DNA from: Trichococcus alkaliphilus | Lineage (GTDB): Bacteria; Bacillota; Bacilli; Lactobacillales; Aerococcaceae | Length of the DNA stretch: 64,000 nt | Reading direction: 5' to 3' | Assembly (NCBI RefSeq): GCF_003008695.1 | Contig: NZ_PXZT01000004.1 | Span: forward strand, 1 to 64,000 | In this document: positions 1 through 64,000 of the stretch, in pieces | Numbering within the stretch: the stretch's first letter is position 1 | How the letters are laid out: each line of letters opens with the position of its first letter | The notes under the pieces: generated by a model | What the model was told of the DNA's origin: nothing | The model's input: the letters and a program-made list of their open reading frames with translations, nothing else | The model's database searches: none | Translations under genes and position numbers: made by a program

Positions 1-6
1 AAAAAA

Positions 7-36
7 GGCGTTGATGAAATTTACTTCATCAACACC
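7..36 (-). terminator. Second rho-independent terminator downstream of the PBP gene
   Basis: Inverted repeat with 12-bp arms (GGCGTTGATGAA / TTCATCAACACC) around a 6-nt loop. Read on the minus strand the imperfect pair becomes a G-U wobble and the stem is followed by six T; on the plus strand it would be a C-A mismatch with a poor T-tract. Minus-strand use is therefore more likely, as a back-up to the hairpin at 53-80. Confidence 0.6.
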
Positions 37-52
37 ATTTATTATAGAACCC

Positions 53-80
53 AAATAAAAGGCTGCCTTTAGCGGCAGCC
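53..80 (-). terminator. Rho-independent terminator of the PBP gene
   Basis: On the minus strand a 7-bp GC-rich stem (GGCTGCC, loop GCTAAA, GGCAGCC) is followed by TTTTATTT a few bases after the stop codon of the penicillin-binding protein gene. Confidence 0.85.
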
Positions 81-86
81 TTTCGC

Positions 87-2825
87 TTATTCTTCAGTTG
101 CTGGAGCTTCGTCAGCAGTTGGAGTTTCCTCTTCTGCTTCCGCGTCATCAGGTGCTTCTACATCTTCGGTTGCTGGCTCGTCCTCTGCATCAGCTACATC
201 GTCTGCAACGTTGTTTCGGTTTGCCGCTGCGGCCGCATTGCGTCTGTCTGCTGCTTCAGCCAGGTAGCTGTCCCAATAGTCTTCCAGATCTTTATCGGTA
301 GCGCCTGGTGAGAATTGATAGGAGATTTCTTTCGGTAAATCATCAGCTTTGAACAGATCGGTCCTTGTGGCACCGTTAAGGGTGACGGACAATCCATTCG
401 CGAAGGACACGGTTCCGGCTAAAGTCCCGGTTTCGGCCAACACCGATTTTTCGACAATCCCTTCCGGTTGTTGGTGCGTCTGGTCGGTGCCAAGGATGTC
501 CGGATTGATGCTGTAGATCTTGTTGGCGATCTGGGACCAGTAATTCAGATTTCGCCCGGTCGGAAGACCTTGGTTGTTAGGGTCATAGAAGACATGTTCG
601 CCCTTGTAATTATCATAACCCATCCAAGAGCTGAGCGTGACGGTAGGGGTGCTGGCGATGAACCAGATATCCCGGTTGGCTTCCGATGTCCCTGTCTTTC
701 CGGCCCAATCGGCGCTGAAATTGAGATAGTTGTTGATCGATCTGCCTGTGCCATCGGTGATGACGTCGCGCAGAATGTCCAAAGTCAGATAAGCGGTGTC
801 TTGCGAGAATACTTCAGTCGTTTCGGATTCGTGCTGATAAACGACGTCCCCGTGCTTGTCCGTGATCGTTTCGATCAGGTAGGGCGAAACGTGATCGCCT
901 CCGGTTGCAAATGTCGTGAAGGCGCTGGTCTGTTCCAAAACGGTAGGGCCATCATTCGTTGCTCCGATCGCCAAGGATGGATTGCCGTATTCCGATTCGT
1001 CGATCGAAGTGATGCCCATTTTTTCCAAATATTGCCCAGGATTCATGCCTTCATCGTTCATGGCGACATAGAGCTTGATTGTAGGGTTGTTTTTTGATTG
1101 GTAGAGCGCTTGGCGAGCGGTCATATAAGTATTGGAAATGGTGTCGCCAAAGTTTGTAGGCTCCCATAGTGTGCCATCGGGCTGTTTGATGCTTATTTTT
1201 GTATCAGGCACCATCGAAGCAGGGTAGATCAGGTTCTGTTCGATCGCCGGCGCATAGACCAGCAACGGCTTGATCGTTGAGCCAGGTGAGCGGTTGGTGC
1301 TGAAAACGTGGTCCACTTGATTGACCGAGAAATCACGGCCTCCGATGAACCCGATGATTTTCCCGGTCTGGTTTTCGATCAATACACTACCTGTTTGGGC
1401 AAGCTCAGTAACTTCCTGCGTGATCCCATCTGCATCGACATAGGTATCCACGAAGGTTTCTCCCAAAGTTTGCCCGTAATCTGATGCGACTTCCTGCATA
1501 CCGTTGTAGATGTCTTTGTCGATTGTGCTGTACACATTGTAGCCGGACAAACGCAACGTGTTGTCCGCATTAGCATAATATTCGTTGTACAATTCGGTGT
1601 CCGCTTCCAGATCCTCCAAGGTGAGGTCGTTAGCTGCAGCGGCCTGTTCCATCAGCACGAAGATTGCCTCACGTTCGACGGCTTGATAAAGGTAACTGTT
1701 CCGGTCCTCTTGGGTAGCATGGGAAGCGATGAAATCCTGGGTGATGTCGTACGTGATTGCTGCGTCGTATTCTTCCTTAGTGATGTAGCCTTCGCTGAGC
1801 ATTCGGAATAGAACGGTATTTTTTCTGTTCAGGGCCGCAGTCAAATCTTCCTTTCTTTCGCCATATTGCGTGAAAGGGGTATAGGTATACGGATTCTGCG
1901 GGATGCCCACCAGAAAAGCTGCTTGGGCCAACGAAACATCGGCTGCATGGATGCCAAAAATACCATTCGCCGCTTCCTCTATGCCAGCGATATTGGAACC
2001 GCTGCTGTTTCGTCCAAAAGGAGAGACGTTCAGGTAGGCTGTCAGTATTTCATCCTTCGTAAAGAAATTTTCGAGCCTCAGGGCCAACAGAATTTCATTG
2101 GCTTTGCGGGAAAAAGTCACTTCATTCGACAGTATCTGTTGTTTGACGAGCTGCTGCGTCAAGGTGGAACCGCCGCTTTGGCTGCCGAAGCCGGTCAATT
2201 CAGTCACCAACGCCCTTAGAATGGCTTTCGGTACGATCCCATCATGCTCATAAAAATTTTCGTCTTCCGTTGCGATGAGCGCCTCTTTGATGATCGGAGA
2301 GATGCTTTCCGACGCGACGGTAGTCCTGACCAAGTCGGTGCGGATTTCGGAAATGGCTTCGGTATTTGCGTAGTACATAGTGGAGACGAGTTCGACATTG
2401 CCGATGTCCTCAGCCATGCTTTCGTATGTAGGAGCTGTCTCTTTTGAAATCAAATTAGCGAAGTAACCCAATCCTGCGCCACCGCCAAAGATGCCCAAAA
2501 GGATCATCAACAATACGATTCCGGTAAAAATATTCCGGATCACACCAAAAAAAACATTGAAACCGAAAGCTCCTTTTGAAAGAAGAGGCTTCATGTTTGT
2601 TTCTGTGTCCAGCTTCCGTTTTATTCTTCGCAAAGTCACTTTGCCTTGATCCATTTGCTTGTGGGTCCTTTGCTCCCAAAGCAAGGCTTTTTCCTTTGTT
2701 CTTGCAGCATTTTCTTTCGTGAAAATCCGCTGGAGGCTGCCATTCATCGATTGCCCAAGACGTTTTAAGAATTCCCCGGTCTTTTTCAGCCATTTTTCCG
2801 CTTTATTTCCATCTGGATTGTTCAT
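87..2825 (-). CDS. Class A penicillin-binding protein (glycosyltransferase/transpeptidase)
   Basis: Bifunctional peptidoglycan synthase that would polymerise glycan strands and cross-link stem peptides outside the membrane. A basic cytoplasmic N-terminus of about 90 residues precedes one membrane segment (about 96-122). The GT51 glycosyltransferase domain shows 'EDENFYEHDG' with the catalytic Glu and 'GGSTLTQQLVKQ'. The transpeptidase shows all three active-site motifs: 'SPGSTIKPL' (SxxK), 'SKN' and 'KTGTS'. The last 60 or so residues are an Ala/Glu/Asp-rich low-complexity tail. At 912 residues it fits the PBP1A/PBP2A group of lactic acid bacteria; which paralogue it is cannot be decided from the sequence alone. 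The ATG has AGAGGG just upstream. It is transcribed alone, with two terminators behind it. Confidence 0.93.
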   Translation of the reverse strand: MNNPDGNKAEKWLKKTGEFLKRLGQSMNGSLQRIFTKENAARTKEKALLWEQRTHKQMDQGKVTLRRIKRKLDTETNMKPLLSKGAFGFNVFFGVIRNIFTGIVLLMILLGIFGGGAGLGYFANLISKETAPTYESMAEDIGNVELVSTMYYANTEAISEIRTDLVRTTVASESISPIIKEALIATEDENFYEHDGIVPKAILRALVTELTGFGSQSGGSTLTQQLVKQQILSNEVTFSRKANEILLALRLENFFTKDEILTAYLNVSPFGRNSSGSNIAGIEEAANGIFGIHAADVSLAQAAFLVGIPQNPYTYTPFTQYGERKEDLTAALNRKNTVLFRMLSEGYITKEEYDAAITYDITQDFIASHATQEDRNSYLYQAVEREAIFVLMEQAAAANDLTLEDLEADTELYNEYYANADNTLRLSGYNVYSTIDKDIYNGMQEVASDYGQTLGETFVDTYVDADGITQEVTELAQTGSVLIENQTGKIIGFIGGRDFSVNQVDHVFSTNRSPGSTIKPLLVYAPAIEQNLIYPASMVPDTKISIKQPDGTLWEPTNFGDTISNTYMTARQALYQSKNNPTIKLYVAMNDEGMNPGQYLEKMGITSIDESEYGNPSLAIGATNDGPTVLEQTSAFTTFATGGDHVSPYLIETITDKHGDVVYQHESETTEVFSQDTAYLTLDILRDVITDGTGRSINNYLNFSADWAGKTGTSEANRDIWFIASTPTVTLSSWMGYDNYKGEHVFYDPNNQGLPTGRNLNYWSQIANKIYSINPDILGTDQTHQQPEGIVEKSVLAETGTLAGTVSFANGLSVTLNGATRTDLFKADDLPKEISYQFSPGATDKDLEDYWDSYLAEAADRRNAAAAANRNNVADDVADAEDEPATEDVEAPDDAEAEEETPTADEAPATEE

Positions 2826-2926
2826 AAATTCCCTCTTTCCTTTTCAGGTGGTCACTTATCAGTATAACAAAAAAGCTTTGCCATGACTATTACATAGCAC
2901 GAACAATCACTAAGTCTGAGGGGGCC

Positions 2927-2966
2927 AAAAAAATCAGCAAGGAAGGTTATCCTGGCTGATTTTTTT
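2927..2966. terminator. Bidirectional terminator downstream of trhO
   Basis: AAAAAAATCAGC and GCTGATTTTTTT form an A-flanked, T-flanked hairpin with an inner AAGG/CCTG extension. It lies directly behind the trhO stop codon on the minus strand and also insulates the upstream region of the PBP gene. Confidence 0.85.
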
Positions 2967-2970
2967 GCGG

Positions 2971-3951
2971 TTATGCTGTTGTGGCAGCAGAGCTCTCAAA
3001 CGTCTCTCCGATGGCAGCCAGACGCTCCGTTACCTCAGACTGCGTCAATTGATTGCGCTGCACATAATAATTCGGTTGGTGGACGCGGCATTCATGGGAG
3101 CAGCTGCGCAAGTACTTGTGTTCATTCTCTTCGGAACAGAGCATTCTGCGGTTGCAACTAGGATTGGCGCAATTCGCGTAGCGTTCGCATGGAGTACCGT
3201 CGAACCAGTCTTTTCCGACCACGACATGCTCGATGCGATTGATGTCGACACCGATACGCTCATCGAATACATACATTTTCCCATCCCATAGGTCGCCTTT
3301 GACCGTTTCGTCTTTCCCGTAGGTTGCGATCCCGCCATGCAGCTGACCGACATCCTTAAAACCTTCCTTGACGAGCCAACCAGAGAATTTTTCGCAGCGG
3401 ATGCCGCCTGTGCAATAGGTCACTACGCGTTTTTCCATGAATTTTTCCTTGTTGTCGAGGATCCATTGCGGCAATTCGCGGAAATTTTCGATATCCGGCC
3501 GGACAGCGCCGCGGAAGTGGCCGAGGTCGAACTCGTAGTCGTTGCGGGCATCGATGACGACTGTGTTTTCGTCAAGGATGGCTTCGCGGAAAGCTTCCGG
3601 GGACAAGTATGCGCCAGTCGTTTCATTTGGATCAAGGTCATCTCCTCCCAAGTGCAGCGATACGATTTCCTGACGGGGGCGGACAAACATCTTTTTAAAA
3701 GCATGGCCGTCCGTCTCGTCGATTTTGTATGTGATGTCGTTGAAGCGCGGATCTGCGTTCATATGCTCAATGTACGCTTGCGTTTGTCCAACGGTCCCGG
3801 AAACCGTTCCGTTGATGCCTTCTGGTGCGACCAAAATTCTTCCTTTTAAGCCGATTTCTTTGCAGAATCCTAGATGTTCTTGTGCGAATGTTTCTGCATC
3901 CTCTATCGGTGTATATTTATAATAGAGTAGGACACGATATTCTTTTGTCAT
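2971..3951 (-). CDS. trhO: tRNA uridine(34) hydroxylase, rhodanese-domain TrhO
   Basis: TrhO (YceA/YbfQ family) hydroxylates U34 in the wobble position of certain tRNAs as the first step to 5-methoxyuridine or 5-carboxymethoxyuridine. The protein has an N-terminal acylphosphatase-like part, a central rhodanese domain with the active-site loop '[10 protein letters not shown]' (Cys180 by my count), and a Cys-rich C-terminus ('[18 protein letters not shown]') typical of the long family members. At 326 residues it is full length. The start ATG follows a GGGGAG ribosome-binding site. It is a single gene with its own terminator and does not form an operon with either neighbour. Confidence 0.93.
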
Positions 3952-4123
3952 ACTGCTCCCCCTAATTCAATCTGTTTTACTTCGAACGTTATGAAATTAT
4001 ACACATTTTGTAAGCGGAAAGCCAAGAATATGCTCAACGACGAAAAAAAGGCGTCACGCTTTATATGGGAGGGCGCTGCGTGCTAAACTTGCAGTGAACA
4101 CAAAAAGAAAGCGAGGGAATAAG

Positions 4124-5020
4124 ATGGGCATTTGTACATTGATCGTAAATCCGTCGTCAGGGGGCGAAAAAGCTACTGGCTATTTAGACTTGATGCGGAC
4201 GCAATTGAGCGAAATGTTTGAAGAGGTCACCGTCAGAGATACCGAAAAACAGGGAGATGCCGAACAGTTTGCGCTTGAAGCGGCAACCCACGGCCATGAC
4301 GCAGTTTTCTGCATGGGCGGCGATGGAACAGTCAATGAAACCATCAATGGGTTGGCGGCTGCCGGGAAAACCGTATCCTTCGGGTTTGTTCCATTGGGCA
4401 CCGTCAATGACCTTGCAAGAGCGATCGGGATCCCTTTGGAACCGGAACAGGCTATCGCAATGTTGGACAAGGCAAGCTTGATCGATCTGGACATCGGCAA
4501 AGTCAATAATCGTTATTTTGTGTCGAATGTCGCTGCAGGTGCGATCCCCGAGGCTGTCGAAGGGGTCAGCGCGGAAGAAAAAACAAAATATGGCCCACTG
4601 GCTTATTTCATAGAAGGAGGAAAAGCACTAGCGAAACAGACCATGCATCGTTTCCGCATTACGGTGGATGGAGAGACCTTTACACAGGAATCGCCACTCA
4701 TTCTGATTGCTCTGACGAATTCGATCGCCAGCTTCGAAAGTTTCATGCCCCAAGCAAAAGTCGATGACGGCAAAATACGGATGGTCGTTTTCAAGGAGTT
4801 TAACCTGCTGGATTCGGTGAAATTATTGCCGAAGCTCATCAGAGGCGAAATCAAAAATTCGGATACTGTCATCTACAAATCATTCAAACAGGCCACTATT
4901 GCTCTTGAAGATGGCGATAGTTTGATCACCAATGTCGACGGTGACAAAGGTCCGGCATTTCCGCTGGAGATCGAGATATTGCCTTCCTTCATCAAAGTTT
5001 ACGGACCGGCAGCCACTTGA
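4124..5020 (+). CDS. Diacylglycerol kinase family lipid kinase (DgkB/YegS type)
   Basis: Soluble lipid kinase that would phosphorylate diacylglycerol or a related lipid with ATP, returning it to phospholipid synthesis. The N-terminal catalytic domain shows the family signatures 'LIVNPSSGGEKA', 'GGDGTVNETINGL' and 'PLGTVNDLARA'; the C-terminal half is the beta-sandwich region of the family. The open frame could start at a GTG at 4094, but the ATG at 4124 has GAGGG seven bases upstream and gives the usual family N-terminus (298 residues), so I use it. It converges on pepF and shares a long terminator with it. The natural substrate (diacylglycerol or undecaprenol-like lipid) cannot be told from the sequence. 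Confidence 0.9.
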   Translation: MGICTLIVNPSSGGEKATGYLDLMRTQLSEMFEEVTVRDTEKQGDAEQFALEAATHGHDAVFCMGGDGTVNETINGLAAAGKTVSFGFVPLGTVNDLARAIGIPLEPEQAIAMLDKASLIDLDIGKVNNRYFVSNVAAGAIPEAVEGVSAEEKTKYGPLAYFIEGGKALAKQTMHRFRITVDGETFTQESPLILIALTNSIASFESFMPQAKVDDGKIRMVVFKEFNLLDSVKLLPKLIRGEIKNSDTVIYKSFKQATIALEDGDSLITNVDGDKGPAFPLEIEILPSFIKVYGPAAT

Positions 5021-5026
5021 ATAAAA

Positions 5027-5070
5027 ACAAATCCCCACGACCGCTAATTCAGGTCGTGGGGATTTGTTTT
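5027..5070. terminator. Bidirectional terminator between the lipid kinase and pepF
   Basis: A perfect 16-bp stem (ACAAATCCCCACGACC and its complement, 9-nt loop) is followed by T-runs on both strands. It serves two convergent genes. Confidence 0.95.
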
Positions 5071-5074
5071 GTCC

Positions 5075-6883
5075 TCAAATGTATTTTTCGGTCAAGCGCA
5101 GGAATTCTTCCACGTCTCCCGCCATGATCTCCAAGCCTTGGTTCCAGAAGTCTGGTTGCGTGATATCGGCACCAAGATGCTTCCTAACGAGGTCTTCTGT
5201 CGTCATCGATCCGGTATCCCGCAACAGCGAAATATAGGTTTCTTCAAAATTACCATTCTGCTGCAGCGATTGCGCATAAATCCCCAAACTGAACAGGAAG
5301 CCAAACGTGTAAGGGAAGTTGTAGAATGGGACGTCATCGATGAAAAAGTGCAGTTTGCTCGCCCAGAATAGGGGGTGATAGTCACTCAAATTCTCTTGGT
5401 AAGCCTCCTTCTGGGCAGCCTCCATCAGACCGGACAAACGTTCTACCGTGACAAAACCGTTCATCCTTTCGGTGTAGAATGACTTTTCGAAAAGATAACG
5501 AGCATGGATATTCAGGAACATGGCCGTCGCATTTTCGAGCTTCGTATTGAGCAAGGAAATTTTTTCTTCATCGCTGTTTGCTTCCCTGACAGTAGCGGCG
5601 CTGATGATAGTTTCCGCAAAAGTCGATGCCGTTTCGGCGACGTTCATGGCGTAGCGCGTGTTCAGATCAGGAAGGTCGCGCATCACGTGGGAATGGAAGG
5701 CATGGCCAAGTTCATGGGCAAGTGTGCTCATGTCGCTTGCTGAACCCGTAAAGGTCATGAAAATCCGTGATTCTTTCGATTCCGGATAATCTTCGCAATA
5801 GCCGCCAGGTCTCTTCCCGGCTCGGTTTTCGGCTTCGATCCAGCGGTTCTTGACGGCATCCAAGGAAAAGTCTGCCAGTTTCGGACCGAAGGAGGCGAAG
5901 TGCTCGATGATGTAATCCACTGCTTCGTCGAAGCTGAAGGTTTTTGATTGGAAATTGCCGAGCGAAACAGGGGCATCGACATCATACCAAGCTAATTTAT
6001 CCTTGCCCATCAGAGCGGCTTTGCGATCCAAAAACGAAAGGAACGGCTGTTTGTTTGCACTGATTGCCTGCCACATTGCATCCAAGGTCTCACGTTTGAT
6101 GCGGTTGTAGCGCAAAGGCTCTGCCAAGAAATCCTCATCCTGGTGCGCCTCAAAATCCGCCAAACGGAAACCTTGCAGATGATTCAGTGTATCGGCGAAT
6201 GCTGGAGCAAGATTACCCCAAGCTTTTTCCCATTCGACGAATATTTTTTTGCGCACGCTTGGATCGGGATCGGCATACATCCGATTCATGGCTTGGCCGG
6301 CGGATAGTTCGCCCAAAGTTCCATCAGTCTCCTCGAAAGGAATTTTGATGAAGGATACGAGTGTGTCATAGTGTGCGCTCCAACCGTTGAAACCATCGAC
6401 ACGCAATGTCGCCAATAAGGCTTCTTCCTTGTCGGACAGGAGGCGGCTGCCTTGTTGGCGCCATTCCGACAGGGCGAATGCAAGCGGGGAAAAGGCAGGT
6501 TTTTCCACCAACAGATCCCAATCGTTTTCTTTGACTGCGGTTACTTTTTTCTTCAGAGTCGTTTGAATAATCGTTAATTTGCTGTACAATTGAATTATTC
6601 GCGCATGGATTGCGCTAGCATCCAAATCCGTGACATCGGCTGATTGGACACCCGTTATGAAACTGTTGCATTGCATCAAAGCTTTTGCGTAAAGTTCCTC
6701 ATAATGAAGCAAATCCTGGAAATCAGGATATTCCGGTTTGTCTTGTTCGGGGTCCCAAGCGTTTGCTGCGGATTCAAAATCCTTCAATCCGTCTTGGATC
6801 GACTTTAACTTTTCTTGGAGTGTGGGCGAAGAACTTCCGCCTTCAAAAAATGAGTCCAAATCCCAGGTAAGGCTGTATTTCAT
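5075..6883 (-). CDS. pepF: M3 family oligoendopeptidase (PepF-like)
   Basis: Cytoplasmic zinc metallopeptidase that cleaves short oligopeptides. The thimet-oligopeptidase signature 'STLAHELGHAFHSHVM' carries the HExxH zinc site about two thirds of the way along, followed by the usual downstream Glu region ('NVAETASTFAETI'). Length is about 602 residues, as in PepF/YjbG proteins. Two in-frame ATGs exist: at 6892 the ribosome-binding site GAGAGG abuts the ATG, while at 6883 it lies nine bases upstream, so the latter is preferred ('MKYSLTWDLDSFF'). An extended -10 promoter lies at 6932-6940. It is a single gene. Whether its main role is peptide nutrition, signal-peptide clearance or pheromone processing is not visible. 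Confidence 0.92.
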   Translation of the reverse strand: MKYSLTWDLDSFFEGGSSSPTLQEKLKSIQDGLKDFESAANAWDPEQDKPEYPDFQDLLHYEELYAKALMQCNSFITGVQSADVTDLDASAIHARIIQLYSKLTIIQTTLKKKVTAVKENDWDLLVEKPAFSPLAFALSEWRQQGSRLLSDKEEALLATLRVDGFNGWSAHYDTLVSFIKIPFEETDGTLGELSAGQAMNRMYADPDPSVRKKIFVEWEKAWGNLAPAFADTLNHLQGFRLADFEAHQDEDFLAEPLRYNRIKRETLDAMWQAISANKQPFLSFLDRKAALMGKDKLAWYDVDAPVSLGNFQSKTFSFDEAVDYIIEHFASFGPKLADFSLDAVKNRWIEAENRAGKRPGGYCEDYPESKESRIFMTFTGSASDMSTLAHELGHAFHSHVMRDLPDLNTRYAMNVAETASTFAETIISAATVREANSDEEKISLLNTKLENATAMFLNIHARYLFEKSFYTERMNGFVTVERLSGLMEAAQKEAYQENLSDYHPLFWASKLHFFIDDVPFYNFPYTFGFLFSLGIYAQSLQQNGNFEETYISLLRDTGSMTTEDLVRKHLGADITQPDFWNQGLEIMAGDVEEFLRLTEKYI

Positions 6884-6931
6884 GTTGTTCATCCTCTCAG
6901 TCTGAATTGACTAACGTAATGCCATGATTGC

Positions 6932-6940
6932 ATTATAACA
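6932..6940 (-). promoter_or_regulatory. Extended -10 promoter of pepF
   Basis: On the minus strand TGTTATAAT forms an extended -10 element about 45 bases before the pepF start. No convincing -35 box is seen, as is usual for extended -10 promoters. Confidence 0.55.
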
Positions 6941-6992
6941 ATTTCCAGCAAAATAAAAAAAAGAATTCACATCAGGAAAGGAAATAAGTTGC

Positions 6993-7490
6993 ATGCAAAG
7001 AGAACAAAAGAGCAATTCATACATAGTGGGCGCCATTCTGATTATGGGTTACCTCTATTACCGCGCCACTTTCCAACAAGATTTTTATGCTTTGCCGAAC
7101 ATCATCGCGAACCTGCTGCAGGCGCAACCGCTATCCGGGTTATTCGCAACCTTCACCTTCCGATACGGGGAGCAGGTGATCAGCATGGAGGCATTGGGCT
7201 ATTTCGGTTTTTTGGGGTTCTTCGGCAGCAAAATCTGGTTGTTCCTTTCCTATTCCATATTGGCCTACCTTTGGTATGGCGGACTTTCCGGGAAGATGCG
7301 GGAGGCATTTACGCCTATAGTTGTGGCGCTGTTGCTTTCCGTGAGCTACGCGGCTGCGGATGAATTTCACCAGTCGTTTGTGTCTCCTGCATTTGCGATG
7401 AAGGAAGACGTCATTTTGGCAAGCATAGCGGTAATATTGGCGATAATCGCCGCTTGGTTCTTCCTGACTTCCAGAAAAGGCAGAAAGTGA
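6993..7490 (+). CDS. VanZ family membrane protein
   Basis: Small polytopic membrane protein of the VanZ family. The sequence has four or five hydrophobic segments and the diagnostic 'DEFHQSFV' motif near residue 125. The family takes its name from a teicoplanin-resistance accessory protein, but most chromosomal members have no known role and nothing here indicates resistance. ATG at 6993 has GGAAAGGA upstream. It lies between pepF (divergent) and yebC; the gap to yebC contains a separate promoter-like element, so co-transcription is not required. Residues 1-40 are less conserved-looking than the C-terminal half. Confidence 0.85.
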   Translation: MQREQKSNSYIVGAILIMGYLYYRATFQQDFYALPNIIANLLQAQPLSGLFATFTFRYGEQVISMEALGYFGFLGFFGSKIWLFLSYSILAYLWYGGLSGKMREAFTPIVVALLLSVSYAAADEFHQSFVSPAFAMKEDVILASIAVILAIIAAWFFLTSRKGRK

Positions 7491-7511
7491 ATTGCCATAA
7501 GCGGTTACTTT

Positions 7512-7520
7512 TGATAAAAT
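7512..7520 (+). promoter_or_regulatory. Extended -10 promoter of yebC
   Basis: TGATAAAAT, an extended -10 element, lies about 37 bases upstream of the yebC start codon. Confidence 0.5.
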
Positions 7521-7556
7521 GATTGAGTAAATTAATAGATGAGAAGAGGGATCTGA

Positions 7557-8294
7557 ATGTCAGGACATTCAAAATGGAGTAAAATCAAAGGCGCAAAAGG
7601 CGCTGCAGATCAAAAACGAGGTAAAATTTTCCAGAGATTATCGAAAGAAATTTATATGGCTGCAAAAAACAGCGGTCCGGATCCCTCATCTAACCCGAGC
7701 CTGCGCATGATCATCGATAAAGCGAAAGCGGCGAACATGCCGAACGACAACATCACACGCGCCATCAAAAAAGCAACATCTGCTGGAGAAGGCGAAAACT
7801 ATGAAGAAATCACTTATGAAGGCTACGGCCCGAACGGTGTGGCTGTTTTGGTCCATGCTTTGACCGATAACCGCAACCGTACCGCCACAAACATCAGAGT
7901 CGCTTTCAACAAAAACGGAGGATCTTTGGGAGAATCCGGTTCGGTGAGCTACATGTTCGACCGCAAAGGTTATATCGCGATCGAGCGTGAAGACTTGGAA
8001 GTGGATGAAGACACGATGTTGATGAGTGTGTTGGAAGCCGGTGGGGAAGAGTTGCAGACGAGCGAGGAAGTATTCGAAATCTACACAGATCCTACCGATT
8101 TTGATGCAGTTTGCGAAGCTTTGAAGGCAGAAGGCTACGTGTTGGCCGAAGCGGAAGTCACGATGGTTCCGCAAACTTTGTCGGCTATCGCAGCGGACAA
8201 AGAAACGCAATTCAGAACGATGCTGGAAAAACTTGAAGAAGATGATGACGTCTCCGAAGTATTCCACAACGCTGATCTGGACGACGAAGAATAA
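7557..8294 (+). CDS. yebC: YebC/PmpR family protein (TACO1-like)
   Basis: Conserved cytoplasmic YebC family protein. The family was long annotated as transcriptional regulators; more recent work links YebC and its mitochondrial relative TACO1 to relieving ribosome stalling at polyproline stretches. The N-terminus '[18 protein letters not shown]' and '[15 protein letters not shown]' are hallmark motifs, and the length (245 residues) is standard. The C-terminus is very acidic. ATG has GAAGAGGGA upstream. A strong terminator follows, so the gene is its own unit. A translation role would fit with EF-P elsewhere in the window, but no link between them is visible. Confidence 0.95.
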
Positions 8295-8314
8295 CATTTT
8301 GCAGAGAATCAAAA

Positions 8315-8360
8315 ACGGTTGCCTACCTTGTCTATTGACAAGGTAGGCAACCGTTTTTTT
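8315..8360 (+). terminator. Rho-independent terminator of yebC
   Basis: A perfect 18-bp stem (ACGGTTGCCTACCTTGTC and its complement) with a 4-nt loop is followed by seven T. It is one of the strongest terminators in the window. Confidence 0.95.
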
Positions 8361-8410
8361 CGGATTCGTCCTGGCCTAAGCGCCAATGCCGTTCCTGTAA
8401 TCGCTTTCTT

Positions 8411-8443
8411 CTTTGGCTTGTAGTATAATTTAGTTAGCCAAAG
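8411..8443 (+). promoter_or_regulatory. -10 element enclosed by an 8-bp inverted repeat (candidate operator)
   Basis: CTTTGGCT (8411-8418) and AGCCAAAG (8436-8443) are perfect inverted arms 17 bases apart, and TATAAT (8424-8429) sits between them. The placement suggests an operator over the promoter of the DJ-1/PfpI gene about 90 bases downstream. The regulator is unknown. Confidence 0.45.
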
Positions 8444-8533
8444 TCGATCTTTCCTAGGACTTTTCGAACAAGGCTCTTAAAGAGAAACTATCATTATCCG
8501 ATCGGGATAAACAACGAATGGGGGAACAGCGGT

Positions 8534-9043
8534 ATGGCAAAAGTAATATTTGTTATTGCACCTGAAGATTTCCGCGACGAAGAATTATTCATGACCCAAG
8601 AAGAGGTTGCGAAATGCGGACATGAGATGTGGATCGCCAGCCACAAAACCGGGACCTGTATGGGTGTGCATGGCGGGATCGCGCAGTCGGATCTCTTGGT
8701 TGAGGATGTCGATACGACCAGTTTTGATGGAGTAGTATTCGTGGGAGGACAGGGAAGCCGCGTTTTCTTCGATGATCCACATGCCTGGATGTTGGCGCAG
8801 GCGATGAATGGGCAAGGCAAAATGGTTGCTGCCATCTGCATCGCGCCGGTCATCTTAGCGAATGCCGGTTTGCTGAAAAAGAAAAATGCGACTGTTTTCG
8901 AATCCGAGGTTGCAGCTATCGAAGCCAAAGGGGCAGTTTATTCTGAGTCCGATGTAACAGTCGACGGCAATATCATCACTGCGAACGGTGCGGATCAAGC
9001 AAAACAGTTCGGACTGGAAATCTGCAAGTTTTTGGCTGGCTAA
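8534..9043 (+). CDS. DJ-1/PfpI family protein
   Basis: Cytoplasmic protein of the DJ-1/PfpI superfamily, which includes deglycase-like, glyoxalase-like and chaperone-like members; the exact activity cannot be assigned. The nucleophile-elbow cysteine is seen in 'AAICIAPVILA' (Cys102), the partner acidic residue in 'EDFRDEEL' near residue 15, and the C-terminal 'ITANGADQAKQFG' corresponds to the conserved substrate-pocket strand. The length, 169 residues, is one domain. Its promoter is enclosed by an 8-bp inverted repeat, so it may be regulated. A small unknown gene follows after about 45 bases and could be co-transcribed. Confidence 0.9.
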   Translation: MAKVIFVIAPEDFRDEELFMTQEEVAKCGHEMWIASHKTGTCMGVHGGIAQSDLLVEDVDTTSFDGVVFVGGQGSRVFFDDPHAWMLAQAMNGQGKMVAAICIAPVILANAGLLKKKNATVFESEVAAIEAKGAVYSESDVTVDGNIITANGADQAKQFGLEICKFLAG

Positions 9044-9088
9044 AGCAGAAATACGGCTGTTGGTGAGAAATTGGAGGCGGCAGGGAAT

Positions 9089-9385
9089 ATGGAAGAGCTG
9101 AAAGCCAGAATAGAGCTATTGAAGGAACAGGACCCGGTCAAAATGCAGGACCTGGAAAGGAAATTCGGCTTGCTGAAGTTCGAGCTGCAGGAAGCGAAGA
9201 AAGCAGTGGAGCAGCAGGAAATCACCTTGGCGGATGTGAAAGGCGAATGGATCAAAGACAATTCGGAGGAGAATCTCGCCGTCATGCGCGAGGAAGAACA
9301 GAACCTGAAGATTGCCAGATTGAACTACAACTCTGCAGTGGAGAAAATGGACATCATGAAGGCCGTCGTTTTTATGCTTTCCTGA
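9089..9385 (+). CDS. Small coiled-coil protein of unknown function
   Basis: A 98-residue, highly charged protein predicted by eye to be almost wholly alpha-helical. It has heptad-like spacing of Leu/Ile through most of its length and no membrane segment or cysteine. I do not recognise a family. A TTG at 9071 would extend the frame, but GGAGG at 9073-9077 makes the ATG at 9089 the better start. It follows the DJ-1/PfpI gene closely and ends before a strong terminator, so the two probably form one transcript. Codon use resembles neighbouring genes, which supports it being real. Confidence 0.65.
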   Translation: MEELKARIELLKEQDPVKMQDLERKFGLLKFELQEAKKAVEQQEITLADVKGEWIKDNSEENLAVMREEEQNLKIARLNYNSAVEKMDIMKAVVFMLS

Positions 9386-9417
9386 CAAGGTAAACTTTTT
9401 AATATAAGATATCGTTC

Positions 9418-9475
9418 ATAACGAAAAAGACCGGCAGGGACATTTTAAAGGGTCCCTTACCGGTCTTTTTCGTTA
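9418..9475. terminator. Bidirectional terminator between 9089-9385 and yitT
   Basis: Long inverted repeat: the arms include AAAAAGACCGG / CCGGTCTTTTT with an inner AGGGAC / GTCCCT, extended outward by ATAACG / CGTTAT. T-runs occur on both strands, between convergent genes. Confidence 0.93.
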
Positions 9476-9491
9476 TGCAGTTTTTTTGTGA

Positions 9492-10370
9492 TCATTCCGA
9501 CTGCTCGTTGATTTTTTGTTGATAGTGCTCATCCGAAATCAAATAAGAGAATCCTTCGCCGATGACGCTTTGGGCTTCGCTGATTGTGAAGAAAGCCTTC
9601 GGATCGATGGCCGTCACAATCCGGTTTAGCGGCATCAATTGCTGTCTGTTGACGACAATCAAAATCACCTTCTTCTGGCTTTTGGAGTAATAGCCTTCGC
9701 CTTCCAAAAAGGTCATTCCGCGGCCGATTTTTTTATCGATTGCCTCAGCGATTTCCTGATGCCGTTCTGAGATGATCAGGACTTGTTTCTTCGGATTGAA
9801 CCCTTCCAGGATGAAATCCAGCACTTTCGTTTGCACATAGAGATGCACGACAGTCAAAACGACATTTTCCAGCCCGATGACGAAGATGGAAGGTCCGACG
9901 ACGAATAGGTCCAATACGACCAGTGCGATACTAGTGCTCCAGCCGAGATATTTATTGAAAATCAAGGCGATGATATCGGTCCCGGCCGTGGAACCGCCTG
10001 CCTGCATCACGAGGCCCAAGCCTGTACCGACCAAAAATCCGGAGCAAAGCGGTGCCAGAATGATTGTTTCCATCGGATAGCGCCAAGCCGCCGTCAGATA
10101 GAGAAACACTGACATCAACAGTGTAGCCAAAAGCGTCAGCCTCATGGTCGATTTTTCCAAAAAGCGGAATCCGATGACCAGTATGATGGCGTTCAAAACG
10201 AAACTCGTTATGGCTACCGGGACATCCATGGTATAGAAGGCCAACAAACTAAGGCCGGTGACGCCGCCTTCACCAAGATGGTTCGCAACGGAAAACATAT
10301 TGATGCCCACCGCGAACAGAAATGTTCCGATCGCAATCAGAAGAATCGAACCAGCAACGTTTTTTTTCAA
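9492..10370 (-). CDS. YitT family membrane protein (DUF161/DUF2179)
   Basis: Polytopic membrane protein of the YitT family. Five or so hydrophobic segments occupy the first 190 residues, with the family signatures 'GVTGLSLL' and 'GGSTAGTDIIA'; a soluble C-terminal DUF2179 domain follows (from about 'QVLIISERHQEIA'). The function is not established for this subfamily. The longest frame begins at a GTG at 10415 without a ribosome-binding site. A TTG at 10370 is preceded by AGAGAGGTG at good spacing and gives 'LKKNVAGSILLIAIG', so I place the start there (292 residues). It is a single gene, convergent with 9089-9385 and divergent from the comG operon. Confidence 0.88.
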   Translation of the reverse strand: MKKNVAGSILLIAIGTFLFAVGINMFSVANHLGEGGVTGLSLLAFYTMDVPVAITSFVLNAIILVIGFRFLEKSTMRLTLLATLLMSVFLYLTAAWRYPMETIILAPLCSGFLVGTGLGLVMQAGGSTAGTDIIALIFNKYLGWSTSIALVVLDLFVVGPSIFVIGLENVVLTVVHLYVQTKVLDFILEGFNPKKQVLIISERHQEIAEAIDKKIGRGMTFLEGEGYYSKSQKKVILIVVNRQQLMPLNRIVTAIDPKAFFTISEAQSVIGEGFSYLISDEHYQQKINEQSE

Positions 10371-10539
10371 AAAGTTCACCTCTCTTGTACTTGAGTGATC
10401 CCGCATATTTTTCACGTGTGAGACCGCTATTTATGCCAATATAACATATTTTTAACTAAGTTTCTCGTCGGATAAAGAGCGGACGCGAGGATATTGCAGA
10501 AGCTATAAGTGACGGCAAAATAGAAATGAGGTGATGAAT

Positions 10540-11583
10540 ATGGAAGAAAAAGCAGAGAGCCTGTTGGCCGATGCGATGCGGTTGGGTGTTTCCGACATCC
10601 ATCTGCTCCCTTATGAAGACCACTATGAACTCTTTTTCCGCGTGAGTACCGGATTGTCGAAAGTATCGGTGTATTCTATCGAAAAGGGTGAACGACTGAT
10701 TTCCTATTTTAAATTTCTTTCGAACATGAATGTAGGCGAAAGGCGGAAACCGCAATCCGGTGCTGTCAGGTACCGGCTGAACGGAAAAAAAATTGAACTG
10801 AGGCTGTCAACCATCGCAAATTTCCGCTACCAAGAGTCGCTTGTCATCCGCATGCTGTACGCCAATCCGGGTTCTGAGCCGGGTTTGCACGCTTTTTTCC
10901 CGGCCCAGGAGGCGGAGTTGCTCGAACTGTTGGACCACAAGAGCGGGCTGGTGCTGTTTTCTGGACCTACCGGCTCCGGCAAAACGACCACCATCTATCA
11001 TCTGCTGCGCAGGAAATACGCCGATGAACCGCTGCAGATCATTACGATGGAGGACCCGGTCGAAATTGAGGAGCCGCTGTTTCTGCAGGCTGAAGTGAAT
11101 GAAGCGGCGGGCATCACGTACGATCTGCTCATCCGCCAGTGTCTGCGCCATCATCCGGACATCCTCGTCATAGGCGAAATCCGGGATGAGGAAACAGCCA
11201 AAATGGTAGTGAGAAGCGCATTGACGGGGCACTTGGTGATCGCAACGATCCATGCCAAAGAGTCGTTCGGGGTATTGGAAAGGCTGCGGGAACTGACGAT
11301 TTCTTCCGAACAAATGAAGCAGACGCTGCTCGCTGTCGTCTCCCAACGTCTGATCGCAAAATATTGTCCGCTGTGCTCCGGTAAGTGCACGATTCACTGT
11401 TCCCACTATCAGGTAAACGAAAAGTCGGCTGCCATCTACGAAATATTGGCAGGCAAGGAACTGCAGGATCATCTGCAGAACAAGGAGGACAGAAAGCGGT
11501 TTGTCACTCTGAATGATAAATTGCGAAAAGCCTATGCATGTGGATACATTACGGAAAAAAATTACCTGGAGAATCTCGTCTGA
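10540..11583 (+). CDS. comGA: ComGA, competence type IV pilus assembly ATPase
   Basis: Cytoplasmic secretion ATPase of the GspE/PilB family that powers assembly of the competence pseudopilus used in DNA uptake. It has Walker A 'SGPTGSGKT' (142-150), the Asp box 'TMEDPVEIEE', Walker B 'HPDILVIGEIRDEET' and the His box 'HLVIATIHAKES'. A short Cys cluster ('CPLCSGKCTIHC') near the C-terminus resembles the tetracysteine zinc site of the family. At 347 residues it is the usual compact ComGA. ATG at 10540 is chosen over GTG at 10531 because AGGTG lies just upstream. It is the first gene of a seven-gene operon. I could not find a clear ComK or sigma-X/ComX box upstream. Confidence 0.96.
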   Translation: MEEKAESLLADAMRLGVSDIHLLPYEDHYELFFRVSTGLSKVSVYSIEKGERLISYFKFLSNMNVGERRKPQSGAVRYRLNGKKIELRLSTIANFRYQESLVIRMLYANPGSEPGLHAFFPAQEAELLELLDHKSGLVLFSGPTGSGKTTTIYHLLRRKYADEPLQIITMEDPVEIEEPLFLQAEVNEAAGITYDLLIRQCLRHHPDILVIGEIRDEETAKMVVRSALTGHLVIATIHAKESFGVLERLRELTISSEQMKQTLLAVVSQRLIAKYCPLCSGKCTIHCSHYQVNEKSAAIYEILAGKELQDHLQNKEDRKRFVTLNDKLRKAYACGYITEKNYLENLV

Positions 11584-12607
11584 AAAACGTTGGCAGGCAA
11601 AAGAGCAGGCATATTTTCTGAGGCGCTTGGGCGAATTGCTGAAGGAAGGTTTTTCGTTATCCGAAGGACTCGCCTTTCTGAAGATGATGCAGCCGAAGCG
11701 CGTGGACGATATCCAGCGTATGCTGGCCAAACTGGAATCAGGCATCAATCTTGCTGATGCATTGGCTGGATGCGGCTTTTCGGAGCAAGTCGTATCGCAG
11801 TTGCGGCTATCCTTCCTTCACGGAAAATTGACGGAAACTTTGCTGTTTTGCTCAGACTTCCTGACGGAAAAGGACAAACAGCTGCATAAGCTCAGAAAAG
11901 TCTTGATCTATCCGTTGTTTTTGCTGGTGTTCGCGAATGTGATGCTGATTGCGATCAGGCAGGTCCTGCTTCCCAGTTTGGAAACGATGCTGGTGCCCTC
12001 GGAAGAAGGTTCCGGCGTGATGGTCCGAATCATCCTGAATTACCTGGAGAACCTGCCGCTCATCATTTTGGGCACTTTGGCATTAGGTGCCGATTTATTC
12101 CTGTTGGCAAAAAGTTATTTGAAAAAGAAGTCAGCTTTCCAAAAATCGTTGCTGTTCTGCAGGATTCCGCTCTTCAGCAAATGGGTCCAACTCTACTATT
12201 CCTTTTTTTTCTGCCGCGAATACGCCTATTTCTTCCGCAACGGCATGCAGTTGAACCAAATCGTTTCGCTGATGCGCGGCGATGAAGGGACTGCCTGGAT
12301 GAAGGAAATATCCGGATTGGTGGAGGAAGGGCTGATGCAGGGCGACAGCCTGACGACGATCATCAAACGTTATCCCATCTTCAAAGAGGAGATGGGCTGG
12401 ATCATCTATCACGGCGAGCTCACCAGCCAGTTGCCGATCAAGTTGAGCATGTACAGCGAAGATTGTTTCCGGCTGCTGATTGCGGACATCGAACAGAAAA
12501 TCGGCTGGCTTCAGCCTGCCTTGTTTCTCATGGTCGCTGTCATCGTGATGGCGATCTATCTTATATTGTTGATGCCGATGCTTAGTTCATTAGGAGGTAT
12601 GTATTAA
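11534..12607 (+). CDS. comGB: ComGB, competence type IV pilus assembly membrane protein
   Basis: Inner-membrane platform protein of the GspF/PilC family that anchors ComGA and the growing pseudopilus. The three expected hydrophobic segments are visible ('VLIYPLFLLVFANVMLIAI', one near residue 185, and one at the C-terminus 'FLMVAVIVMAIYLILLMPM'), with the two repeated T2SF domains between them. The start is uncertain: ATGs at 11513 and 11534 both lie inside comGA and lack a clear ribosome-binding site, while the family homology begins only around 'RWQAKEQAYFLRRLGE'. The true start may be a non-ATG codon near 11561. Translation is probably coupled to comGA. It ends in TAATG overlapping comGC. 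Confidence 0.9.
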   Translation: MHVDTLRKKITWRISSEKRWQAKEQAYFLRRLGELLKEGFSLSEGLAFLKMMQPKRVDDIQRMLAKLESGINLADALAGCGFSEQVVSQLRLSFLHGKLTETLLFCSDFLTEKDKQLHKLRKVLIYPLFLLVFANVMLIAIRQVLLPSLETMLVPSEEGSGVMVRIILNYLENLPLIILGTLALGADLFLLAKSYLKKKSAFQKSLLFCRIPLFSKWVQLYYSFFFCREYAYFFRNGMQLNQIVSLMRGDEGTAWMKEISGLVEEGLMQGDSLTTIIKRYPIFKEEMGWIIYHGELTSQLPIKLSMYSEDCFRLLIADIEQKIGWLQPALFLMVAVIVMAIYLILLMPMLSSLGGMY

Positions 12608-12942
12608 TGAAAACGATCAAAAAAACACTAAAAAATAAACAGGGTTTCACATTGATGGAAATGGTCCTTGTCCTGTTCATCATTTCGGTGCTGATGCTGA
12701 TGATCATCCCGAATGTGGCGAACACCAAGAAGAGCGTGGAGACCAAAGGGACGGATGCTTTGGCGGTTGTCGTGCAGACTCAAGCCAATATGTACGAACT
12801 GGATACGGGGACGGAAGCGGCGAGTTTCACTGTTTTGAATACGGCGGGGTACCTCAGTGATAAACAGGAGACCGAAGCAACCGCCAAATTGACGATAACC
12901 GCCGGAGAAGTGGCACCGATTGACCCTGTAGTCACGCCGTGA
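12607..12942 (+). CDS. comGC: ComGC, major competence pseudopilin
   Basis: Major pilin of the competence pseudopilus. The type IV prepilin signature 'QGFTLMEMVLVLFIISVL' contains the cleavage site (after Gly), the conserved Glu5 of the mature protein and the long hydrophobic helix. A prepilin peptidase (ComC) elsewhere in the genome would process it. The mature C-terminal domain is short, as usual for ComGC (111 residues total). Its ATG overlaps the comGB stop codon by one base, and AGGAGG lies about ten bases upstream. It ends in a Pro-rich 'PIDPVVTP' tail. Confidence 0.95.
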   Translation: MKTIKKTLKNKQGFTLMEMVLVLFIISVLMLMIIPNVANTKKSVETKGTDALAVVVQTQANMYELDTGTEAASFTVLNTAGYLSDKQETEATAKLTITAGEVAPIDPVVTP

Positions 12943-12956
12943 TGACGGACTGAGCG

Positions 12957-13400
12957 ATGCGCAAGAGCGGCTTCACTTTGTTTGAAAGCCTGTTGGTGCT
13001 GATGATCGCATCCATGATTTTGCTGCTGACCCCGCAATTGGAAACCGCAACGGATGAATTCGCGTTCAATCTGTTTTTGGACGATTTCCTGACGGAACTG
13101 CACACAGCTCAGAGTTATGCGGTCATCACCGGCAACGGCGTCAACTTGGACGTCGTGCGACCAATCGGCGCAACGCATTACGCTGTTTTTAAAGACGGTG
13201 CCGGATGGGACCGTTACATCAACCGCAAGTTGCTGTTGCCTGAAGGATCAAGAGTGATTCAAGGCTACACCGGATTCATCAAAGGGGGCAGCGGGTATCT
13301 GCAGCCGAACACGATCATCATGGAGACGGCCCGATATCGCTATACCATCACAATCCAATTGGGGAGCGGTCGTTATGAAGTCAACAAAGCTGAACGATAG
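12957..13400 (+). CDS. comGD: ComGD, minor competence pseudopilin
   Basis: Minor pseudopilin with the prepilin signature 'SGFTLFESLLVLMIASMI' at the very N-terminus, including the conserved Glu. The rest is a small beta-rich domain with no cysteine pair visible. Length 147 residues, typical of ComGD. It starts 14 bases after comGC and its 3' end overlaps comGE by 26 bases, so translation is likely coupled. It should be processed by the same prepilin peptidase as ComGC. Confidence 0.9.
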   Translation: MRKSGFTLFESLLVLMIASMILLLTPQLETATDEFAFNLFLDDFLTELHTAQSYAVITGNGVNLDVVRPIGATHYAVFKDGAGWDRYINRKLLLPEGSRVIQGYTGFIKGGSGYLQPNTIIMETARYRYTITIQLGSGRYEVNKAER

Positions 13401-13716
13401 CAGCGGTTATATGCTTTTCGAAAGTCTGATCGCTTTGGCCATGGTCAGCATCTCGCTCTATGTGCTGCTTCCGCATTCCGTTCAATTTTTCACGACATTA
13501 AAAGCGGCGGGAGCGGAAGTTGCCTACTGGCGGGTCGCGCAGGACCAGATGCAGGTCATCGCCAAGGGAGGCAACCCAATCGGAAGTCAGGCTTCCGGAG
13601 GGCTGCTGTTCACCACTACTTGGAATCCGGAAACCGCACAACTTATAGTGAGCGGTGGTGATGGGACAGAAAGGGTGAAGGTGCGTGCCGACGAAATCCA
13701 AGCGGGAAGTCCATAA
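13375..13716 (+). CDS. comGE: ComGE-like minor pseudopilin
   Basis: Short (113-residue) membrane-anchored protein in the comGE position. The N-terminus 'SSGYMLFESLIALAMVSISL' is a degenerate prepilin signature: Gly-Tyr-Met-Leu-Phe-Glu keeps the Gly and Glu but lacks the usual Phe-Thr-Leu. Family identity rests on the operon position and this signature rather than on overall similarity. It overlaps comGD by 26 bases and comGF by 32. It would be part of the minor-pilin tip complex. Confidence 0.82.
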   Translation: MKSTKLNDSSGYMLFESLIALAMVSISLYVLLPHSVQFFTTLKAAGAEVAYWRVAQDQMQVIAKGGNPIGSQASGGLLFTTTWNPETAQLIVSGGDGTERVKVRADEIQAGSP

Positions 13717-14152
13717 ACAATCGCAAGCCGGCTTCACTTTGTTGGAAGCGGCGTTTGCACTGACTGTCAATACGATGGTGCTTCTGCTGATGATGGGAGG
13801 CATGGAGGTGATTCGCACTGCGAATATCCAGCTGGAGAAGACCCAGGATGCGGAATGGCATCTTTTCCTGATCCAACTCGAGCATGAGTTGGAGGACGAG
13901 TTGTTGGTGCAAAAGACAAGCACGACCATCCGCACCAAATCACAAAATCCGGCCGATACCGCTGTGTATACCTATGAATTCCGTATCAATAAAGTACTCC
14001 GTTACAAAAACGGGACCGGCTATCATCCGATGCTGTTGCATGTCAAAGCGCTGAAATACGAGGTGACCAATGAAGGGATTTCTGTCCAGGCTACGCTTTC
14101 GGACGACCAGGCGCGCAGAGCGCATCTCATCCTGCCGAAGGCACCCATTTAA
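13685..14152 (+). CDS. comGF: ComGF, minor competence pseudopilin
   Basis: Minor pseudopilin of 155 residues. It has the signature 'AGFTLLEAAFALTVNTMV' after a basic leader of about 15 residues and a C-terminal domain matching the ComGF layout. The start codon is GTG at 13685, inside comGE, with GAAGG a short distance upstream. Its end overlaps the comGG open frame. Role inferred: tip complex of the DNA-uptake pseudopilus. Confidence 0.88.
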   Translation: MPTKSKREVHKQSQAGFTLLEAAFALTVNTMVLLLMMGGMEVIRTANIQLEKTQDAEWHLFLIQLEHELEDELLVQKTSTTIRTKSQNPADTAVYTYEFRINKVLRYKNGTGYHPMLLHVKALKYEVTNEGISVQATLSDDQARRAHLILPKAPI

Positions 14153-14507
14153 TAGTGATCGTTCACGGGGAAAGCGCGGCTCGATCTTGCCGATCACCAT
14201 TTTCTACTTGTTTCTTTCACAAATGATGCTTTTCGGAATCATAAGGGTTTATGAGAATCAGCTCTATCTGTACAGATTGACGGAAAACCACTACAAAGCG
14301 CAAACTTTGCTGGCCTATACGGACTACTGGCTGAAGGATCATAACAAAGCATCAACTCCGGAAAATCGAATCGTACCAGCTTCCCTGTCTTTCGAAGAAG
14401 GAATCGTGCACTGCGTGGCGGATGCGAGCGGCAAAATCACTGCCACCGTGACCCTGCAGAATGCCTACAGCGAGACGCTGGTATTGGAAATCCTGTCTCC
14501 CGAGTGA
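14070..14507 (+). CDS. comGG: ComGG-like protein, last gene of the comG operon
   Basis: Protein in the comGG position. A membrane segment ('GSILPITIFYLFLSQMMLFG') is followed by a soluble domain of about 90 residues, as in ComGG, which often lacks a full prepilin motif. The only ATG of the frame, at 14070, lies 83 bases inside comGF and would add an Arg-rich leader of about 36 residues that does not look like a pilin leader. No ATG or GTG occurs between it and the membrane segment; a TTG at about 14187 follows GGGGAAAG but would cut into the segment. The start is therefore unresolved. A strong terminator follows, closing the operon. Confidence 0.72.
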   Translation: MKGFLSRLRFRTTRRAERISSCRRHPFNSDRSRGKRGSILPITIFYLFLSQMMLFGIIRVYENQLYLYRLTENHYKAQTLLAYTDYWLKDHNKASTPENRIVPASLSFEEGIVHCVADASGKITATVTLQNAYSETLVLEILSPE

Positions 14508-14562
14508 TACGAAAAAGGCAAGGTCTTATAGAGAACGAGACTTGAGGTAAACAGTATAGAGA

Positions 14563-14610
14563 ACCGCACAAGTAACCCGATGAACTTCCGGGTTACTTGT
14601 GCGGTTTTTT
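14563..14610 (+). terminator. Rho-independent terminator of the comG operon
   Basis: ACCGCACAAGTAACCCG pairs perfectly with its complement across a short loop and is followed by six T. Confidence 0.93.
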
Positions 14611-14691
14611 GGTAGTTCATCGAATTTGGAATCGAATGCTGGCCCCAAAGCTCATATAGACGAATTCCCTCTATCTATGCGGGCTCTTTTT

Positions 14692-14725
14692 TGATATACT
14701 GGATAGGTATGTTTGTAAACAAACA
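14692..14725 (+). promoter_or_regulatory. Extended -10 promoter with dyad at the transcription start (peptidase-efp unit)
   Basis: TGATATACT at 14692-14700 is an extended -10 element. About ten bases later TGTTTGT-AA-ACAAACA (14710-14725) is a perfect 7-bp dyad with a 2-base centre, placed where a repressor would block transcription start. The regulator is unknown. Confidence 0.5.
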
Positions 14726-14755
14726 GGCTATTTTTTTTGGAAGGAAGTATGTGAA

Positions 14756-15817
14756 ATGAGTAGAGTCTCAAATTTGCAGGCTGCCATCAAAGCGAAGAAG
14801 ATGGATGCAATGCTGGTGACAAGTCAATATAACTTACGTTATGTTTCCAATTTTACGGGTACGACCGGTCTGGCGGTCATCACTCAAGAGGAAGCTTTTT
14901 TTGTGACCGACTTCCGTTATACCCAGCAAGCCGCTTCACAGGCGCAGGGGTTTCAGATTATTCAGAATAAAGGGCCAATATTCGATGAAGTGAAAAAGAT
15001 TGTGGAGGAAAAGGGACTTTCGTCTCTAGGCTTCGAAGACGCCATCATGTCTTTCCGCAGTGTCGAGGATTTGGAAGACCTGGTGACGTGTGATCTGCTT
15101 CCTGCTTCAGGCATCATCGAGGAATTGCGTGAAGTCAAAGATGAAGCGGAAATCCAGACTATCAGACGGGCTTGTGAAATTGCGGATGCCGGCTTTATGT
15201 TCATCCTTGAGCATATCCGTCCCGGGGTTTCGGAAATAGAGATTGCTAACCGTTTGGATTTCCACATGCGCGAATTGGGAGCGAGCGGTGTTTCCTTTGA
15301 AACGATTGTAGCCAGCGGCATCCGTTCCGCGATGCCGCATGGTGTGGCCAGTCCGAAGTTGATCGAAAAAGGCGACTTCGTGACGCTGGATTTCGGTTGT
15401 TATTACAATGGCTATGTTTCGGATATGACCCGCACGGTTTCAGTGGGCCAACCGCATGCAGAATTGAAGAAGATTTACGGGATTGTGCTGGCCGCCCAAT
15501 TGCGCGTGAATGCAACTGCAAAAGCTGGCATGACCGGCATCGAAGTCGACAGTGTCGCACGCGATTACATTACGGAACAAGGGTACGGAGATGCGTTCGG
15601 CCACTCCAATGGCCACGGAATCGGTTTGGAGATACATGAGGGACCGAATACATCGCAAAAAGCCGGAAAAGTGCTTGTCCCAGGAAATGTCATCACAAAT
15701 GAACCGGGCATCTATCTCGCTGGTCTTGGCGGCGTGCGGATTGAAGATGATCTTGTGATCAGGGATAACGGCAACGAGATTTTGACGCATTCTCCAAAAG
15801 AATTGATTATTTTATAA
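14756..15817 (+). CDS. M24 family Xaa-Pro aminopeptidase
   Basis: Cytoplasmic metallopeptidase that removes N-terminal residues preceding proline. The N-terminal creatinase-like domain (about 1-125) is followed by the pita-bread M24 domain with the metal ligands in 'DFGCYYNGYVSDMTRT' (two Asp), 'HSNGHGIGLEIHE' (His) and 'NEPGIYL' plus 'GGVRIEDDL' (two Glu). Length 353 matches the short YqhT/PepP-like peptidases. It lies directly upstream of efp, the arrangement seen in many Firmicutes. ATG follows GGAAGGAAG. A dyad overlaps its probable transcription start, so its expression may be controlled together with efp. Confidence 0.94.
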   Translation: MSRVSNLQAAIKAKKMDAMLVTSQYNLRYVSNFTGTTGLAVITQEEAFFVTDFRYTQQAASQAQGFQIIQNKGPIFDEVKKIVEEKGLSSLGFEDAIMSFRSVEDLEDLVTCDLLPASGIIEELREVKDEAEIQTIRRACEIADAGFMFILEHIRPGVSEIEIANRLDFHMRELGASGVSFETIVASGIRSAMPHGVASPKLIEKGDFVTLDFGCYYNGYVSDMTRTVSVGQPHAELKKIYGIVLAAQLRVNATAKAGMTGIEVDSVARDYITEQGYGDAFGHSNGHGIGLEIHEGPNTSQKAGKVLVPGNVITNEPGIYLAGLGGVRIEDDLVIRDNGNEILTHSPKELIIL

Positions 15818-15885
15818 AAAAATAGAATCCGAACTAAATTAATGGTAAACTTATTTCAAATGAGTTGCCACAGGAGGAATTATTA

Positions 15886-16443
15886 ATGATTTCAGTAAAT
15901 GATTTTAAGACAGGCCTGACGATCGAAATTGATGGAGGGTTATGGAAAGTTGTCGATTTCCAACACGTAAAGCCAGGTAAAGGTGCGGCTTTCGTCCGTT
16001 CAAAATTGAAGAATCTTCGCACAGGAGCTGTACAGGAAAAAACTTTCCGTGCGGGTGAAAAAGTCGGAAAAGCGCATATCGCGAACCGCAAAATGCAATT
16101 TCTGTACGAGAGTGCCGGTGCTTATGTCTTCATGGACACTGAAAACTATGAACAGATCGAATTGAATGCAGGCCAAATCGAATATGAATTGAACTATCTG
16201 AAAGAAAATATGGAAGTCAACATCCTGATGTATGAAACAGAAACAATCGGTGTCGATCTTCCGAACACAGTAATCCTGCGAGTGGAAGAAACTGAGCCAG
16301 GGATCAAGGGCGATACAGCTTCAGGCGGTTCAAAACCGGCTAAAATGGAGACTGGCTTGATGGTCAACGTACCATTCTTCGTGAATGCTGACGATATGCT
16401 TATCGTCAACACAACGGACGGTTCTTACGTATCCCGCGCATAA
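15886..16443 (+). CDS. efp: Elongation factor P
   Basis: EF-P binds between the P and E sites of ribosomes stalled on polyproline and stimulates peptide bond formation. The protein has the three-barrel EF-P layout: an N-terminal KOW-like domain with the functional loop '[10 protein letters not shown]' and two OB domains ending in 'DGSYVSRA'. The residue at the loop tip is Lys32, a potential modification site; the modifying enzyme is not in this window. The frame extends upstream to 15865, but the ATG at 15886 has AGGAGG at good spacing and gives the canonical 185-residue protein. Confidence 0.97.
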
Positions 16444-16469
16444 TGTTTCCCAAGAAAGGAGAATGACAG

Positions 16470-16895
16470 ATGATGGAAGAAACAAACATTCCTTTAGCAA
16501 ACGGTCCGGCTCCACTGGGAGAGATTGAAATTGCTCCTGAAGTGATTGAAGTGATCGCGGGTATTGCAGCGAATGAAGTAGAAGGTGTTTATGCGATGCA
16601 AGGGTCTTTCAAGACCGGCGTCAATGAATTATTGGGACGCACTGCCCATAACAAAGGTGTACACTTGACAGTCGATGAAAATGGTTTGGCGGTTGATGTG
16701 TACTGTTACATTAAGTACGGGACTTCCGTACCGAAAGTCGCTTTGGATATGCAAGAAAAAGTGAAGGAACAAGTCCTTTACATGAGCAATCTCGAAGTGT
16801 CGCAAGTGAACGTCCATGTGGTTGGCCTTGTCGCACCGAAGTCCGAAGACAATGCCTATCTTGATTTGGATGCAGAATTGGGGGAGAATGCGTGA
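16470..16895 (+). CDS. Asp23/Gls24 family protein (YqhY-like)
   Basis: Member of the Asp23/Gls24 (DUF322) family, in the YqhY position between efp and nusB. The sequence shows the family core 'LGEIEIAPEVIEVIAGIAA' with 'GVYAM' and the later 'VDVYCYIKYG'. Members are soluble proteins linked to envelope stress; YqhY in Bacillus has been tied to the acetyl-CoA carboxylase operon, but that cannot be inferred here. The 141-residue length is standard, with an acidic C-terminus. It overlaps nusB by four bases (GTGA), so the two are translationally coupled. Confidence 0.92.
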   Translation: MMEETNIPLANGPAPLGEIEIAPEVIEVIAGIAANEVEGVYAMQGSFKTGVNELLGRTAHNKGVHLTVDENGLAVDVYCYIKYGTSVPKVALDMQEKVKEQVLYMSNLEVSQVNVHVVGLVAPKSEDNAYLDLDAELGENA

Positions 16896-17347
16896 GCACT
16901 TCCCGTTTAACCAGAAGAGAAATCCGGGAAAAGGCGCTCCAAGCCCTTTTCCAATTGAAAACGAACGAAGAATTGACCCCTGAAGAAGCCATCAAGCAAG
17001 CGGTTTTGAGCGATTCAGAGGAATGGAACAGCGAAGAGGATGTCGATATCCAGGATTATCCTTATTTGGTAACATTAGTGCATGGCGTTTTGGATAATCA
17101 AGCGGCGATCGATGAAGCGATCCAGCCTTACCTGAAGAACTGGACTGTGGGCAGATTGGCCAAAGCAGACGCTTTGATCATGCAGATTGCTGCTTATGAA
17201 ATGCTGTTGGGAGATACGGAACAGGTACCTCAAAGGGTAGCGTTGAATGAAGCAATCGAAATTTCAAAGCTTTATTGCGATGAACAGTCGAGCAAATTCA
17301 TCAATGGCGTATTGTCCAACCTAATTCCTAAAACGGAAAATCCTTAA
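16892..17347 (+). CDS. nusB: Transcription antitermination factor NusB
   Basis: NusB binds boxA RNA together with NusE (ribosomal protein S10) and promotes antitermination of rRNA operons. The all-helical fold is recognisable from 'RREIREKALQALFQL' at the N-terminus and 'RVALNEAIEISKLYCDEQSSKFINGVL' region motifs at the C-terminus (Arg, Glu and Lys positions conserved). The start is a GTG overlapping the asp23-like stop codon. The stop codon lies inside the stem of the downstream terminator. Length 151 residues, normal. Confidence 0.95.
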   Translation: MSTSRLTRREIREKALQALFQLKTNEELTPEEAIKQAVLSDSEEWNSEEDVDIQDYPYLVTLVHGVLDNQAAIDEAIQPYLKNWTVGRLAKADALIMQIAAYEMLLGDTEQVPQRVALNEAIEISKLYCDEQSSKFINGVLSNLIPKTENP

Positions 17348-17374
17348 TGCTTCGGCATAAGGGTTTTTCTTTTT
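17339..17374 (+). terminator. Terminator overlapping the nusB stop codon
   Basis: CCTTAATGC and GCATAAGG (one bulge) form a hairpin with a stable TTCG loop, followed by TTTTTCTTTTT. The TAA of nusB is in the left arm. Confidence 0.8.
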
Positions 17375-17431
17375 ATGTCGATGAATTCGGGCATGCCAAG
17401 CCCGCTTTTCTAACCGTAATCAAAGATAATA

Positions 17432-17440
17432 TGTTAAAAT
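17432..17440 (+). promoter_or_regulatory. Extended -10 promoter of the folD operon
   Basis: TGTTAAAAT, an extended -10 element, lies about 35 bases before the folD ATG. Weak flanking arms (TAACCGT and ACGGTAA) enclose it. Confidence 0.5.
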
Positions 17441-17473
17441 AGACGGTAACACCAAGGAAAAGGAGATTGATTA

Positions 17474-18313
17474 ATGGAAACGATTATCATGGATGGAAAA
17501 GGCTTAGCCAAAAAAATGCAGGATCAGATGAAAGAACAGGTAGCAGCATTGACAGCAGAAGGGAAAACCCCGGGTCTTTGCGTCATTTTGGTCGGCGAGG
17601 ATAAAGCGAGTCAAGTCTATGTCCGCAATAAAGAGAAGCAATCCGAAGCAATGGGTATGAATTCGCGTGTCGTTCGTCTTGCGGCAGACATTTCCGAAAC
17701 AGATCTCCTGGCAGAAGTTGAAAAGCAGAACCAAGATGACAGCATGCACGGCATTCTGGTACAGTTGCCTTTGCCGAAACACATAGATGAACAAAAAGTT
17801 TTGCGCGCCATCCGTTATGAGAAGGATGTGGATGGTTTCCATCCGATGAACGTCGGGAACTTCTTCCTCGGAAATGAATCTGCTTTGCCTTGTACACCTT
17901 ACGGTATCATGAAGATTTTGGAAGAATACAACATCGAACTTGAAGGCAAAAAAGCATTAGTGATCGGCCGCAGCAATATCGTCGGAAAACCGATGTCCAT
18001 CATGCTTATGAACGAAAACGCGACAGTTACGATCGCCCACTCCCGCACTAAAAACCTGAAAGAATTGGCTAAAGAAGCCGATATCCTGGTTGCAGCGATC
18101 GGCAGAGGCCATTTCGTCACTGCCGATTTCATCAAAGAGGGCGCAGTCGTCATCGATGTAGGGATGAACCGCAGTGCAGAAGGCAAATTGATCGGCGACG
18201 TGGACACAGCCGGTGCAATGGGCATCGCAAGCCATATCACACCAGTTCCTGGCGGTGTCGGTCCAATGACCATCACGATGCTGTTGCAACAAACAATCGA
18301 TAAAGCAAAATAA
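17474..18313 (+). CDS. folD: Bifunctional methylenetetrahydrofolate dehydrogenase/cyclohydrolase
   Basis: FolD converts 5,10-methylene-THF to 10-formyl-THF with NADP+, supplying one-carbon units for purines and initiator formylation. Recognisable motifs are 'YVRNKEKQSEAMGM' (catalytic Tyr and Lys), 'ILVQLPLPKHID', 'KDVDGFHPMNVG', the Rossmann region 'VIGRSNIVGKPM' and 'TPVPGGVGPMT' at the C-terminus. It is full length at 279 residues. It heads a long operon with xseA, xseB, ispA, tlyA and recN, preceded by its own promoter-like element and the nusB terminator. Confidence 0.97.
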   Translation: METIIMDGKGLAKKMQDQMKEQVAALTAEGKTPGLCVILVGEDKASQVYVRNKEKQSEAMGMNSRVVRLAADISETDLLAEVEKQNQDDSMHGILVQLPLPKHIDEQKVLRAIRYEKDVDGFHPMNVGNFFLGNESALPCTPYGIMKILEEYNIELEGKKALVIGRSNIVGKPMSIMLMNENATVTIAHSRTKNLKELAKEADILVAAIGRGHFVTADFIKEGAVVIDVGMNRSAEGKLIGDVDTAGAMGIASHITPVPGGVGPMTITMLLQQTIDKAK

Positions 18314-18329
18314 TCAAGGAGGCACAAAG

Positions 18330-19664
18330 TTGGAACCTGTCTATCTCAGCGTCACCGCTTTAACCAAATACATCAAAAGAAAATTTGATGCCGATCCTTA
18401 TCTCGAGCGTGTCTACCTTACTGGTGAAATATCCAATTATCGTCCGCGTCCGGGCCATCAATACTTCAGCCTGAAGGATGACCATGCCGTCATCTCAGCA
18501 GTGATGTACAAAGGCAGATTCGACAAGTTGACCTTCAAGCCCAAAGAAGGGATGAAGGTCATGCTCATCGGACGGGTGAACGTCTACGAATCGGGCGGAA
18601 CCTACAATATCATGGTCGAGCATATGGAACCCGATGGCGTAGGCGCTTTGTACCAAGCGTTCTCGGAACTGAAGGAGAAATTGGCGCGCGAAGGGTTGTT
18701 TTCCCTGCCGAAGAAAGAACTTCCGGTATTTCCGAAACGCATAGCCATAGTGACCAGCCCAAGCGGTGCGGTCATCCGCGACATCATGACGACTGTGAAA
18801 AGAAGATACCCGATCGTCCAGCTCGTGCTCTATCCGACCATTGTGCAAGGGAAGGATTCCGCTGCCAACATCATAAAGAACCTTCAAGCAATTGAGCAAA
18901 AAGGTGATTTTGATGTGGTCATCGTCGCAAGGGGTGGCGGCTCCATTGAGGATCTTTGGTCCTTCAACGAGGAAACAGTAGTTCGCCAAATAGCAGCCAT
19001 GAGTGTCCCGGTCATCTCTTCCGTAGGGCATGAAACGGATACGACATTAGCCGACTTTGTTGCAGATGTCCGCGCCGCTACTCCGACAGCGGCGGCGGAG
19101 TTGTCTGTGCCGGTGTTGAGCGATGTCATCCGTTATATCCATCAGATCGACAATAGACTGTATCAAAAGATGCGGCATCTGCACACGATGCAACAACAGC
19201 GATTGAATCGCGCCATGCAATCCTATATCTTCAGACAACCGGAGAGGATGTATGAAGGTTATGCCATCAAAGCGGATCAGGTGCAACAACGCCTGGCCAA
19301 TCAGATGCAGCAGCAGATCCATTTGCGCTCCAATGAGCTGCAACGGCTGCAACTGCGCCTTGAAAACCGCAATCCTGCAAGGGACGTGCAGCTGGCCGGT
19401 AATCGCAGACAACAGCTTGCCGATGAACTGGAAAGGGCCATGGATCGCTACTTGAAACAAAAAGAAATGCGCATGACAACGGCTATGCAATCGTTGGACT
19501 TGTTGAGTCCATTGAAGATCATGTCGCGTGGGTACACTTATACGACAAGGGACGGGAACGTAGTCGCATCCGTCAAAGAGTTGCACAGCGGCGATAAATT
19601 GAAGGTGAATTTTTCGGACGGTTATGCCGAAGCAGAAGTAAAACATGTGGTGGAGGAAAAATGA
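18330..19664 (+). CDS. xseA: Exodeoxyribonuclease VII large subunit
   Basis: Large subunit of ExoVII, which degrades single-stranded DNA into oligonucleotides. The N-terminal OB-fold ('[22 protein letters not shown]' region) is followed by the nuclease domain with '[15 protein letters not shown]', '[13 protein letters not shown]' and '[16 protein letters not shown]', then a long Gln-rich coiled coil (about 270-390). The start is TTG with AAGGAGG upstream. It overlaps xseB by four bases, giving coupled, stoichiometric expression of the two subunits. Confidence 0.96.
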
Positions 19665-19909
19665 TGAAGGCCGAAAAGAAAGTAAGTTTTGAAGAAGCGA
19701 TGAACCAATTAGAAGCTATTGTAACAAGACTGGAAGCAGGGGATGTCCCGTTGGAAGAGGCGTTGGAGCAATTCAAGGTCGGGATGGATCTCAGCAAGTA
19801 TTGCCAAGACACTTTGAACAATGCTGAAAAGACGTTGACGAAAATCGTCAACCCGGATGGTTCGGAAGCGAATTTTGAAGAGCCGGCAACCCAAACCGAA
19901 GGGGAATGA
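19661..19909 (+). CDS. xseB: Exodeoxyribonuclease VII small subunit
   Basis: Small helical subunit of ExoVII, which binds along the coiled coil of XseA. The family pattern '[17 protein letters not shown]' and '[16 protein letters not shown]' is clear. It is 82 residues with an acidic tail. It starts within the xseA stop codon and ends overlapping the ispA start (ATGA). Confidence 0.95.
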
Positions 19910-20808
19910 CAATCATGAATCTTAGCGAATTTCAATCGGAATGGATGCCTCGATTCGATGCTTTCCTCTACGCGGAATTGGATGCACGTGTGCCTTTGCA
20001 AAAAAATCTGCACAAAGCGATGGCGTATTCTTTAATGGGGGGCGGAAAAAGAATTCGCCCTCTTTTAGTGTTGGCGACCCTTTCGTTGGCAGACAGTGAA
20101 ATTTCGGATGGCTTCGCAGCCGCAGCCGCTTTGGAATATATCCATACTTATTCCTTGATCCATGATGATCTGCCGGCTATGGATGATGATGATTACAGAC
20201 GGGGGCGCCTGACTTCCCATAAAGTATTCGGAGAATCCACCGCGATCCTTGCGGGTGACGCGTTGTTGACGGCGGCCTTCGAGATCCTTGCGGAATCCTC
20301 TGTCATTTCGGCAGACAAAAAAGTCAAACTGATCGGCTTGTTGGCGAAAGCCTCGGGTCCGGACGGAATGATCGCCGGCCAGATGGATGATGTTGAGGGC
20401 GAAAAGAAGGCACTTACAATAGAAGAATTAAAACAAGTGCATGATAAAAAGACCGGCGCATTGATAAGATACGCTGTCACTGCGGGATGCCTCATCGCGG
20501 AGGCGGATGAACCATTCACAACCGAAATGGAAGGGTTCTCCCGTCACTTGGGTTTGGCTTATCAGATCCACAATGATCTGAAGGATGTCGTATTGGATGA
20601 GGCCGAGACGGGCAAAACCAGCCATCACGATGCCGAATTGAACAAAAATACATACCCATCCTTATTGGGTGTCACCGGATCCATCCAGGAACTGAACGGC
20701 GTTATCCGCCAAGCGGAAGACTGTCTGGAGCGAGTGGCACTGGCCAATGGCGATGCGAAGGATAAAATAGATGTATTCCGCCAATTATTGGACTATGTCA
20801 GAATATAA
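19906..20808 (+). CDS. ispA: Polyprenyl synthetase, farnesyl diphosphate synthase type
   Basis: Prenyl chain elongation enzyme that condenses isopentenyl diphosphate with allylic diphosphates to geranyl/farnesyl diphosphate. The first Asp-rich motif '[14 protein letters not shown]' and the 'GGGKRIRP' substrate motif are canonical. The second Asp-rich motif reads 'HNDLKD' where the family usually has QxDD(I/L)LD, so its first Asp is Asn. Start ATG at 19906 overlaps xseB; a second ATG at 19915 is equally possible. Length 300. It sits in the standard xseB-ispA-tlyA order. Confidence 0.92.
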
Positions 20809-20820
20809 CGGGAGATTACC

Positions 20821-21663
20821 ATGGAAAAAGAAAGATTGGATTTACTTGTAGTACAACAGGGCTTGACAGATTCCCGTGAAAAAGCCAAAAGATTGATCAT
20901 GGCCGGGCAAATCTATGACGAAAACAACCAGCGTTACGACAAACCGGGCGAAAAGATTTCCGTCGAGAAAACCCTCCATATAAAGGGAGAAACATTGAAA
21001 TACGTGAGCCGTGGAGGATTGAAACTTGAAAAAGCCATCGCTTTATTCCAGGTGGACCCCAAGGACAAAATCTTTTTGGACATCGGCAGTTCAACGGGCG
21101 GCTTTACGGATGTCGCGCTCCAAAATGGGGCAAAGCTTTGTTATGCGTTGGATGTCGGCTACAATCAACTGGATTGGAAATTGCGCCAGGATGAACGCGT
21201 CGAGGTCATGGAACGGGTGAATTTCCGTTACAGCAAACTGGAGGATTTTGAAAAAGGGCAGCCGGAGATGGCTTCCATTGATGTGTCCTTCATTTCGCTG
21301 AAACTGATTTTGCCGGTTCTGAAGGAAATTATCGCAGTCGGCGGAGACGTCGTTGCGCTGATCAAGCCTCAGTTCGAAGCCGGAAGAGGGAAAATCGGCA
21401 AAAAAGGCATTGTCAGTGATCCGGCAGTCCATAATGAAGTGTTGCGGGATATCTTGGATTTTGCTTCCCTGACCGGATTCGATGTGAAAAATCTGAGCTT
21501 TTCGCCTATCACTGGAGGCACCGGAAACATCGAATTTTTGGTCCATTTACAGGCCAATGCCCATGCACCGGGTATCGTCTCTCCAGAAATCGACAGCCCA
21601 CAGATTGTCAAAGAGGCTTATCTGCAGCTGAAAAGCAAATCAATCTCAATTTCCGATAAATAG
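20821..21663 (+). CDS. tlyA: TlyA family rRNA (cytidine-2'-O)-methyltransferase
   Basis: Protein with an N-terminal S4 RNA-binding domain (about 1-65, 'ERLDLLVVQQGLTDSREKAK') and an FtsJ-type Rossmann methyltransferase domain ('FLDIGSSTGGFTDVALQNGA' with the SAM loop; 'ALIKPQFE' with the catalytic Lys region). TlyA in Mycobacterium 2'-O-methylates 16S and 23S rRNA and sensitises cells to capreomycin; older hemolysin annotations are doubtful. Length 280. In Bacilli argR usually follows tlyA, but here recN comes after only 35 bases. Confidence 0.93.
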   Translation: MEKERLDLLVVQQGLTDSREKAKRLIMAGQIYDENNQRYDKPGEKISVEKTLHIKGETLKYVSRGGLKLEKAIALFQVDPKDKIFLDIGSSTGGFTDVALQNGAKLCYALDVGYNQLDWKLRQDERVEVMERVNFRYSKLEDFEKGQPEMASIDVSFISLKLILPVLKEIIAVGGDVVALIKPQFEAGRGKIGKKGIVSDPAVHNEVLRDILDFASLTGFDVKNLSFSPITGGTGNIEFLVHLQANAHAPGIVSPEIDSPQIVKEAYLQLKSKSISISDK

Positions 21664-21698
21664 GTGTTTTAAGGAATCGTTGCGAAGGGGAATGCGGA

Positions 21699-23399
21699 AT
21701 GTTACAAGAGTTGTCCATTAAAAATTTTGCAATAATTGAAAATCTTCAAGTGAGTTTCGACGAAGGGATGACCGTGCTGACCGGGGAAACCGGAGCTGGG
21801 AAATCCATCATCATCGATGCCGTCGGTCTGTTGGCAGGCGGGAGAGGATCCAACGATTTGATTCGATACGGCGAAAACAAGACGGTCATCCAAGGGCTTT
21901 TCAGTATTCCCGAAAACGCCAAGACAGTGTCCGTGTTGGAATCGTATGGAATCGAAGCGGACGGGAACCAAGTTCTGCTGCAGCGGGAACTATCCCGGAA
22001 CGGTAAGAACATTTCCCGGGTCAACGGAACAATCGTAACGGTTGCGTCTCTGCGCGAAGTCGGCGAAACGCTGATCGATATCCACGGGCAGAACGAGCAC
22101 CAAGAATTGATGGATCCGCAAAAACATATCGACCTGCTGGATCAGTTCGCCGGGAATGAACTGAGAGAAGTCAAAATGACATATCTCAATACTTATGCCA
22201 AATATGTGGATACACGCAAACAATTGATCCAATTGAAGACAGACGAGAAAGAAACAGTCCAAAGAATCGACTTGTTGACTTTCCAAATCCAGGAAATCGA
22301 GCAAGCTCAGTTGAAGGATCCTGCAGAGGATGAAAAACTGGAAGAAGAACGGAACCTGCTCGTCAATTATCAAAAAGTCATGCAAGCTTTGACGAGCGCA
22401 TACGATTCAATGCAAAACAGCGAAGAGAACGGCATCGACAAAATCGGTCTCGGCATGGCGGCGTTGGAAAAAGTGCAGGACATCAATCCGGTTTACCAGG
22501 CAATCGCATCCTCCGTCTCGGCAGCGTATTACCAACTGCAGGAATGCGCAGCTGAAATCCTGTCGGAGATCGAGCAATTGTCCTACGATGAAGGGCGCTT
22601 GAACGAAATCGAGAACCGATTGGAATTGATCCGCCAGTTGAAGCGGAAATACGGAAACACAATCAGTGAGGTGTTGGGGCATTACGAAAAAATTTCCCGC
22701 GAGCTGGATCTGATCGAAAACCGTGAGAGCTACCTTGAGAAACTCAATGTGGACTACAACAAGGCAAAAGAAGAGATTCTGGCCATCGGCAAACAACTGA
22801 CAGCCATCCGCGGAAAAGCTGCAGTCGTTCTGGAAGAACAGATTCAACTGCAGTTAAAGGAACTATACATGGAAAAAGTCCTTTTCAAGACTGTTTTCCA
22901 TGTACAACCAGGGAAGATTGCGATTACGGATAACGGGTTGGATCACGTGGAATTCTATATCGCGACGAACGTCGGCGAACCCCTGAAAGCATTGGCCAAG
23001 GTGGCCAGCGGCGGCGAACTATCACGGATGATGTTGGCCATGAAAGCCATTTTCACCAAAACGCAAGGCATCACCAGCATCATCTTTGATGAAGTGGATA
23101 CCGGCGTTTCGGGCAGGGTAGCGCAAGCGATAGCCAATAAGATCCACTTGGTGGCCAGCTACTCGCAGGTGCTCTGCATCACGCATCTTCCGCAAGTGGC
23201 AGCGATGGCGGATCAGCATCTCTATATAGAAAAAGAGATCATCGCCGAGCGGACAAAGACACACGTCAAACCGCTGTTCGGGGCTGAACGCATCAACGAA
23301 GTCGCACGCATGTTGGCGGGAACCGACATAACGGAACTTTCGCTGGCCCACGCCAAAGAATTGTTGGAGTTGGCCGATACCGAAAAAAACAGAGCATAA
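21699..23399 (+). CDS. recN: DNA repair protein RecN
   Basis: SMC-like ATPase that acts early at double-strand breaks. Walker A 'TGETGAGKSIIIDAVGLLAG' is at residues 29-48, a long interrupted coiled coil occupies the middle third, and the C-terminal half-domain carries the ABC signature 'VASGGELSRMMLAMKAI' and Walker B 'SIIFDEVDTGVSGR'. At 566 residues it is complete. It closes the folD-xse-ispA-tlyA run; the next gene starts about 40 bases later and may also be co-transcribed. Confidence 0.97.
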   Translation: MLQELSIKNFAIIENLQVSFDEGMTVLTGETGAGKSIIIDAVGLLAGGRGSNDLIRYGENKTVIQGLFSIPENAKTVSVLESYGIEADGNQVLLQRELSRNGKNISRVNGTIVTVASLREVGETLIDIHGQNEHQELMDPQKHIDLLDQFAGNELREVKMTYLNTYAKYVDTRKQLIQLKTDEKETVQRIDLLTFQIQEIEQAQLKDPAEDEKLEEERNLLVNYQKVMQALTSAYDSMQNSEENGIDKIGLGMAALEKVQDINPVYQAIASSVSAAYYQLQECAAEILSEIEQLSYDEGRLNEIENRLELIRQLKRKYGNTISEVLGHYEKISRELDLIENRESYLEKLNVDYNKAKEEILAIGKQLTAIRGKAAVVLEEQIQLQLKELYMEKVLFKTVFHVQPGKIAITDNGLDHVEFYIATNVGEPLKALAKVASGGELSRMMLAMKAIFTKTQGITSIIFDEVDTGVSGRVAQAIANKIHLVASYSQVLCITHLPQVAAMADQHLYIEKEIIAERTKTHVKPLFGAERINEVARMLAGTDITELSLAHAKELLELADTEKNRA

Positions 23400-23442
23400 A
23401 AGAATAACTGCGCAGAGGAGCAGACTGGAAGGATTGGGGAGA

Positions 23443-24183
23443 TTGGCATACACTAAAATCATCGCGCACAGGGGCAGTCGCGGGACCCGACCAGAAAATA
23501 CGCTGGAGGCTTTTCAGGAAGCGCTGAAAGTTGCAAGCGACGGCATAGAATTGGACGTCCATCTGACTAAAGATGGTGAAGTCGTGGTCATCCATGATGA
23601 GACAGTGGACCGCACGACATCCGGAAAAGGCTATGTCAAAGAGATGACGCTGGAACAATTGAAAAAATTGGATGCCGGCAGCTGGTTCGATCCGAAATAT
23701 AGCAACGCCCGCATCCCGACACTCCAAGAGGTGTTGACCCTTTTGGCGGAGAATCATTTTACAGGCGTCCTTAATGTTGAATTGAAGACGGATGTGTTCC
23801 AATACCCCGCAATCGAAGAAAAGGTGCTTGCCTTGGCAGAGCCTTATCTTGACCGTTTTTCGGTCATCTATTCCAGTTTTCATTATGAAACCTTGAAAAA
23901 AATCAAGGCTTTGCGCGAGGATTCAAAAATCGCCCTGCTTTTCAGTAAGAAAGGGAAGCAACAAATGGAGCTGGGTGAAGGGATCCCTGTAGAGGGTTGG
24001 CATCCGAAATTCTCGATTCTGCGCAGTCTGCCCCCTTTCGAACAATCCAAGATCCCGCTTCGCGTTTGGACGGTGAATCGAAAGGTCGAAATGCAAGTCT
24101 GTCTGCGTAAAAATATCGATTCGATGATCACGGATTATCCGGAACGCGCACTGCAAATGAGAAAGGTGATTCAGGGTGTCTGA
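23443..24183 (+). CDS. Glycerophosphodiester phosphodiesterase
   Basis: GDPD-family enzyme that hydrolyses glycerophosphodiesters to glycerol 3-phosphate and an alcohol. The catalytic and metal residues are in 'IIAHRGSRGTRPENTLEAF' (His-Arg and Glu), 'GIELDVHLTKDGEVVVIHD' (Glu, Asp, His) and the later 'LNVELK'. No signal peptide is seen, so it is probably cytoplasmic, like YqiK-type enzymes. TTG at 23443 is preferred because GGAAGGA lies at proper distance; another TTG at 23434 abuts that site. Its end overlaps the start of miaA by eight bases. Confidence 0.92.
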   Translation: MAYTKIIAHRGSRGTRPENTLEAFQEALKVASDGIELDVHLTKDGEVVVIHDETVDRTTSGKGYVKEMTLEQLKKLDAGSWFDPKYSNARIPTLQEVLTLLAENHFTGVLNVELKTDVFQYPAIEEKVLALAEPYLDRFSVIYSSFHYETLKKIKALREDSKIALLFSKKGKQQMELGEGIPVEGWHPKFSILRSLPPFEQSKIPLRVWTVNRKVEMQVCLRKNIDSMITDYPERALQMRKVIQGV

Positions 24184-25126
24184 AACAACAAAGGAAAAGT
24201 TAGCTAAAATCATGATCATTGTCGGTCCGACAGCAGTCGGGAAAACCGCGCTGAGCATCCGACTGGCAAAAAAATATAACGGTGAAATCATCAACGGGGA
24301 TTCCATGCAAGTATACAAAGGCTTGGACATTGGGACCGCGAAGGTGACCGAGGAAGAGGCGGAGAGCATCCCGCATCATCTGTTGGATATCGTTCCGATT
24401 GAGCAGGATTACACTGCGTCCGACTTCAAAAGGGACGCAAGACTGGCCATCGAGTCGATCATCGCAAAAGGCAAGCTTCCGATCGTGGTCGGGGGTTCGG
24501 GCCTATATATAGAAGGACTTTTGTTTGATATGCAGTTCGGCGGGGTGGCTGCCGAAAATCCTCACTACCGGAAACAGTTGGAAGCTGAATTGGAACGGAC
24601 CGATGCCATGCATATATGGAACCAATTGCAGGAGCAGGATCCCAAAGCGGCTGAACAAATCCACCCGAACAACAGCCGACGGGTCATCCGCGCTTTGGAA
24701 GTGATCCATTTCAGCGGGAAACGCTTCTCGGATCAGACCGATCGGAAAGCAGATCCTCACTATGACGCACTCTTGATCGGGCTTGACACCGAGCGAAGCA
24801 TTCTTTACGAACGCATCAACCGGCGCGTAGATCTGATGGTCGCAGGAGGACTGGTTGAAGAAGCAAAAGCACTCTTTGACAGGCAATTACCTGCCAAGAC
24901 GCAAGCGACAAGAGGTATCGGATATAAAGAATGGTTCGCTTATTTCAATGGGGAGGGCACATTTGAAGAAGCTACAGAACTGCTCAAGCAAAATTCAAGG
25001 CGCTATGCCAAAAGGCAGTTGACCTGGTTCCGAAACAGAATGAGCGGCATCCATTGGTTTGACGTGGTTCAGAACGATCAAGAGATGCGGAAAATCGAAG
25101 ATTTAGTCGAGTCGTTCTTAACCTGA
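24176..25126 (+). CDS. miaA: tRNA dimethylallyltransferase
   Basis: MiaA transfers a dimethylallyl group to A37 of tRNAs reading UNN codons. P-loop 'IVGPTAVGKTALSIRLAKKY', the 'NGDSMQVYKGLDIGTAK' motif and 'GGSGLYIEGLL' are all canonical, as is the C-terminal 'ATRGIGYKEW'. Start GTG at 24176 with AAGGTGA upstream lies inside the GDPD gene. Length 316. The order miaA-hflX without hfq between them is typical of Lactobacillales. Confidence 0.96.
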   Translation: MSETTKEKLAKIMIIVGPTAVGKTALSIRLAKKYNGEIINGDSMQVYKGLDIGTAKVTEEEAESIPHHLLDIVPIEQDYTASDFKRDARLAIESIIAKGKLPIVVGGSGLYIEGLLFDMQFGGVAAENPHYRKQLEAELERTDAMHIWNQLQEQDPKAAEQIHPNNSRRVIRALEVIHFSGKRFSDQTDRKADPHYDALLIGLDTERSILYERINRRVDLMVAGGLVEEAKALFDRQLPAKTQATRGIGYKEWFAYFNGEGTFEEATELLKQNSRRYAKRQLTWFRNRMSGIHWFDVVQNDQEMRKIEDLVESFLT

Positions 25127-25163
25127 TGTTTGAAAAGAACGAAAAAAGAAAGTTGGAAATTTT

Positions 25164-26423
25164 ATGGAAAATACGAAAGAAAGAGTTATTCTGGTAAACG
25201 TTCAGACGACTCAAACAGATGAAGCCTTTGAATATCAACTGAGAGAACTGGCGGAATTGACCGAAACCGCGTTAGGGGAAGTTGTCGGAGTATTGACCCA
25301 AAAGAGGGATCGCAAAGATTCCCGGACAGTCATCGGCAAAGGCAAAGTGGAAGAGCTGGTGAATTTGTGTGCAGAGCTGGAGGCGGACACCGTCATTTTC
25401 CAGCAAGAACTCTCTTCTAAACATGTACGCAACATCCAAGAGAGTGTCGATTGCAAAGTCATCGATCGCGTTCAACTGATATTGGACATCTTTGCGATGC
25501 GCGCCCGCAGCAAAGAAGGGAAACTTCAGGTAGCCTTAGCGCAGTTGAGTTATCTGTTGCCGCGTTTGATGGGCCAAGGCGCCAATTTATCCCGACTGGG
25601 CGGGGGAATCGGAACAAGAGGACCAGGTGAGACAAAACTCGAGACCGATCGCAGACACATCCACAGCCAGATGCAGGAAATCAAGAAGACACTGGAAGAA
25701 ACAGAGTTGCACCGCCAAAGGGCAAGAGAAAAACGCCATGCCAGCGAAGTCTTCCAGATTGGTTTGATCGGTTACACGAATGCAGGGAAATCCACGGTCA
25801 TCAATCGATTGACCGACGCAGCAACGCTCGAAGAGGATAAGTTGTTCGCGACTCTGGATCCTTTGACAAGAAAGCTGACGTTGCCGAATCAATTCCAGGC
25901 TACGATAACCGATACCGTAGGCTTCATCCAGGATCTTCCGACACAGTTGATCCATGCTTTCCATTCAACCTTGGAAGAGAGCCGCAATATGGATGTATTT
26001 TTGCACGTGGTCGATGCTTCGACTTCCTTCATCGATGAACACGAAAAAACCGTATTGGACCTATTGAAGGATTTGGATATGGACAAGACACAGATGTTGA
26101 CGATCTACAATAAACGCGATCTTGCCGGTCCGGATTTCCAGCCGCGCCTCTTTCCGAATATCGTCATTTCAGCACTTGATGATGACGACATCAACCGTTT
26201 GAAGGACTTCATCTGGGATGAAATCGCCAAAATGTTGGTTCCTTATACAAAAGACCTTGATGCAAGTGGCCCTGAAGCCCGCACGATGAATAAAATGCAG
26301 CAAGAGACCTTTGTGGAATCCATCGAATATATAGAAGAAACAAACGCCTACCGCTTAAGAGGGTACGCTAAAAGTAATTCAAAATGGTTAGGGGACAAAG
26401 TAACGGATGCAAGTGACGAATAA
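25164..26423 (+). CDS. hflX: GTPase HflX
   Basis: Ribosome-associated GTPase that splits stalled 70S ribosomes under stress. The N-terminal HflX domain contains 'DSRTVIGKGKVEEL' and the Gly-rich 'LSRLGGGIGTRGPGETKLE'; the G domain has G1 'GYTNAGKST', G2 region 'LFATLDPLTR', G3 'DTVGFI' and G4 'NKRD'. Length 419, with a C-terminal extension of about 40 residues. It overlaps the next gene by 17 bases, suggesting translational coupling. Confidence 0.96.
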   Translation: MENTKERVILVNVQTTQTDEAFEYQLRELAELTETALGEVVGVLTQKRDRKDSRTVIGKGKVEELVNLCAELEADTVIFQQELSSKHVRNIQESVDCKVIDRVQLILDIFAMRARSKEGKLQVALAQLSYLLPRLMGQGANLSRLGGGIGTRGPGETKLETDRRHIHSQMQEIKKTLEETELHRQRAREKRHASEVFQIGLIGYTNAGKSTVINRLTDAATLEEDKLFATLDPLTRKLTLPNQFQATITDTVGFIQDLPTQLIHAFHSTLEESRNMDVFLHVVDASTSFIDEHEKTVLDLLKDLDMDKTQMLTIYNKRDLAGPDFQPRLFPNIVISALDDDDINRLKDFIWDEIAKMLVPYTKDLDASGPEARTMNKMQQETFVESIEYIEETNAYRLRGYAKSNSKWLGDKVTDASDE

Positions 26424-27663
26424 AGAAGCAAGGCTTTCCGGCTTAGTCGAAAAAGTCGACAACAAAATCCAGCCCGTTTTTAAAGGGATACAGGAAAAGG
26501 CTTTATTTAATCAAGGAAAAGTCCTGGAAGCTTTCCGAAAACACCGCGTCAGCGATTACCACTTTAACCCGAGCACAGGCTATGGTTATGATGACGACGG
26601 CCGCGATACACTGGAAAAAGTCTACGCAGAGGTTTTTCAGGCTGAAGCTGCTTTGGTCAGGCCGCAAATCATTTCCGGAACACACGCGATCTCAACTGCG
26701 CTCTTCGGAGTGCTGCGGCCAGGGGATGAATTGATGTACGTGACTGGAACGCCATACGATACCCTTTTGGATATTGTCGGGCTGACCGGGAACGGAATCG
26801 GCTCTCTAAAGGAGTATAATATCGCTTATCAGCATATCGATCTGTGTGCAGACGGCAAAGTGGATATTCCGATGGTTCTTGAGAAAGTCAGTCCCAAAAC
26901 AAAAATGATCGCAATTCAACGCTCGCGCGGCTATGCAGCCAGACCCTCCTTTACGATCAATGAAATTAAAGAGATGATTGCGGCGATACGGCCGCATGTT
27001 GGACCCGAAGCTGTCTTTTTTGTCGACAATTGTTATGGTGAATTTGTCGAAACGCTGGAGCCGGTTGAAGTCGGAGCCGACCTTATTGCCGGCTCCCTCA
27101 TCAAAAATCCGGGCGGCGGCATTGTGAAGATGGGCGGGTATCTCGCCGGCCGTGAAGACCTGATTGAACGGTGCGCCTACCGTCTGACAACTCCGGGGAT
27201 CGGCCGTGAAGCTGGAGCCTCTTTGTACAGTCTTCTGGAAATGTATCAAGGTTTGTTTTTGGCGCCCCATGTTGTCGGGGAAGCGGTGAAAGGTGCGGTC
27301 TATACTGCTGGACTCTTGGAAGAATGCAGCGTATCTTCCACCCCTGCTTGGGACAGCCCGCGTACTGATCTGATCCAAATGGTCGCACTGCCGAGCAAGG
27401 AAGCGATGATCGCTTTTGCTCAGACGATACAGAAATATTCCCCCGTGAACGCAGCGGTCAAACCGATTCCGGCCTATATGCCCGGTTACGAGGATGATGT
27501 CATCATGGCTGCCGGAACCTTCATTCAGGGCGCAAGCTTGGAATTGACGGCAGATGGCCCGATTCGACCGCCTTATCTCCTGTACGTGCAAGGCGGCTTG
27601 ACCTATGAGCATGTCAAATTGGCAGTCACCGCAGCAGTGAAGGATACGTTCTTCGCACAATAA
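26407..27663 (+). CDS. PLP-dependent methionine gamma-lyase family protein (YnbB-like)
   Basis: Cys/Met metabolism PLP-enzyme family protein, often called aluminium resistance protein and corresponding to YnbB of Bacillus. Visible features are the cofactor-phosphate region 'SGTHAISTALFGVLRPGDEL', the PLP-stacking and Asp region 'FFVDNCYGEFVE' and the Schiff-base Lys in 'GSLIKNPGGGIV'. The actual substrate is not established for this family. Length 418. The hflX-ynbB pairing is conserved in Bacilli, where glnR-glnA follow; here a terminator and tRNA genes follow instead. Confidence 0.9.
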   Translation: MQVTNKEARLSGLVEKVDNKIQPVFKGIQEKALFNQGKVLEAFRKHRVSDYHFNPSTGYGYDDDGRDTLEKVYAEVFQAEAALVRPQIISGTHAISTALFGVLRPGDELMYVTGTPYDTLLDIVGLTGNGIGSLKEYNIAYQHIDLCADGKVDIPMVLEKVSPKTKMIAIQRSRGYAARPSFTINEIKEMIAAIRPHVGPEAVFFVDNCYGEFVETLEPVEVGADLIAGSLIKNPGGGIVKMGGYLAGREDLIERCAYRLTTPGIGREAGASLYSLLEMYQGLFLAPHVVGEAVKGAVYTAGLLEECSVSSTPAWDSPRTDLIQMVALPSKEAMIAFAQTIQKYSPVNAAVKPIPAYMPGYEDDVIMAAGTFIQGASLELTADGPIRPPYLLYVQGGLTYEHVKLAVTAAVKDTFFAQ

Positions 27664-27664
27664 T

Positions 27665-27717
27665 TTGTGATTCCGGGCTGAACAGCACACACATTCAGCC
27701 CGAAAATCACACTTTTG
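27665..27717 (+). terminator. Probable terminator after the PLP lyase gene
   Basis: Imperfect inverted repeat with arms CGGGCTGAA / TTCAGCCCG and outer GTGATT / AATCAC, followed by a short T-run. It is weaker than the other terminators here. Confidence 0.65.
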
Positions 27718-27772
27718 GGAAATAGACAGCCCTCAAAAATGTCGCAATTCCAAACCTTCCCGCGAAAAAGTG

Positions 27773-27801
27773 TTGACTTTAAGCTGGTTTCCGCCTATAC
27801 T
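27773..27801 (+). promoter_or_regulatory. Sigma-A promoter of the first tRNA-Arg gene
   Basis: TTGACT and TATACT are separated by 17 bases and lie about 40 bases upstream of the tRNA. Confidence 0.85.
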
Positions 27802-27839
27802 ATTAAATGTTGTGAGTCATTCAGACGGCTCAAAATTTT

Positions 27840-27913
27840 GTCTCAATAGCTCAGCCGGATAGAGCATTCGCCTTCTAAGCGAACGGTCGGGAGTTCGAAT
27901 CTCTCTTGAGACG
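27840..27913 (+). tRNA. tRNA-Arg (anticodon UCU), copy 1
   Basis: A 74-nt cloverleaf: acceptor arms GTCTCAA / TTGAGAC with G discriminator, D-arm with AGCTCAGCCGGATAGAGC, anticodon stem TTCGC/GCGAA around loop CTTCTAA (anticodon TCT, reading AGA/AGG), and T-loop TTCGAAT. The 3' CCA is not encoded. It has its own promoter and terminator. Confidence 0.96.
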
Positions 27914-27958
27914 TCATATCTGTTTTCAGGATCATAAGTCCATGACAAAGAATCGGTT

Positions 27959-27992
27959 GCATCCGTGAAGAAGCGGATGCGATATTTTTTTT
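27959..27992 (+). terminator. Terminator of the first tRNA-Arg gene
   Basis: GCATCCG and CGGATGC form a 7-bp stem with an 8-nt loop, followed by GATA and eight T. Confidence 0.85.
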
Positions 27993-28093
27993 CTCATGAC
28001 AGCCTTATGGGTCGGTTGATAGATGGAAAAGGCGGCAAAATTGTCCGTTTATTGCGATGGTGAAACATTTTTTGAGAAAAAGCCAAAATCATG

Positions 28094-28122
28094 GTGACAA
28101 TTTAAACGGTTTGCTGTATAAT
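28094..28122 (+). promoter_or_regulatory. Promoter of the second tRNA-Arg gene
   Basis: GTGACA and TATAAT with a 17-base spacer, about 60 bases upstream of the second tRNA. Confidence 0.7.
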
Positions 28123-28181
28123 CATTTCTTGTGACACCGGTTTGAAACGGATCCAATATTGTTTTGCCGAATACTGATTTT

Positions 28182-28255
28182 GTCTCAATAGCTCAGCCGG
28201 ATAGAGCATTCGCCTTCTAAGCGAACGGTCGGGAGTTCGAATCTCTCTTGAGACG
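28182..28255 (+). tRNA. tRNA-Arg (anticodon UCU), copy 2
   Basis: Identical over all 74 bases to the tRNA at 27840-27913. The flanks are unrelated apart from a few bases on each side, so the duplication is of the gene only, or is old with diverged flanks. It has a separate promoter and ends before a strong terminator. Confidence 0.96.
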
Positions 28256-28261
28256 TATTTA

Positions 28262-28316
28262 ACACAGAAAAAGCCCGCCGCAAGGATCTGATCCTTGCGG
28301 CGGGCTTTTTCTGTGT
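28262..28316. terminator. Bidirectional terminator after tRNA copy 2
   Basis: Very long inverted repeat with core AAGCCCGCCGCAAGGAT and its complement over a 3-nt loop, flanked by A- and T-runs. It is shared with the convergent gene at 28341-28643. Confidence 0.95.
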
Positions 28317-28340
28317 GAATGATTTTCAGGTTTCTAGAAA

Positions 28341-28643
28341 TCAATCCAAGTATTCAAAGACATTTTTTGCTGTTTCGTCGAAAACAACTTCATGCGAGTC
28401 GCTGTTGTCGATTTTCTTTAATGGGAAATTGGTGCGGTAAATACTCTGATCAGGGAACTGCTCCAAATAAATGACAAAATTTTTCGGATAGAAACTTACC
28501 ATTTTCGTGAATACATGATCTTGGTCGATGATAACAGTCTTCACTTCAGCCATGCTTTTCACCCAGTAAGTATCCACATTGAAATATTCACCTGGATGAA
28601 CCGTGTATTCATATTTCAGTATCGTAATAAGGTCATTCAACAT
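28341..28643 (-). CDS. Small protein of unknown function
   Basis: A 100-residue soluble protein, rich in aromatic and acidic residues, with no membrane segment and no cysteine. I do not recognise its family. AGGAGGG stands nine bases before the ATG, which strongly supports translation. It is monocistronic, bounded by the tRNA terminator and by a non-coding stretch of about 230 bases. The mixed beta-strand and helix pattern ('MVSFYPKNFVIYLEQFPDQ') suggests a small folded domain. Confidence 0.7.
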   Translation of the reverse strand: MLNDLITILKYEYTVHPGEYFNVDTYWVKSMAEVKTVIIDQDHVFTKMVSFYPKNFVIYLEQFPDQSIYRTNFPLKKIDNSDSHEVVFDETAKNVFEYLD

Positions 28644-28817
28644 AATAAATCCCTCCTAAGTAGAATGTTAAACACTTCACATCCTCATTATACCCCATAG
28701 CAAGCAGATAATTAATACATTTTTGAAATGAAATTGCGGACAAGAGTCAATAATTTGAAAGTTATATGTCGATGTTAAAGGCAATAATTGGAAATTTAGG
28801 CTAAATTATGAAAAGTG

Positions 28818-28826
28818 TGGTATACT
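28818..28826 (+). promoter_or_regulatory. Extended -10 promoter of the gene at 28876
   Basis: TGGTATACT, an extended -10 element, lies 50 bases before the start codon. Confidence 0.5.
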
Positions 28827-28875
28827 ACTACTTGTAAGTCTGTTGCAGTTCCTGGTTCTTAAAAGTGAGGCGATA

Positions 28876-29220
28876 ATGGAAATGGTACGAAATATTACTA
28901 ACGAAACGAAAACCATGATTGAGAGCGAATTACGTAAAGGTACGAGCAACTCACGTATTGCGAATCTGCTTGGCGTGTCGTATGAGCAGGCTTTGGAGGT
29001 CGTTGAAGCCATCAAGGAATCTATACGTCCTGAAATCGGTGATGAAATAAAATTTACATTCCGCAAGCAAGAAATGGTAGGGGTAATCCGAAAATTATTG
29101 ACAAATAGCGCCGTCGTAGAAATTTATTGGGATTTATCCTCCGGCACGATGAAGGATATCTGTGAGGATAAAACGATTGTGAATTTCAAAGACATTGAAG
29201 AGTTTGTTAAAGTTGACTAA
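28876..29220 (+). CDS. HTH-like/DUF2187-like small protein
   Basis: A 114-residue protein in two parts. Residues about 1-50 include 'ELRKGTSNSRIANLLGVSYE', which resembles a helix-turn-helix. From 'IGDEIKFTFRKQEMVGVIRK' onward it resembles the small beta-barrel of DUF2187 (YkvS-like) proteins. Both assignments are by eye and tentative. ATG at 28876 follows GTGAGG; the frame is open further upstream without a good start. It is monocistronic, followed by a good terminator, and lies just before the fatty-acid operon; no functional link is visible. Confidence 0.65.
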   Translation: MEMVRNITNETKTMIESELRKGTSNSRIANLLGVSYEQALEVVEAIKESIRPEIGDEIKFTFRKQEMVGVIRKLLTNSAVVEIYWDLSSGTMKDICEDKTIVNFKDIEEFVKVD

Positions 29221-29232
29221 TACATATATGGA

Positions 29233-29264
29233 AAGAAGCGGCGCTCATCGTCGCTTCTTTTTGT
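29233..29264 (+). terminator. Terminator upstream of the fab operon
   Basis: GAAGCGGCG and CGTCGCTTC form the stem (one G-T pair), followed by five T. Confidence 0.85.
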
Positions 29265-29387
29265 TGCGGCAGGCCGTACCAAGCAGGTTGTTTATGCTGC
29301 AGTTCAACGAAACCGTTTTAATATAGTAGGGAATCAATGAATCTTGCAGCACCGGAAGATATAACAGAAAAATTATTATCGAAATGC

Positions 29388-29416
29388 TTGACAGGTTGTA
29401 TAAAATTTTATATAGT
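29388..29416 (+). promoter_or_regulatory. Promoter of the fab-acc operon
   Basis: Consensus TTGACA at 29388-29393 and TATAGT at 29411-29416 with a 17-base spacer. The last base of the -10 box begins the first FabT-like operator. Confidence 0.85.
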
Positions 29417-29461
29417 TTGAAAGTCGAAAGGTTTGAACATCAAACTATTTTGACCTTCAAA
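29416..29461 (+). promoter_or_regulatory. Three tandem FabT-like operators
   Basis: Three copies of the dyad TTTGA-N3-TCAAA occur in a row: TTTGAAAGTCGAA (29416-29428, one mismatch), TTTGAACATCAAA (29432-29444, perfect) and TTTGACCTTCAAA (29449-29461, perfect). Centres are 16 and 17 bases apart. They lie immediately downstream of the -10 box and before fabT. The FabT operator of streptococci and lactococci has the same TTTGA/TCAAA core, so autorepression of the operon is inferred. Confidence 0.8.
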
Positions 29462-29503
29462 CGAATGTGGTTTGAGTGGGCATCGAAAGGAGGAGAGCTA
29501 TCT

Positions 29504-29965
29504 TTGGAGCATTCCATAGATAAAATTAACTCATATCTCGTAGCTGTCTTCAATGAAGTGTTGGATATCGAAGAGCGTGCATTGCGTGTCAGTACATTTT
29601 CTGATTTATCCATCAAGGAGATGCATACAGTCGAGGCAATCGGCATGTATCAAGCTCATACAACTTCTGAAGTAGCAAAAAAATTGAACATAACTGCGGG
29701 AACTTTAACGGTGGCCATAAACGCTCTGGTAAAAAAGGGCTATGTCGAACGCATTCGGATGGAGAAAGACCGCAGAGTCGTAAAACTAGGATTAACCAAA
29801 AAAGGACGCTTACTGTATCGTCTTCATGATAAGTTCCATAGAGAGATGGTAAAGAATACCATACGCGATATGGAAGATCAGGAAGTGAAAGTTTTGCTGA
29901 AAGGCCTAAACAATCTTCACGGTTTCTTATTTGGGTTAGTTCAAAATATCAAGGAACAGGGTTGA
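29504..29965 (+). CDS. fabT: MarR family fatty-acid regulator FabT
   Basis: Repressor of fatty-acid synthesis genes, with acyl-ACP as corepressor in streptococci. The winged-helix core is clear: 'SDLSIKEMHTVEAIGMYQ', 'EVAKKLNITAGTLTVAINAL' (recognition helix) and the wing 'RMEKDRRVVKLGLTKKG'. The open frame extends back to 29384, but that would run through the operators. TTG at 29504 has AGGAGG nine bases upstream and matches the usual FabT N-terminus, giving 153 residues. It is the first gene of the operon it is expected to repress. Confidence 0.93.
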   Translation: MEHSIDKINSYLVAVFNEVLDIEERALRVSTFSDLSIKEMHTVEAIGMYQAHTTSEVAKKLNITAGTLTVAINALVKKGYVERIRMEKDRRVVKLGLTKKGRLLYRLHDKFHREMVKNTIRDMEDQEVKVLLKGLNNLHGFLFGLVQNIKEQG

Positions 29966-29969
29966 TACA

Positions 29970-30947
29970 ATGGGTTCAAAAATTAGCGCTACGGGACATT
30001 ATCTTCCGGAACAGGTCGTCACAAATGATGATCTTGCTAAAATCATGGATACAAGCGATGAATGGATCAGCAAGAGGACAGGCATCCGCCAAAGGCATAT
30101 TTCGAAGGATGAAAACACTTCGGATTTAGCCAGCAAAGCCGCTCTTAATATTCTGCAGAATAGAAATATTACTGCGGATCAAATCGATTTCATCATCGTG
30201 GCAACAATGACAGCGGACGCTGGAAGTCCATCGACTGCCTGCCTGGTTCAAGAGAAAATTGGCGCTTCAAAGGCCTTTTGTTTTGACATCAATGCAGCCT
30301 GTTCGGGATTTGTGTTTTCCTTATCCACCGGGATCCATCTGATGCAAAGCAATTTATATCAATATGGCTTGATCATTGGTGCTGAAACAATGTCGAAAGC
30401 AGTCAATTGGGAAGATCGATCGACGGCAGTCCTGTTTGGAGACGGTGCAGGTGGCGTATTGTTGGAAAGAACGGAAGACGACTGTTTTGTTGCAGAAGAC
30501 ATCCATTCTGATGGCGGACGCCATGGAGCCTTGGTGTCGGACACAAGAAAGCTGAAAAGTCCGTTTGGCGGAACCGCGGAAGAGGAGCAATCCTACCTTA
30601 CGATGGATGGCAGAGCCATTTTTGATTTTGCAATCCGCAGTGTTCCGGATATGATCCGGGATGTAATGCTGAAAGGCAATCTAGTCGAAGGCGATTTGAA
30701 GAAAATCATAGCTCATCAGGCCAATATCCGCTTATTGGAAGCAATCAGCAAAAAGGTAAAATTACCTTTCTCATTGTTTGCCAGCAACATTGCGGATACG
30801 GGTAACACTTCTGCGGCCAGTATACCTATTTTGTTTGACCAGCTCGTTCAATCGAAAGAAATTCAACTCGGCACCAGAGATAAGGTGCTGATGACAGGAT
30901 TTGGTGGCGGCCTCACTTGGGGAGCCATCGTAGTATCATTAAACTAA
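29970..30947 (+). CDS. fabH: 3-oxoacyl-ACP synthase III
   Basis: FabH starts fatty-acid synthesis by condensing acetyl-CoA (or branched acyl-CoA) with malonyl-ACP. The catalytic triad is visible: Cys111 in 'INAACSGF', His in '[13 protein letters not shown]' and Asn in 'GNTSAASIP'. The C-terminal '[10 protein letters not shown]' is diagnostic. Length 325. It begins four bases after fabT, so translational coupling is likely. Primer preference (straight or branched) cannot be read from the sequence. Confidence 0.97.
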
Positions 30948-30973
30948 AAAAAACATATTTGGAGGAATTTATT

Positions 30974-31201
30974 ATGACATTCGAAAAAATCAAAGCAATT
31001 ATCGTGGACCAATTGGACAAAGAAGAAGAAGAAGTACAATTAGCAACTAACTTCAGAGAAGACTTGGATGCTGACAGCCTGGACTTATTCCAAATCATCA
31101 ATGACATCGAAGACGAATTTGACATCAAAATCGAATCAGACGAAGGCATCAACACTGTTGAAGATTTAGTTAAATATGTTGAAGCTCAATTAGCAGAATA
31201 A
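30974..31201 (+). CDS. acpP: Acyl carrier protein
   Basis: Small acidic carrier of acyl chains. The phosphopantetheine attachment site is Ser35 in '[12 protein letters not shown]' (family DSLD/DSLE). Length 75 residues. A TTGGAGGAAT ribosome-binding site precedes ATG at 30974; the frame is open to 30917 but the upstream part is not ACP-like. It sits between fabH and fabK in the usual lactic acid bacterial order. Confidence 0.96.
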
Positions 31202-31226
31202 GCAGTAAAAGGAAAGTAGGCCTTGT

Positions 31227-32186
31227 ATGAAGTCAGAATTATGTGAATTATTAGGCATCCAATATCCAATCATTCAAGGAGCAATGGCGTGGGTAGCGGA
31301 TGCTGATTTGGCAAGTGCCGTTTCCAATGCTGGCGGGCTTGGTCTTATAGGGACTGGACATGATAGTGTGGATGTAGCGAATGAAAAAATTTCGAAAATG
31401 AAAGCATTGACGGATAAGCCTTTTGGCGTAAACATCATGCTTTTGAATCCGCAGGTCGATGCTATTGTTGAAGCAGTGATCGCTTCTGGCGTTAAGGTTG
31501 TCACAACCGGCGCCGGAAGTCCAGCCCGCTATATGAACCAATTCAAAGAAGCAGGCATCACAGTCATTCCGGTTGTTGCTTCCGTAGCTTTAGCGAGAAG
31601 AATGGAGAAAGACGGCGCACACGCTGTCGTTGTCGAAGGCATGGAATCCGGTGGACACATCGGAAGAACAACGACAATTGCCCTGGTTCCTCAGGTTGTC
31701 GATGCCGTTTCCATTCCTGTCATCGCTGCAGGCGGTATCGGTGATGGACGCGGGATGGCGGCTGCTTTCATGTTGGGCGCATCTGCTGTTCAAGTCGGGA
31801 CCCGTTTTGTAGTTGCCAAGGAATCCAATGCACATCAAAATTTCAAGAATGCCATCCTTAGAGCGAAAGACATCGACACAGTCATTACCGGTCAGATTAC
31901 CGGACATCCTGTTCGTGTGTTGCGCAACAAGTTGACCAGAGAATATCTGCAAGTCGAGAAAGAAGAGACGAGCAAGGAAAATCCGGACTTGGCAAAACTT
32001 GAAGAAATGGGCAAAGGCGCTCTGAGAAGAGCGACTGTCGATGGTGATAAAGATTACGGTTCGATGATGGCCGGCCAGATTGCCGGTTTGATTTCGAAGG
32101 AACAAACGTGTCACGACATCATACAAGAGTATATGACGGAATGCAAAGAAGTTATCTTGGCTCAAGCAAAATTGTGGGCTGAGTAA
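31227..32186 (+). CDS. fabK: Enoyl-ACP reductase II (FMN-dependent)
   Basis: FabK reduces trans-2-enoyl-ACP with NAD(P)H and FMN, the last step of each elongation cycle; it is unrelated to the triclosan-sensitive FabI. The nitronate monooxygenase-like TIM barrel is seen in 'YPIIQGAMAWVADADLASAV', 'GGLGLIGTG', 'EGMESGGHIG' (with the His) and 'AAGGIGDGRGMAAAFMLGA'. Length 319. No fabI is present in the window. Placement between acpP and fabD is standard for Lactobacillales. Confidence 0.96.
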   Translation: MKSELCELLGIQYPIIQGAMAWVADADLASAVSNAGGLGLIGTGHDSVDVANEKISKMKALTDKPFGVNIMLLNPQVDAIVEAVIASGVKVVTTGAGSPARYMNQFKEAGITVIPVVASVALARRMEKDGAHAVVVEGMESGGHIGRTTTIALVPQVVDAVSIPVIAAGGIGDGRGMAAAFMLGASAVQVGTRFVVAKESNAHQNFKNAILRAKDIDTVITGQITGHPVRVLRNKLTREYLQVEKEETSKENPDLAKLEEMGKGALRRATVDGDKDYGSMMAGQIAGLISKEQTCHDIIQEYMTECKEVILAQAKLWAE

Positions 32187-32207
32187 CAAATTTATAGAGG
32201 TGAAATA

Positions 32208-33134
32208 ATGGCAACAGCTTTTGTCTATAGTGGTCAAGGTGCGCAATATTTCGGAATGGGTCAAGAACTTTATAACGAGTATGCCGTTGTGCGCACTGTT
32301 TTTGATGAAGCTTCAGCAACGCTTGGTTACGATGTTGCAGAACTATGTTTCCAAGAGAATGACAAGCTTCATTTAACTGAATATACACAACCAGCAATCT
32401 TAACGGTTAGCTACGCCCTTGATCAATTACTAGCTGAAAAGGGAATTCAGCCAGATTTTGTTGCAGGATTGAGCCTCGGAGAATATACAGCACTGGTGAA
32501 AGCCAATGCTTTTTCTTTTAATGAGGCTATTTCGCTCGTAGCGAAACGCGGCAAATACATGAGTGAGGCAGTGCCGGCAGGCCGTGGCAAAATGGCCGCC
32601 GTCATGAATGCGGAACGTTCCGTGATCGAAGAATCTTGCAGGGAAGCAAGCGAGACGGCTTATGTCGCGCCTGCCAACTACAATATGCCGACGCAGATCG
32701 TCATCGGCGGGGAAATCGAAGGCGTCAATAAAGCCATCGAAATCCTTGAGTCCAAAGGCGTGAAACGCATCATCCCGTTGAACGTCAGCGGTCCTTTTCA
32801 TACCGCTCTGTTGCATCCTGCAGCGGAAAAGTTGGAAGTGGCTTTGGCAGAGGTGACTGTCGATGAACCGAAGATACCGGTTGTAGGCAATACCGAAGCG
32901 ACCATCGTAACAAGGGACGCCATCAAGGGTCTGTTGGTGCGTCAGATCGAATCACCGGTTTTATGGGAAGACAGCGTCCGCAAGCTGGTTGAACTGGGTG
33001 TGGACACCTTCGTGGAAGTCGGCCCTGGCACGACTTTGAGCAAGTTCATCAAAAAAATCAATAAAGAGGTCGCAGTATACAATGTGGAGGATCTGAAATC
33101 CCTCAACAAGACCCTTGAAGCGTTAAAAAAATAA
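32208..33134 (+). CDS. fabD: Malonyl-CoA:ACP transacylase
   Basis: FabD moves malonyl groups from CoA to ACP. Active-site Ser89 is in 'AGLSLGEYTAL', the oxyanion region in 'GQGAQYFGMG' and the catalytic His in 'SGPFHTALL'. 'VEVGPGTTLSKFIKKI' closes the domain. Length 308. It follows fabK by 21 bases. Confidence 0.97.
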   Translation: MATAFVYSGQGAQYFGMGQELYNEYAVVRTVFDEASATLGYDVAELCFQENDKLHLTEYTQPAILTVSYALDQLLAEKGIQPDFVAGLSLGEYTALVKANAFSFNEAISLVAKRGKYMSEAVPAGRGKMAAVMNAERSVIEESCREASETAYVAPANYNMPTQIVIGGEIEGVNKAIEILESKGVKRIIPLNVSGPFHTALLHPAAEKLEVALAEVTVDEPKIPVVGNTEATIVTRDAIKGLLVRQIESPVLWEDSVRKLVELGVDTFVEVGPGTTLSKFIKKINKEVAVYNVEDLKSLNKTLEALKK

Positions 33135-33162
33135 GAGATCTGACAAGAAATGAGGGATAGTC

Positions 33163-33894
33163 TTGGATTTAAAAGGAAAGACGGTCATCGTCACTGGTAG
33201 TTCAAGAGGAATCGGGGAAGCCATCGCTGAAGCGTATGCGAAACGTGGAGCCAATATCGTTCTGAATGCACGCAAACCGATTGCTGAAGAAAAAATTGCG
33301 CATCTGGAATCTTATGGCGTCACTGTCAAAACACTCTTAGGCGATGTCAGCGATTTTCAGACTGCCAAAGAAATCGTCAGCCAAGCCAAAGAACTTTTCG
33401 GTTCCGTTGATGTTTTGGTCAACAATGCTGGGATCACCCGCGACAAATTGATCATGCGTATGGATGAAGAAGACTTCGATGCCACTTATCAAGTGAATTT
33501 GAAGGGTACTTTCAATATGATTCGCCACGCTTTGCCGCTTATGTTGAAGCAAAGAGCCGGCAGCATCATCAATATCTCAAGCGTCGTCGGTGAAACCGGA
33601 AATACAGGGCAGGCCAACTATGCTGCCAGCAAAGCAGGAATCATCGGATTGACGAAATCTGTCGCCCGTGAAGCTGCGACAAGAGGCATTACTTGTAATG
33701 CCATTGCTCCAGGATTCATCGAAACGGAAATGACGGATGTTCTTTCAGAAAAGATTCAGGAACAAATGTTGACGCAAATCCCATTGAAACGATTTGGAAA
33801 AGCCGAAGAAGTGGCAAACACTGCTGTCTTCTTAAGTGAGAATACTTACATCACCGGCCAGACCATCAGTGTCAATGGCGGCATGTACATGTAA
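33163..33894 (+). CDS. fabG: 3-oxoacyl-ACP reductase
   Basis: Short-chain dehydrogenase that reduces 3-oxoacyl-ACP with NADPH. The cofactor motif 'VTGSSRGIGEAIAEAYA', 'NNAG', catalytic Ser in 'INISSVVG' and the YxxxK motif in 'YAASKAGIIG' are all present. Length 243. The start is TTG, with GAGGGATAG upstream. It lies between fabD and fabF, which separates it from stand-alone SDR enzymes. Confidence 0.96.
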   Translation: MDLKGKTVIVTGSSRGIGEAIAEAYAKRGANIVLNARKPIAEEKIAHLESYGVTVKTLLGDVSDFQTAKEIVSQAKELFGSVDVLVNNAGITRDKLIMRMDEEDFDATYQVNLKGTFNMIRHALPLMLKQRAGSIINISSVVGETGNTGQANYAASKAGIIGLTKSVAREAATRGITCNAIAPGFIETEMTDVLSEKIQEQMLTQIPLKRFGKAEEVANTAVFLSENTYITGQTISVNGGMYM

Positions 33895-33909
33895 GACAGG
33901 AGGATAAAT

Positions 33910-35145
33910 ATGAATCGCGTTGTTATTACAGGTATGGGTGCTATCACACCTTTAGGAAATACAGTCACTGAATATTGGGACGGCATCAAAAACGGTAAAA
34001 ATGGTATTACTGCCATCACTAAATTTGACGCATCCGAAACGGGCGTTTCTGTCGCGGGCGAAGTGAAAGACTTCGAGGCGACTTTATACATGGACCGCAA
34101 AGAATACAAGCGTATGGATCTGTTCTCGCAATATGCGGTAGCAGCCTCTGCTCAAGCCGTGGAACAAAGCGGCATCGACATGGAAAAAATCGATGCGGAT
34201 CGCTTTGGCGTTACCATCGGCTCTGGTGTCGGCGGATTCATCACTATGGAATCCGGCATCATCAAAATGCATGAAAAAGGACCGAAACGCGTACCGCCTA
34301 TGTTCGTGCCTATGGCGATCGGAAACATGGCGGCAGGAAATACAGCCATCAAATTCGGCGCTAAAGGACCGAGCATGGACATCGTTACTGCTTGTGCTTC
34401 TGCGACAAACTCAATTGGAGAAGCTTTCCGCAGCATCAAGCATGGTTACGCAGACCTGATGCTTGCAGGCGGAGCAGAAGCAACGGTCTGCGAAATCGGC
34501 ATCGCTGGTTTTGCGGCACTGACTGCTTTGTCCACAAGCACTGATCCGGATCGCGCTTCCATTCCTTTCGACAAAGAAAGAAATGGCTTTGTAATGGGTG
34601 AAGGTGCCGGCATCTTGATGCTTGAAAATCTTGATCACGCATTGGAACGCGGCGCAAATATCTTGGCTGAAGTTGTCGGATACGGTGTCACTTGTGATGC
34701 TTACCATATGACGGCTCCATCAGCTGATGGAAGCGGAGCTGGCAAAGCGATGCTTCAAGCAATGAAAGAAGCTGGCATCACTCCGGCGCAAGTCGATTAC
34801 ATCAACGCTCACGGAACAAGCACAGCAGCAAACGACTCCGGCGAAACGGCTGCCATCAAATATGCTTTCGGCGAAGAAGCATACAACGTCGCTATCTCAA
34901 GCACAAAGAGCATGACCGGTCATCTACTGGGCGCGGCCGGCGGTATCGAAGCTGTTGTCTGCGTTAAAGCCATTCAAGACGACTTCTTGCCGCCTACAAT
35001 CGGATTCCAAGTGGCTGATGAAGGCTGCGATTTGGACTACATCCCGAATGTTGGTCGTGAAAAAGAAGTCACTTACACATTGAGCAATTCTTTGGGCTTC
35101 GGCGGCCATAATGCCGTACTATGTTTCAAAAAATGGGAGGCTTAA
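33910..35145 (+). CDS. fabF: 3-oxoacyl-ACP synthase II
   Basis: FabF elongates acyl-ACP by condensation with malonyl-ACP. The Cys-His-His triad is visible: Cys162 in 'TACASATNSIG', His in 'INAHGTSTAAND' and His in 'SMTGHLLGAAGG'. The C-terminal 'NSLGFGGHNAVL' is typical. Length 411. AGGAGG precedes the ATG. Confidence 0.97.
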   Translation: MNRVVITGMGAITPLGNTVTEYWDGIKNGKNGITAITKFDASETGVSVAGEVKDFEATLYMDRKEYKRMDLFSQYAVAASAQAVEQSGIDMEKIDADRFGVTIGSGVGGFITMESGIIKMHEKGPKRVPPMFVPMAIGNMAAGNTAIKFGAKGPSMDIVTACASATNSIGEAFRSIKHGYADLMLAGGAEATVCEIGIAGFAALTALSTSTDPDRASIPFDKERNGFVMGEGAGILMLENLDHALERGANILAEVVGYGVTCDAYHMTAPSADGSGAGKAMLQAMKEAGITPAQVDYINAHGTSTAANDSGETAAIKYAFGEEAYNVAISSTKSMTGHLLGAAGGIEAVVCVKAIQDDFLPPTIGFQVADEGCDLDYIPNVGREKEVTYTLSNSLGFGGHNAVLCFKKWEA

Positions 35146-35148
35146 TAC

Positions 35149-35610
35149 GTGAATATTGAAGATGTAAAAAGCCTCATTTCCTTGATCGATGAATCAACCT
35201 TGACTGAGTTGCATTATCAGACAGGCGACTTTCAACTTTTGTTGTCCAAAAACAAGCTGGTCCAATCAAACCAGCAGTCAAGCGACAGCGTTCCGGCAGC
35301 AGCTCCAACTCCAGCAGTGACTGCACCGGTCCAAAACATCAAAGAAGCCCTTTCTGAAGCGACTGCGATAAAAGAAGGACAGATCATTACTTCTCCGATT
35401 GTCGGCGTTGTTTACCTTTCACCGACTCCGGATGCGAAGCCTTACGCCACTAAAGGCCAGAATATCGCTAAAGGCGACGTTGTCTGCTTGGTGGAAGCAA
35501 TGAAACTTATGAATGAAATCAAAAGCGAATTCGATGGGGAAATCGTTGAAGTACTGGTTGAAAATGAACAAATCGTTGAATACAACCAACCGCTGTTCCG
35601 AATCGTCTAA
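35149..35610 (+). CDS. accB: Acetyl-CoA carboxylase biotin carboxyl carrier protein
   Basis: BCCP carries the biotin between AccC and AccAD. The biotinylation motif is 'EAMKLMNE' (Lys119), in the C-terminal half-barrel, preceded by a Pro/Ala-rich linker (about 45-65). Length 153. The start is GTG, three bases after the fabF stop codon. Confidence 0.96.
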   Translation: MNIEDVKSLISLIDESTLTELHYQTGDFQLLLSKNKLVQSNQQSSDSVPAAAPTPAVTAPVQNIKEALSEATAIKEGQIITSPIVGVVYLSPTPDAKPYATKGQNIAKGDVVCLVEAMKLMNEIKSEFDGEIVEVLVENEQIVEYNQPLFRIV

Positions 35611-35628
35611 AAAAAGGAGACTATTAAA

Positions 35629-36060
35629 ATGAGTTTATTAAGCGCACAAGAAGTTATGGCTATCATCCCGAACCGCTACCCAATTTTCTTCATTGATAAA
35701 GTAGAGGAATTAACACCAGGCGAGCACATCGTCTGCTACAAAAACGTAACAATCAACGAACCTTTCTTCCAAGGACATTTCCCGGGCGAACCAGTAATGC
35801 CAGGCGTATTGATCGTTGAAGCATTGGCGCAAGCGGGATCTATCCCTTTGTTGACATTGCCTGATTTCGAAGGACAAACAGCTTACTTAGGCGGATTGAA
35901 TAAAGTCAAATTCCGTCAAAAAGTTGTTCCTGGCGACGTTTTGCGTCTTCAAGTGGATATCATCAAATTGAAAAAATTTGCGGGTATCGGTTATGGACAA
36001 GCTTTTGTCGGAGACAAAAAAGTTTGTGAAGTTGAAATGACCTTCATCATTGGTAGATAA
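35629..36060 (+). CDS. fabZ: 3-hydroxyacyl-ACP dehydratase
   Basis: Hot-dog-fold enzyme that dehydrates 3-hydroxyacyl-ACP. The catalytic His is in '[20 protein letters not shown]', with the Glu nine or so residues later in the central helix. Length 143. It is the only dehydratase in the operon; whether it can also isomerise the double bond (FabN-like) to make unsaturated fatty acids cannot be read by eye. Confidence 0.96.
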
Positions 36061-36061
36061 T

Positions 36062-37438
36062 ATGTTTACGAAGGTATTGATCGCAAACAGAGGAGAAATT
36101 GCTGTCAGGATCATTCGGGCTTGTCATGAGTTGGGAATCCAGACGGTAGCGGTCTATTCTGAAGCTGACCGCGAAGCGTTGCATACACAACTGGCCACTC
36201 AGGCCATTTGTATCGGTCCTGCAAAAGCGAGCGATTCCTATTTGAATATGACAAGCATTTTGAGTGCGGCAGTCGTTACAGGAGCCCAAGCCATCCATCC
36301 AGGCTTCGGTTTCCTCTCGGAAAACAGTGCATTCGCCACGATGTGCGAAGAAATGAATATCCGATTCATCGGACCTTCTTCCACCATCATCGACCTGATG
36401 GGCAATAAAGCAAACGCCCGCAAAACGATGATCGCAGCAGGCGTGCCTGTGACCCCGGGAAGCGAAGGCTACATCTCTTCATATGAAGAGGCAGTGCTGC
36501 AAGCAGAGAAAATCGGTTATCCGGTCATCTTGAAAGCTGCCGCTGGCGGCGGCGGTAAAGGGATGCGGAAAGTCTACCAAGAAAACGGTTTGGAGGCAGC
36601 CTTCAGTCAAGCGAAAGCGGAAGCTAAGGCAGCCTTCGGAGATGACCGCATGTATCTTGAAAAGATAATCACACCGGCTCGTCATATTGAAGTGCAGATT
36701 TTAGGGGATTCATTCGGCAATGTTGTCCATCTGGGCGAACGCGATTGCTCCCTTCAGCGCAATCATCAGAAAGTGCTTGAAGAGAGCCCGTCCACGTTCA
36801 TCACTGAAGCTACTCGCAAAGCCATGGGGGACGTCGCCATCCGAGCGGCCAAACATGTTGGCTATACGAATGCAGGCACGATCGAGTTCCTCGTCGATGC
36901 CGAACAACGTTTCTATTTCATGGAAATGAACACGCGTATCCAAGTGGAGCATCCGGTAACCGAAATGGCGACTGGCATCGATATCGTAAAGGAACAATTG
37001 CGCATCGCGAGCGGTGAGCCTTTGTCCTTTACGCAAGATGACGTAGCGATCACCGGTCACACGATCGAGTGCCGAATCAACGCTGAAAATCCGGCTTTGG
37101 GCTTCCGCCCTTCATCCGGGAAAATCGACTACCTGTTCTTGCCTAGCGGCGGGAATGGACTGCGTGTCGAAAGCGCCATGTATGGAGGATATATGATTCC
37201 GCCATTCTATGACTCGATGATCGCCAAAATCATCACAAAAGGCGACAACAGAAGCGAAGCAATCGCCAAAATGAGGCGTGCGCTTCAGGAACTGGTCATC
37301 GAAGGAGTCGACACGAACCAATTCTTCCAGGAAGATATTCTGCAGGATCCTAATTTCATTTCCGGAGATTACGATACGGAATATCTTCAGAATGTGTTCC
37401 TGAAAACATGGGCACCTGAAGAAGAGGAAAGTGTATAA
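36062..37438 (+). CDS. accC: Acetyl-CoA carboxylase biotin carboxylase subunit
   Basis: ATP-grasp enzyme that carboxylates biotin on AccB. Motifs include 'VLIANRGEIAVRIIRACHEL', the Gly-rich 'KAAAGGGGKGMR', 'GERDCSLQRNHQKVLEESPS' region and 'FYFMEMNTRIQVEHPVTEM' region with the catalytic Glu and Arg. ATG at 36062 lies one base after the fabZ stop codon. Length 458. Confidence 0.97.
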   Translation: MFTKVLIANRGEIAVRIIRACHELGIQTVAVYSEADREALHTQLATQAICIGPAKASDSYLNMTSILSAAVVTGAQAIHPGFGFLSENSAFATMCEEMNIRFIGPSSTIIDLMGNKANARKTMIAAGVPVTPGSEGYISSYEEAVLQAEKIGYPVILKAAAGGGGKGMRKVYQENGLEAAFSQAKAEAKAAFGDDRMYLEKIITPARHIEVQILGDSFGNVVHLGERDCSLQRNHQKVLEESPSTFITEATRKAMGDVAIRAAKHVGYTNAGTIEFLVDAEQRFYFMEMNTRIQVEHPVTEMATGIDIVKEQLRIASGEPLSFTQDDVAITGHTIECRINAENPALGFRPSSGKIDYLFLPSGGNGLRVESAMYGGYMIPPFYDSMIAKIITKGDNRSEAIAKMRRALQELVIEGVDTNQFFQEDILQDPNFISGDYDTEYLQNVFLKTWAPEEEESV

Positions 37439-37474
37439 ATCAATTAGTCAAGAAGTCACACTAGAGGTGAGGAA

Positions 37475-38350
37475 ATGAAATTATTTCGTAAGCGTCCTTA
37501 CATTCCGATAGCCCAAGTTCCCGCTTCAAAAGCAGACGATCAGAAACCGATCGTTCCAGAAGGCTTATGGGAAAAATGCCCGAATTGTCAAAAGACGATC
37601 TACAGCAAAGATTTAGGGAAAGATAAAGTATGCCCGCATTGTGCCTATAATTTCAGGATTTCGGCATATGAACGCATTTCCAATATCGTTGATGAAGGTT
37701 CTTTTGATGAATGGAACGCGCTCATGCCCGAAGAGAACCCACTGGCTTTTCCGGGGTATGAGAACAAACTGAAGATTGCCAAAGAAAAAACGGGACTTGA
37801 CGAAGCGGTTGTAACCGGCGCGGCATTCATCAATAAGCATAAAGTTGCTTTGTGTGTGATGGATTCGAACTTTATCATGGCAAGCATGGGGAAAGTTGTC
37901 GGCGAGAAGCTGACGCTCGCATTTGAACGCGCAACGTCAGAAAAGCTCCCGATCATCGTCTTCACGGCTTCGGGCGGCGCCAGAATGCAGGAGGGCATCA
38001 TGTCCTTGATGCAGATGGCGAAAGTCAGCGTTGCAGTCTCCAATCACAGTAAAGCCGGTCTGTTGTACATCACAGTCCTAACCGATCCGACGACTGGGGG
38101 CGTAACGGCCAGCTTTGCGATGCAAGGGGATATCATCCTGGCTGAAACAGGGGCGACTGTCGGTTTCGCCGGCAAACGCGTCATCGAACAGACAATCAAA
38201 GCGAAATTGCCTGAAGGCTTCCAGACAGCCGAAAAAGTGCTGGAAAACGGCTTTATCGACAAAATTGTAGCCAGAAAAGATTTAAAGAGAGCATTGCAGC
38301 ATCTTTTGCTGTTGCATGCTCCTGCAGAAAAGGCGGGTGAAGTGCAGTGA
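37475..38350 (+). CDS. accD: Acetyl-CoA carboxylase carboxyltransferase subunit beta
   Basis: Beta subunit of the carboxyltransferase, which moves the carboxyl group from biotin to acetyl-CoA. It has an N-terminal four-Cys zinc ribbon (Cys35, Cys38, Cys53, Cys56) and a crotonase-like core with 'SGGARMQEGIMSLMQMAK' and 'TGGVTASFAM'. Length 291. It overlaps accA by four bases (GTGA), which favours equal production of the two subunits. Confidence 0.97.
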   Translation: MKLFRKRPYIPIAQVPASKADDQKPIVPEGLWEKCPNCQKTIYSKDLGKDKVCPHCAYNFRISAYERISNIVDEGSFDEWNALMPEENPLAFPGYENKLKIAKEKTGLDEAVVTGAAFINKHKVALCVMDSNFIMASMGKVVGEKLTLAFERATSEKLPIIVFTASGGARMQEGIMSLMQMAKVSVAVSNHSKAGLLYITVLTDPTTGGVTASFAMQGDIILAETGATVGFAGKRVIEQTIKAKLPEGFQTAEKVLENGFIDKIVARKDLKRALQHLLLLHAPAEKAGEVQ

Positions 38351-39129
38351 AGGATGTCAAAGAAATTATCACATCTGCAAGAAGCATCTCCCGTCTGACG
38401 GCGACAGAAATGATCCACGCCATCTGTGAAGGTTTTGTTGAATTCCACGGCGACAGAAAGTTCGGTGACGACCCTGCTATCGTCGGTGGGATCGCATTGC
38501 TGGATGACATGCCGGTAACCGTCATCGGAACGCAAAAAGGCCATGATGTGACTGAAAATGTCTACCGGAATTTCGGGTCACCGCATCCGGAAGGCTACCG
38601 AAAGGCGATCCGTTTGATGAAGCAGGCGGAGAAATTCAATCGTCCGATCGTAACTTTCATCAATACCTCAGGTGCTTTTTGCGACGTCGATTCTGAGGAT
38701 CGAGGCATCGGTGAAGCAATCGCTGAATCGCTTTTGGTGATGAGTCAACTGACGGTTCCTTTCATCGCCATCTTCATCGGTGAGGGAGGCAGCGGCGGCG
38801 CATTGGCGCTGGCAATGGGCAACGAGGTGTGGATGTTGGAGAATACCATGTATTCTGTCCTGTCCCCGGAAGGCTTTGCCTCCATTTTATGGAAAGATTC
38901 CTCACGATCCGATGAAGCAGCCAAAGTAATGAAGTTGACGCCTGATGATCTTTTTTCATTGGACGTCATCGACAAAATCATTATGGAAACCCGCAGGAAA
39001 GTGGCCCGTAAATCGGATGATGTCATGCTGGAACTGAAGCGGGAATTAAGTGCCAAGCTGAAAGAGCTGAAGCAACTGACTCCAACCGAATTGGTCGAGC
39101 AACGACAAAAACGATTCCGAAATTATTGA
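38347..39129 (+). CDS. accA: Acetyl-CoA carboxylase carboxyltransferase subunit alpha
   Basis: Alpha subunit of the carboxyltransferase. The family motifs 'GIALLDDMPVTVIGTQKG', 'NFGSPHPEGYRKAIRLMKQA' and 'IGEGGSGGALALAMG' are clear. At 260 residues it is the short form used by lactic acid bacteria, lacking the longer N-terminal helix region of the E. coli protein. It is the last gene of the operon and is followed by a strong terminator. The start is GTG inside the accD stop. Confidence 0.96.
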   Translation: MKDVKEIITSARSISRLTATEMIHAICEGFVEFHGDRKFGDDPAIVGGIALLDDMPVTVIGTQKGHDVTENVYRNFGSPHPEGYRKAIRLMKQAEKFNRPIVTFINTSGAFCDVDSEDRGIGEAIAESLLVMSQLTVPFIAIFIGEGGSGGALALAMGNEVWMLENTMYSVLSPEGFASILWKDSSRSDEAAKVMKLTPDDLFSLDVIDKIIMETRRKVARKSDDVMLELKRELSAKLKELKQLTPTELVEQRQKRFRNY

Positions 39130-39144
39130 TTCAAGAACTGCTAT

Positions 39145-39184
39145 AAACCGCCCGCACAGCAGCAGCTGTGTGGGCGGTTTTTTT
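39145..39184 (+). terminator. Terminator of the fab-acc operon
   Basis: AAACCGCCCGCACAGC and its near-complement form a long stem with a 3-nt loop, followed by seven T. Confidence 0.93.
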
Positions 39185-39198
39185 CGCGTTTGCTTTTG

Positions 39199-39207
39199 TG
39201 TTATAAT
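39199..39207 (+). promoter_or_regulatory. Extended -10 promoter of the gene at 39247
   Basis: TGTTATAAT, an extended -10 element, lies 39 bases before the start codon. Confidence 0.6.
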
Positions 39208-39246
39208 GACCTAACAGGAAAATCAGCTTAGATTGGGGTGATGGAA

Positions 39247-40218
39247 ATGGGAGAAAAGATTGTTTTTCCATTTAATTACGAGGGATACTTGAAAAAAGGA
39301 TTGTTGGCATTTGAAGAGGGAAATCTGCAACTTGCGGAAGAATGGATCGGCAAAGCTGTAGCCATCAAAAAGGCGGACGATATCCTCCCGCTGTATCTCA
39401 TGTTGCTGCAGGAGACCGATCAAGCAGAGAAGAGTCTGGAATTGATAACCGAAATGCGTCCGGATATTGCTTCCGCCATTTCGGTGGACGACATCGATTT
39501 CCTTTATTTGAAAGGCTTGTCGCATTCCGGATCATTCGACATGGCCCGTGAGCAAATCGAAGCACGCAAAAATACTTTCGGTCTGTCGATGGAACATCAA
39601 TTCGCTTTGGAGCAATTGGAGGCTGAAGTCGAAAAAGTTGAACTGAAGAATTTGGAGAAAAAACTAAAAAAAAGTTCAGAAATCCTCCAAGCCGAAAAAA
39701 CCATCGATACGCAACCGTTCCACAAGCAACAAGCATACGCGCAACAATTGAAGGAATTGGAGGATGACCAATTCGGCAAGATAGCGCAACGCCTGCTCAT
39801 GAATAACAATCTCCACCGGATGCTCAAGACAGAGATCATCCATCAATTTCTTGCGCGCGGGCTCCATCCGACGGTTACTGTCAGATTGGACGGGACCGAA
39901 GAAAAATTGGATCTGGCTGGAGTTGTCCCGTTGATCGACTCGAAAACTTACAAAGAAGGAATGGCGTATATCAGGGAAGAAATTGCCAATAAAAATCCGA
40001 CTATGGCAGATGCCATGGAGAATGCCTTCTTCATGCAATTATCCCTCCTTTATCCGTTCGAAGACAGGACGATCCTATCCGTGACGGACTGGTTGGAGGT
40101 GCTCTACCGCATTTACAACGGGGCCGTATCGACGGGCGATCCAAGCGAAAAGAGCATCCGCGATGAAATTGAACAATTGGAAAATAAGCTGGCCGATTTT
40201 TTTGGTTTTTTTGAATAA
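39247..40218 (+). CDS. Helical repeat (TPR-like) protein of unknown function
   Basis: Soluble all-helical protein of about 323 residues. The first 130 residues contain tetratricopeptide-like helix pairs ('GLLAFEEGNLQLAEEWIGKA' is the clearest). A charged coiled-coil segment (about 125-165) follows, then a helical C-terminal domain ending in 'ADFFGFFE'. I do not recognise a named family; similar proteins are annotated as hypothetical or TPR proteins in lactic acid bacteria. Start: of three in-frame candidates (39238, 39241, 39247), ATG at 39247 has GGGGTG at the best spacing. It is monocistronic, between the fab operon terminator and the cold-shock gene promoter. Confidence 0.78.
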   Translation: MGEKIVFPFNYEGYLKKGLLAFEEGNLQLAEEWIGKAVAIKKADDILPLYLMLLQETDQAEKSLELITEMRPDIASAISVDDIDFLYLKGLSHSGSFDMAREQIEARKNTFGLSMEHQFALEQLEAEVEKVELKNLEKKLKKSSEILQAEKTIDTQPFHKQQAYAQQLKELEDDQFGKIAQRLLMNNNLHRMLKTEIIHQFLARGLHPTVTVRLDGTEEKLDLAGVVPLIDSKTYKEGMAYIREEIANKNPTMADAMENAFFMQLSLLYPFEDRTILSVTDWLEVLYRIYNGAVSTGDPSEKSIRDEIEQLENKLADFFGFFE

Positions 40219-40242
40219 GTGCCAATGAAGCTATCAGAATAA

Positions 40243-40271
40243 TTGACTCTATAGGGATTCCTCTCTATAAT
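40243..40271 (+). promoter_or_regulatory. Promoter of the cold-shock protein gene
   Basis: TTGACT and TATAAT with a 17-base spacer. The resulting leader is about 55 nt and contains short complementary segments TCTTTG (40284) and CAAAGA (40302). Confidence 0.85.
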
Positions 40272-40332
40272 GGGGGTAACCCGTCTTTGTGAAAGCAGTT
40301 CCAAAGATATGAGTGTTGAAGGAGGATGTACA

Positions 40333-40545
40333 ATGGAATTTGGCAAAGTAAAGTGGTTCAATAATGATAAAGGGTATGGTTTTATTGAACTCGATCAACA
40401 GGATGACGACATTTTCGTACATTTTACCGGTATAGCTGGAGAAGGCTTCAAAAGACTTGAAGAAGGGCAACGCGTTCAGTTCGATATCGCTGAAGGCGTA
40501 AGAGGACCACAGGCCACTAATGTGATCGTCTTGGCAGAATCATAA
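40333..40545 (+). CDS. Cold-shock domain protein
   Basis: Single cold-shock domain that binds single-stranded nucleic acid and melts RNA secondary structure. RNP1 'KGYGFIEL' and RNP2 'DIFVHF' are both present. Starting at ATG 40333, with AAGGAGG upstream, the protein is 70 residues; the longer open frame back to 40270 covers the -10 box and leader and is rejected. The central '[19 protein letters not shown]' has an acidic insert like streptococcal and lactobacillar Csp proteins. Expression may respond to temperature through the leader, but this is inference. Confidence 0.95.
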
Positions 40546-40562
40546 AAAAGTACAGTAAACCG

Positions 40563-40610
40563 CAAAGGTGAGGGGAATCCGTTCAGGATTTTCTTTCACC
40601 TTTGTTTTTT
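40563..40610 (+). terminator. Terminator of the cold-shock gene
   Basis: CAAAGGTGA and TCACCTTTG (with internal mismatches and an inner GAATCC/AGGATT stem) are followed by six T. Confidence 0.85.
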
Positions 40611-40624
40611 AGGATGTGGAACAT

Positions 40625-41035
40625 TTGATAAAATTATTTGTTGATGGGGCGGCTACCGGAAAAGAAGGCTATGCAGCCATCGGGATTTTGATCGTTGAGG
40701 ACGGCGTGCAAGAGCAGATAGGCCTGCCTTTAGAGGACAGAATGGATAATCATCGGGCCGAATTCGAAGCACTTCTGTATGGATTGCGCCATCTGAAAAA
40801 ACACAGCAAACAGGATCAGCTCGTCTTTTGTTACACCGACAGTAAACTCGTTGCCGATTCGATCAGGAAAAAGTATACCAAAAAAGCGGAACATAAGCTT
40901 TTGCTGGAAGAGACCTTGCTGGATTTAGCTACGTTCACTAATTTTTACTTGGAATGGATTCCGGAAAAGGAAAATAAAGGAGCCGATAATCTCGCAAAAA
41001 AAGCGCTCTATCAGCTCACCAAAAAGAAAAAATGA
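40625..41035 (+). CDS. RNase H-like protein
   Basis: Small protein with the RNase HI fold, of the reverse-transcriptase-like/YpeP group of Gram-positives. The acidic catalytic positions are present: Asp in 'KLFVDGAATG', Glu in 'HRAEFEAL', Asp in 'YTDSKLV' and Asp in 'GADNLAKKA'. It is 136 residues with a Lys-rich tail. Start: GTG at 40616 abuts AGGA, while TTG at 40625 has it ten bases upstream; I prefer the TTG. It would cleave RNA in RNA-DNA hybrids if active. No neighbouring gene suggests a more specific role. Confidence 0.85.
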   Translation: MIKLFVDGAATGKEGYAAIGILIVEDGVQEQIGLPLEDRMDNHRAEFEALLYGLRHLKKHSKQDQLVFCYTDSKLVADSIRKKYTKKAEHKLLLEETLLDLATFTNFYLEWIPEKENKGADNLAKKALYQLTKKKK

Positions 41036-41087
41036 GTCTGAATGGGCTGTCTTCCAGAATCCAAAATGCCATTTTCATCACTCAAAA

Positions 41088-41130
41088 AAGGCTCTCTCCA
41101 TCCTTATTTGAAACGGGGATGGCTTTTTTG
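41088..41130 (+). terminator. Probable terminator after the RNase H-like gene
   Basis: CCATCC and GGATGG form the top of a hairpin flanked by AAAAAAGGC and GGCTTTTTTG, with a bulge. It is a moderate terminator. Confidence 0.6.
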
Positions 41131-41175
41131 TTAGCCGCCAGTCGCTTTTTAGTGTATGCGAGTCATAGATTATGC

Positions 41176-41206
41176 TTGACTTGGAGTCCACTTCAAGGAG
41201 TATACT
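41176..41206 (+). promoter_or_regulatory. MerR-type promoter A (aldo-keto reductase genes)
   Basis: TTGACT at 41176-41181 and TATACT at 41201-41206 are 19 bases apart, two more than usual. The spacer is filled by the dyad CTTGGAGTCCACTTCAAG (41180-41197, one mismatch). Over-long spacer plus dyad is the hallmark of promoters activated by MerR-family regulators, which twist the DNA. No MerR gene is in the window. Confidence 0.82.
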
Positions 41207-41261
41207 ATCAGCAACATAGTGAGTTTCTATGTCATCAAATTTGAACTGGAGGAAAATATTG

Positions 41262-42104
41262 ATGGAATATGTAACTTTAAATAATGGTGTCAAGATGCCA
41301 ATTTTGGGCTATGGCGTGTATCAGATACCTGATGCTGCAGAATGCGAACGCTGCGTGTTGGATGCAATCGAGGTAGGCTACCGCTCGATCGATACCGCCC
41401 AAGCATATGGAAACGAAGAAGCGGTCGGCAATGCAATTAAAAAAAGCGGTGTTGCGCGTGAAGAACTATTCATTACGACAAAAGTCTGGATATCGAATGC
41501 CGGGTATGAAAAAGCCAAAGCTTCGATTGCAGAATCGCTGCAGAAACTTCAGTTGGACTATCTGGATCTGGTTCTGATCCATCAGCCCTTCGGTGATTAC
41601 TACGGGACCTACCGCGCCATGGAAGAGCTGTATGAGCAAGGTAAAATCCGTGCCATCGGCGTGAGCAACTTCTATCCTGACCGGTACATCGATCTGGTTC
41701 GTTTCACAAATGTCGTACCGGCCGTCAACCAAGTGGAGACCCATGTATTCAATCAGCAAGTGGATGCGCATGAAATCATGAAAAAATACGGCACTCAAAT
41801 CGAATCCTGGGGTCCTTTTGCTGAAGGCAGAAATGAACTGTTCACGAATGAAACGCTACAAATGATCGGAGACAAATACAACAAAACGACGGCTCAAGTT
41901 GCGCTCCGCTATTTGTTGCAGCGTGACGTCGTGGTGATTCCGAAAACGACGCATAAAGAGCGGATGATCCAAAATTTGGATGTCTTTGACTTTAGTCTTA
42001 CTGAAGAGGATATGGAAACGATCAAAGGCTTGGACAAAAAAGAGAGCGCCTTCTTCTCGCACTACGATCCGAAGTTGGTCGAAAAGCTGGTGAACCGCGG
42101 TTAA
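41262..42104 (+). CDS. Aldo-keto reductase (AKR5 type)
   Basis: NADPH-dependent reductase of aldehydes and ketones, close in type to 2,5-diketo-D-gluconate reductases and YtbE/YvgN. The tetrad is visible: Asp in 'SIDTAQAYGNEEAVG', Tyr in the same motif, Lys in 'ITTKVW' and His in 'VLIHQPFGDYYG'. The cofactor end shows 'VIPKTTHKERMIQN'. Length 280 from ATG 41262, which has GGAGG upstream. It lies behind MerR-type promoter A, so its substrate may be a reactive carbonyl, though this is inference. The next reductase gene follows after 80 bases without a visible promoter. Confidence 0.92.
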   Translation: MEYVTLNNGVKMPILGYGVYQIPDAAECERCVLDAIEVGYRSIDTAQAYGNEEAVGNAIKKSGVAREELFITTKVWISNAGYEKAKASIAESLQKLQLDYLDLVLIHQPFGDYYGTYRAMEELYEQGKIRAIGVSNFYPDRYIDLVRFTNVVPAVNQVETHVFNQQVDAHEIMKKYGTQIESWGPFAEGRNELFTNETLQMIGDKYNKTTAQVALRYLLQRDVVVIPKTTHKERMIQNLDVFDFSLTEEDMETIKGLDKKESAFFSHYDPKLVEKLVNRG

Positions 42105-42187
42105 TGCCAGGCAGATGAACTAATGAAACAGGCATGGACTGCGATCAACCGGCAGTGGTCCTATCCTAAAGAAATGGAGAGATGATG

Positions 42188-43168
42188 ATGGATTATGTGA
42201 AATTCGGCAATACAGGGATGGATGTTTCAAGGATTTGTTTGGGAGCCATGGGATTCGGCGATCCGAACAGCGGCTTCCATAATTGGGTACTGGAAGAAGA
42301 AGAGAGCAGAAAAGTCATAAAAAGTGCGTTGGATTTGGGGATCAATTTCTTCGATACGGCAAACATCTACTCATACGGAGCCAGTGAAAGCATACTCGGG
42401 AAAGCCTTGAACGATTACGCCAACCGGGATGAAATCGTGGTGGCGACAAAAGTACATCAGAAGATGCGCCAGGCACCGAACGGAGGGGGCCTTTCCCGCA
42501 AAGCGATCCTGACTGAAATCGATCACAGTCTGGAAAGGTTGGGCATGGACTATGTTGACCTTTACATCATCCACCGGTGGGACTACAACACACCAATCGA
42601 GGAAACGATGGAAGCTTTGCATGATGTCGTGAAATCCGGCAAAGCCCGCTATATCGGCGCATCAGCCATGTTCGCGTGGCAATTCGCCAAAGCGCAATCT
42701 GTTGCCGAAAAAAACGGCCTGACAAAGTTTGTTTCGATGCAGAATCACCTGAATCTCTTATACCGGGAGGAAGAGCGGGAAATGCTGCCGTTGTGCACGG
42801 ATCAAAAGATTGCCGTAACGCCATACAGCCCGCTGGCTTCAGGGAGGCTCACCCGTGATTGGTCCGCCACTACGAAACGCTTCGAAATGGATCAGGTGGC
42901 GAAACATAAGTATGATACGACCGAAGTACAGGACCGCGTCATCGTGGAACGGGTTGCAGCGATTGCCGAAAAATATGGCGTCGAGAGAGTTCAGGTTGCT
43001 TTGGCTTGGCTGCTGCAGAAGGATCAAGTCGTTGCGCCGATCATCGGGGCAACAAAGGAAAGCCATCTGACCAGCGCCATTTCGGCTCTTGACTTCAAGC
43101 TTTCTGCGGAGGACATCCTTTCTCTGGAAGAACCATACATCCCTCATCATATAATGGGGCACAACTAA
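42188..43168 (+). CDS. Aldo-keto reductase (YajO-like)
   Basis: Second aldo-keto reductase, with stretches resembling E. coli YajO ('FAWQFAKAQ', 'FVSMQNHLNLLYREEEREM'). The tetrad is Asp/Tyr in 'FFDTANIYSYGASE', Lys in 'VVATKVHQKM' and His in 'LYIIHRWDY'. Length about 326; three consecutive ATGs occur at 42182, 42185 and 42188, and GGAGAG favours the last. It probably belongs to the transcript from promoter A. A terminator follows, shared with the convergent dehydrogenase gene. Confidence 0.92.
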   Translation: MDYVKFGNTGMDVSRICLGAMGFGDPNSGFHNWVLEEEESRKVIKSALDLGINFFDTANIYSYGASESILGKALNDYANRDEIVVATKVHQKMRQAPNGGGLSRKAILTEIDHSLERLGMDYVDLYIIHRWDYNTPIEETMEALHDVVKSGKARYIGASAMFAWQFAKAQSVAEKNGLTKFVSMQNHLNLLYREEEREMLPLCTDQKIAVTPYSPLASGRLTRDWSATTKRFEMDQVAKHKYDTTEVQDRVIVERVAAIAEKYGVERVQVALAWLLQKDQVVAPIIGATKESHLTSAISALDFKLSAEDILSLEEPYIPHHIMGHN

Positions 43169-43202
43169 AAAGCTCTTGTGCACAAATCTTTTAACAACAA
43201 AT

Positions 43203-43251
43203 AAGCCCGAATGGATCCCTGGCTGCAGGAATTCATTCGGGCTTTCTTTTT
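43203..43251. terminator. Terminator between the YajO-like gene and the SDR gene
   Basis: AAGCCCGAATG and CATTCGGGCTT enclose a 21-nt loop; TTTCTTTTT follows on the plus strand. The minus-strand tail is weaker. Confidence 0.8.
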
Positions 43252-43303
43252 CGTATCCTGATGAGTGTGCTGATCAGGGTTGCCTTAGTTCAGACTATAG
43301 GGA

Positions 43304-44137
43304 TTATTCCTTGTAGTCCGTTGAGGCGGCCAATTCTGTTTGCGTCCGGAAATTGGCTAAGCGGTTCTCAAGCGTAGAAATGGTGCTGGCCAGCGCTTGC
43401 GAGCCGAGGACCATGCGAAGCGGCGCGGGTGTGATATCCACGCTTTCAATGATCCGTTTTGCCATCTCCGCAGGATTTCCGGGAGCCAGTACCTTTGTTG
43501 AATCAAGCATCGCAAGAAAGCTGTGCGCCGGGTTGCCATCGTATTCAGGCATCAGGTCAGCCACTTGTGCGCTTCCGTAGCGGAATTCGGTCCGTGCGCC
43601 GCCTGGCTCTACAATGGTCACGCCGATATTAAAGGGTTCCACTTCCTGGGCGACAGATTCGCAGAAGCCTTCGATCCCGAATTTCGTGGCATGGTACATG
43701 GAATTGCCCGGGAAAGCGACTTGTCCGCCATAGGAAGATATTTGGATGATGCGGCCGTGACCTTGTTTTCGTAAGAACGGAAGCGCGGAACGGATCATCT
43801 GGATGGAGCCAGTCAAATTGGTCGCGATGATGAGATCCACTTGCTCGTCGCTCAACTCTTCTGCAGCACCGAACAGGCCATAGCCAGCATTATTGATGAT
43901 GACATCGATTTCTCCGTGTTTTTCAAAAGATTCCTTGACAACTTGATGTACAGTGGGCGTATCGGTTACATCAAGGATCTGGCAATCGAACAGCGTCGGG
44001 TACTCCGCAATCAAATCAGAAATTTTGGCTTTATTGCGCACCGTTCCGATCACCGTATCGCCTTTATCCAACAACTGTTTGGTCAGTTCGTAGCCAAAAC
44101 CACTGCTCACACCTGTAATCATCCATGTTTTGCTCAT
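43304..44137 (-). CDS. Short-chain dehydrogenase/reductase
   Basis: Classical SDR oxidoreductase of about 277 residues. The nucleotide-binding motif 'MITGVSSGFGYELTKQLL', 'INNAGYGLFGAAEE', catalytic Ser in 'IQISSYGGQ' and YxxxK in 'YHATKFGIEG' are all present. The 'VTIVEPGGARTEF' motif resembles SDRs often annotated as ketoreductases or retinol-dehydrogenase-like; the substrate is unknown. ATG at 44137 (or 44140) follows GGAGG; an upstream ATG at 44152 lies before that site. It is read leftward from MerR-type promoter B, so it belongs to the same putative regulon as its neighbours. Confidence 0.9.
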   Translation of the reverse strand: MSKTWMITGVSSGFGYELTKQLLDKGDTVIGTVRNKAKISDLIAEYPTLFDCQILDVTDTPTVHQVVKESFEKHGEIDVIINNAGYGLFGAAEELSDEQVDLIIATNLTGSIQMIRSALPFLRKQGHGRIIQISSYGGQVAFPGNSMYHATKFGIEGFCESVAQEVEPFNIGVTIVEPGGARTEFRYGSAQVADLMPEYDGNPAHSFLAMLDSTKVLAPGNPAEMAKRIIESVDITPAPLRMVLGSQALASTISTLENRLANFRTQTELAASTDYKE

Positions 44138-44167
44138 CATTATTGCCTCCATTTCATTTCTATTCAG

Positions 44168-44198
44168 ACTATAGCTCTTGGAGTGGACTCCAAGTCAA
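44168..44198 (-). promoter_or_regulatory. MerR-type promoter B (SDR gene)
   Basis: On the minus strand TTGACT (44198-44193) and TATAGT (44173-44168) are 19 bases apart. The perfect dyad CTTGGAGTCCACTCCAAG (44177-44194) fills the spacer. Confidence 0.87.
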
Positions 44199-44324
44199 GC
44201 GATTTGTTTATTAAAAAATAATGCAGTACGTTTGATGGATTAATTTAATTATACATTTACATTACTGGATTAACCATTCAAAGGCTGGATTCAACATCCG
44301 GAAAATAAAGATGTCCGTTCATGC

Positions 44325-44355
44325 TTGACTTGGAGTGAACTCCAAGTGATACCAT
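44325..44355 (+). promoter_or_regulatory. MerR-type promoter C (NAD(P)-binding reductase gene)
   Basis: TTGACT (44325-44330) and TACCAT (44350-44355) are 19 bases apart, with the perfect dyad CTTGGAGTGAACTCCAAG (44329-44346) between. It drives rightward transcription, divergent from promoter B about 130 bases away. Confidence 0.85.
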
Positions 44356-44388
44356 ACTCCTATCAACTAGAAATTTGAGGTGGAAATG

Positions 44389-44997
44389 ATGAATAAAATA
44401 GTGATTATCGGCGCAACCGGCTCAGTCGGTCGCGTGGCAAGACAACGGTTCCTTGAAAAAACAAATGATGAACTGACGCTTTTTTCGCGACGACCGGAAA
44501 GACTCAAGCCGATTGATTCAACGAGAGAAGTTGCCGTTTCAGGCGATGTAATGAACGCAGCCGACCTGGACAAGGTCATCTCTGGACAGGATGTAGTGTT
44601 TGCATCTTTGACAGGGAACTTAGGGGAAATGGCCAAAGCGATTGTCGAATCGATGAAACGCGTTGGAGTCAACCGTTTGATTTTTATCACTTCGATGGGT
44701 ATCTATAACGAAATTACGGCTTCCGTAGGCTCTTCCGGCAATCTTCGCTCCAATCCGGTTTTGCAGACCTACCGTGATGCGGCGAACGTCATTGAAGCAT
44801 CCAATCTGGATTATACGATCATCCGTCCAGGCTGGTTCGACAGCAGCAACGATACCGATTATGAAATTACCGTCAAGGGTGAGCCATTCGGCGGACATGA
44901 CGTATCCAGGAAAAGCATCGCGGATCTTGTCGTTCGTCTTGCTGCCGATCCTACCCTTTATGTCCGTGAAAGTGTCGGCATCAATCGTCCGGAATGA
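44389..44997 (+). CDS. NAD(P)H-binding atypical SDR (NmrA-like) reductase
   Basis: Single-domain Rossmann protein of 202 residues with 'IVIIGATGSVGRVARQRF' (GxxGxxG) and 'TIIRPGWFDSS'. It lacks the classical YxxxK pair in the usual place, so it belongs with NmrA-like or YwnB/YhfK-type atypical SDRs; these may be reductases or redox sensors. ATG at 44389 is preferred to 44386 and GTG 44380 because GAGGTG is six bases upstream. It is controlled by promoter C and followed after 42 bases by a broken aldo-keto reductase gene, probably once its operon partner. Confidence 0.85.
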   Translation: MNKIVIIGATGSVGRVARQRFLEKTNDELTLFSRRPERLKPIDSTREVAVSGDVMNAADLDKVISGQDVVFASLTGNLGEMAKAIVESMKRVGVNRLIFITSMGIYNEITASVGSSGNLRSNPVLQTYRDAANVIEASNLDYTIIRPGWFDSSNDTDYEITVKGEPFGGHDVSRKSIADLVVRLAADPTLYVRESVGINRPE

Positions 44998-45039
44998 TCA
45001 ATTAGATCCATTATGCCAACAATGAGAGGATGACAAATA

Positions 45040-45478
45040 ATGAACTATACATCAGTTGGCAGAACAGGCATCAAAGTTTCTGAATTGTGTTTCGGTGCCA
45101 TGTCTTTTGGCGGCGACGCAGATGAAATACGGATCGGCTAAAAAACCGGATTCCGGCCGTCTCGTCGATAGCGAACTGAATCGTTTGCGTTATCAAAATG
45201 ACCTGGAACTTGCGGATCGCTTTGCGGCCTTTGCCAAAAAATTGGGCGTCAGTCCGGCAACATTGGCGGTGGCTTGGGCAAAAAGCCATCCAGCCGTAAC
45301 CGCCCCGATCATCGGTGCCCGGAATCTGGCCCAATTGGAGGACTCCTTGGCGGCAGCCGATTTTGAGATGACGCCCGATTTGCGTGCAGAAATCAGTTCG
45401 CTTGCTCTGGCCCCGGAACCGGCATCAGGGCGTTCAGAAGAAAAAACGCTCGGCCAGTTCGGCGTGTGGAAAAAATAA
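45040..45478 (+). pseudogene. Aldo-keto reductase remnant with internal deletion
   Basis: The ATG at 45040 with GAGAGGA upstream opens a normal aldo-keto reductase N-terminus ('[19 protein letters not shown]', on to '[10 protein letters not shown]'), which stops at 45139. From about 45122, in another frame, the C-terminal end of such a protein resumes ('[14 protein letters not shown]' through 'VAWAKSHPAVTAPIIGARN' to 'LGQFGVWKK' at 45478). The middle of the barrel, roughly 200 residues with the Tyr, Lys and His of the active site, is missing, and the junction shifts the frame. The most likely cause is an internal deletion. Neither fragment could be an active enzyme. Confidence 0.85.
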
Positions 45479-45542
45479 ATGCAGTAGTTATTTCAATATA
45501 GTGCAGATAATTTTGGTTCGATAAAATATTTTCAGAAAACAC

Positions 45543-45573
45543 TTGCCTTAATGTGCACTTTAAGTGTTACCCT
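45543..45573 (+). promoter_or_regulatory. MerR-type promoter D (zinc alcohol dehydrogenase gene)
   Basis: TTGCCT (45543-45548) and TACCCT (45568-45573) are 19 bases apart. The dyad CTTAATGTGCACTTTAAG (45547-45564, one mismatch) fills the spacer. Its arms are CTTAAAGT-like rather than the CTTGGAGT of sites A-C, closer to the AdhR-type site of Bacillus, so a different MerR protein may act here. Confidence 0.75.
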
Positions 45574-45620
45574 TGGTTTATGCAAGCGCAAGTGACTCAC
45601 AAGAAAAGGTGGAGAAACAA

Positions 45621-46655
45621 ATGAAAGCAAACATAATGTACGCGGCAGGCGATGTGCGCGTGGAAGAAATTCCAGTACCTGAAATACAGAAACCTACGGA
45701 CGTTATCCTGAAAGTAGTGGCTGCCTGCATCTGCGGCAGTGACTTGCATCCATACCACAAAATGCATGCGCACGAGCACGGTGAAGGCGAAGCAATGGGG
45801 CATGAGGTGCTCGGAAGGATCGATGCAATGGGTTCTGAAGTTTCAGGATTCAAAAAAGGCGATTTGGTCGTTGTTCCTTTCGCATACGGCGACAACACTT
45901 GTCCGTTTTGTAAAGAAGGCTTGATGACATCTTGTGTAAACGGCGGCTTCATGACCGGTTGCCAAGCGGAATACGGCCGGGTGCCTCAAGCGCAAGGCAG
46001 CATGTTCAAATTACCCGACGACATTGACGAAAATTCGCCTTTGTTGCCTTCGTTGTTGACTTTGTCCGATGTATACGGAACCGGTTATCATGCGGCCATC
46101 ATGGGCGGCGTTAACGAGAATACGACGGTGACGGTCATCGGAGACGGTGCTGTAGGCCTTCTGGCTGTCCTTTCGGCGAAGAAACTTGGTGCCAAAAAAA
46201 TCATCTTGATGGGTCGCCACAAAGATCGTACCGATCTTGGGATTGCCTTCGGCGCAACGGATGTCATCGCTGAACGAGGCGAGGAGGGGATCGCGAAGGT
46301 CAAGGAATTGACTAACGGAGAAGGCACGCATGTCGTACTAGAGTGCGTCGGCCTGATGCCCGCTTACGAGATGAGTCTTGGTGCTGTCCGAGCCGGCGGA
46401 GTCATCAGCCGTGTCGGTGTTCCCCAGTATGTCGAAGCCCCAGTCGGATTTGCAAGTCTTTTCGGCCGCAACATTACGTTGACCGGAGGACCGGCACCAA
46501 CGCGTGCCTACATGAAAGAACTTTTGCCCGATATACTTGACGGCACGCTCGAACCTGGCCGTGTCTTCGACGTGACAGTCGACCTGGACGGTGTTCCTGA
46601 TGGCTACAGAGCCATGGACAATCGCGAAGCGTTGAAAGTGTTGATCAGACCTTAA
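45621..46655 (+). CDS. Zinc-dependent alcohol dehydrogenase family protein
   Basis: Medium-chain dehydrogenase of 344 residues that would interconvert alcohols and aldehydes with NAD(P). The catalytic zinc ligands are in 'ACICGSDLHPYH' (Cys) and 'MGHEVLGRID' (His-Glu). The structural zinc loop reads 'GDNTCPFCKEGLMTSC', with three of the usual four Cys; an Asp stands in the first position, as in one known subgroup. The Rossmann motif is 'VIGDGAVGLLA'. ATG at 45621 follows GGTGGAG; the longer frame to 45564 would include the promoter and is rejected. It is controlled by promoter D and is the last gene of the putative carbonyl-stress cluster. Confidence 0.92.
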   Translation: MKANIMYAAGDVRVEEIPVPEIQKPTDVILKVVAACICGSDLHPYHKMHAHEHGEGEAMGHEVLGRIDAMGSEVSGFKKGDLVVVPFAYGDNTCPFCKEGLMTSCVNGGFMTGCQAEYGRVPQAQGSMFKLPDDIDENSPLLPSLLTLSDVYGTGYHAAIMGGVNENTTVTVIGDGAVGLLAVLSAKKLGAKKIILMGRHKDRTDLGIAFGATDVIAERGEEGIAKVKELTNGEGTHVVLECVGLMPAYEMSLGAVRAGGVISRVGVPQYVEAPVGFASLFGRNITLTGGPAPTRAYMKELLPDILDGTLEPGRVFDVTVDLDGVPDGYRAMDNREALKVLIRP

Positions 46656-46697
46656 CCAACAGCTTTACCACCGCAAAGAGGGTATCCTAAATAAAAA

Positions 46698-46757
46698 ATA
46701 AAAGCAGTCCGAACGACCCCGCATCAGCGAGGGCGGTCGGACTGCTTTTATTTATTT
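46698..46757. terminator. Bidirectional terminator between the alcohol dehydrogenase and THUMP methyltransferase genes
   Basis: AAAAGCAGTCCGA and TCGGACTGCTTTT with an inner CGACCCC/GGGCGGTC segment form a long stem, flanked by A- and T-rich runs on both strands. Confidence 0.92.
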
Positions 46758-46764
46758 AAAAAAA

Positions 46765-47937
46765 TTATTTTTCTTTGGTTTCCCTGGCGTCATGCTCTTT
46801 TTTGATTCTTGGCGGGCGCGTTCCCCAATATTGGAAGAAATCGGTACGCAATCTTCCGTTGTAGAGTTTGCGTTTTTTGGTGGCTCTTTCGCCGTAGAAT
46901 TCTTCGAAAAGCAATTCGCTCGTCAGGATGTATTTGCTCCATGTCTTCAATGGACGGAAAACTTGGCCCATCTCTTTGTAGAGTATCTCGATCTCTTCCT
47001 GATCGGAAAGACGCTCACCGTACGGCGGGTTGCAGACGATCGTTCCGTATTCCTTGGTAGTCGTGAAGTCGGCCAAAGCCAACTGTTTGAAAGTGACATA
47101 ATCGGCAACGCCTGCTTTTTCGGCATTGCTCTTCGCGATGGCGATGACATGCGGATCGATGTCCGAACCGCCGATATCCAACTTCACATCGAAATTGGCG
47201 GCAGCTTTTGCTTCATTGCGGATGCGATCCCATAATCCTTCTTCAAAAATGTTCCATTCTTCGGAAGGGAATGAGCGCTTCAATCCAGGAGCGATATTCA
47301 GGCCAATCAGAGCCGCTTCGATCGGAATCGTGCCGGAACCGCAAGTCGGGTCATAGAAGGGACGGTCAGGGAACCAATTGGTCAACATCACTAAAGCGGC
47401 TGCCATATTTTCCTTCAATGGTGCGCCGCCTTTTTCGGAACGGTAACCGCGTTTGAAAAGGCTGGAACCGCTCGTATCGATCGTCAGGATCACTTCATCC
47501 TTGTTGATGGCCACTTCGATCGGATAGAGTGCGCCGGATTCAGGCAAACGGGTACGGCGGTGGTAGTATTCGCTCAGACGATTGACGATGGCCTTTTTGA
47601 CGATCGCTTGGCAATCGGGCACGCTGTACAGAGTCGATTTTTGTGATTTGCCGGAAACAGGGAATTCCGCATCCATCGGTAGGATTTGTTCCCATGGCAA
47701 AGCTTTCGTTTGTTCGAAAAGATCATCGAAAGTTTTTGCTTCGAATTTGCCGAATACGATTTTGATGCGGTCAGCGGTGCGCAGCCACAGGTTGGTGGTG
47801 ATGATGTCCGCTTCCGTACCGGAGAAGTAGGCTTTGCCGTTCTCGACCTGGACATTGTAGCCCATTTTTTTCAGCTCATTGCCGGTGATGGCTTCGATGC
47901 CGCTTGCGGCCGTAGCCATTAATTGATATGTTTTCAT
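46765..47937 (-). CDS. THUMP-domain class I SAM-dependent RNA methyltransferase
   Basis: RNA N2-guanine-type methyltransferase of the RlmL N-terminal half/YpsC group, probably acting on 23S rRNA. An N-terminal ferredoxin-like and THUMP region (about 1-160) precedes the Rossmann domain, which has 'DPTCGSGTIPIEAALIG', 'GGSDIDPHVIAIAKSNAEKA' and the catalytic 'CNPPYGERL' (NPPY). Length 390. AAGGAG precedes the ATG. It sits downstream of rnpB and gpsB on the same strand, a conserved order in Firmicutes. Confidence 0.94.
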   Translation of the reverse strand: MKTYQLMATAASGIEAITGNELKKMGYNVQVENGKAYFSGTEADIITTNLWLRTADRIKIVFGKFEAKTFDDLFEQTKALPWEQILPMDAEFPVSGKSQKSTLYSVPDCQAIVKKAIVNRLSEYYHRRTRLPESGALYPIEVAINKDEVILTIDTSGSSLFKRGYRSEKGGAPLKENMAAALVMLTNWFPDRPFYDPTCGSGTIPIEAALIGLNIAPGLKRSFPSEEWNIFEEGLWDRIRNEAKAAANFDVKLDIGGSDIDPHVIAIAKSNAEKAGVADYVTFKQLALADFTTTKEYGTIVCNPPYGERLSDQEEIEILYKEMGQVFRPLKTWSKYILTSELLFEEFYGERATKKRKLYNGRLRTDFFQYWGTRPPRIKKEHDARETKEK

Positions 47938-47985
47938 TTAGTGCTCCTTATTGTTTTGCCTTAGAAATTGCCGGATAATGCAACG

Positions 47986-48015
47986 AAAAATGGGACAAAA
48001 ATTAGCTTGTCCCAT
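47986..48015 (-). terminator. Terminator between rnpB and the methyltransferase gene
   Basis: ATGGGACAA and TTGTCCCAT form a perfect 9-bp stem; on the minus strand it is followed by five T. It would stop transcripts coming through rnpB. Confidence 0.75.
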
Positions 48016-48052
48016 CCTCGATCGTATTCATTTTGAAGAAAAAAAAGCCTGA

Positions 48053-48433
48053 TTTGTAAATTTCTGTAAGCCATGTTCTGTCGCGCCATCGGAGCCAGGC
48101 CTCTGATGGCGGAGGTAATTATCTATCTGCATTTCTGCCTCTTTCCCTCGTTCATTTCCTTGGAAAGAGTGCCCCTACCAAAGTTTGGGTTGCTCGCTCG
48201 AGGGGTTTACCGCGTTCCACCAGAAAGGTTTCCCCGTCTGCTTCGTCACTGTGGCACTTTCAAGAATACTCAGGCATAGGCAGAGCCCTTAGCCTTTTTT
48301 TCTGCCGTCAATCTAACGATTGCCTTAGCTTATTGTTTCGCTAAGCACGAACACTACAAGCATCTCAGCTTGTGCGAGCATGGACTTTCCTCAGCCTCCA
48401 TGAAGGAGACCGCAATTACCCGAAATTTACAAA
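48053..48433 (-). ncRNA. rnpB: RNase P RNA (class B, Firmicutes type)
   Basis: Catalytic RNA of RNase P, which matures tRNA 5' ends. On the minus strand the conserved 5' core GAGGAAAGTCCATGCTCGCA and the 3' core ACAGAACATGGCTTACAG (the two halves of P4) are present. The ends pair as a perfect 12-bp P1 helix (TTTGTAAATTTC / GAAATTTACAAA), and a T-run follows shortly after. The total of about 381 nt fits class B. It starts about 14 bases after the gpsB stop codon. No strong promoter is visible between them, so it may be processed from a gpsB transcript or use a promoter inside gpsB. Confidence 0.95.
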
Positions 48434-48446
48434 TGTTTTTTTGATG

Positions 48447-48788
48447 CTAGTTTGCTTCTTCGTTGGTTTCATCCAGTTTTGAACCGAATACATGTTTCTC
48501 CAAGTTGGAAAGGCGTTTCAGAATATCAAAATTCGTTACACCGCTGCCGACTGATGATGCATTCGATTGGGTCGGCTTAGCTAAAACTGCTTGCTTCGTC
48601 AACTCATCCACACGGCTCATCAAACGTTCATTTTCGCTTTGAAGATAAGAAAGGTCTTTTTGATAAGATTCATAATCTCTTATGATCATATCCAGATATT
48701 CATCGACTTCTGCAACATTATAGCCTCTCATAGCGCTTTTGAATTCTTTTTGCAGAATATCTTTGGTTGTTAGATTTTTATCTGCCAT
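48447..48788 (-). CDS. gpsB: Cell division protein GpsB
   Basis: DivIVA-like cytoplasmic protein that couples septal and lateral wall synthesis by binding penicillin-binding proteins. The N-terminal domain 'LTTKDILQKEFKSAMRGYN' with 'VAEVDEYLDMIIRDYE' is diagnostic; a coiled coil and Asn/Ser-rich linker lead to the short C-terminal trimerising helix ('DILKRLSNLEKHVFG'). Length 113. An extended -10 element lies upstream at 48826-48834. Confidence 0.95.
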   Translation of the reverse strand: MADKNLTTKDILQKEFKSAMRGYNVAEVDEYLDMIIRDYESYQKDLSYLQSENERLMSRVDELTKQAVLAKPTQSNASSVGSGVTNFDILKRLSNLEKHVFGSKLDETNEEAN

Positions 48789-48825
48789 ATTTGCACACCT
48801 CGTTAGTTGTCCTTGTTACCTAAAC

Positions 48826-48834
48826 AGTATAGCA
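48826..48834 (-). promoter_or_regulatory. Extended -10 promoter of gpsB
   Basis: On the minus strand TGCTATACT forms an extended -10 element about 40 bases before the gpsB start. Confidence 0.6.
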
Positions 48835-48958
48835 TAAAATCGCAATATTAATAAGCAAATATTCTAATCAACATCATATCAGGCTTTTCGCATAAACTCA
48901 ACCTAATTTTTTATTGTCCCCCCCCGGCGTTCAGGAAAGACCTAAGTGATCGGAAAGC

Positions 48959-49333
48959 CTAATAGGGCATGGCTCCTTGAAAATTGATGATGATATAGTG
49001 CTTGTTTCCGGAGTTGGTTGTCGTGATGGATAAATTTTCATTAAGAACAGGCTGCTTCCCGAATATTTCCAACAGAAAACTCTTGAAGACTTTATCCGTT
49101 TTGGATTGCAGGACCTCTTTGAAGAGTTCGCTTTTTGTGGCCGGATCGATGCCATCTTCGAAAATGATTTTTTCATCTGCTGTAAGGTAATCATCTTCCA
49201 ACACTATTTCAGCCCTTCGGCCGAATGGAATCTGGATTTTCAAGCTTTCTTTGTATTCTGTTTTCTGGTAATCACGGGCGATGCGCGTCACTAAGTAATC
49301 GATGGATTGTCTGATCTCTGATTGTTCTGTCAT
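48959..49333 (-). CDS. Protein of unknown function upstream of gpsB
   Basis: A 124-residue soluble protein without membrane segments or cysteines, with alternating helices and strands ('KIQIPFGRRAEIVLEDD', 'KHYIIINFQGAMPY'). I do not recognise its family. The ATG at 49333 is preceded by GGAGGG; an upstream TTG at 49348 overlaps that site and is rejected. It is divergent from the DUF3013 gene. In other Firmicutes the gene before gpsB is often ypsA (DUF1273), which this is not: it is shorter and lacks any similarity I can see. Confidence 0.72.
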   Translation of the reverse strand: MTEQSEIRQSIDYLVTRIARDYQKTEYKESLKIQIPFGRRAEIVLEDDYLTADEKIIFEDGIDPATKSELFKEVLQSKTDKVFKSFLLEIFGKQPVLNENLSITTTNSGNKHYIIINFQGAMPY

Positions 49334-49474
49334 GAAATATCCCTCCAACTTTTTTCCTGACCTAAATATATCACAAACCGCCCCTTTTATAAATCGTTCC
49401 CTGCACGTCGCGTGCCGTTTTTTGGTAAATGACCAGCTGATGCATAGCCCGGAATATATCTTTTCCCCGTTTTT

Positions 49475-49483
49475 TGCTACAAT
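49475..49483 (+). promoter_or_regulatory. Extended -10 promoter of the DUF3013-prmA operon
   Basis: TGCTACAAT, an extended -10 element, lies 75 bases upstream of the DUF3013 start. Confidence 0.5.
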
Positions 49484-49558
49484 GGATTGAGAGCTTCATC
49501 CCGAGGCGGTACGCAGCCATTAAGGCACTGCCGAAACGAAGATACGAGGAGGAAGAAA

Positions 49559-50041
49559 ATGGACAAAAGTATGATCGACAAAATCCACGAAGAATTGGAA
49601 GAGCAACACTTGCCTTGCGAATGGCGATTGGAGTGGCATAAACCCTTCCATACAGTCGAAATTGTGTTATTATTAGAAGTCAGTTATCCTCCAGACAACA
49701 GTATTTCTGATATATTTGGCCATTCGAATCATGAAGATCGGTTCGTTTTTGAAGATTCCGTTTTGTTCTATGATCGTGCATCCTCAAAAATCAAAACGGA
49801 GGAGTATTTGACCGGCATCCCATTCGATCGGAAAAAAGGGATCCAGGGCGGATTGGCCGAAGCAGTGGTCAAGAACATACGCTTGACGGTCGGCGAAGCT
49901 AACAGCAAACTTAGGGATTTTCTCAATAATGAAGGAGACTCCAGCTTCGAATTGCATTGGAATGAGCTGAATTTTATGCAGACAATCGAAACACTGAAGG
50001 AATTAGGTAGATATGATGAAACGTATTATCGTTACCCTTGA
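49559..50041 (+). CDS. DUF3013 family protein
   Basis: Conserved lactic acid bacterial protein of unknown function, found next to prmA in streptococci and enterococci. It is 160 residues, acidic, with many aromatic residues ('LEWHKPFHTVEIVLLLEVSY', 'DRFVFEDSVLFYDR'). The sequence indicates an alpha/beta fold without membrane segments. ATG at 49559 has AGGAGG just upstream; the open frame extends to 49487 but through the promoter leader. It is the first gene of the prmA-rsmE-deoC operon. Confidence 0.85.
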   Translation: MDKSMIDKIHEELEEQHLPCEWRLEWHKPFHTVEIVLLLEVSYPPDNSISDIFGHSNHEDRFVFEDSVLFYDRASSKIKTEEYLTGIPFDRKKGIQGGLAEAVVKNIRLTVGEANSKLRDFLNNEGDSSFELHWNELNFMQTIETLKELGRYDETYYRYP

Positions 50042-50062
50042 TGATAGGAAAGGTGATTGCAA

Positions 50063-51013
50063 ATGGAATGGAATGAAGTGAAGGTTGTGACTGCTACAGA
50101 AGCGGTTGAGGCTGTATCAAATATATTGATGGAAGCCGGTGCGAAAGGCGTCGCCATCGATGACGAATTGGACTTCGTCAATCTGCAGGATGACGGTTTC
50201 GGCCAGATAAAAGAGGAACGTGCGATGCCTGAAGAAGGGCATGCCGTCTATATCATGGCTTATTATCCGAACAACGCGGGTTTCCAGGACACTGTGTTGT
50301 TCATCAAAGAACAGCTGGCGGAACTGGAAAAAATCGATCTGAAGATCGGAAAGAATGAACTGCAGATCAACCAAGTGAAGGAAGAAGATTGGGAAAACTC
50401 CTGGAAAGAATATTTCCATCCGATCCGTTTGACGCGTTTTCTGACGATCGTACCTTATTGGGAAGAATACACGCCGGATGATGAAAAAGAAATGCTTATT
50501 CAATTGGATCCGGGGATGGCCTTCGGTACCGGCACGCATCCAACAACGCGTCTGTCGATCGAAGCGCTTGAAGCCGTGATGCGGGGCGGCGAAAAAGTGA
50601 TCGATGTCGGAACCGGGTCGGGCGTGTTGAGCATCGCAGCCAAGGCAATGGGCGCAGAAACTGTCTATGCCTACGATATCGATGAAATCGCCACACGTGT
50701 TTCCAAAGAGAACATCGCTTATAATGCCTATGCTTCAGACGTCATCGTCAAGGAGAACAACCTTTTGGTAGGGATTGCCGATCAGCAAGCGGACATCATT
50801 GTTGCGAATATCCTGGCGGAAATCCTGCTGCTGTTGCTTCCCGATGCCTACAAGAACCTCAAGGATGATGGCTATTTCATCCTTTCGGGCATCATCGATT
50901 CGAAGAAAGAGGAACTGATCGCAGCTTTGATCAGCAATGGCTTTGAGATCGAGCAAGAAAAGCAAATGAAAGATTGGGTTTGCCTGATCTGCACAAAAAA
51001 CGTGGAGGATTGA
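50063..51013 (+). CDS. prmA: Ribosomal protein L11 methyltransferase
   Basis: PrmA trimethylates ribosomal protein L11. The N-terminal substrate-binding domain (about 1-95) and linker are followed by the Rossmann domain: 'QLDPGMAFGTGTHPTTRLS', 'VIDVGTGSGVLSIAAKAMGA' and 'IIVANILAEILLLLLP'. Length 316. ATG at 50063 has AAGGTGA at good spacing, while the TTG at 50057 does not. It is followed by rsmE after three bases. Confidence 0.96.
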   Translation: MEWNEVKVVTATEAVEAVSNILMEAGAKGVAIDDELDFVNLQDDGFGQIKEERAMPEEGHAVYIMAYYPNNAGFQDTVLFIKEQLAELEKIDLKIGKNELQINQVKEEDWENSWKEYFHPIRLTRFLTIVPYWEEYTPDDEKEMLIQLDPGMAFGTGTHPTTRLSIEALEAVMRGGEKVIDVGTGSGVLSIAAKAMGAETVYAYDIDEIATRVSKENIAYNAYASDVIVKENNLLVGIADQQADIIVANILAEILLLLLPDAYKNLKDDGYFILSGIIDSKKEELIAALISNGFEIEQEKQMKDWVCLICTKNVED

Positions 51014-51016
51014 AAC

Positions 51017-51793
51017 ATGCAGCGATACATCATTCCGCCTCTAGCAAAAGATTATCAAACGCAGCCGATCATTTTGTCGGATGATTTCCATCACCATATG
51101 GTGCATGTGATGCGCATGAAGCAAGGAGGGCAGGTATATTTGGCCGACAACTCCGGCATTTCATTCGTTGCGGAAATCACCGACATATCCGCAAGTACGG
51201 TCGGATTAAAGTGGGTGGCCGATGAAGACCGCTCAACGGAATTGCCGGTCAAGATTACGATCGCCTGCGGATTGCCGAAGGGCGACAAGCTGGAATACAT
51301 CGTACAGAAGGGCACTGAGTTGGGTGCGGCAGCCTTCATCCCTTTCGCAGCCAAAAATGCAGTTGTGAAGTGGACAGCGGACAAAAGCGCAAAAAAACAG
51401 CAGCGCCTGCAGAAAATTGCGAAAGAGGCAGCGGAGCAATCGCACCGCCAAAAAGAGCCGTTCGTGCATCCTGTCCACAACCTCAAGGAGTTGCTGGCGG
51501 AAGCGGCAAAATACAGCAAAGTGTTGATTGCCTATGAAGAAGATGCAAAGGCCGGCGAAGGCAGCATCTTGGTGAACACACTGGAAAATCTCGAACCAGG
51601 CGATTCTTTGTTGTTTGTGTTCGGGCCTGAAGGCGGATTGGCGCCGGAAGAGCTGGCGGCATTCAGACAGGCCGGCCATAAGAGCTGTGCTTTGGGACCG
51701 AGGATTTTGCGGGCTGAAACAGCTCCTTTGTATGCGTTGGCGGCGGTATCCTATGAAATGGAATTAAGAAAAGGAGCGGATAAAAATGGTTGA
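51017..51793 (+). CDS. rsmE: 16S rRNA (uracil(1498)-N3)-methyltransferase
   Basis: SPOUT-fold enzyme that methylates N3 of U1498 in 16S rRNA. The trefoil-knot motifs '[16 protein letters not shown]' and '[17 protein letters not shown]' are canonical, with a PUA-like N-terminal domain (about 1-70). Length 258. The prmA-rsmE pairing is widely conserved. It overlaps deoC by eight bases. Confidence 0.96.
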
Positions 51794-52451
51794 AAAATTA
51801 AATAAATACATCGATCACACTCTATTAAGACAAGATGCGACAGAGGAGGAAATCAAGGCCCTTTGCGAAGAAGCGAGGGAATATGACTTCAAGTCCGTCT
51901 GTGTACAACCCTTCTGGGTCAAAAAAGTAGAAGCCTTCCTGACCGGTTCGGATGTGCTTGTATGTACCGTCGTCGGTTTTCCGCATGGCGCCAATACGGC
52001 AGAAGTGAAGACTTTCGAAGCGAAACAGGCGGTGCAGAACGGTGCCGATGAAGTCGATATGGTCATCAATATCGGAGCTTTGAAGGATGGCAATTACCAA
52101 ACAGTCGAACATGAAATCGCAGCTTTGGTCGAAGCGGTCAAAGGCAAGGCGATCCTGAAGGTGATCATCGAGACGTGCCTGTTGACTGATGATGAAAAAG
52201 TCATCGCTTGCCAGTTGGCTCAAAAGGCAGGCGCCGACTTTGTCAAGACATCCACCGGTTTTTCAACAGGCGGCGCAACATTGGAGGATATCGCACTGAT
52301 GCGCAAGACAGTCGGTCCTGTGATGGACGTAAAAGCAAGCGGCGGAGTACGCACGTATGAAGATGCATTGGCTTTCATCGCAGCCGGCGCAACGCGCTTG
52401 GGCACTTCCAGCGGCAAAAAAATCGTTGAAGGTTGGCTTGCGGCAAAGTAA
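51786..52451 (+). CDS. deoC: Deoxyribose-phosphate aldolase
   Basis: DeoC splits 2-deoxyribose 5-phosphate into glyceraldehyde 3-phosphate and acetaldehyde in nucleoside catabolism. It is a TIM barrel of 221 residues with the Schiff-base Lys154 in '[15 protein letters not shown]', the proton-relay Asp in '[14 protein letters not shown]' and the second Lys in '[10 protein letters not shown]'. Its start overlaps rsmE by eight bases, so it is translated from the methyltransferase operon rather than from a deo operon. No deoxyribose repressor site is seen. Confidence 0.96.
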
Positions 52452-52497
52452 ATGTAAGGGATGCTCCGATTGCATCCGAATAATCGAATGATCAGGG

Positions 52498-52546
52498 AAA
52501 CCTTGAGGGACTTCTTTTTTATGAAGCTGTCCTTCAAGGTTTTTTA
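52498..52546 (+). terminator. Terminator of the prmA-rsmE-deoC operon
   Basis: AAACCTTGA and TCAAGGTTT with an inner GGAC.TTC / GAAG.GTCC segment form the stem, followed by six T. Confidence 0.88.
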
Positions 52547-52725
52547 TAGTTTGAGGTTGAAAAGAGAGAGCAAATGTTGATGGCGCATCGTTCCGATTTA
52601 AAGTATAATAAAGGGAAATATATTTTCTTTTTTGTTTGCAAAATGTGATATATTCAGCAGCTTTTCCGTTTGCGGACGGAATCGCAGTAAGTAAATACAT
52701 AATCTTAAGAGTCAGGAGTGACAAC

Positions 52726-54936
52726 ATGCCGAAAATCAAAACCTATTCACCTGAAGAGGTTGTGCAGCTATGCGCGGAATATATGAATGAAACCCATGTG
52801 GCATTTGTCCAAAAAGCGTGTGATTTTGCCAGGGAAGCTCATAGCGGACAGATGCGGAAGTCCGGCGAGGAGTACTTCGTTCATCCGACCCAAGTCGCAG
52901 CGATATTGGCAGATTTGAAATTAGATCCAGAAACGATTGCAACGGGGTTTTTGCATGATGTCGTGGAAGATACAGAATATACTTTAGAGGATATCGAACG
53001 GGAATTCTCCAAAACCGTAGCCATCCTGGTCGATGGCGTCACGAAATTGGGGAAGATCGAGTACAAGTCGCATGAAGAACAACAGGCCGAAAACCATCGC
53101 AAGATGTTGATGGCCATGGCGAAGGACCTGCGGATCATCATGGTGAAGTTGGCGGATAGATTGCACAACATGCGCACGCTGAAATACCATAAGCCGGAGA
53201 AACAACGGACCATTTCCAATGAGACGTTGGAGATATACGCACCCTTAGCCCACCGCTTAGGGATGAACCGGATCAAATGGGAATTGGAGGATACGTCGCT
53301 CAGGTATCTGAATCCACAGCAATATTACCGGATCGTTCATCTGATGAACAGCAAACGCGATGAACGGGAACTGTACATCAAGGATACGATCAACAAAATC
53401 AAAGATTCGATCGATGAATTGGAAATTGAAGCCGACATCTACGGCAGACCGAAGCACATCAACTCCATCTACCGAAAAATGAAGGGCCATAAGAAACAGT
53501 TCACGGAAATCTATGATCTGTTGGCTATCCGTGTCATCGTCCATTCCATCAAAGACTGTTATGCCGTTTTGGGGGCCATCCACACAAAATGGAAACCAAT
53601 GCCGGGCCGATTCAAAGACTATATCGCCATGCCCAAAGCGAATATGTATCAGTCGCTGCACACGACCGTCATCGGGACGCAAGGAACGCCTGTCGAAATC
53701 CAGATCCGGACAATCGAAATGCACCAAGTCGCGGAATATGGGGTTGCGGCTCACTGGGCATACAAAGAGGGCATCACCAAAAAAATCGATCCGGATAAAA
53801 TGCCCCATCAGATCGATTGGTTCCGTGACCTGATCGACTTGCAGGATGATTCCAAAAACGCCAGCGAGTTCGTCGAAAGCGTCAAGGAGGATATCTTCAA
53901 GGACAAGGTTTATGTCTTCACTCCGAAAGGCGATGTCGTTGAATTGCCATCGGGTGCCGGCCCTTTGGATTTCGCCTATAACATCCATACCGAAATCGGA
54001 CATAAAACCATCGGAGCGAAAGTCAACGGAAAGATTGTCCCTTTGAATTACAAACTGCAGAATGGCGACATCATCGAAGTGATGACATCCCCGAACTCAT
54101 TCGGTCCGAGCAGGGACTGGGTCAACTTGGTTTCCACCAGCAAGGCAAAAAATAAGATCAAACGCTACTTCAAGCTGCAGGACCGCGATGAACATGTGAT
54201 CAAAGGCCGGGATATGCTGGAAAAACAATTGACGGAAATGGAATTCTCGCCTAAGGAATTCCTGACGAAACTAGCAATCAAAGATTTGTTGAATCGCTTC
54301 AATGTGAATTCGGAAGATGACCTCTATGCCGCCATCGGCTTCGGCGAACTGTCTGCGTTCATCGTATCGAACCGTTTGACCGAAAAAGCCCGCCGTGAGC
54401 GGGACAAGCACAAAGCTGAACAGCAGCTGGACACGATTGAGCAAAAAACGAAAAAAGATAATCCTAAAATGAAAATCCGTCATGAAGGCGGCGTAGTCAT
54501 TCAAGGAGTGGACAATCTGCTGATACGCATCAGCCATTGCTGCAATCCTGTCCCAGGGGATGAAATTGTCGGCTACATCACAAAAGGGCGCGGCATATCG
54601 GTCCACCGGAAAGATTGCCCGAATGTTCAGGTATCCGGAGAGCACGGCGACCGTTTGATCGATGTCGAATGGGAAGATACCGGCACATCCAATATCGATT
54701 ACGAAACCGAATTGACGGTCGAGGGCTACAATCGCTCAGGTCTGCTGAACGAGATCCTGCATGTGGTCAATACGATGACCAAGAATCTCAGCAGCGTAAA
54801 CGGGAAAGTCGACAGCAATAAAATTGCGGTCATTACGTTGAAAATCGGAATACAAAACTTGAGCCAACTGGACAAAATCGTCGATAAAATCAAAAATATC
54901 CCGGACGTCTACACTGTCAGAAGGGTCACATCCTAA
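52726..54936 (+). CDS. relA: Bifunctional (p)ppGpp synthetase/hydrolase Rel
   Basis: Long RelA/SpoT homologue that makes and degrades (p)ppGpp in the stringent response. The HD hydrolase domain is intact (His53, 'FLHDVVEDT' with His77-Asp78). The synthetase domain ('[14 protein letters not shown]', 'DLLAIRVIV' and '[10 protein letters not shown]'), TGS ('[20 protein letters not shown]'), the helical/CC region ('[16 protein letters not shown]') and the ACT domain ('[20 protein letters not shown]') follow. ATG 52726 with GGAG upstream gives 736 residues; the open frame back to 52636 is rejected. A leader of about 115 nt follows a TATAAT at 52604. dtd follows after 22 bases, the usual pairing. 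Confidence 0.97.
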
Positions 54937-54958
54937 TCAAAATGAATCGAGGGCAGAT

Positions 54959-55405
54959 ATGCGTGTTGTTGTACAGAAAGTGACGGAAGCATCCGTCTCG
55001 GTTGATGATGAAATCATCGGGGAAATAGGTGAGGGGTTTATGCTTTTGGTCGGCATCGGCAAGGACGACAGACAAGAAGATGTGCACTACCTTGCCCGCA
55101 AGGTTTCGAATCTCCGGGTTTTCGAAGATGAGGATGGCAAAATGAACCGCTCCTTGAAGGATGTGGATGGTGCCATCCTTTCGATATCCCAATTCACTTT
55201 GTTCGCTGATACCAAAAAAGGGAATCGCCCAAGCTTCACCAATGCGGCCCCTCCGGAAACCGGGGAGGCACTTTACCAAACGTTCAACGAGCTGTTAAGA
55301 GCGGAAGGTTTTCCTGTGGCATCGGGTAAGTTCGGCGCGCACATGTCTGTCCGTTTGAACAACGATGGACCCGTAACCATCTTCATCGATTCCAAAAACA
55401 AATAA
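54959..55405 (+). CDS. dtd: D-aminoacyl-tRNA deacylase
   Basis: DTD hydrolyses D-amino acids (and mischarged glycine) from tRNA. The signature '[19 protein letters not shown]' and the cross-subunit '[11 protein letters not shown]' (Gly-cisPro region) are canonical. Length 148. It is co-transcribed with rel and ends at a strong bidirectional terminator. Confidence 0.96.
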
Positions 55406-55456
55406 CAGAGTCGGCAGCTTGAACCATTGGAGGTTCAAGCTGCCGACTCTGTTTTC
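55406..55456. terminator. Bidirectional terminator between dtd and the amidase gene
   Basis: CAGAGTCGGCAGCTTGAACC and its perfect complement (20-bp stem, 6-nt loop) are followed by TTTTC on the plus strand, between convergent genes. Confidence 0.93.
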
Positions 55457-55474
55457 TTATTGCGCTTTTCTTGT

Positions 55475-56791
55475 TTATTGGAAATATTCGGTCAATGCTT
55501 GGTAGATGCTTTCTGCCACCAGCGAGCGATAATAATCGGAATTGAAGGTCTTGACGTCGGAGTCATTGTTCATATAGCCGAGCTCCAACAACAGGGAGGG
55601 TTGGTCATTTTCGCGTGTGACCAAGAAATCGCCGAATTTGGAACCATTGTCCTGCAACGGCAAAGTATCGGCCAGGTGATCATCGACCAGATTTGCCAAC
55701 GGAATATCCGCATCAGCATAATAATATGTCGTGAACCCCGTCGCGGAAGTACCGCTTGCGGTGGAATCATAATGCAGACTGATGAAAAGATCAGCATTGT
55801 TGACATTACTCATTTCTGCCCGATCTTCCAAAGTTACGTAGACATCAGATGTGCGCGTCAATATGACATTGGCTCCGGCACTGCGTAATTTATCAGCAAC
55901 CGCTTCAGCGGTTTTGAGTGTTACTTCCTTCTCGTAAATATAAGTCCCTTCCGCACCTGGATCTTCCCCTCCGTGGCCCGGATCGATTACGATGGTCGCT
56001 TCGGCTAGCGTGGTGGTGGATGACGCAGTGACGGGAGTATTGAGCGAGTCGGATGTTTCCACCAACCAGGAGGCGACGTAGCCTTCCTTATTTCCCTCAT
56101 AAAGGATCTTATAGAAATCACCGGATTCACTGATCAGTTCGTACTCTTCGCCTTTTTCGGCAATGAACAGGATATCGCTGCCTGTCGAAGGCCCACTTCG
56201 GACATTTACGCCATCCATCGTGATGATGACTTTCGGATTGGCATCGTCTGCAACGACCTCTGTGGTGTCGACTGTTTCCGGCGCCAATTGGATGCTGCCT
56301 GGTGAAATTTCAATCAGCTCCGACAGAATCCAAGCGACTTTATTGTTGTACTGGATTTGGCTCCAGCCGTTCTCTTCATACAACAGAGCGAATTTTTCGC
56401 CTTCACTGGCCGTTCCTACAACTTCGGATGTTTCATTGTTCTCTTGCCGAACGTTGGCGGAGGGGACAAGCACCGTTGCCAATAATTCGGATGTTGCCGC
56501 GATTTCAGTGTTGTTGATCAGCCAGCTGGCAACCCAACCGATTCTTCCGTCCGAAAGCCGGACTTTATACCATTCATTCTTGTCAGCCAAAACATTGACT
56601 GAGGAACCGCCTTGTATTTGCGTCATAATGTCGTAGGATAACCCTGGACCGGACCGGACATTTACGATGCTGGCGGAGATGCTGACCGTAGTATAGTTGG
56701 CTAATGCTACCGTACCGAAGGAGCCCAATCCGACAAATAGCAGAACAAGCGCCAAGAAGAACAGATGTCTATTTTTTGCGATAGTCTTCAC
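55475..56791 (-). CDS. Secreted N-acetylmuramoyl-L-alanine amidase with three SH3b domains
   Basis: Cell-wall hydrolase that cleaves the amide bond between muramic acid and the stem peptide. A signal peptide ('LFFLALVLLFVGLGSFGTVA', then 'LAN') is followed by three bacterial SH3 domains with the repeated pattern 'NVRSGPG..YDIMT' / 'NVRQENNETSEVV' / 'NVRSGPSTGSDIL', then an Amidase_3 catalytic domain with zinc ligands in 'VIDPGHGGEDPGAEG' (His), 'EKEVTLKTA' (Glu) and 'FISLHYDS' (His), and the catalytic Glu in 'LLELGYMNN'. GTG at 56791 follows AAAGGAG; the ATG at 56821 lacks such a site. 438 residues. Confidence 0.93.
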   Translation of the reverse strand: MKTIAKNRHLFFLALVLLFVGLGSFGTVALANYTTVSISASIVNVRSGPGLSYDIMTQIQGGSSVNVLADKNEWYKVRLSDGRIGWVASWLINNTEIAATSELLATVLVPSANVRQENNETSEVVGTASEGEKFALLYEENGWSQIQYNNKVAWILSELIEISPGSIQLAPETVDTTEVVADDANPKVIITMDGVNVRSGPSTGSDILFIAEKGEEYELISESGDFYKILYEGNKEGYVASWLVETSDSLNTPVTASSTTTLAEATIVIDPGHGGEDPGAEGTYIYEKEVTLKTAEAVADKLRSAGANVILTRTSDVYVTLEDRAEMSNVNNADLFISLHYDSTASGTSATGFTTYYYADADIPLANLVDDHLADTLPLQDNGSKFGDFLVTRENDQPSLLLELGYMNNDSDVKTFNSDYYRSLVAESIYQALTEYFQ

Positions 56792-56854
56792 TGATTGTCT
56801 CCTTTCTGGTTTGGAATGCATAAAAATTTACAAAAATTGTTCAATTCTTCTATC

Positions 56855-56884
56855 ATTATAGCAAAGATACGGCATCCAATGCAA
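56855..56884 (-). promoter_or_regulatory. Promoter of the amidase gene
   Basis: On the minus strand TTGCAT (56884-56879) and TATAAT (56860-56855) are 18 bases apart, about 65 bases before the GTG start. Confidence 0.55.
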
Positions 56885-57009
56885 AGCCTTTTCAGAAATT
56901 ATGATTCTGTTCCCTATTTGGACAAAGCGGAACCGCGACGCAACCATCCGACACAGAATATGCGATTGATCATGCTGACCCGGAAAGTGAAAATATGATG
57001 AAAACAGTA

Positions 57010-57038
57010 TTGACAATTCGGTGCTTATCTTGTATCGT
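57010..57038 (+). promoter_or_regulatory. Promoter of the hisS-aspS operon
   Basis: Consensus TTGACA and TATCGT with a 17-base spacer, immediately upstream of the T-box leader. Confidence 0.75.
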
Positions 57039-57049
57039 TAAGGAAATTA

Positions 57050-57280
57050 TAAATGTCCAGTGAAGATCGAAGTAGAATAGATTGGTTTGATTCAGAGAGG
57101 ATTGCCGCGGCTGAGAGCACTCCCAAACGTTTATTCGAAAGACAGGTTGGAGGATTAATAGTGAAAAGCTATTACGCCACGAACGTTACTCGTTAAAGGA
57201 AAGCTATGCTTTCGAATAAAGGTGGCACCACGTCTGACTAATCGTCCTTTTCCATGATGGAAAGAGGGCTATTTTTTTGC
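57050..57280 (+). promoter_or_regulatory. T-box riboswitch of hisS-aspS
   Basis: tRNA-sensing leader that allows read-through when the cognate tRNA is uncharged. The 14-nt T-box AAGGTGGCACCACG is at 57219-57232; a competing terminator (CCTTTTCCAT / ATGGAAAGAGG with a following run of seven T) lies at 57245-57278. Stem I features such as AGAGAGGA are seen near 57094. A CAC triplet at 57118-57120 is a candidate His specifier codon. Histidine as the ligand is inferred from this triplet and the downstream hisS. Confidence 0.92.
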
Positions 57281-57329
57281 TTTTTTTCAGACAGAAAACA
57301 GTATGAAGCGAAAGGAATGGTTATAAAAA

Positions 57330-58652
57330 ATGATACAAAAACCAAAAGGGACTGCCGACATATTTTTGCAGGAAGCAGAAATTTGGCAATACGTGGAAGA
57401 AACATCCCGGATCTTACTGCATGACTATCAATTTTCAGAAATCCGCACCCCAATGTTCGAAAGTTATGAACTGTTCTCCAGAGGGGTCGGTGATACGAGT
57501 GACATCGTATCGAAGGAAATGTACGACTTCTACGACAAGGGCGAACGACACATCGCATTGAAGCCTGAAGGAACGGCTCCAGTGGTCCGGGCCTACGTCG
57601 AAAACAAACTGTTCGGTCCGGAACATCCGAAACCGCTGAAAGTCTATTACATCAGCCCGATGTTCCGCTACGAAAGACCACAAGGCGGACGGATGCGTCA
57701 ATTCCACCAATTGGGTGTCGAAGTTTTTGGAAGCGTGAATCCGGCGACTGATGTCGAAACCATGGCATTGGCATGGGATATACTGAAAGAATTGGAATTG
57801 AGCGATCTGAAATTGGTCATCAATTCGTTGGGCAAGACCGAAGATCGGATCAGATACCGCGAAGCGCTGATCGCCTACTTGGAACCTTTCCATGATGAAC
57901 TGAGCAAAGATTCCCAGACCCGTCTCCATAAGAATCCGTTGCGTGTGTTGGACAGCAAAGACAAGCGCGACAAGGAAATCGTTGCCCAGGCACCAAGCAT
58001 CTTGGAGTTCCTGTCTGATGATTCAAGGAAACATTTTGAAACAGTTCAGGAAATGCTTCAGGCATTGGAAATTCCGTTCATGATCAACAGCAATATGGTA
58101 CGCGGACTCGATTATTATCAGGATACCATCTTTGAAATCATGAGTGCATCCGCAGTTTTCGGGGCGGAAACGACCATCTGCGGTGGTGGCCGCTATGACG
58201 GCTTGGTCCAGGAAATCGGCGGACCGGAAGTGCCTGGTTTTGGCTTCGGGATGGGCTTGGAAAGACTGATCCTTTTGATGAAGGATCAGCAAGTCGATGT
58301 ACCGAAACTATCCGAGTTGGATGTCTATGTGGTCGGTTTGGGAGAAGCTACGAACATCGAGTCCTTGAAATTGGTCCAAAACGCGCGCCAAGCAGGGTAT
58401 TCGGCGGACCGGGACTTCCATGATCGCAAAGCTAAAGCGCAATTCAAAACTGCCACGAAAAATGGGGCAAAAGTAGTGCTGACCATCGGCGAAGATGAGT
58501 TGAACAACAAACAAGTGCAATTCAAAGTAATGTCGACCGGCAAAGAGCAGAAAGTGGCGTTGACTGAGATTTACGCTGATTTTGACAAAGTTTACAAAAC
58601 ACAGACAGCCGATATGACGGCTTTCAATGAATTTTTCGGAAAAGAAGACTAG
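57330..58652 (+). CDS. hisS: Histidyl-tRNA synthetase
   Basis: Class II synthetase that charges tRNA-His. Motif 1 region '[20 protein letters not shown]', motif 2 '[19 protein letters not shown]', HisA motif '[11 protein letters not shown]', and motif 3 '[15 protein letters not shown]' are present, followed by the anticodon-binding domain (about 325-425). Length 440. It is the first gene after the T-box and is followed by aspS after about 25 bases. Confidence 0.97.
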
Positions 58653-58676
58653 AACATACAGAAAAGGGTAGTGAAA

Positions 58677-60443
58677 ATGGATAGAAGAACAGAGTATTGC
58701 GGATTATTGACGGAAGCATCCGTTGGACAGACTGTCGTCGCCAATGGTTGGGTCAACAAAAGAAGAGACTTAGGCGGATTGATCTTCATCCATCTGCGTG
58801 ACCGCGAAGGCATCGTCCAAGTCGTTTTCAACACAGAATTCAATGAAGAAGCTTTCCGCATTGCGGAAACGATCCGTGGGGAATATGTCCTGCAGGTCAA
58901 AGGTAAAGTAGTCCTTCGTGAAGCAAATCAGATCAATCCGAACATCGGCACAGGCACAATCGAAATCGAAGCGGAATCCGTGGAGATTTTGGCGAAAGCG
59001 AAAACACCGCCGTTCTATATCGAAGGCGATTTGAACGTATCCGATGAATTGCGCATGAAATACCGCTATATCGATTTAAGAAGAGACAAAATGATGAACA
59101 ACATGAAAATTCGCCACAAAACGACGCAAACTGTCCGCAATTATTTGGATGACTTGAATTTCATGGATATCGAAACGCCTTATTTGACGAAATCGACTCC
59201 GGAAGGTGCGCGTGACTATATCGTTCCGTCCCGTGTCCATCAAGGCGAATTTTACGCGTTGCCGCAATCACCGCAACTGTTCAAGCAGATGCTTATGGGC
59301 GCAGGTTTTGACCGCTATTATCAGATCGTGCGCTGCTTCCGTGATGAAGATCTGCGCGGTGACAGACAGCCGGAATTCACTCAAATCGATATCGAAACCA
59401 GTTTCCTGTCTGCTGCTGAGATCCAGGAAATCACTGAAACTATGCTTCAGAAAGTCATGAAGGACGTTTTGGGCAAAGACATTCCGGCTCCATTCCCGCG
59501 CATCTCCTACGATGAAGCGATGAACCGTTTCGGCAGCGATAAGCCGGATACCCGTTTCGCACTGGAATTGATCGACATGAATGAATTTGCGAAAACTTCT
59601 TCATTCAACGTATTCAAAGCGACCAGCGAAAGCGGCGGCCAAGTCCGCGGCTTGAACGTCAAAGGCAAAGCCGATGCCTATTCGCGCAAAGACATGGATA
59701 ACTTGATCGAGTACGCCAAACAATATGGCGCAAAAGGCATGGCTTGGATGAAAGTCGAAGAGGACGGACTGAAAGGCGCCGTAGCAAAATTCTTCACCGA
59801 AGACAGCGAAGAATTGATCAGACTGATGGATGCTGAGCCTGGCGACTTGCTAGTGTTCGTTGCTGATAAAAAAGAAATCGTCTATCAAGCTCTAGGAGAG
59901 CTGCGCCTGAAGTTCGGCCGCGATCTTGATCTGATAGACAAATCCCAATTTGCTTTCGTTTGGGTTGTGAATTGGCCATTGCTTGAGTACGATGCGGACG
60001 CAAAACGCTACACTGCAATGCACCATCCGTTCACCCGTCCAAACGATGAAGATCTTGCGAAATTAGCCGATCATCCGGAAGAAGTCTATGCACAAGCCTA
60101 TGATATCGTCTTGAACGGTTATGAAATCGGCGGCGGATCTCTGCGTATCTACACAAGGGAAGTACAGGAGCAGATGTTTGCGGCACTTGGCTTCAGCAAA
60201 GAAGATGCCGAAGAGGAGTTCGGTTTCTTGTTGGATGCATTCGATTACGGTTTCCCACCGCATGGCGGCATCGCTTTAGGACTGGATCGTTTGGTCATGT
60301 TGTTGGCTGGCGAATCGAACATCCGCGAAGTGATCGCGTTCCCTAAAAACGGGAAAGCTTTCGACCCGATGACGAACGCCCCAAGCGAAGTAAGCGCAGC
60401 TCAGTTGAAAGAATTGAGCCTGAAAATCGCTTCATTGGACTAA
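58677..60443 (+). CDS. aspS: Aspartyl-tRNA synthetase
   Basis: Class IIb synthetase. The N-terminal OB anticodon-binding domain ('[20 protein letters not shown]') is followed by motif 2 '[20 protein letters not shown]', a GAD insertion domain (about 285-410, typical of bacterial AspRS) and motif 3 '[15 protein letters not shown]'. ATG at 58677 has AAAGGG at good spacing; GTG at 58671 does not. 588 residues. Because it shares a transcript with hisS, its supply should depend partly on the T-box. Whether it also charges tRNA-Asn cannot be judged by eye. Confidence 0.96.
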
Positions 60444-60482
60444 CATCGGACTAAAAAGAGCATCTGATGGTAAGGAAAACAG

Positions 60483-60522
60483 GCCTTATGATACAATAAA
60501 CGTATCATAAGGCTTTTTTTTT
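60483..60522 (+). terminator. Terminator of hisS-aspS
   Basis: GCCTTATGATAC and GTATCATAAGGC form a perfect 12-bp stem with a 7-nt loop, followed by nine T. Confidence 0.95.
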
Positions 60523-60586
60523 CGTCTCTTGTTTTATATAAGACGGAAATGCTTTTTAGGATAATACACAACAAAAGGGTGAAGAT

Positions 60587-61480
60587 ATGTTAAAGATAGG
60601 TTCACATGTTTCTATGGGCGGTAAAAAAATGCTGTTGGGTTCAGCAGAGGAGGCAGCGTCGTACGGTTCTTCGGTATTTATGATCTACACAGGCGCTCCG
60701 CAGAATACCCGGAGAAAAAGCGTTGATGAGATGAATATTCCGGAAGGCATGGACTATATGGCGAAGCACGGTCTGGTCGAGCTGGTCGTCCATGCACCCT
60801 ACATCATCAATTTGGCCAACACAACGAAACCGGATCATTTTGAGTTCGCGATCGGATTTTTGCGCGATGAAATTGTGCGGGCGCAAGCGCTTGGGGCAAA
60901 ACAGATCACGCTGCATCCAGGTTCGCATGTCGGCGCAGGTTCTGAGATAGGCATCAAACAGATCATCAAGGGCCTGAATGAAGTGTTGGAGCCCAGCCAG
61001 ACCGCGCAGATTGCGTTGGAAACGATGGCCGGAAAAGGCACTGAGATTGGCCGGACGTTTGAAGAGTTGGCTGCCATCATGGATGGCGTAGTCTATAACG
61101 ACAAGTTGTCCGTAACGTTGGATACGTGCCATACGAACGATGCGGGTTATAACGTCAAAGAGGACTTCGATGGTGTGTTGGAAGAATTCGACCGCATCAT
61201 CGGCCTGGAACGTTTGAAAATGGTCCATATCAACGACTCGAAAAACGAGAGAGGAGCCCACAAAGACAGACATGCGAATATCGGGTTCGGCACCATCGGC
61301 TTCGAAACTTTGAATAAAATTGTTCACCATCAGCAACTGCAGGATTTGCCGAAAATATTGGAGACACCGTTCGTCGGCGAGGACAAAAAGAACAAGAAGG
61401 CGCCTTACAGATTCGAATTGGATATGCTGAAGTCGCAGACATTCAATCCGCGTTTATTGGAAGACATACTGAACCAGTAA
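60587..61480 (+). CDS. nfo: Endonuclease IV (AP endonuclease)
   Basis: Metal-dependent AP endonuclease that nicks 5' of abasic sites in base-excision repair. The TIM-barrel metal ligands are in '[13 protein letters not shown]', '[11 protein letters not shown]', '[19 protein letters not shown]', '[14 protein letters not shown]' and '[20 protein letters not shown]', all family signatures. Length 297. It is monocistronic, starting 60 bases after the aspS terminator. Confidence 0.97.
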
Positions 61481-61566
61481 GAAATACATCTTTGGATGGA
61501 TGCGGTTTTGCCGAAATTCAGGGATAATTGTATACAAGCAAAGAATGAAAGATTAAAGGAGATGGA

Positions 61567-62148
61567 ATGATGAAAGGTTGGTTGAAAGGCTTAATCGGAG
61601 TGTTTATTGCGGTGTTGCTGTTGGGAGTGCCATTGATCAGCTCCTATAATGGTTTGGTGAGTGAGGAAAGCAATGTCGATGTGCAATGGGCGAATGTGGA
61701 AACCAAACTACAAAGACGTTATGATCTGATCCCCAACTTGGTGGAATCGGTAAAAGGCGCTATGGAACAGGAACAGGAAGTATTCGGTGCAATCGCTGAT
61801 GCCCGTGCAAGAATCGGCAGTGCCCAGACGACCGAAGAACAGGTTACAGCCAGCAATGAAATGGAATCCGCACTTTCGCGTTTGTTGGTGATTGTCGAGA
61901 ACTATCCGGAACTGAAATCGAATGAACAAGTGACGGCTCTGATGGATGAGTTGGCGGGTACCGAAAACAGGATTTCAGTCGAAAGGGATCGTTACAACGA
62001 AGCTGTGCAACAATACAACAACAAAGTCAAACGGTTCCCGGGATCACTCATGGCAGGGCTTTTCGGATTTGATGAAAAATCTTATTTTGAAGCGGTCAGC
62101 GGCGCTGAAACTGCTCCAAGTGTAGACTTGAATACAGACGATGAATAA
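61567..62148 (+). CDS. LemA family protein
   Basis: Membrane-anchored LemA protein: one N-terminal hydrophobic segment (about 5-25) followed by a long helical bundle. Signatures are 'YNGLVSEESNVDVQWANVET', 'QRRYDLIPNLVE' and 'NEVQ-like' 'YNEAVQQYNNKVKRFPGSL'. The function is not established. It is followed by a TPM-domain gene, the usual partner of lemA. ATG at 61567 has AAGGAG at good spacing (a second ATG is at 61570). Length 193. Confidence 0.93.
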   Translation: MMKGWLKGLIGVFIAVLLLGVPLISSYNGLVSEESNVDVQWANVETKLQRRYDLIPNLVESVKGAMEQEQEVFGAIADARARIGSAQTTEEQVTASNEMESALSRLLVIVENYPELKSNEQVTALMDELAGTENRISVERDRYNEAVQQYNNKVKRFPGSLMAGLFGFDEKSYFEAVSGAETAPSVDLNTDDE

Positions 62149-62176
62149 TTGAGGGGCTGATGATGCATTGTTTCAA

Positions 62177-63019
62177 ATGAGGAAAAAGGCGCGATGGCAA
62201 TTGCTTGTGGTTTTGGGGCTGTTCTTCTTTTCGATGGCGTTCGCGCCTTCCAAACATGCGCAAGCCTTGCCTGATCCGACAACCGAATTTTATGTCTATG
62301 ATCCAAGCGGCACGCTCTCCGAAGAAACGAAATCATTCATCCTGAGCGTGAATGAGCAATACGAATTGACGGAGGAAAAACCCCAAGTTGTCGTGGCGGT
62401 GGTCGATTCGCTGCAGGGTGAGACAATCGAGGAATATTCTGTCGACCTGTTCGAAAAGTGGAAAATTGGCCAGGCTGATGCCGATAACGGTGTGCTGATT
62501 TTGTTGGCGCTGGAAGAAAGGGAAATCCGCTTCGAAATCGGATACGGTCTGGAAGGTGCCCTAACGGACAGCAGGACCGGCAGAATTCTGGACAATCATC
62601 TGGATTATCTTTCGGCCAATGATTTCGATGGAGGTCTGAAAGAAATTTTTACAGAAGCGGCGGTTGTCGTCAATCAGGAATACCAATATGATGACGAAGT
62701 GATTTTCTCAGGCTATCCTGTCGATACAACGCAATACTCTGAAGGCGATTCATCGTTTTTCGCGTCAATCGTCCAATTCCTGTTCATCCTTTTGGTGTTG
62801 TCCTTCTTTTTTGGCGGCAGAGGAAGAGGCGGACGCGGTGGACGGGGTGGCGGAATGAATCCGTTGTGGTGGTTGCTTCTTAGCGGAGGCGGAGGCGGTT
62901 ACCGCGGCAACAATCATCGTGGAGGATATGGCGGTGGCGGTTTCGGTGGCTTTGGCGGAGGCGGAGGCTTCGGAGGCGGAGGTTCTTCCGGAGGCGGCGG
63001 ATCCAGCAGAGGGTTCTGA
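62177..63019 (+). CDS. TPM-domain protein (YgcG-like)
   Basis: Secreted or membrane-attached protein with a signal peptide ('LLVVLGLFFFSMAFA'), a TPM phosphatase-like domain (about 35-165, with 'VVVAVVDSLQGETIEEYS', 'ADNGVLILLALEEREIRFEI' and 'GYGLEGALTD'), one membrane segment ('VQFLFILLVLSFFFGG') and a very Gly-rich tail of about 75 residues. TPM domains bind calcium and have been linked to membrane-protein turnover in chloroplasts; the role in bacteria is unclear. It is the usual partner of lemA. The ATG at 62177 overlaps the stop of a six-codon frame at 62160-62180; a TTG at 62168 is an alternative start. Confidence 0.88.
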   Translation: MRKKARWQLLVVLGLFFFSMAFAPSKHAQALPDPTTEFYVYDPSGTLSEETKSFILSVNEQYELTEEKPQVVVAVVDSLQGETIEEYSVDLFEKWKIGQADADNGVLILLALEEREIRFEIGYGLEGALTDSRTGRILDNHLDYLSANDFDGGLKEIFTEAAVVVNQEYQYDDEVIFSGYPVDTTQYSEGDSSFFASIVQFLFILLVLSFFFGGRGRGGRGGRGGGMNPLWWLLLSGGGGGYRGNNHRGGYGGGGFGGFGGGGGFGGGGSSGGGGSSRGF

Positions 63020-63052
63020 CGCACCTGTTGCAGCAATGGATATAAAAATAAA

Positions 63053-63094
63053 AAAGGAGAGGACCCGAAATTTTATCCGGGTCCTCTTCTTTCG
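63053..63094. terminator. Bidirectional terminator between the TPM gene and ppsR
   Basis: AAGGAGAGGACCCG and CGGGTCCTCTT form the stem with an A-run before and TTCTTTC after, between convergent genes. Confidence 0.85.
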
Positions 63095-63097
63095 ATT

Positions 63098-63934
63098 TCA
63101 GGGAATGATGGTTGTGTCTGAGATTTCAATGCTGCTCATGATGATGGCGGCTGTTTCTTCTATAGAACGTTTGGATACATTGATGACGATGCAACCCAAT
63201 TTGTTGTACAATTCATAGGCGTATTCCAGCTCAGCCCGGATGCGGTCCATGTCCGAATAAATGGTTTCAGGCGATAATCCGTAGGCGATCATCCGCTCCT
63301 TGCGGAAATTATTCAATACCTCAGCATCATTGGTCAATCCGACGATTTTTTTCGGATCCACTTGCCAAATTTCGTCAGGCACTGAGGCTTCCGGCATAAT
63401 CGGCAGGTTCGCCACTTTGATGGTCTTGTTCGCCAAAAACATGGATAGCGGTGTCTTTGAAGTGCGGGAAACGCCCAGCAGGACCAAATCGGCATCCAAG
63501 AAACCCTTTGGATCTTTCCCGTCATCGTACTTGACTGCGAACTCGATGGCGCTGATCCGGTTGAAGTATTCATCATCCAAACGATGCAGGGCGCCTGCTC
63601 TCCGGATGGGCTGCTGCCCGGTCTTTCCGGTGATATCACTGACCAGTGCTTTCAATATATTATAGCAAGGCAAGTCCTCCGCAGCGCAGAAACTGTCAGT
63701 GTATTCACTCAAATCCTCGACGACCAAAGTATGGATAACAAATGCTTTCAGTTCTTTGGCCTCTACCAATACAGGCTCCAAATCTTGCATTTTTCTGATG
63801 AACGGATAATGATACATATGAGCAGTAATCGATGGGAATTGTGCCAATACGGCCTGGAGAACTTTTCTGGCGGTGTCTCCTACCGAATCGGATATGATGA
63901 CAAAATGCAGGTCATGTGGCTCTTGCTGTTCCAT
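63098..63934 (-). CDS. ppsR: Pyruvate, phosphate dikinase regulatory protein (DUF299, YqfL-like)
   Basis: Bifunctional Ser/Thr kinase-pyrophosphorylase of the DUF299 family, which inactivates pyruvate, phosphate dikinase (or PEP synthetase) with ADP and reactivates it with phosphate. N-terminal 'VIISDSVGDTARKVL' and P-loop-like 'GVSRTSKTPLS' (residues 154-164) with 'LANKTIKVANLPI' are diagnostic. Length 278. The target enzyme (ppdK) is not in the window. Its promoter region runs to the end of the window; no clear -10/-35 pair could be fixed there. Confidence 0.93.
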   Translation of the reverse strand: MEQQEPHDLHFVIISDSVGDTARKVLQAVLAQFPSITAHMYHYPFIRKMQDLEPVLVEAKELKAFVIHTLVVEDLSEYTDSFCAAEDLPCYNILKALVSDITGKTGQQPIRRAGALHRLDDEYFNRISAIEFAVKYDDGKDPKGFLDADLVLLGVSRTSKTPLSMFLANKTIKVANLPIMPEASVPDEIWQVDPKKIVGLTNDAEVLNNFRKERMIAYGLSPETIYSDMDRIRAELEYAYELYNKLGCIVINVSKRSIEETAAIIMSSIEISDTTIIP

Positions 63935-64000
63935 ATAATCTCGTCCTTTCTGAATCTTAATGATTGCAATCTCACTAATAATATACTATAGTCAATTTGA

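Follow-up and report, generated by a model that had tools for sequence, protein, structure and literature searches.

The window, a stretch of 64,000 nucleotides from Trichococcus alkaliphilus, carries six oxidoreductase loci that were confirmed with Pfam, namely two aldo/keto reductases (AKRs), one short-chain dehydrogenase (SDR), one NAD(P)-binding/NmrA-like protein, one AKR remnant and one zinc alcohol dehydrogenase (ADH), as the sequence-only reading of this DNA had listed them. AKR1 (41262..42104, plus strand, 280 amino acids) has DkgA and DkgB as its nearest named models, and AKR2, the second gene of the operon (42188..43168, plus strand, 326 amino acids), is nearest to the YdjG-type methylglyoxal reductase model, both below cut-off. 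SDR1 (43304..44137, minus strand, 277 amino acids) is a classical short-chain dehydrogenase above the cut-off of NF005065, and the NmrA-like gene (44389..44997, plus strand) is predicted by Pfam to encode an NAD(P)H-binding (NAD_binding_10) reductase of 202 amino acids. AKR3 (45040..45478, plus strand) is an aldo/keto reductase pseudogene that has no dyad of its own and has lost its frame along with a 560-bp interior stretch. The missing stretch is found in a relative, and intact copies of 332 amino acids occur in L056, L071, L075 and L081. The ADH gene (45621..46655, plus strand, 344 amino acids), identified by Pfam and NCBIfam, has an orthologue in four of the 13 genus genomes. The enzymes encoded in the window would probably reduce reactive carbonyl compounds.

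Four promoters with a dyad filling a 19-bp gap had been described at this locus, and both their coordinates and the spacing of exactly 19 bp between the -35 and -10 hexamers proved correct. The AKR1-AKR2 operon promoter (41176..41206, plus strand, TTGACT-N19-TATACT) contains the dyad CTTGGAGTCCACTTCAAG at 41180-41197. The dyads of the SDR1 promoter (44168..44198, minus strand, TTGACT-N19-TATAGT) and of the NmrA-like gene promoter (44325..44355, plus strand, TTGACT-N19-TACCAT) are perfect 8+8 repeats, CTTGGAGT-CC-ACTCCAAG at 44177-44194 and CTTGGAGT-GA-ACTCCAAG at 44329-44346, respectively. The operator CTTGGAGTNNACTCCAAG is common to these three MerR-type promoters. The candidate MerR-type promoter of the ADH gene (45543..45573, plus strand, TTGCCT-N19-TACCCT) has a weak -10 box and the dyad CTTAATGTGCACTTTAAG at 45547-45564. 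Because this dyad takes the form CTTAATGT...ACTTTAAG, its operator differs from the other three and belongs to a separate and weaker class of half-sites. The proposed regulon with four promoters in parallel is therefore reduced to three plus one doubtful member, and the ADH promoter probably lies outside the set.

A search of the window with the pattern TTGNCTTNNNGTNNACNNNAAGNNNTA, allowing up to two mismatches, matched these four promoters only, whereas 0.05 matches are expected by chance and none of 100 shuffles reached four. A scan free of operator letters (19-bp spacer, at least four of six matches per box and at least seven of nine paired steps in the spacer dyad) found three sites, compared to a mean of 0.025 and a maximum of 2 in 200 Markov-resampled sequences; it missed the ADH site because the -10 box TACCCT is poor. 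Unlike the promoter-extended pattern, which is clean, the 18-bp dyad alone is uninformative at three mismatches, with 10 places per strand versus 6 in the reversed control, and one such match (C11:122504) has no promoter boxes. An RNA switch behind the promoters was also considered and rejected, as the Rfam match in 39000-49000 is RNase P only.

No MerR gene was found in the window when a profile of five MerR proteins was searched, at E-values up to 10, against its 605 ORF segments of at least 50 amino acids, and none of the seven MerR_1 matches in the genome lies on the window's contig. The regulator had been predicted to act in trans, and a search had been suggested for MerR genes with such a site in their own promoter; two of the seven genes carry the same operator upstream. 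R1 (G000:C6:42321-42707) is a MerR-family regulator whose own gene stands behind the shared dyad, and its paralogue R2 (G000:C23:127788-128144) is in an operon behind the shared operator, at a carboxymuconolactone-decarboxylase/AKR locus. Both exceed the curated cut-off of 21.6 bits for the MerR HTH (PF13411), R1 with 63.9 and R2 with 55.8 bits. Two other genes, on contig C16 and distinct from these, encode the cysteine-bearing, AdhR-like paralogues R3 and R4.

Promoters with the site (up to three mismatches) number 105 in 12 of 13 Trichococcus genomes, with up to 12 candidates per genome, and the reversed control gave none in 13. The -10 box ends in T in 104 of these sites, a position that lies outside the search pattern. 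All but three of the 105 sites have an assigned target, and the target families were named with Pfam. R1 itself carries the site in all 11 genomes that have the gene, and the other targets are AKR4 (11 genomes), SDR2 (10), CMD-R2 (9), AKR5 (8), AKR1 or AKR2 (8), SDR1 (7), the NmrA-like gene (7) and smaller groups. That the dyads arose by chance in ordinary sigma-A promoters is next to impossible given the counts in the window and the genus; the weak fourth site is all that speaks for it, and for the other three it is already refuted.

The dyads also persist with the genes that they precede. All eight AKR2 orthologues of at least 96% identity, a count that leaves out 13 paralogues of 72-74% identity, have the dyad directly upstream or before AKR1. 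The site is likewise kept before all seven uninterrupted SDR1 copies and all seven NmrA-like copies in the genus, and is absent from the SDR1 remnants in G007, G008 and G009. Across seven genomes, 50 of 62 columns in the SDR1 and NmrA-like promoters are invariant, versus 32 of 126 columns between the promoters. Conservation of the spacer dyad in relatives thus holds for three promoters and only in part for that of ADH, which among three relatives with the ADH gene is present in L075, has an altered dyad in L056 and is absent in L081. The cluster does show decay in several species, as in the AKR3 deletion and the SDR1 remnants, and it might be imagined that a local regulator was lost and that the dyads are its decaying leftovers. 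However, the dyad footprints are stronger than the surrounding intergenic DNA and track gene integrity, and R1 and R2 with matching operators exist in the genome, which makes such orphan operators highly improbable.

Among 295 genomes of the order, R1 occurs in 46, the site (up to two mismatches) in 89 and both in 38, with none in the reversed control (Fisher p 8e-16, a value inflated by kinship of the genomes). Since 51 of the 89 genomes with the site have no R1 at the cut-off used, and eight of the 46 genomes with R1 lack a site at two mismatches, the operator is evidently common to several MerR subgroups. Outside the genus, counting by eye, the dyad (up to three mismatches) occurs in 38 of 41 R1 neighbourhoods, and an AKR2 homologue of 69-85% identity lies near R1 in 14 of the 41, with none nearby in the other 27. 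In L211, homologues of AKR1, SDR1, CMD and AKR2 surround R1, with three dyads. R1 is the best candidate regulator because in other genera it often adjoins homologues of the window enzymes behind the same operator. Control in trans had been thought unusual, but in probable Listeria genomes the same operator is found at R1 and AKR genes that are unlinked. Judging from these genomes, trans control is not exceptional, and other genera have the same enzymes in cis with R1.

We consider it likely that the CTTGGAGTNNACTCCAAG promoters of AKR1-AKR2, SDR1 and the NmrA-like gene belong to one genome-wide MerR regulon run in trans, with R1 as the most likely main regulator and R2 as an overlapping paralogue. 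Directly observed are the promoter architecture, its conservation, the operators before the regulator genes and the linkage of R1 to these enzymes in other genera. We infer binding, autoregulation and activation by kinking. Under the MerR rule, a spacer of 19 bp would leave each promoter weak, and a MerR dimer on the dyad would kink the DNA and realign the -35 and -10 boxes. R1 would control its own gene through the same dyad, while R2, with an overlapping operator, would chiefly serve its own carboxymuconolactone-decarboxylase/AKR locus.

The position of R2 in an operon behind the shared operator could instead mean that the window promoters are controlled chiefly by R2, or that the two proteins are fully interchangeable. 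Genome G005, which is 100% complete, has an R2-type gene and no R1, and keeps the dyads before SDR1 and the NmrA-like gene, so that R2 or another paralogue would have to act on them there. This possibility nevertheless seems unlikely, as the dyads stay in G007, where R2 is a remnant, and in G012, where it was not found, R1 being retained in both, and as other genera link R1 with these enzymes. At the R2 locus, most second half-sites are also degenerate (CAGG, CAAC), unlike the window-type sites. A CAAG end is found in all 22 genus counterparts of the three window sites and in nine of 11 R1 self-sites, versus two of 20 CMD/AKR4 sites.

R3 and R4 retain the NmlR/AdhR cysteine, and the second half of R4's own operator, CTTAACCTTCACTTTAAG, matches that of the ADH site CTTAATGTGCACTTTAAG, features that would fit a classical AdhR regulon in which these two proteins control the cluster. 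We regard this as very unlikely. The operator of R4 is otherwise of another class, the recognition helices of R3 and R4 (TAATLRYYE and TAVTLRYYE) differ from the S-x-D of R1 and R2, and only three dyad sequences, all of CTTAA[CT]CT types and none CTTGGAGT, occur among the 12 dyad-bearing R4-type genes. Control by R3 or R4 is plausible for the ADH promoter only, which may answer to R4.

NF041849 (NmlR) is the best NCBIfam model for all four proteins, R1 to R4, although their scores, 160.8 for R1, 117.5 for R2, and 127.3 and 140.7 for the end-trimmed stretches of R3 and R4, are below the curated cut-off of 175 bits. The regulator had been expected to be of the AdhR/NmlR type, and R1 does belong to the AdhR/NmlR part of the family; given its score and its lack of cysteine, AdhR/NmlR-type sensing is not transferable to it. 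A conserved cysteine is the mark of sensing by NmlR and AdhR. This position (Cys52/Cys54) is occupied by Q in R1 and by E in R2, whereas R3 and R4 keep the cysteine. R1 contains no cysteine anywhere, and 46 of 47 distinct proteins of at least 60% identity to it are also cysteine-free. A tree was built from 67 of 107 aligned proteins that remained after thinning at 93% identity, which removed the 3GP4 stretch; the 107 comprise 104 of 107 distinct MerR proteins (leaving out one of less than 100 amino acids and those from L024 and L231) and three PDB stretches. The tree suggests that the sensing cysteine was lost about twice, in R1 and in R2. A tie between operator class and cysteine loss was rejected, because the cysteine-bearing regulators of L228, L238 and L244 are also behind CTTGGAGT-type operators.

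Since R1 has no cysteine, thiol sensing by R1 itself is impossible, and our guess is that it senses by direct ligand binding or by mixing with a cysteine-bearing paralogue. Tentatively, a NmlR-like branch could have kept its operator and its carbonyl-reductase targets while dropping the sensing cysteine in R1 and R2. Direct binding of a carbonyl or quinone, or of a product, might have replaced the thiol switch, or mixed dimers might form in which a cysteine-bearing paralogue is the sensor and R1 contributes dosage and DNA binding.

The R1 system resembles that of AdhR (YraB) of Bacillus subtilis, a MerR-family regulator with aldehyde-related targets that include an alcohol dehydrogenase and a carboxymuconolactone decarboxylase (PMC4776306). 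AdhR sensing requires Cys52, and R1 and R2 have no cysteine there. The R1 operator is of the CTTGGAGT type; the AdhR box, CTTAAAG, bears more resemblance to the ADH site and to certain R1 self-sites outside the genus. In the AdhR regulon the regulator lies beside an adhA-type alcohol dehydrogenase; here the window has no MerR gene, and no ADH was seen by eye near R1 among ORFs of at least 90 amino acids in L008 2500-9000. NmlR of Neisseria, Haemophilus and Streptococcus is, like R1 to R4, a small protein in the same part of the family; it serves one adhC locus and has the conserved cysteine, in contrast to the many-promoter regulon proposed here and to R1 and R2. SoxR, CueR, ZntR and other MerR-family activators act at a dyad within a 19-20-bp spacer (PMC9909328), as in the window promoters. 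Their ligands differ, and R1 does not come close to the NCBIfam cut-offs of these activators. None of the four long operator strings occurred in the papers listed by a literature search on the operator letters.

The solved structure nearest to R1 by sequence (E 4e-55) is 3GP4, which one paper links to LMOf2365_2715 of Listeria monocytogenes (PMC5045206), a protein that, like R1, has Q in place of the cysteine. The R1 protein of L218 and the 3GP4 chain agree in the 71 residues that are printed following the start, and in the L218 genome the dyad precedes R1 and, at an unlinked place, an aldo/keto reductase gene (L250). LMOf2365_2715 is reported to be strongly upregulated by olive leaf extract (PMC8740304), and this homologue of R1 is lowered 3.4-fold with bile (PMC8636025), so that its signal would not be generic stress. 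The signal for the Trichococcus regulon is presumably a reactive carbonyl, a quinone or a plant phenolic.

R1, the likely switch protein, belongs to a known family and lacks the cysteine through which the relatives studied so far sense stress. No regulon for LMOf2365_2715 was found in the literature searched, and the promoters described here provide a concrete multi-gene candidate regulon for a MerR group with a solved structure. The operator lets targets be read from genomes across the order. Related regulators that share this operator, with and without a cysteine thought essential for aldehyde sensing, constitute a natural experiment on how such proteins sense.

The window (G000:C20:1-64000; the genome assembly comprises 25 contigs, 2,964,741 bases in all) contains four promoters with a 19-bp spacer and a dyad, as the sequence-only reading described, and these are its sole matches to TTGNCTTNNNGTNNACNNNAAGNNNTA with at most two mismatches, where 0.05 would be expected. 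A promoter scan free of operator letters recovered three of the four, whereas 200 resampled sequences gave 0.025 on average. The oxidoreductase families proposed for the associated genes agree with Pfam. AKR3 (45040-45478), an aldo/keto reductase pseudogene, lacks a 560-bp interior stretch, and the aligned flanks overlap by 3 bp where they meet. Loci L056, L071, L075 and L081 have an intact copy of 332 aa. A class B RNase P RNA (RF00011, 338 bits) lies on the minus strand at 48062-48427.

No MerR gene was detected within the 64-kb window, as had been noted. Genome-wide, there are seven MerR_1 matches, and CTTGGAGTNNACTCCAAG (at most one mismatch) occurs at eight sites. Three are in the window, one is ~60 bases upstream of the MerR gene R1 on contig C6, two are on C23 in the divergent promoter region of an aldo/keto reductase gene (AKR4) and the operon of a carboxymuconolactone decarboxylase (CMD) gene and the MerR gene R2, and two are on C19, upstream of a cyclophilin-like gene and of an SDR. 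The operator therefore precedes both R1 and R2, and the predicted control in trans finds its candidates in these MerR genes outside the window, each with such a site in its own promoter. The R1 protein matched nine loci in the named genomes, of which seven are from Trichococcus (89-99%) and one is from a distant Clostridia MAG. The ninth, MUZD01000018.1 (L018), labelled Sedimentibacter sp. SX930, carries a Trichococcus-type R1 (97%), and its label looks wrong. On these matches the window's genome belongs to Trichococcus.

The promoter-extended operator (at most three mismatches) has 105 matches in 12 of 13 Trichococcus genomes, the remaining genome being 51% complete, and the reversed pattern has none in the same 13. 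The final T of the -10 box, which is outside the search pattern, is present at 104 of the 105 sites. Recurring targets are R1 and AKR4 (11 genomes each), SDR2 (10), CMD-R2 (9), AKR5 (8), AKR1 or AKR2 (8), SDR1 (7) and the NmrA-like reductase (7), with smaller Pfam groups comprising histidine phosphatase, cyclophilin-like, MFS, DUF4440, a second NmrA-like, a small CMD protein and flavodoxin. The dyad precedes AKR2 or its operon in all eight orthologues (at least 96% identity), a count that leaves out 13 paralogues of 72-74% and in which the G004 copy aligns only from residue 56. It also precedes all seven uninterrupted SDR1 copies and all seven NmrA-like copies, two of them shorter (G006, G010), and is absent from the SDR1 remnants in G007 (one stop), G008 and G009 (fragments). 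Across the SDR1-NmrA intergenic region of seven genomes, 50 of 62 columns are invariant in the promoters versus 32 of 126 between them. A second AKR2 paralogue (72%) is at G000:C24:54488-55465, ~10 kb from G000:C24:44070, where a small CMD-type gene has a CTTAAAGTGCACTCTAGG promoter.

R1 is likely to be the main regulator of the three window promoters that share an operator, judging from the operators and from gene content. The CAAG end is found in all 22 genus counterparts of these three sites and in 9 of 11 of R1's own sites, but in only 2 of 20 CMD and AKR4 sites of the R2 locus. R1 orthologues (at least 89%) occur in 11 of 13 Trichococcus genomes, and none was found in G005 or the half-complete G011. 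Operators are kept in G012, where the R2 search gave no match, and in G007, where only a remnant of R2 and the CMD gene survives. In the latter (L100, G007:C17), the CMD and R2 remnants are fused beside an intact AKR4 that retains its dyad, which represents loss of a local regulator. G005 lacks R1; it has the dyads of SDR1 and the NmrA-like gene, and an R2-type protein that retains its cysteine. At L065, L087 and L094 (G002, G005, G006) there is a further MerR paralogue (helix PIDTIRYYE), preceded by a variant dyad of its own and sharing its contig with promoters of the same operator class for phosphatase and/or AKR5; it is not among the MerR matches in the window's genome.

An AdhR/NmlR-type regulator had been proposed, and NmlR (NF041849) is indeed the top NCBIfam model for R1, R2 and two further MerR proteins, R3 and R4, although all four score below its cut-off. 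A review (PMC4776306) describes a cysteine absolutely conserved in the NmlR clade (Cys52 in AdhR, Cys54 in H. influenzae NmlR) and no response in AdhR C52A; this position is Q in R1 and E in R2. Among 47 distinct proteins with at least 60% identity to R1, 46 are entirely cysteine-free, and the other has a cysteine two residues downstream of the usual position. On a tree of 67 proteins, built on few columns and with some weak forks, the trait requires two changes in an inner clade of 42. The operator is unchanged alongside this trait, because Cys-bearing relatives (L228, L238, L244) also have CTTGGAGT-type sites. The Cys-bearing R3 and R4 of the same genome differ from R1 and R2 in the recognition helix.

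The four promoters were read as one regulon, and this probably holds for the three that share an operator, in front of AKR1-AKR2, SDR1 and the NmrA-like gene. The fourth, preceding the zinc alcohol dehydrogenase gene (ADH), is weaker in dyad class and in -10, and we place it outside the main regulon. Its dyad, CTTAATGTGCACTTTAAG, has a second half closer to the site of R4, whose upstream dyad is CTTAACCT...ACTTTAAG. L075 has the identical dyad and L056 an altered one, and L081, which does have the ADH gene, lacks it; only 4 of 13 genus genomes have this ADH. A weak effect of R1 at this promoter is conceivable, since ACTTTAAG or CTTAAAGT halves do occur in the R1 self-sites of other genera. By eye, a transketolase-like frame follows R4 and its dyad (L129, G000:C16, ~5700-6100), and transketolase/DXS-like frames are behind CTTGGAGT or CTTAGAGT operators in other genera (L177, L179). 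A second operator class in 19-bp promoters, CTTAAC/CTTCAC...GTTAAG, is found before an SDR adjoining R3 (L129, ~2952-2978) and at L128 (G000:C24, ~48244) and L132 (G000:C19, ~190422). Besides the SDR, the genes behind these sites are one whose product resembles DUF3737 and, by eye, a hydrolase-like gene; the sites possibly form an R3 regulon.

Of 295 genomes surveyed across the order, 46 have R1 (E <=1e-40), 89 have the operator (at most two mismatches) and 38 have both, counts that ignore kinship. Outside Trichococcus, 38 of 41 R1 neighbourhoods (12.5 to 15 kb each) contain the dyad (at most three mismatches), and 14 contain an AKR2 homologue (69-85% identity), which is absent in the other 27. 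At L211, R1 is flanked by homologues of AKR1 (72%), SDR1 (73%), CMD (75%) and AKR2 (83%), with three dyads. Since R1 stands beside such enzymes in some genera, the same enzymes are likely distant R1 targets in the window's genome. The missing local regulator had been called unusual, but trans control is not limited to Trichococcus: at L250, L251 and L253 the operator is upstream of an unlinked aldo/keto reductase gene. In these genomes R1, which has the operator upstream too, resembles the chain of PDB structure 3GP4 or matches it exactly in the 71 residues printed beyond the start.

The promoter architecture, its conservation, the operators upstream of regulator genes and the linkage are direct observations. 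The original interpretation was mostly right; we add the locus of the likely regulator and correct its kind. By distorting DNA, MerR proteins both repress and activate promoters with long spacers (PMC9909328), and R1 and R2 would act in this way at these 19-bp-spacer promoters. For LMOf2365_2715, the Listeria monocytogenes protein of 3GP4, high upregulation with olive leaf extract is reported at both 3.5 and 24 h (PMC8740304). A 3.4-fold drop with bile (PMC8636025) counts against a general stress role. Because of the enzyme set and the olive leaf extract response, the signal may be a reactive carbonyl, quinone or phenolic. We predict for Trichococcus an NmlR-like, cysteine-free MerR regulon that acts on scattered promoters.
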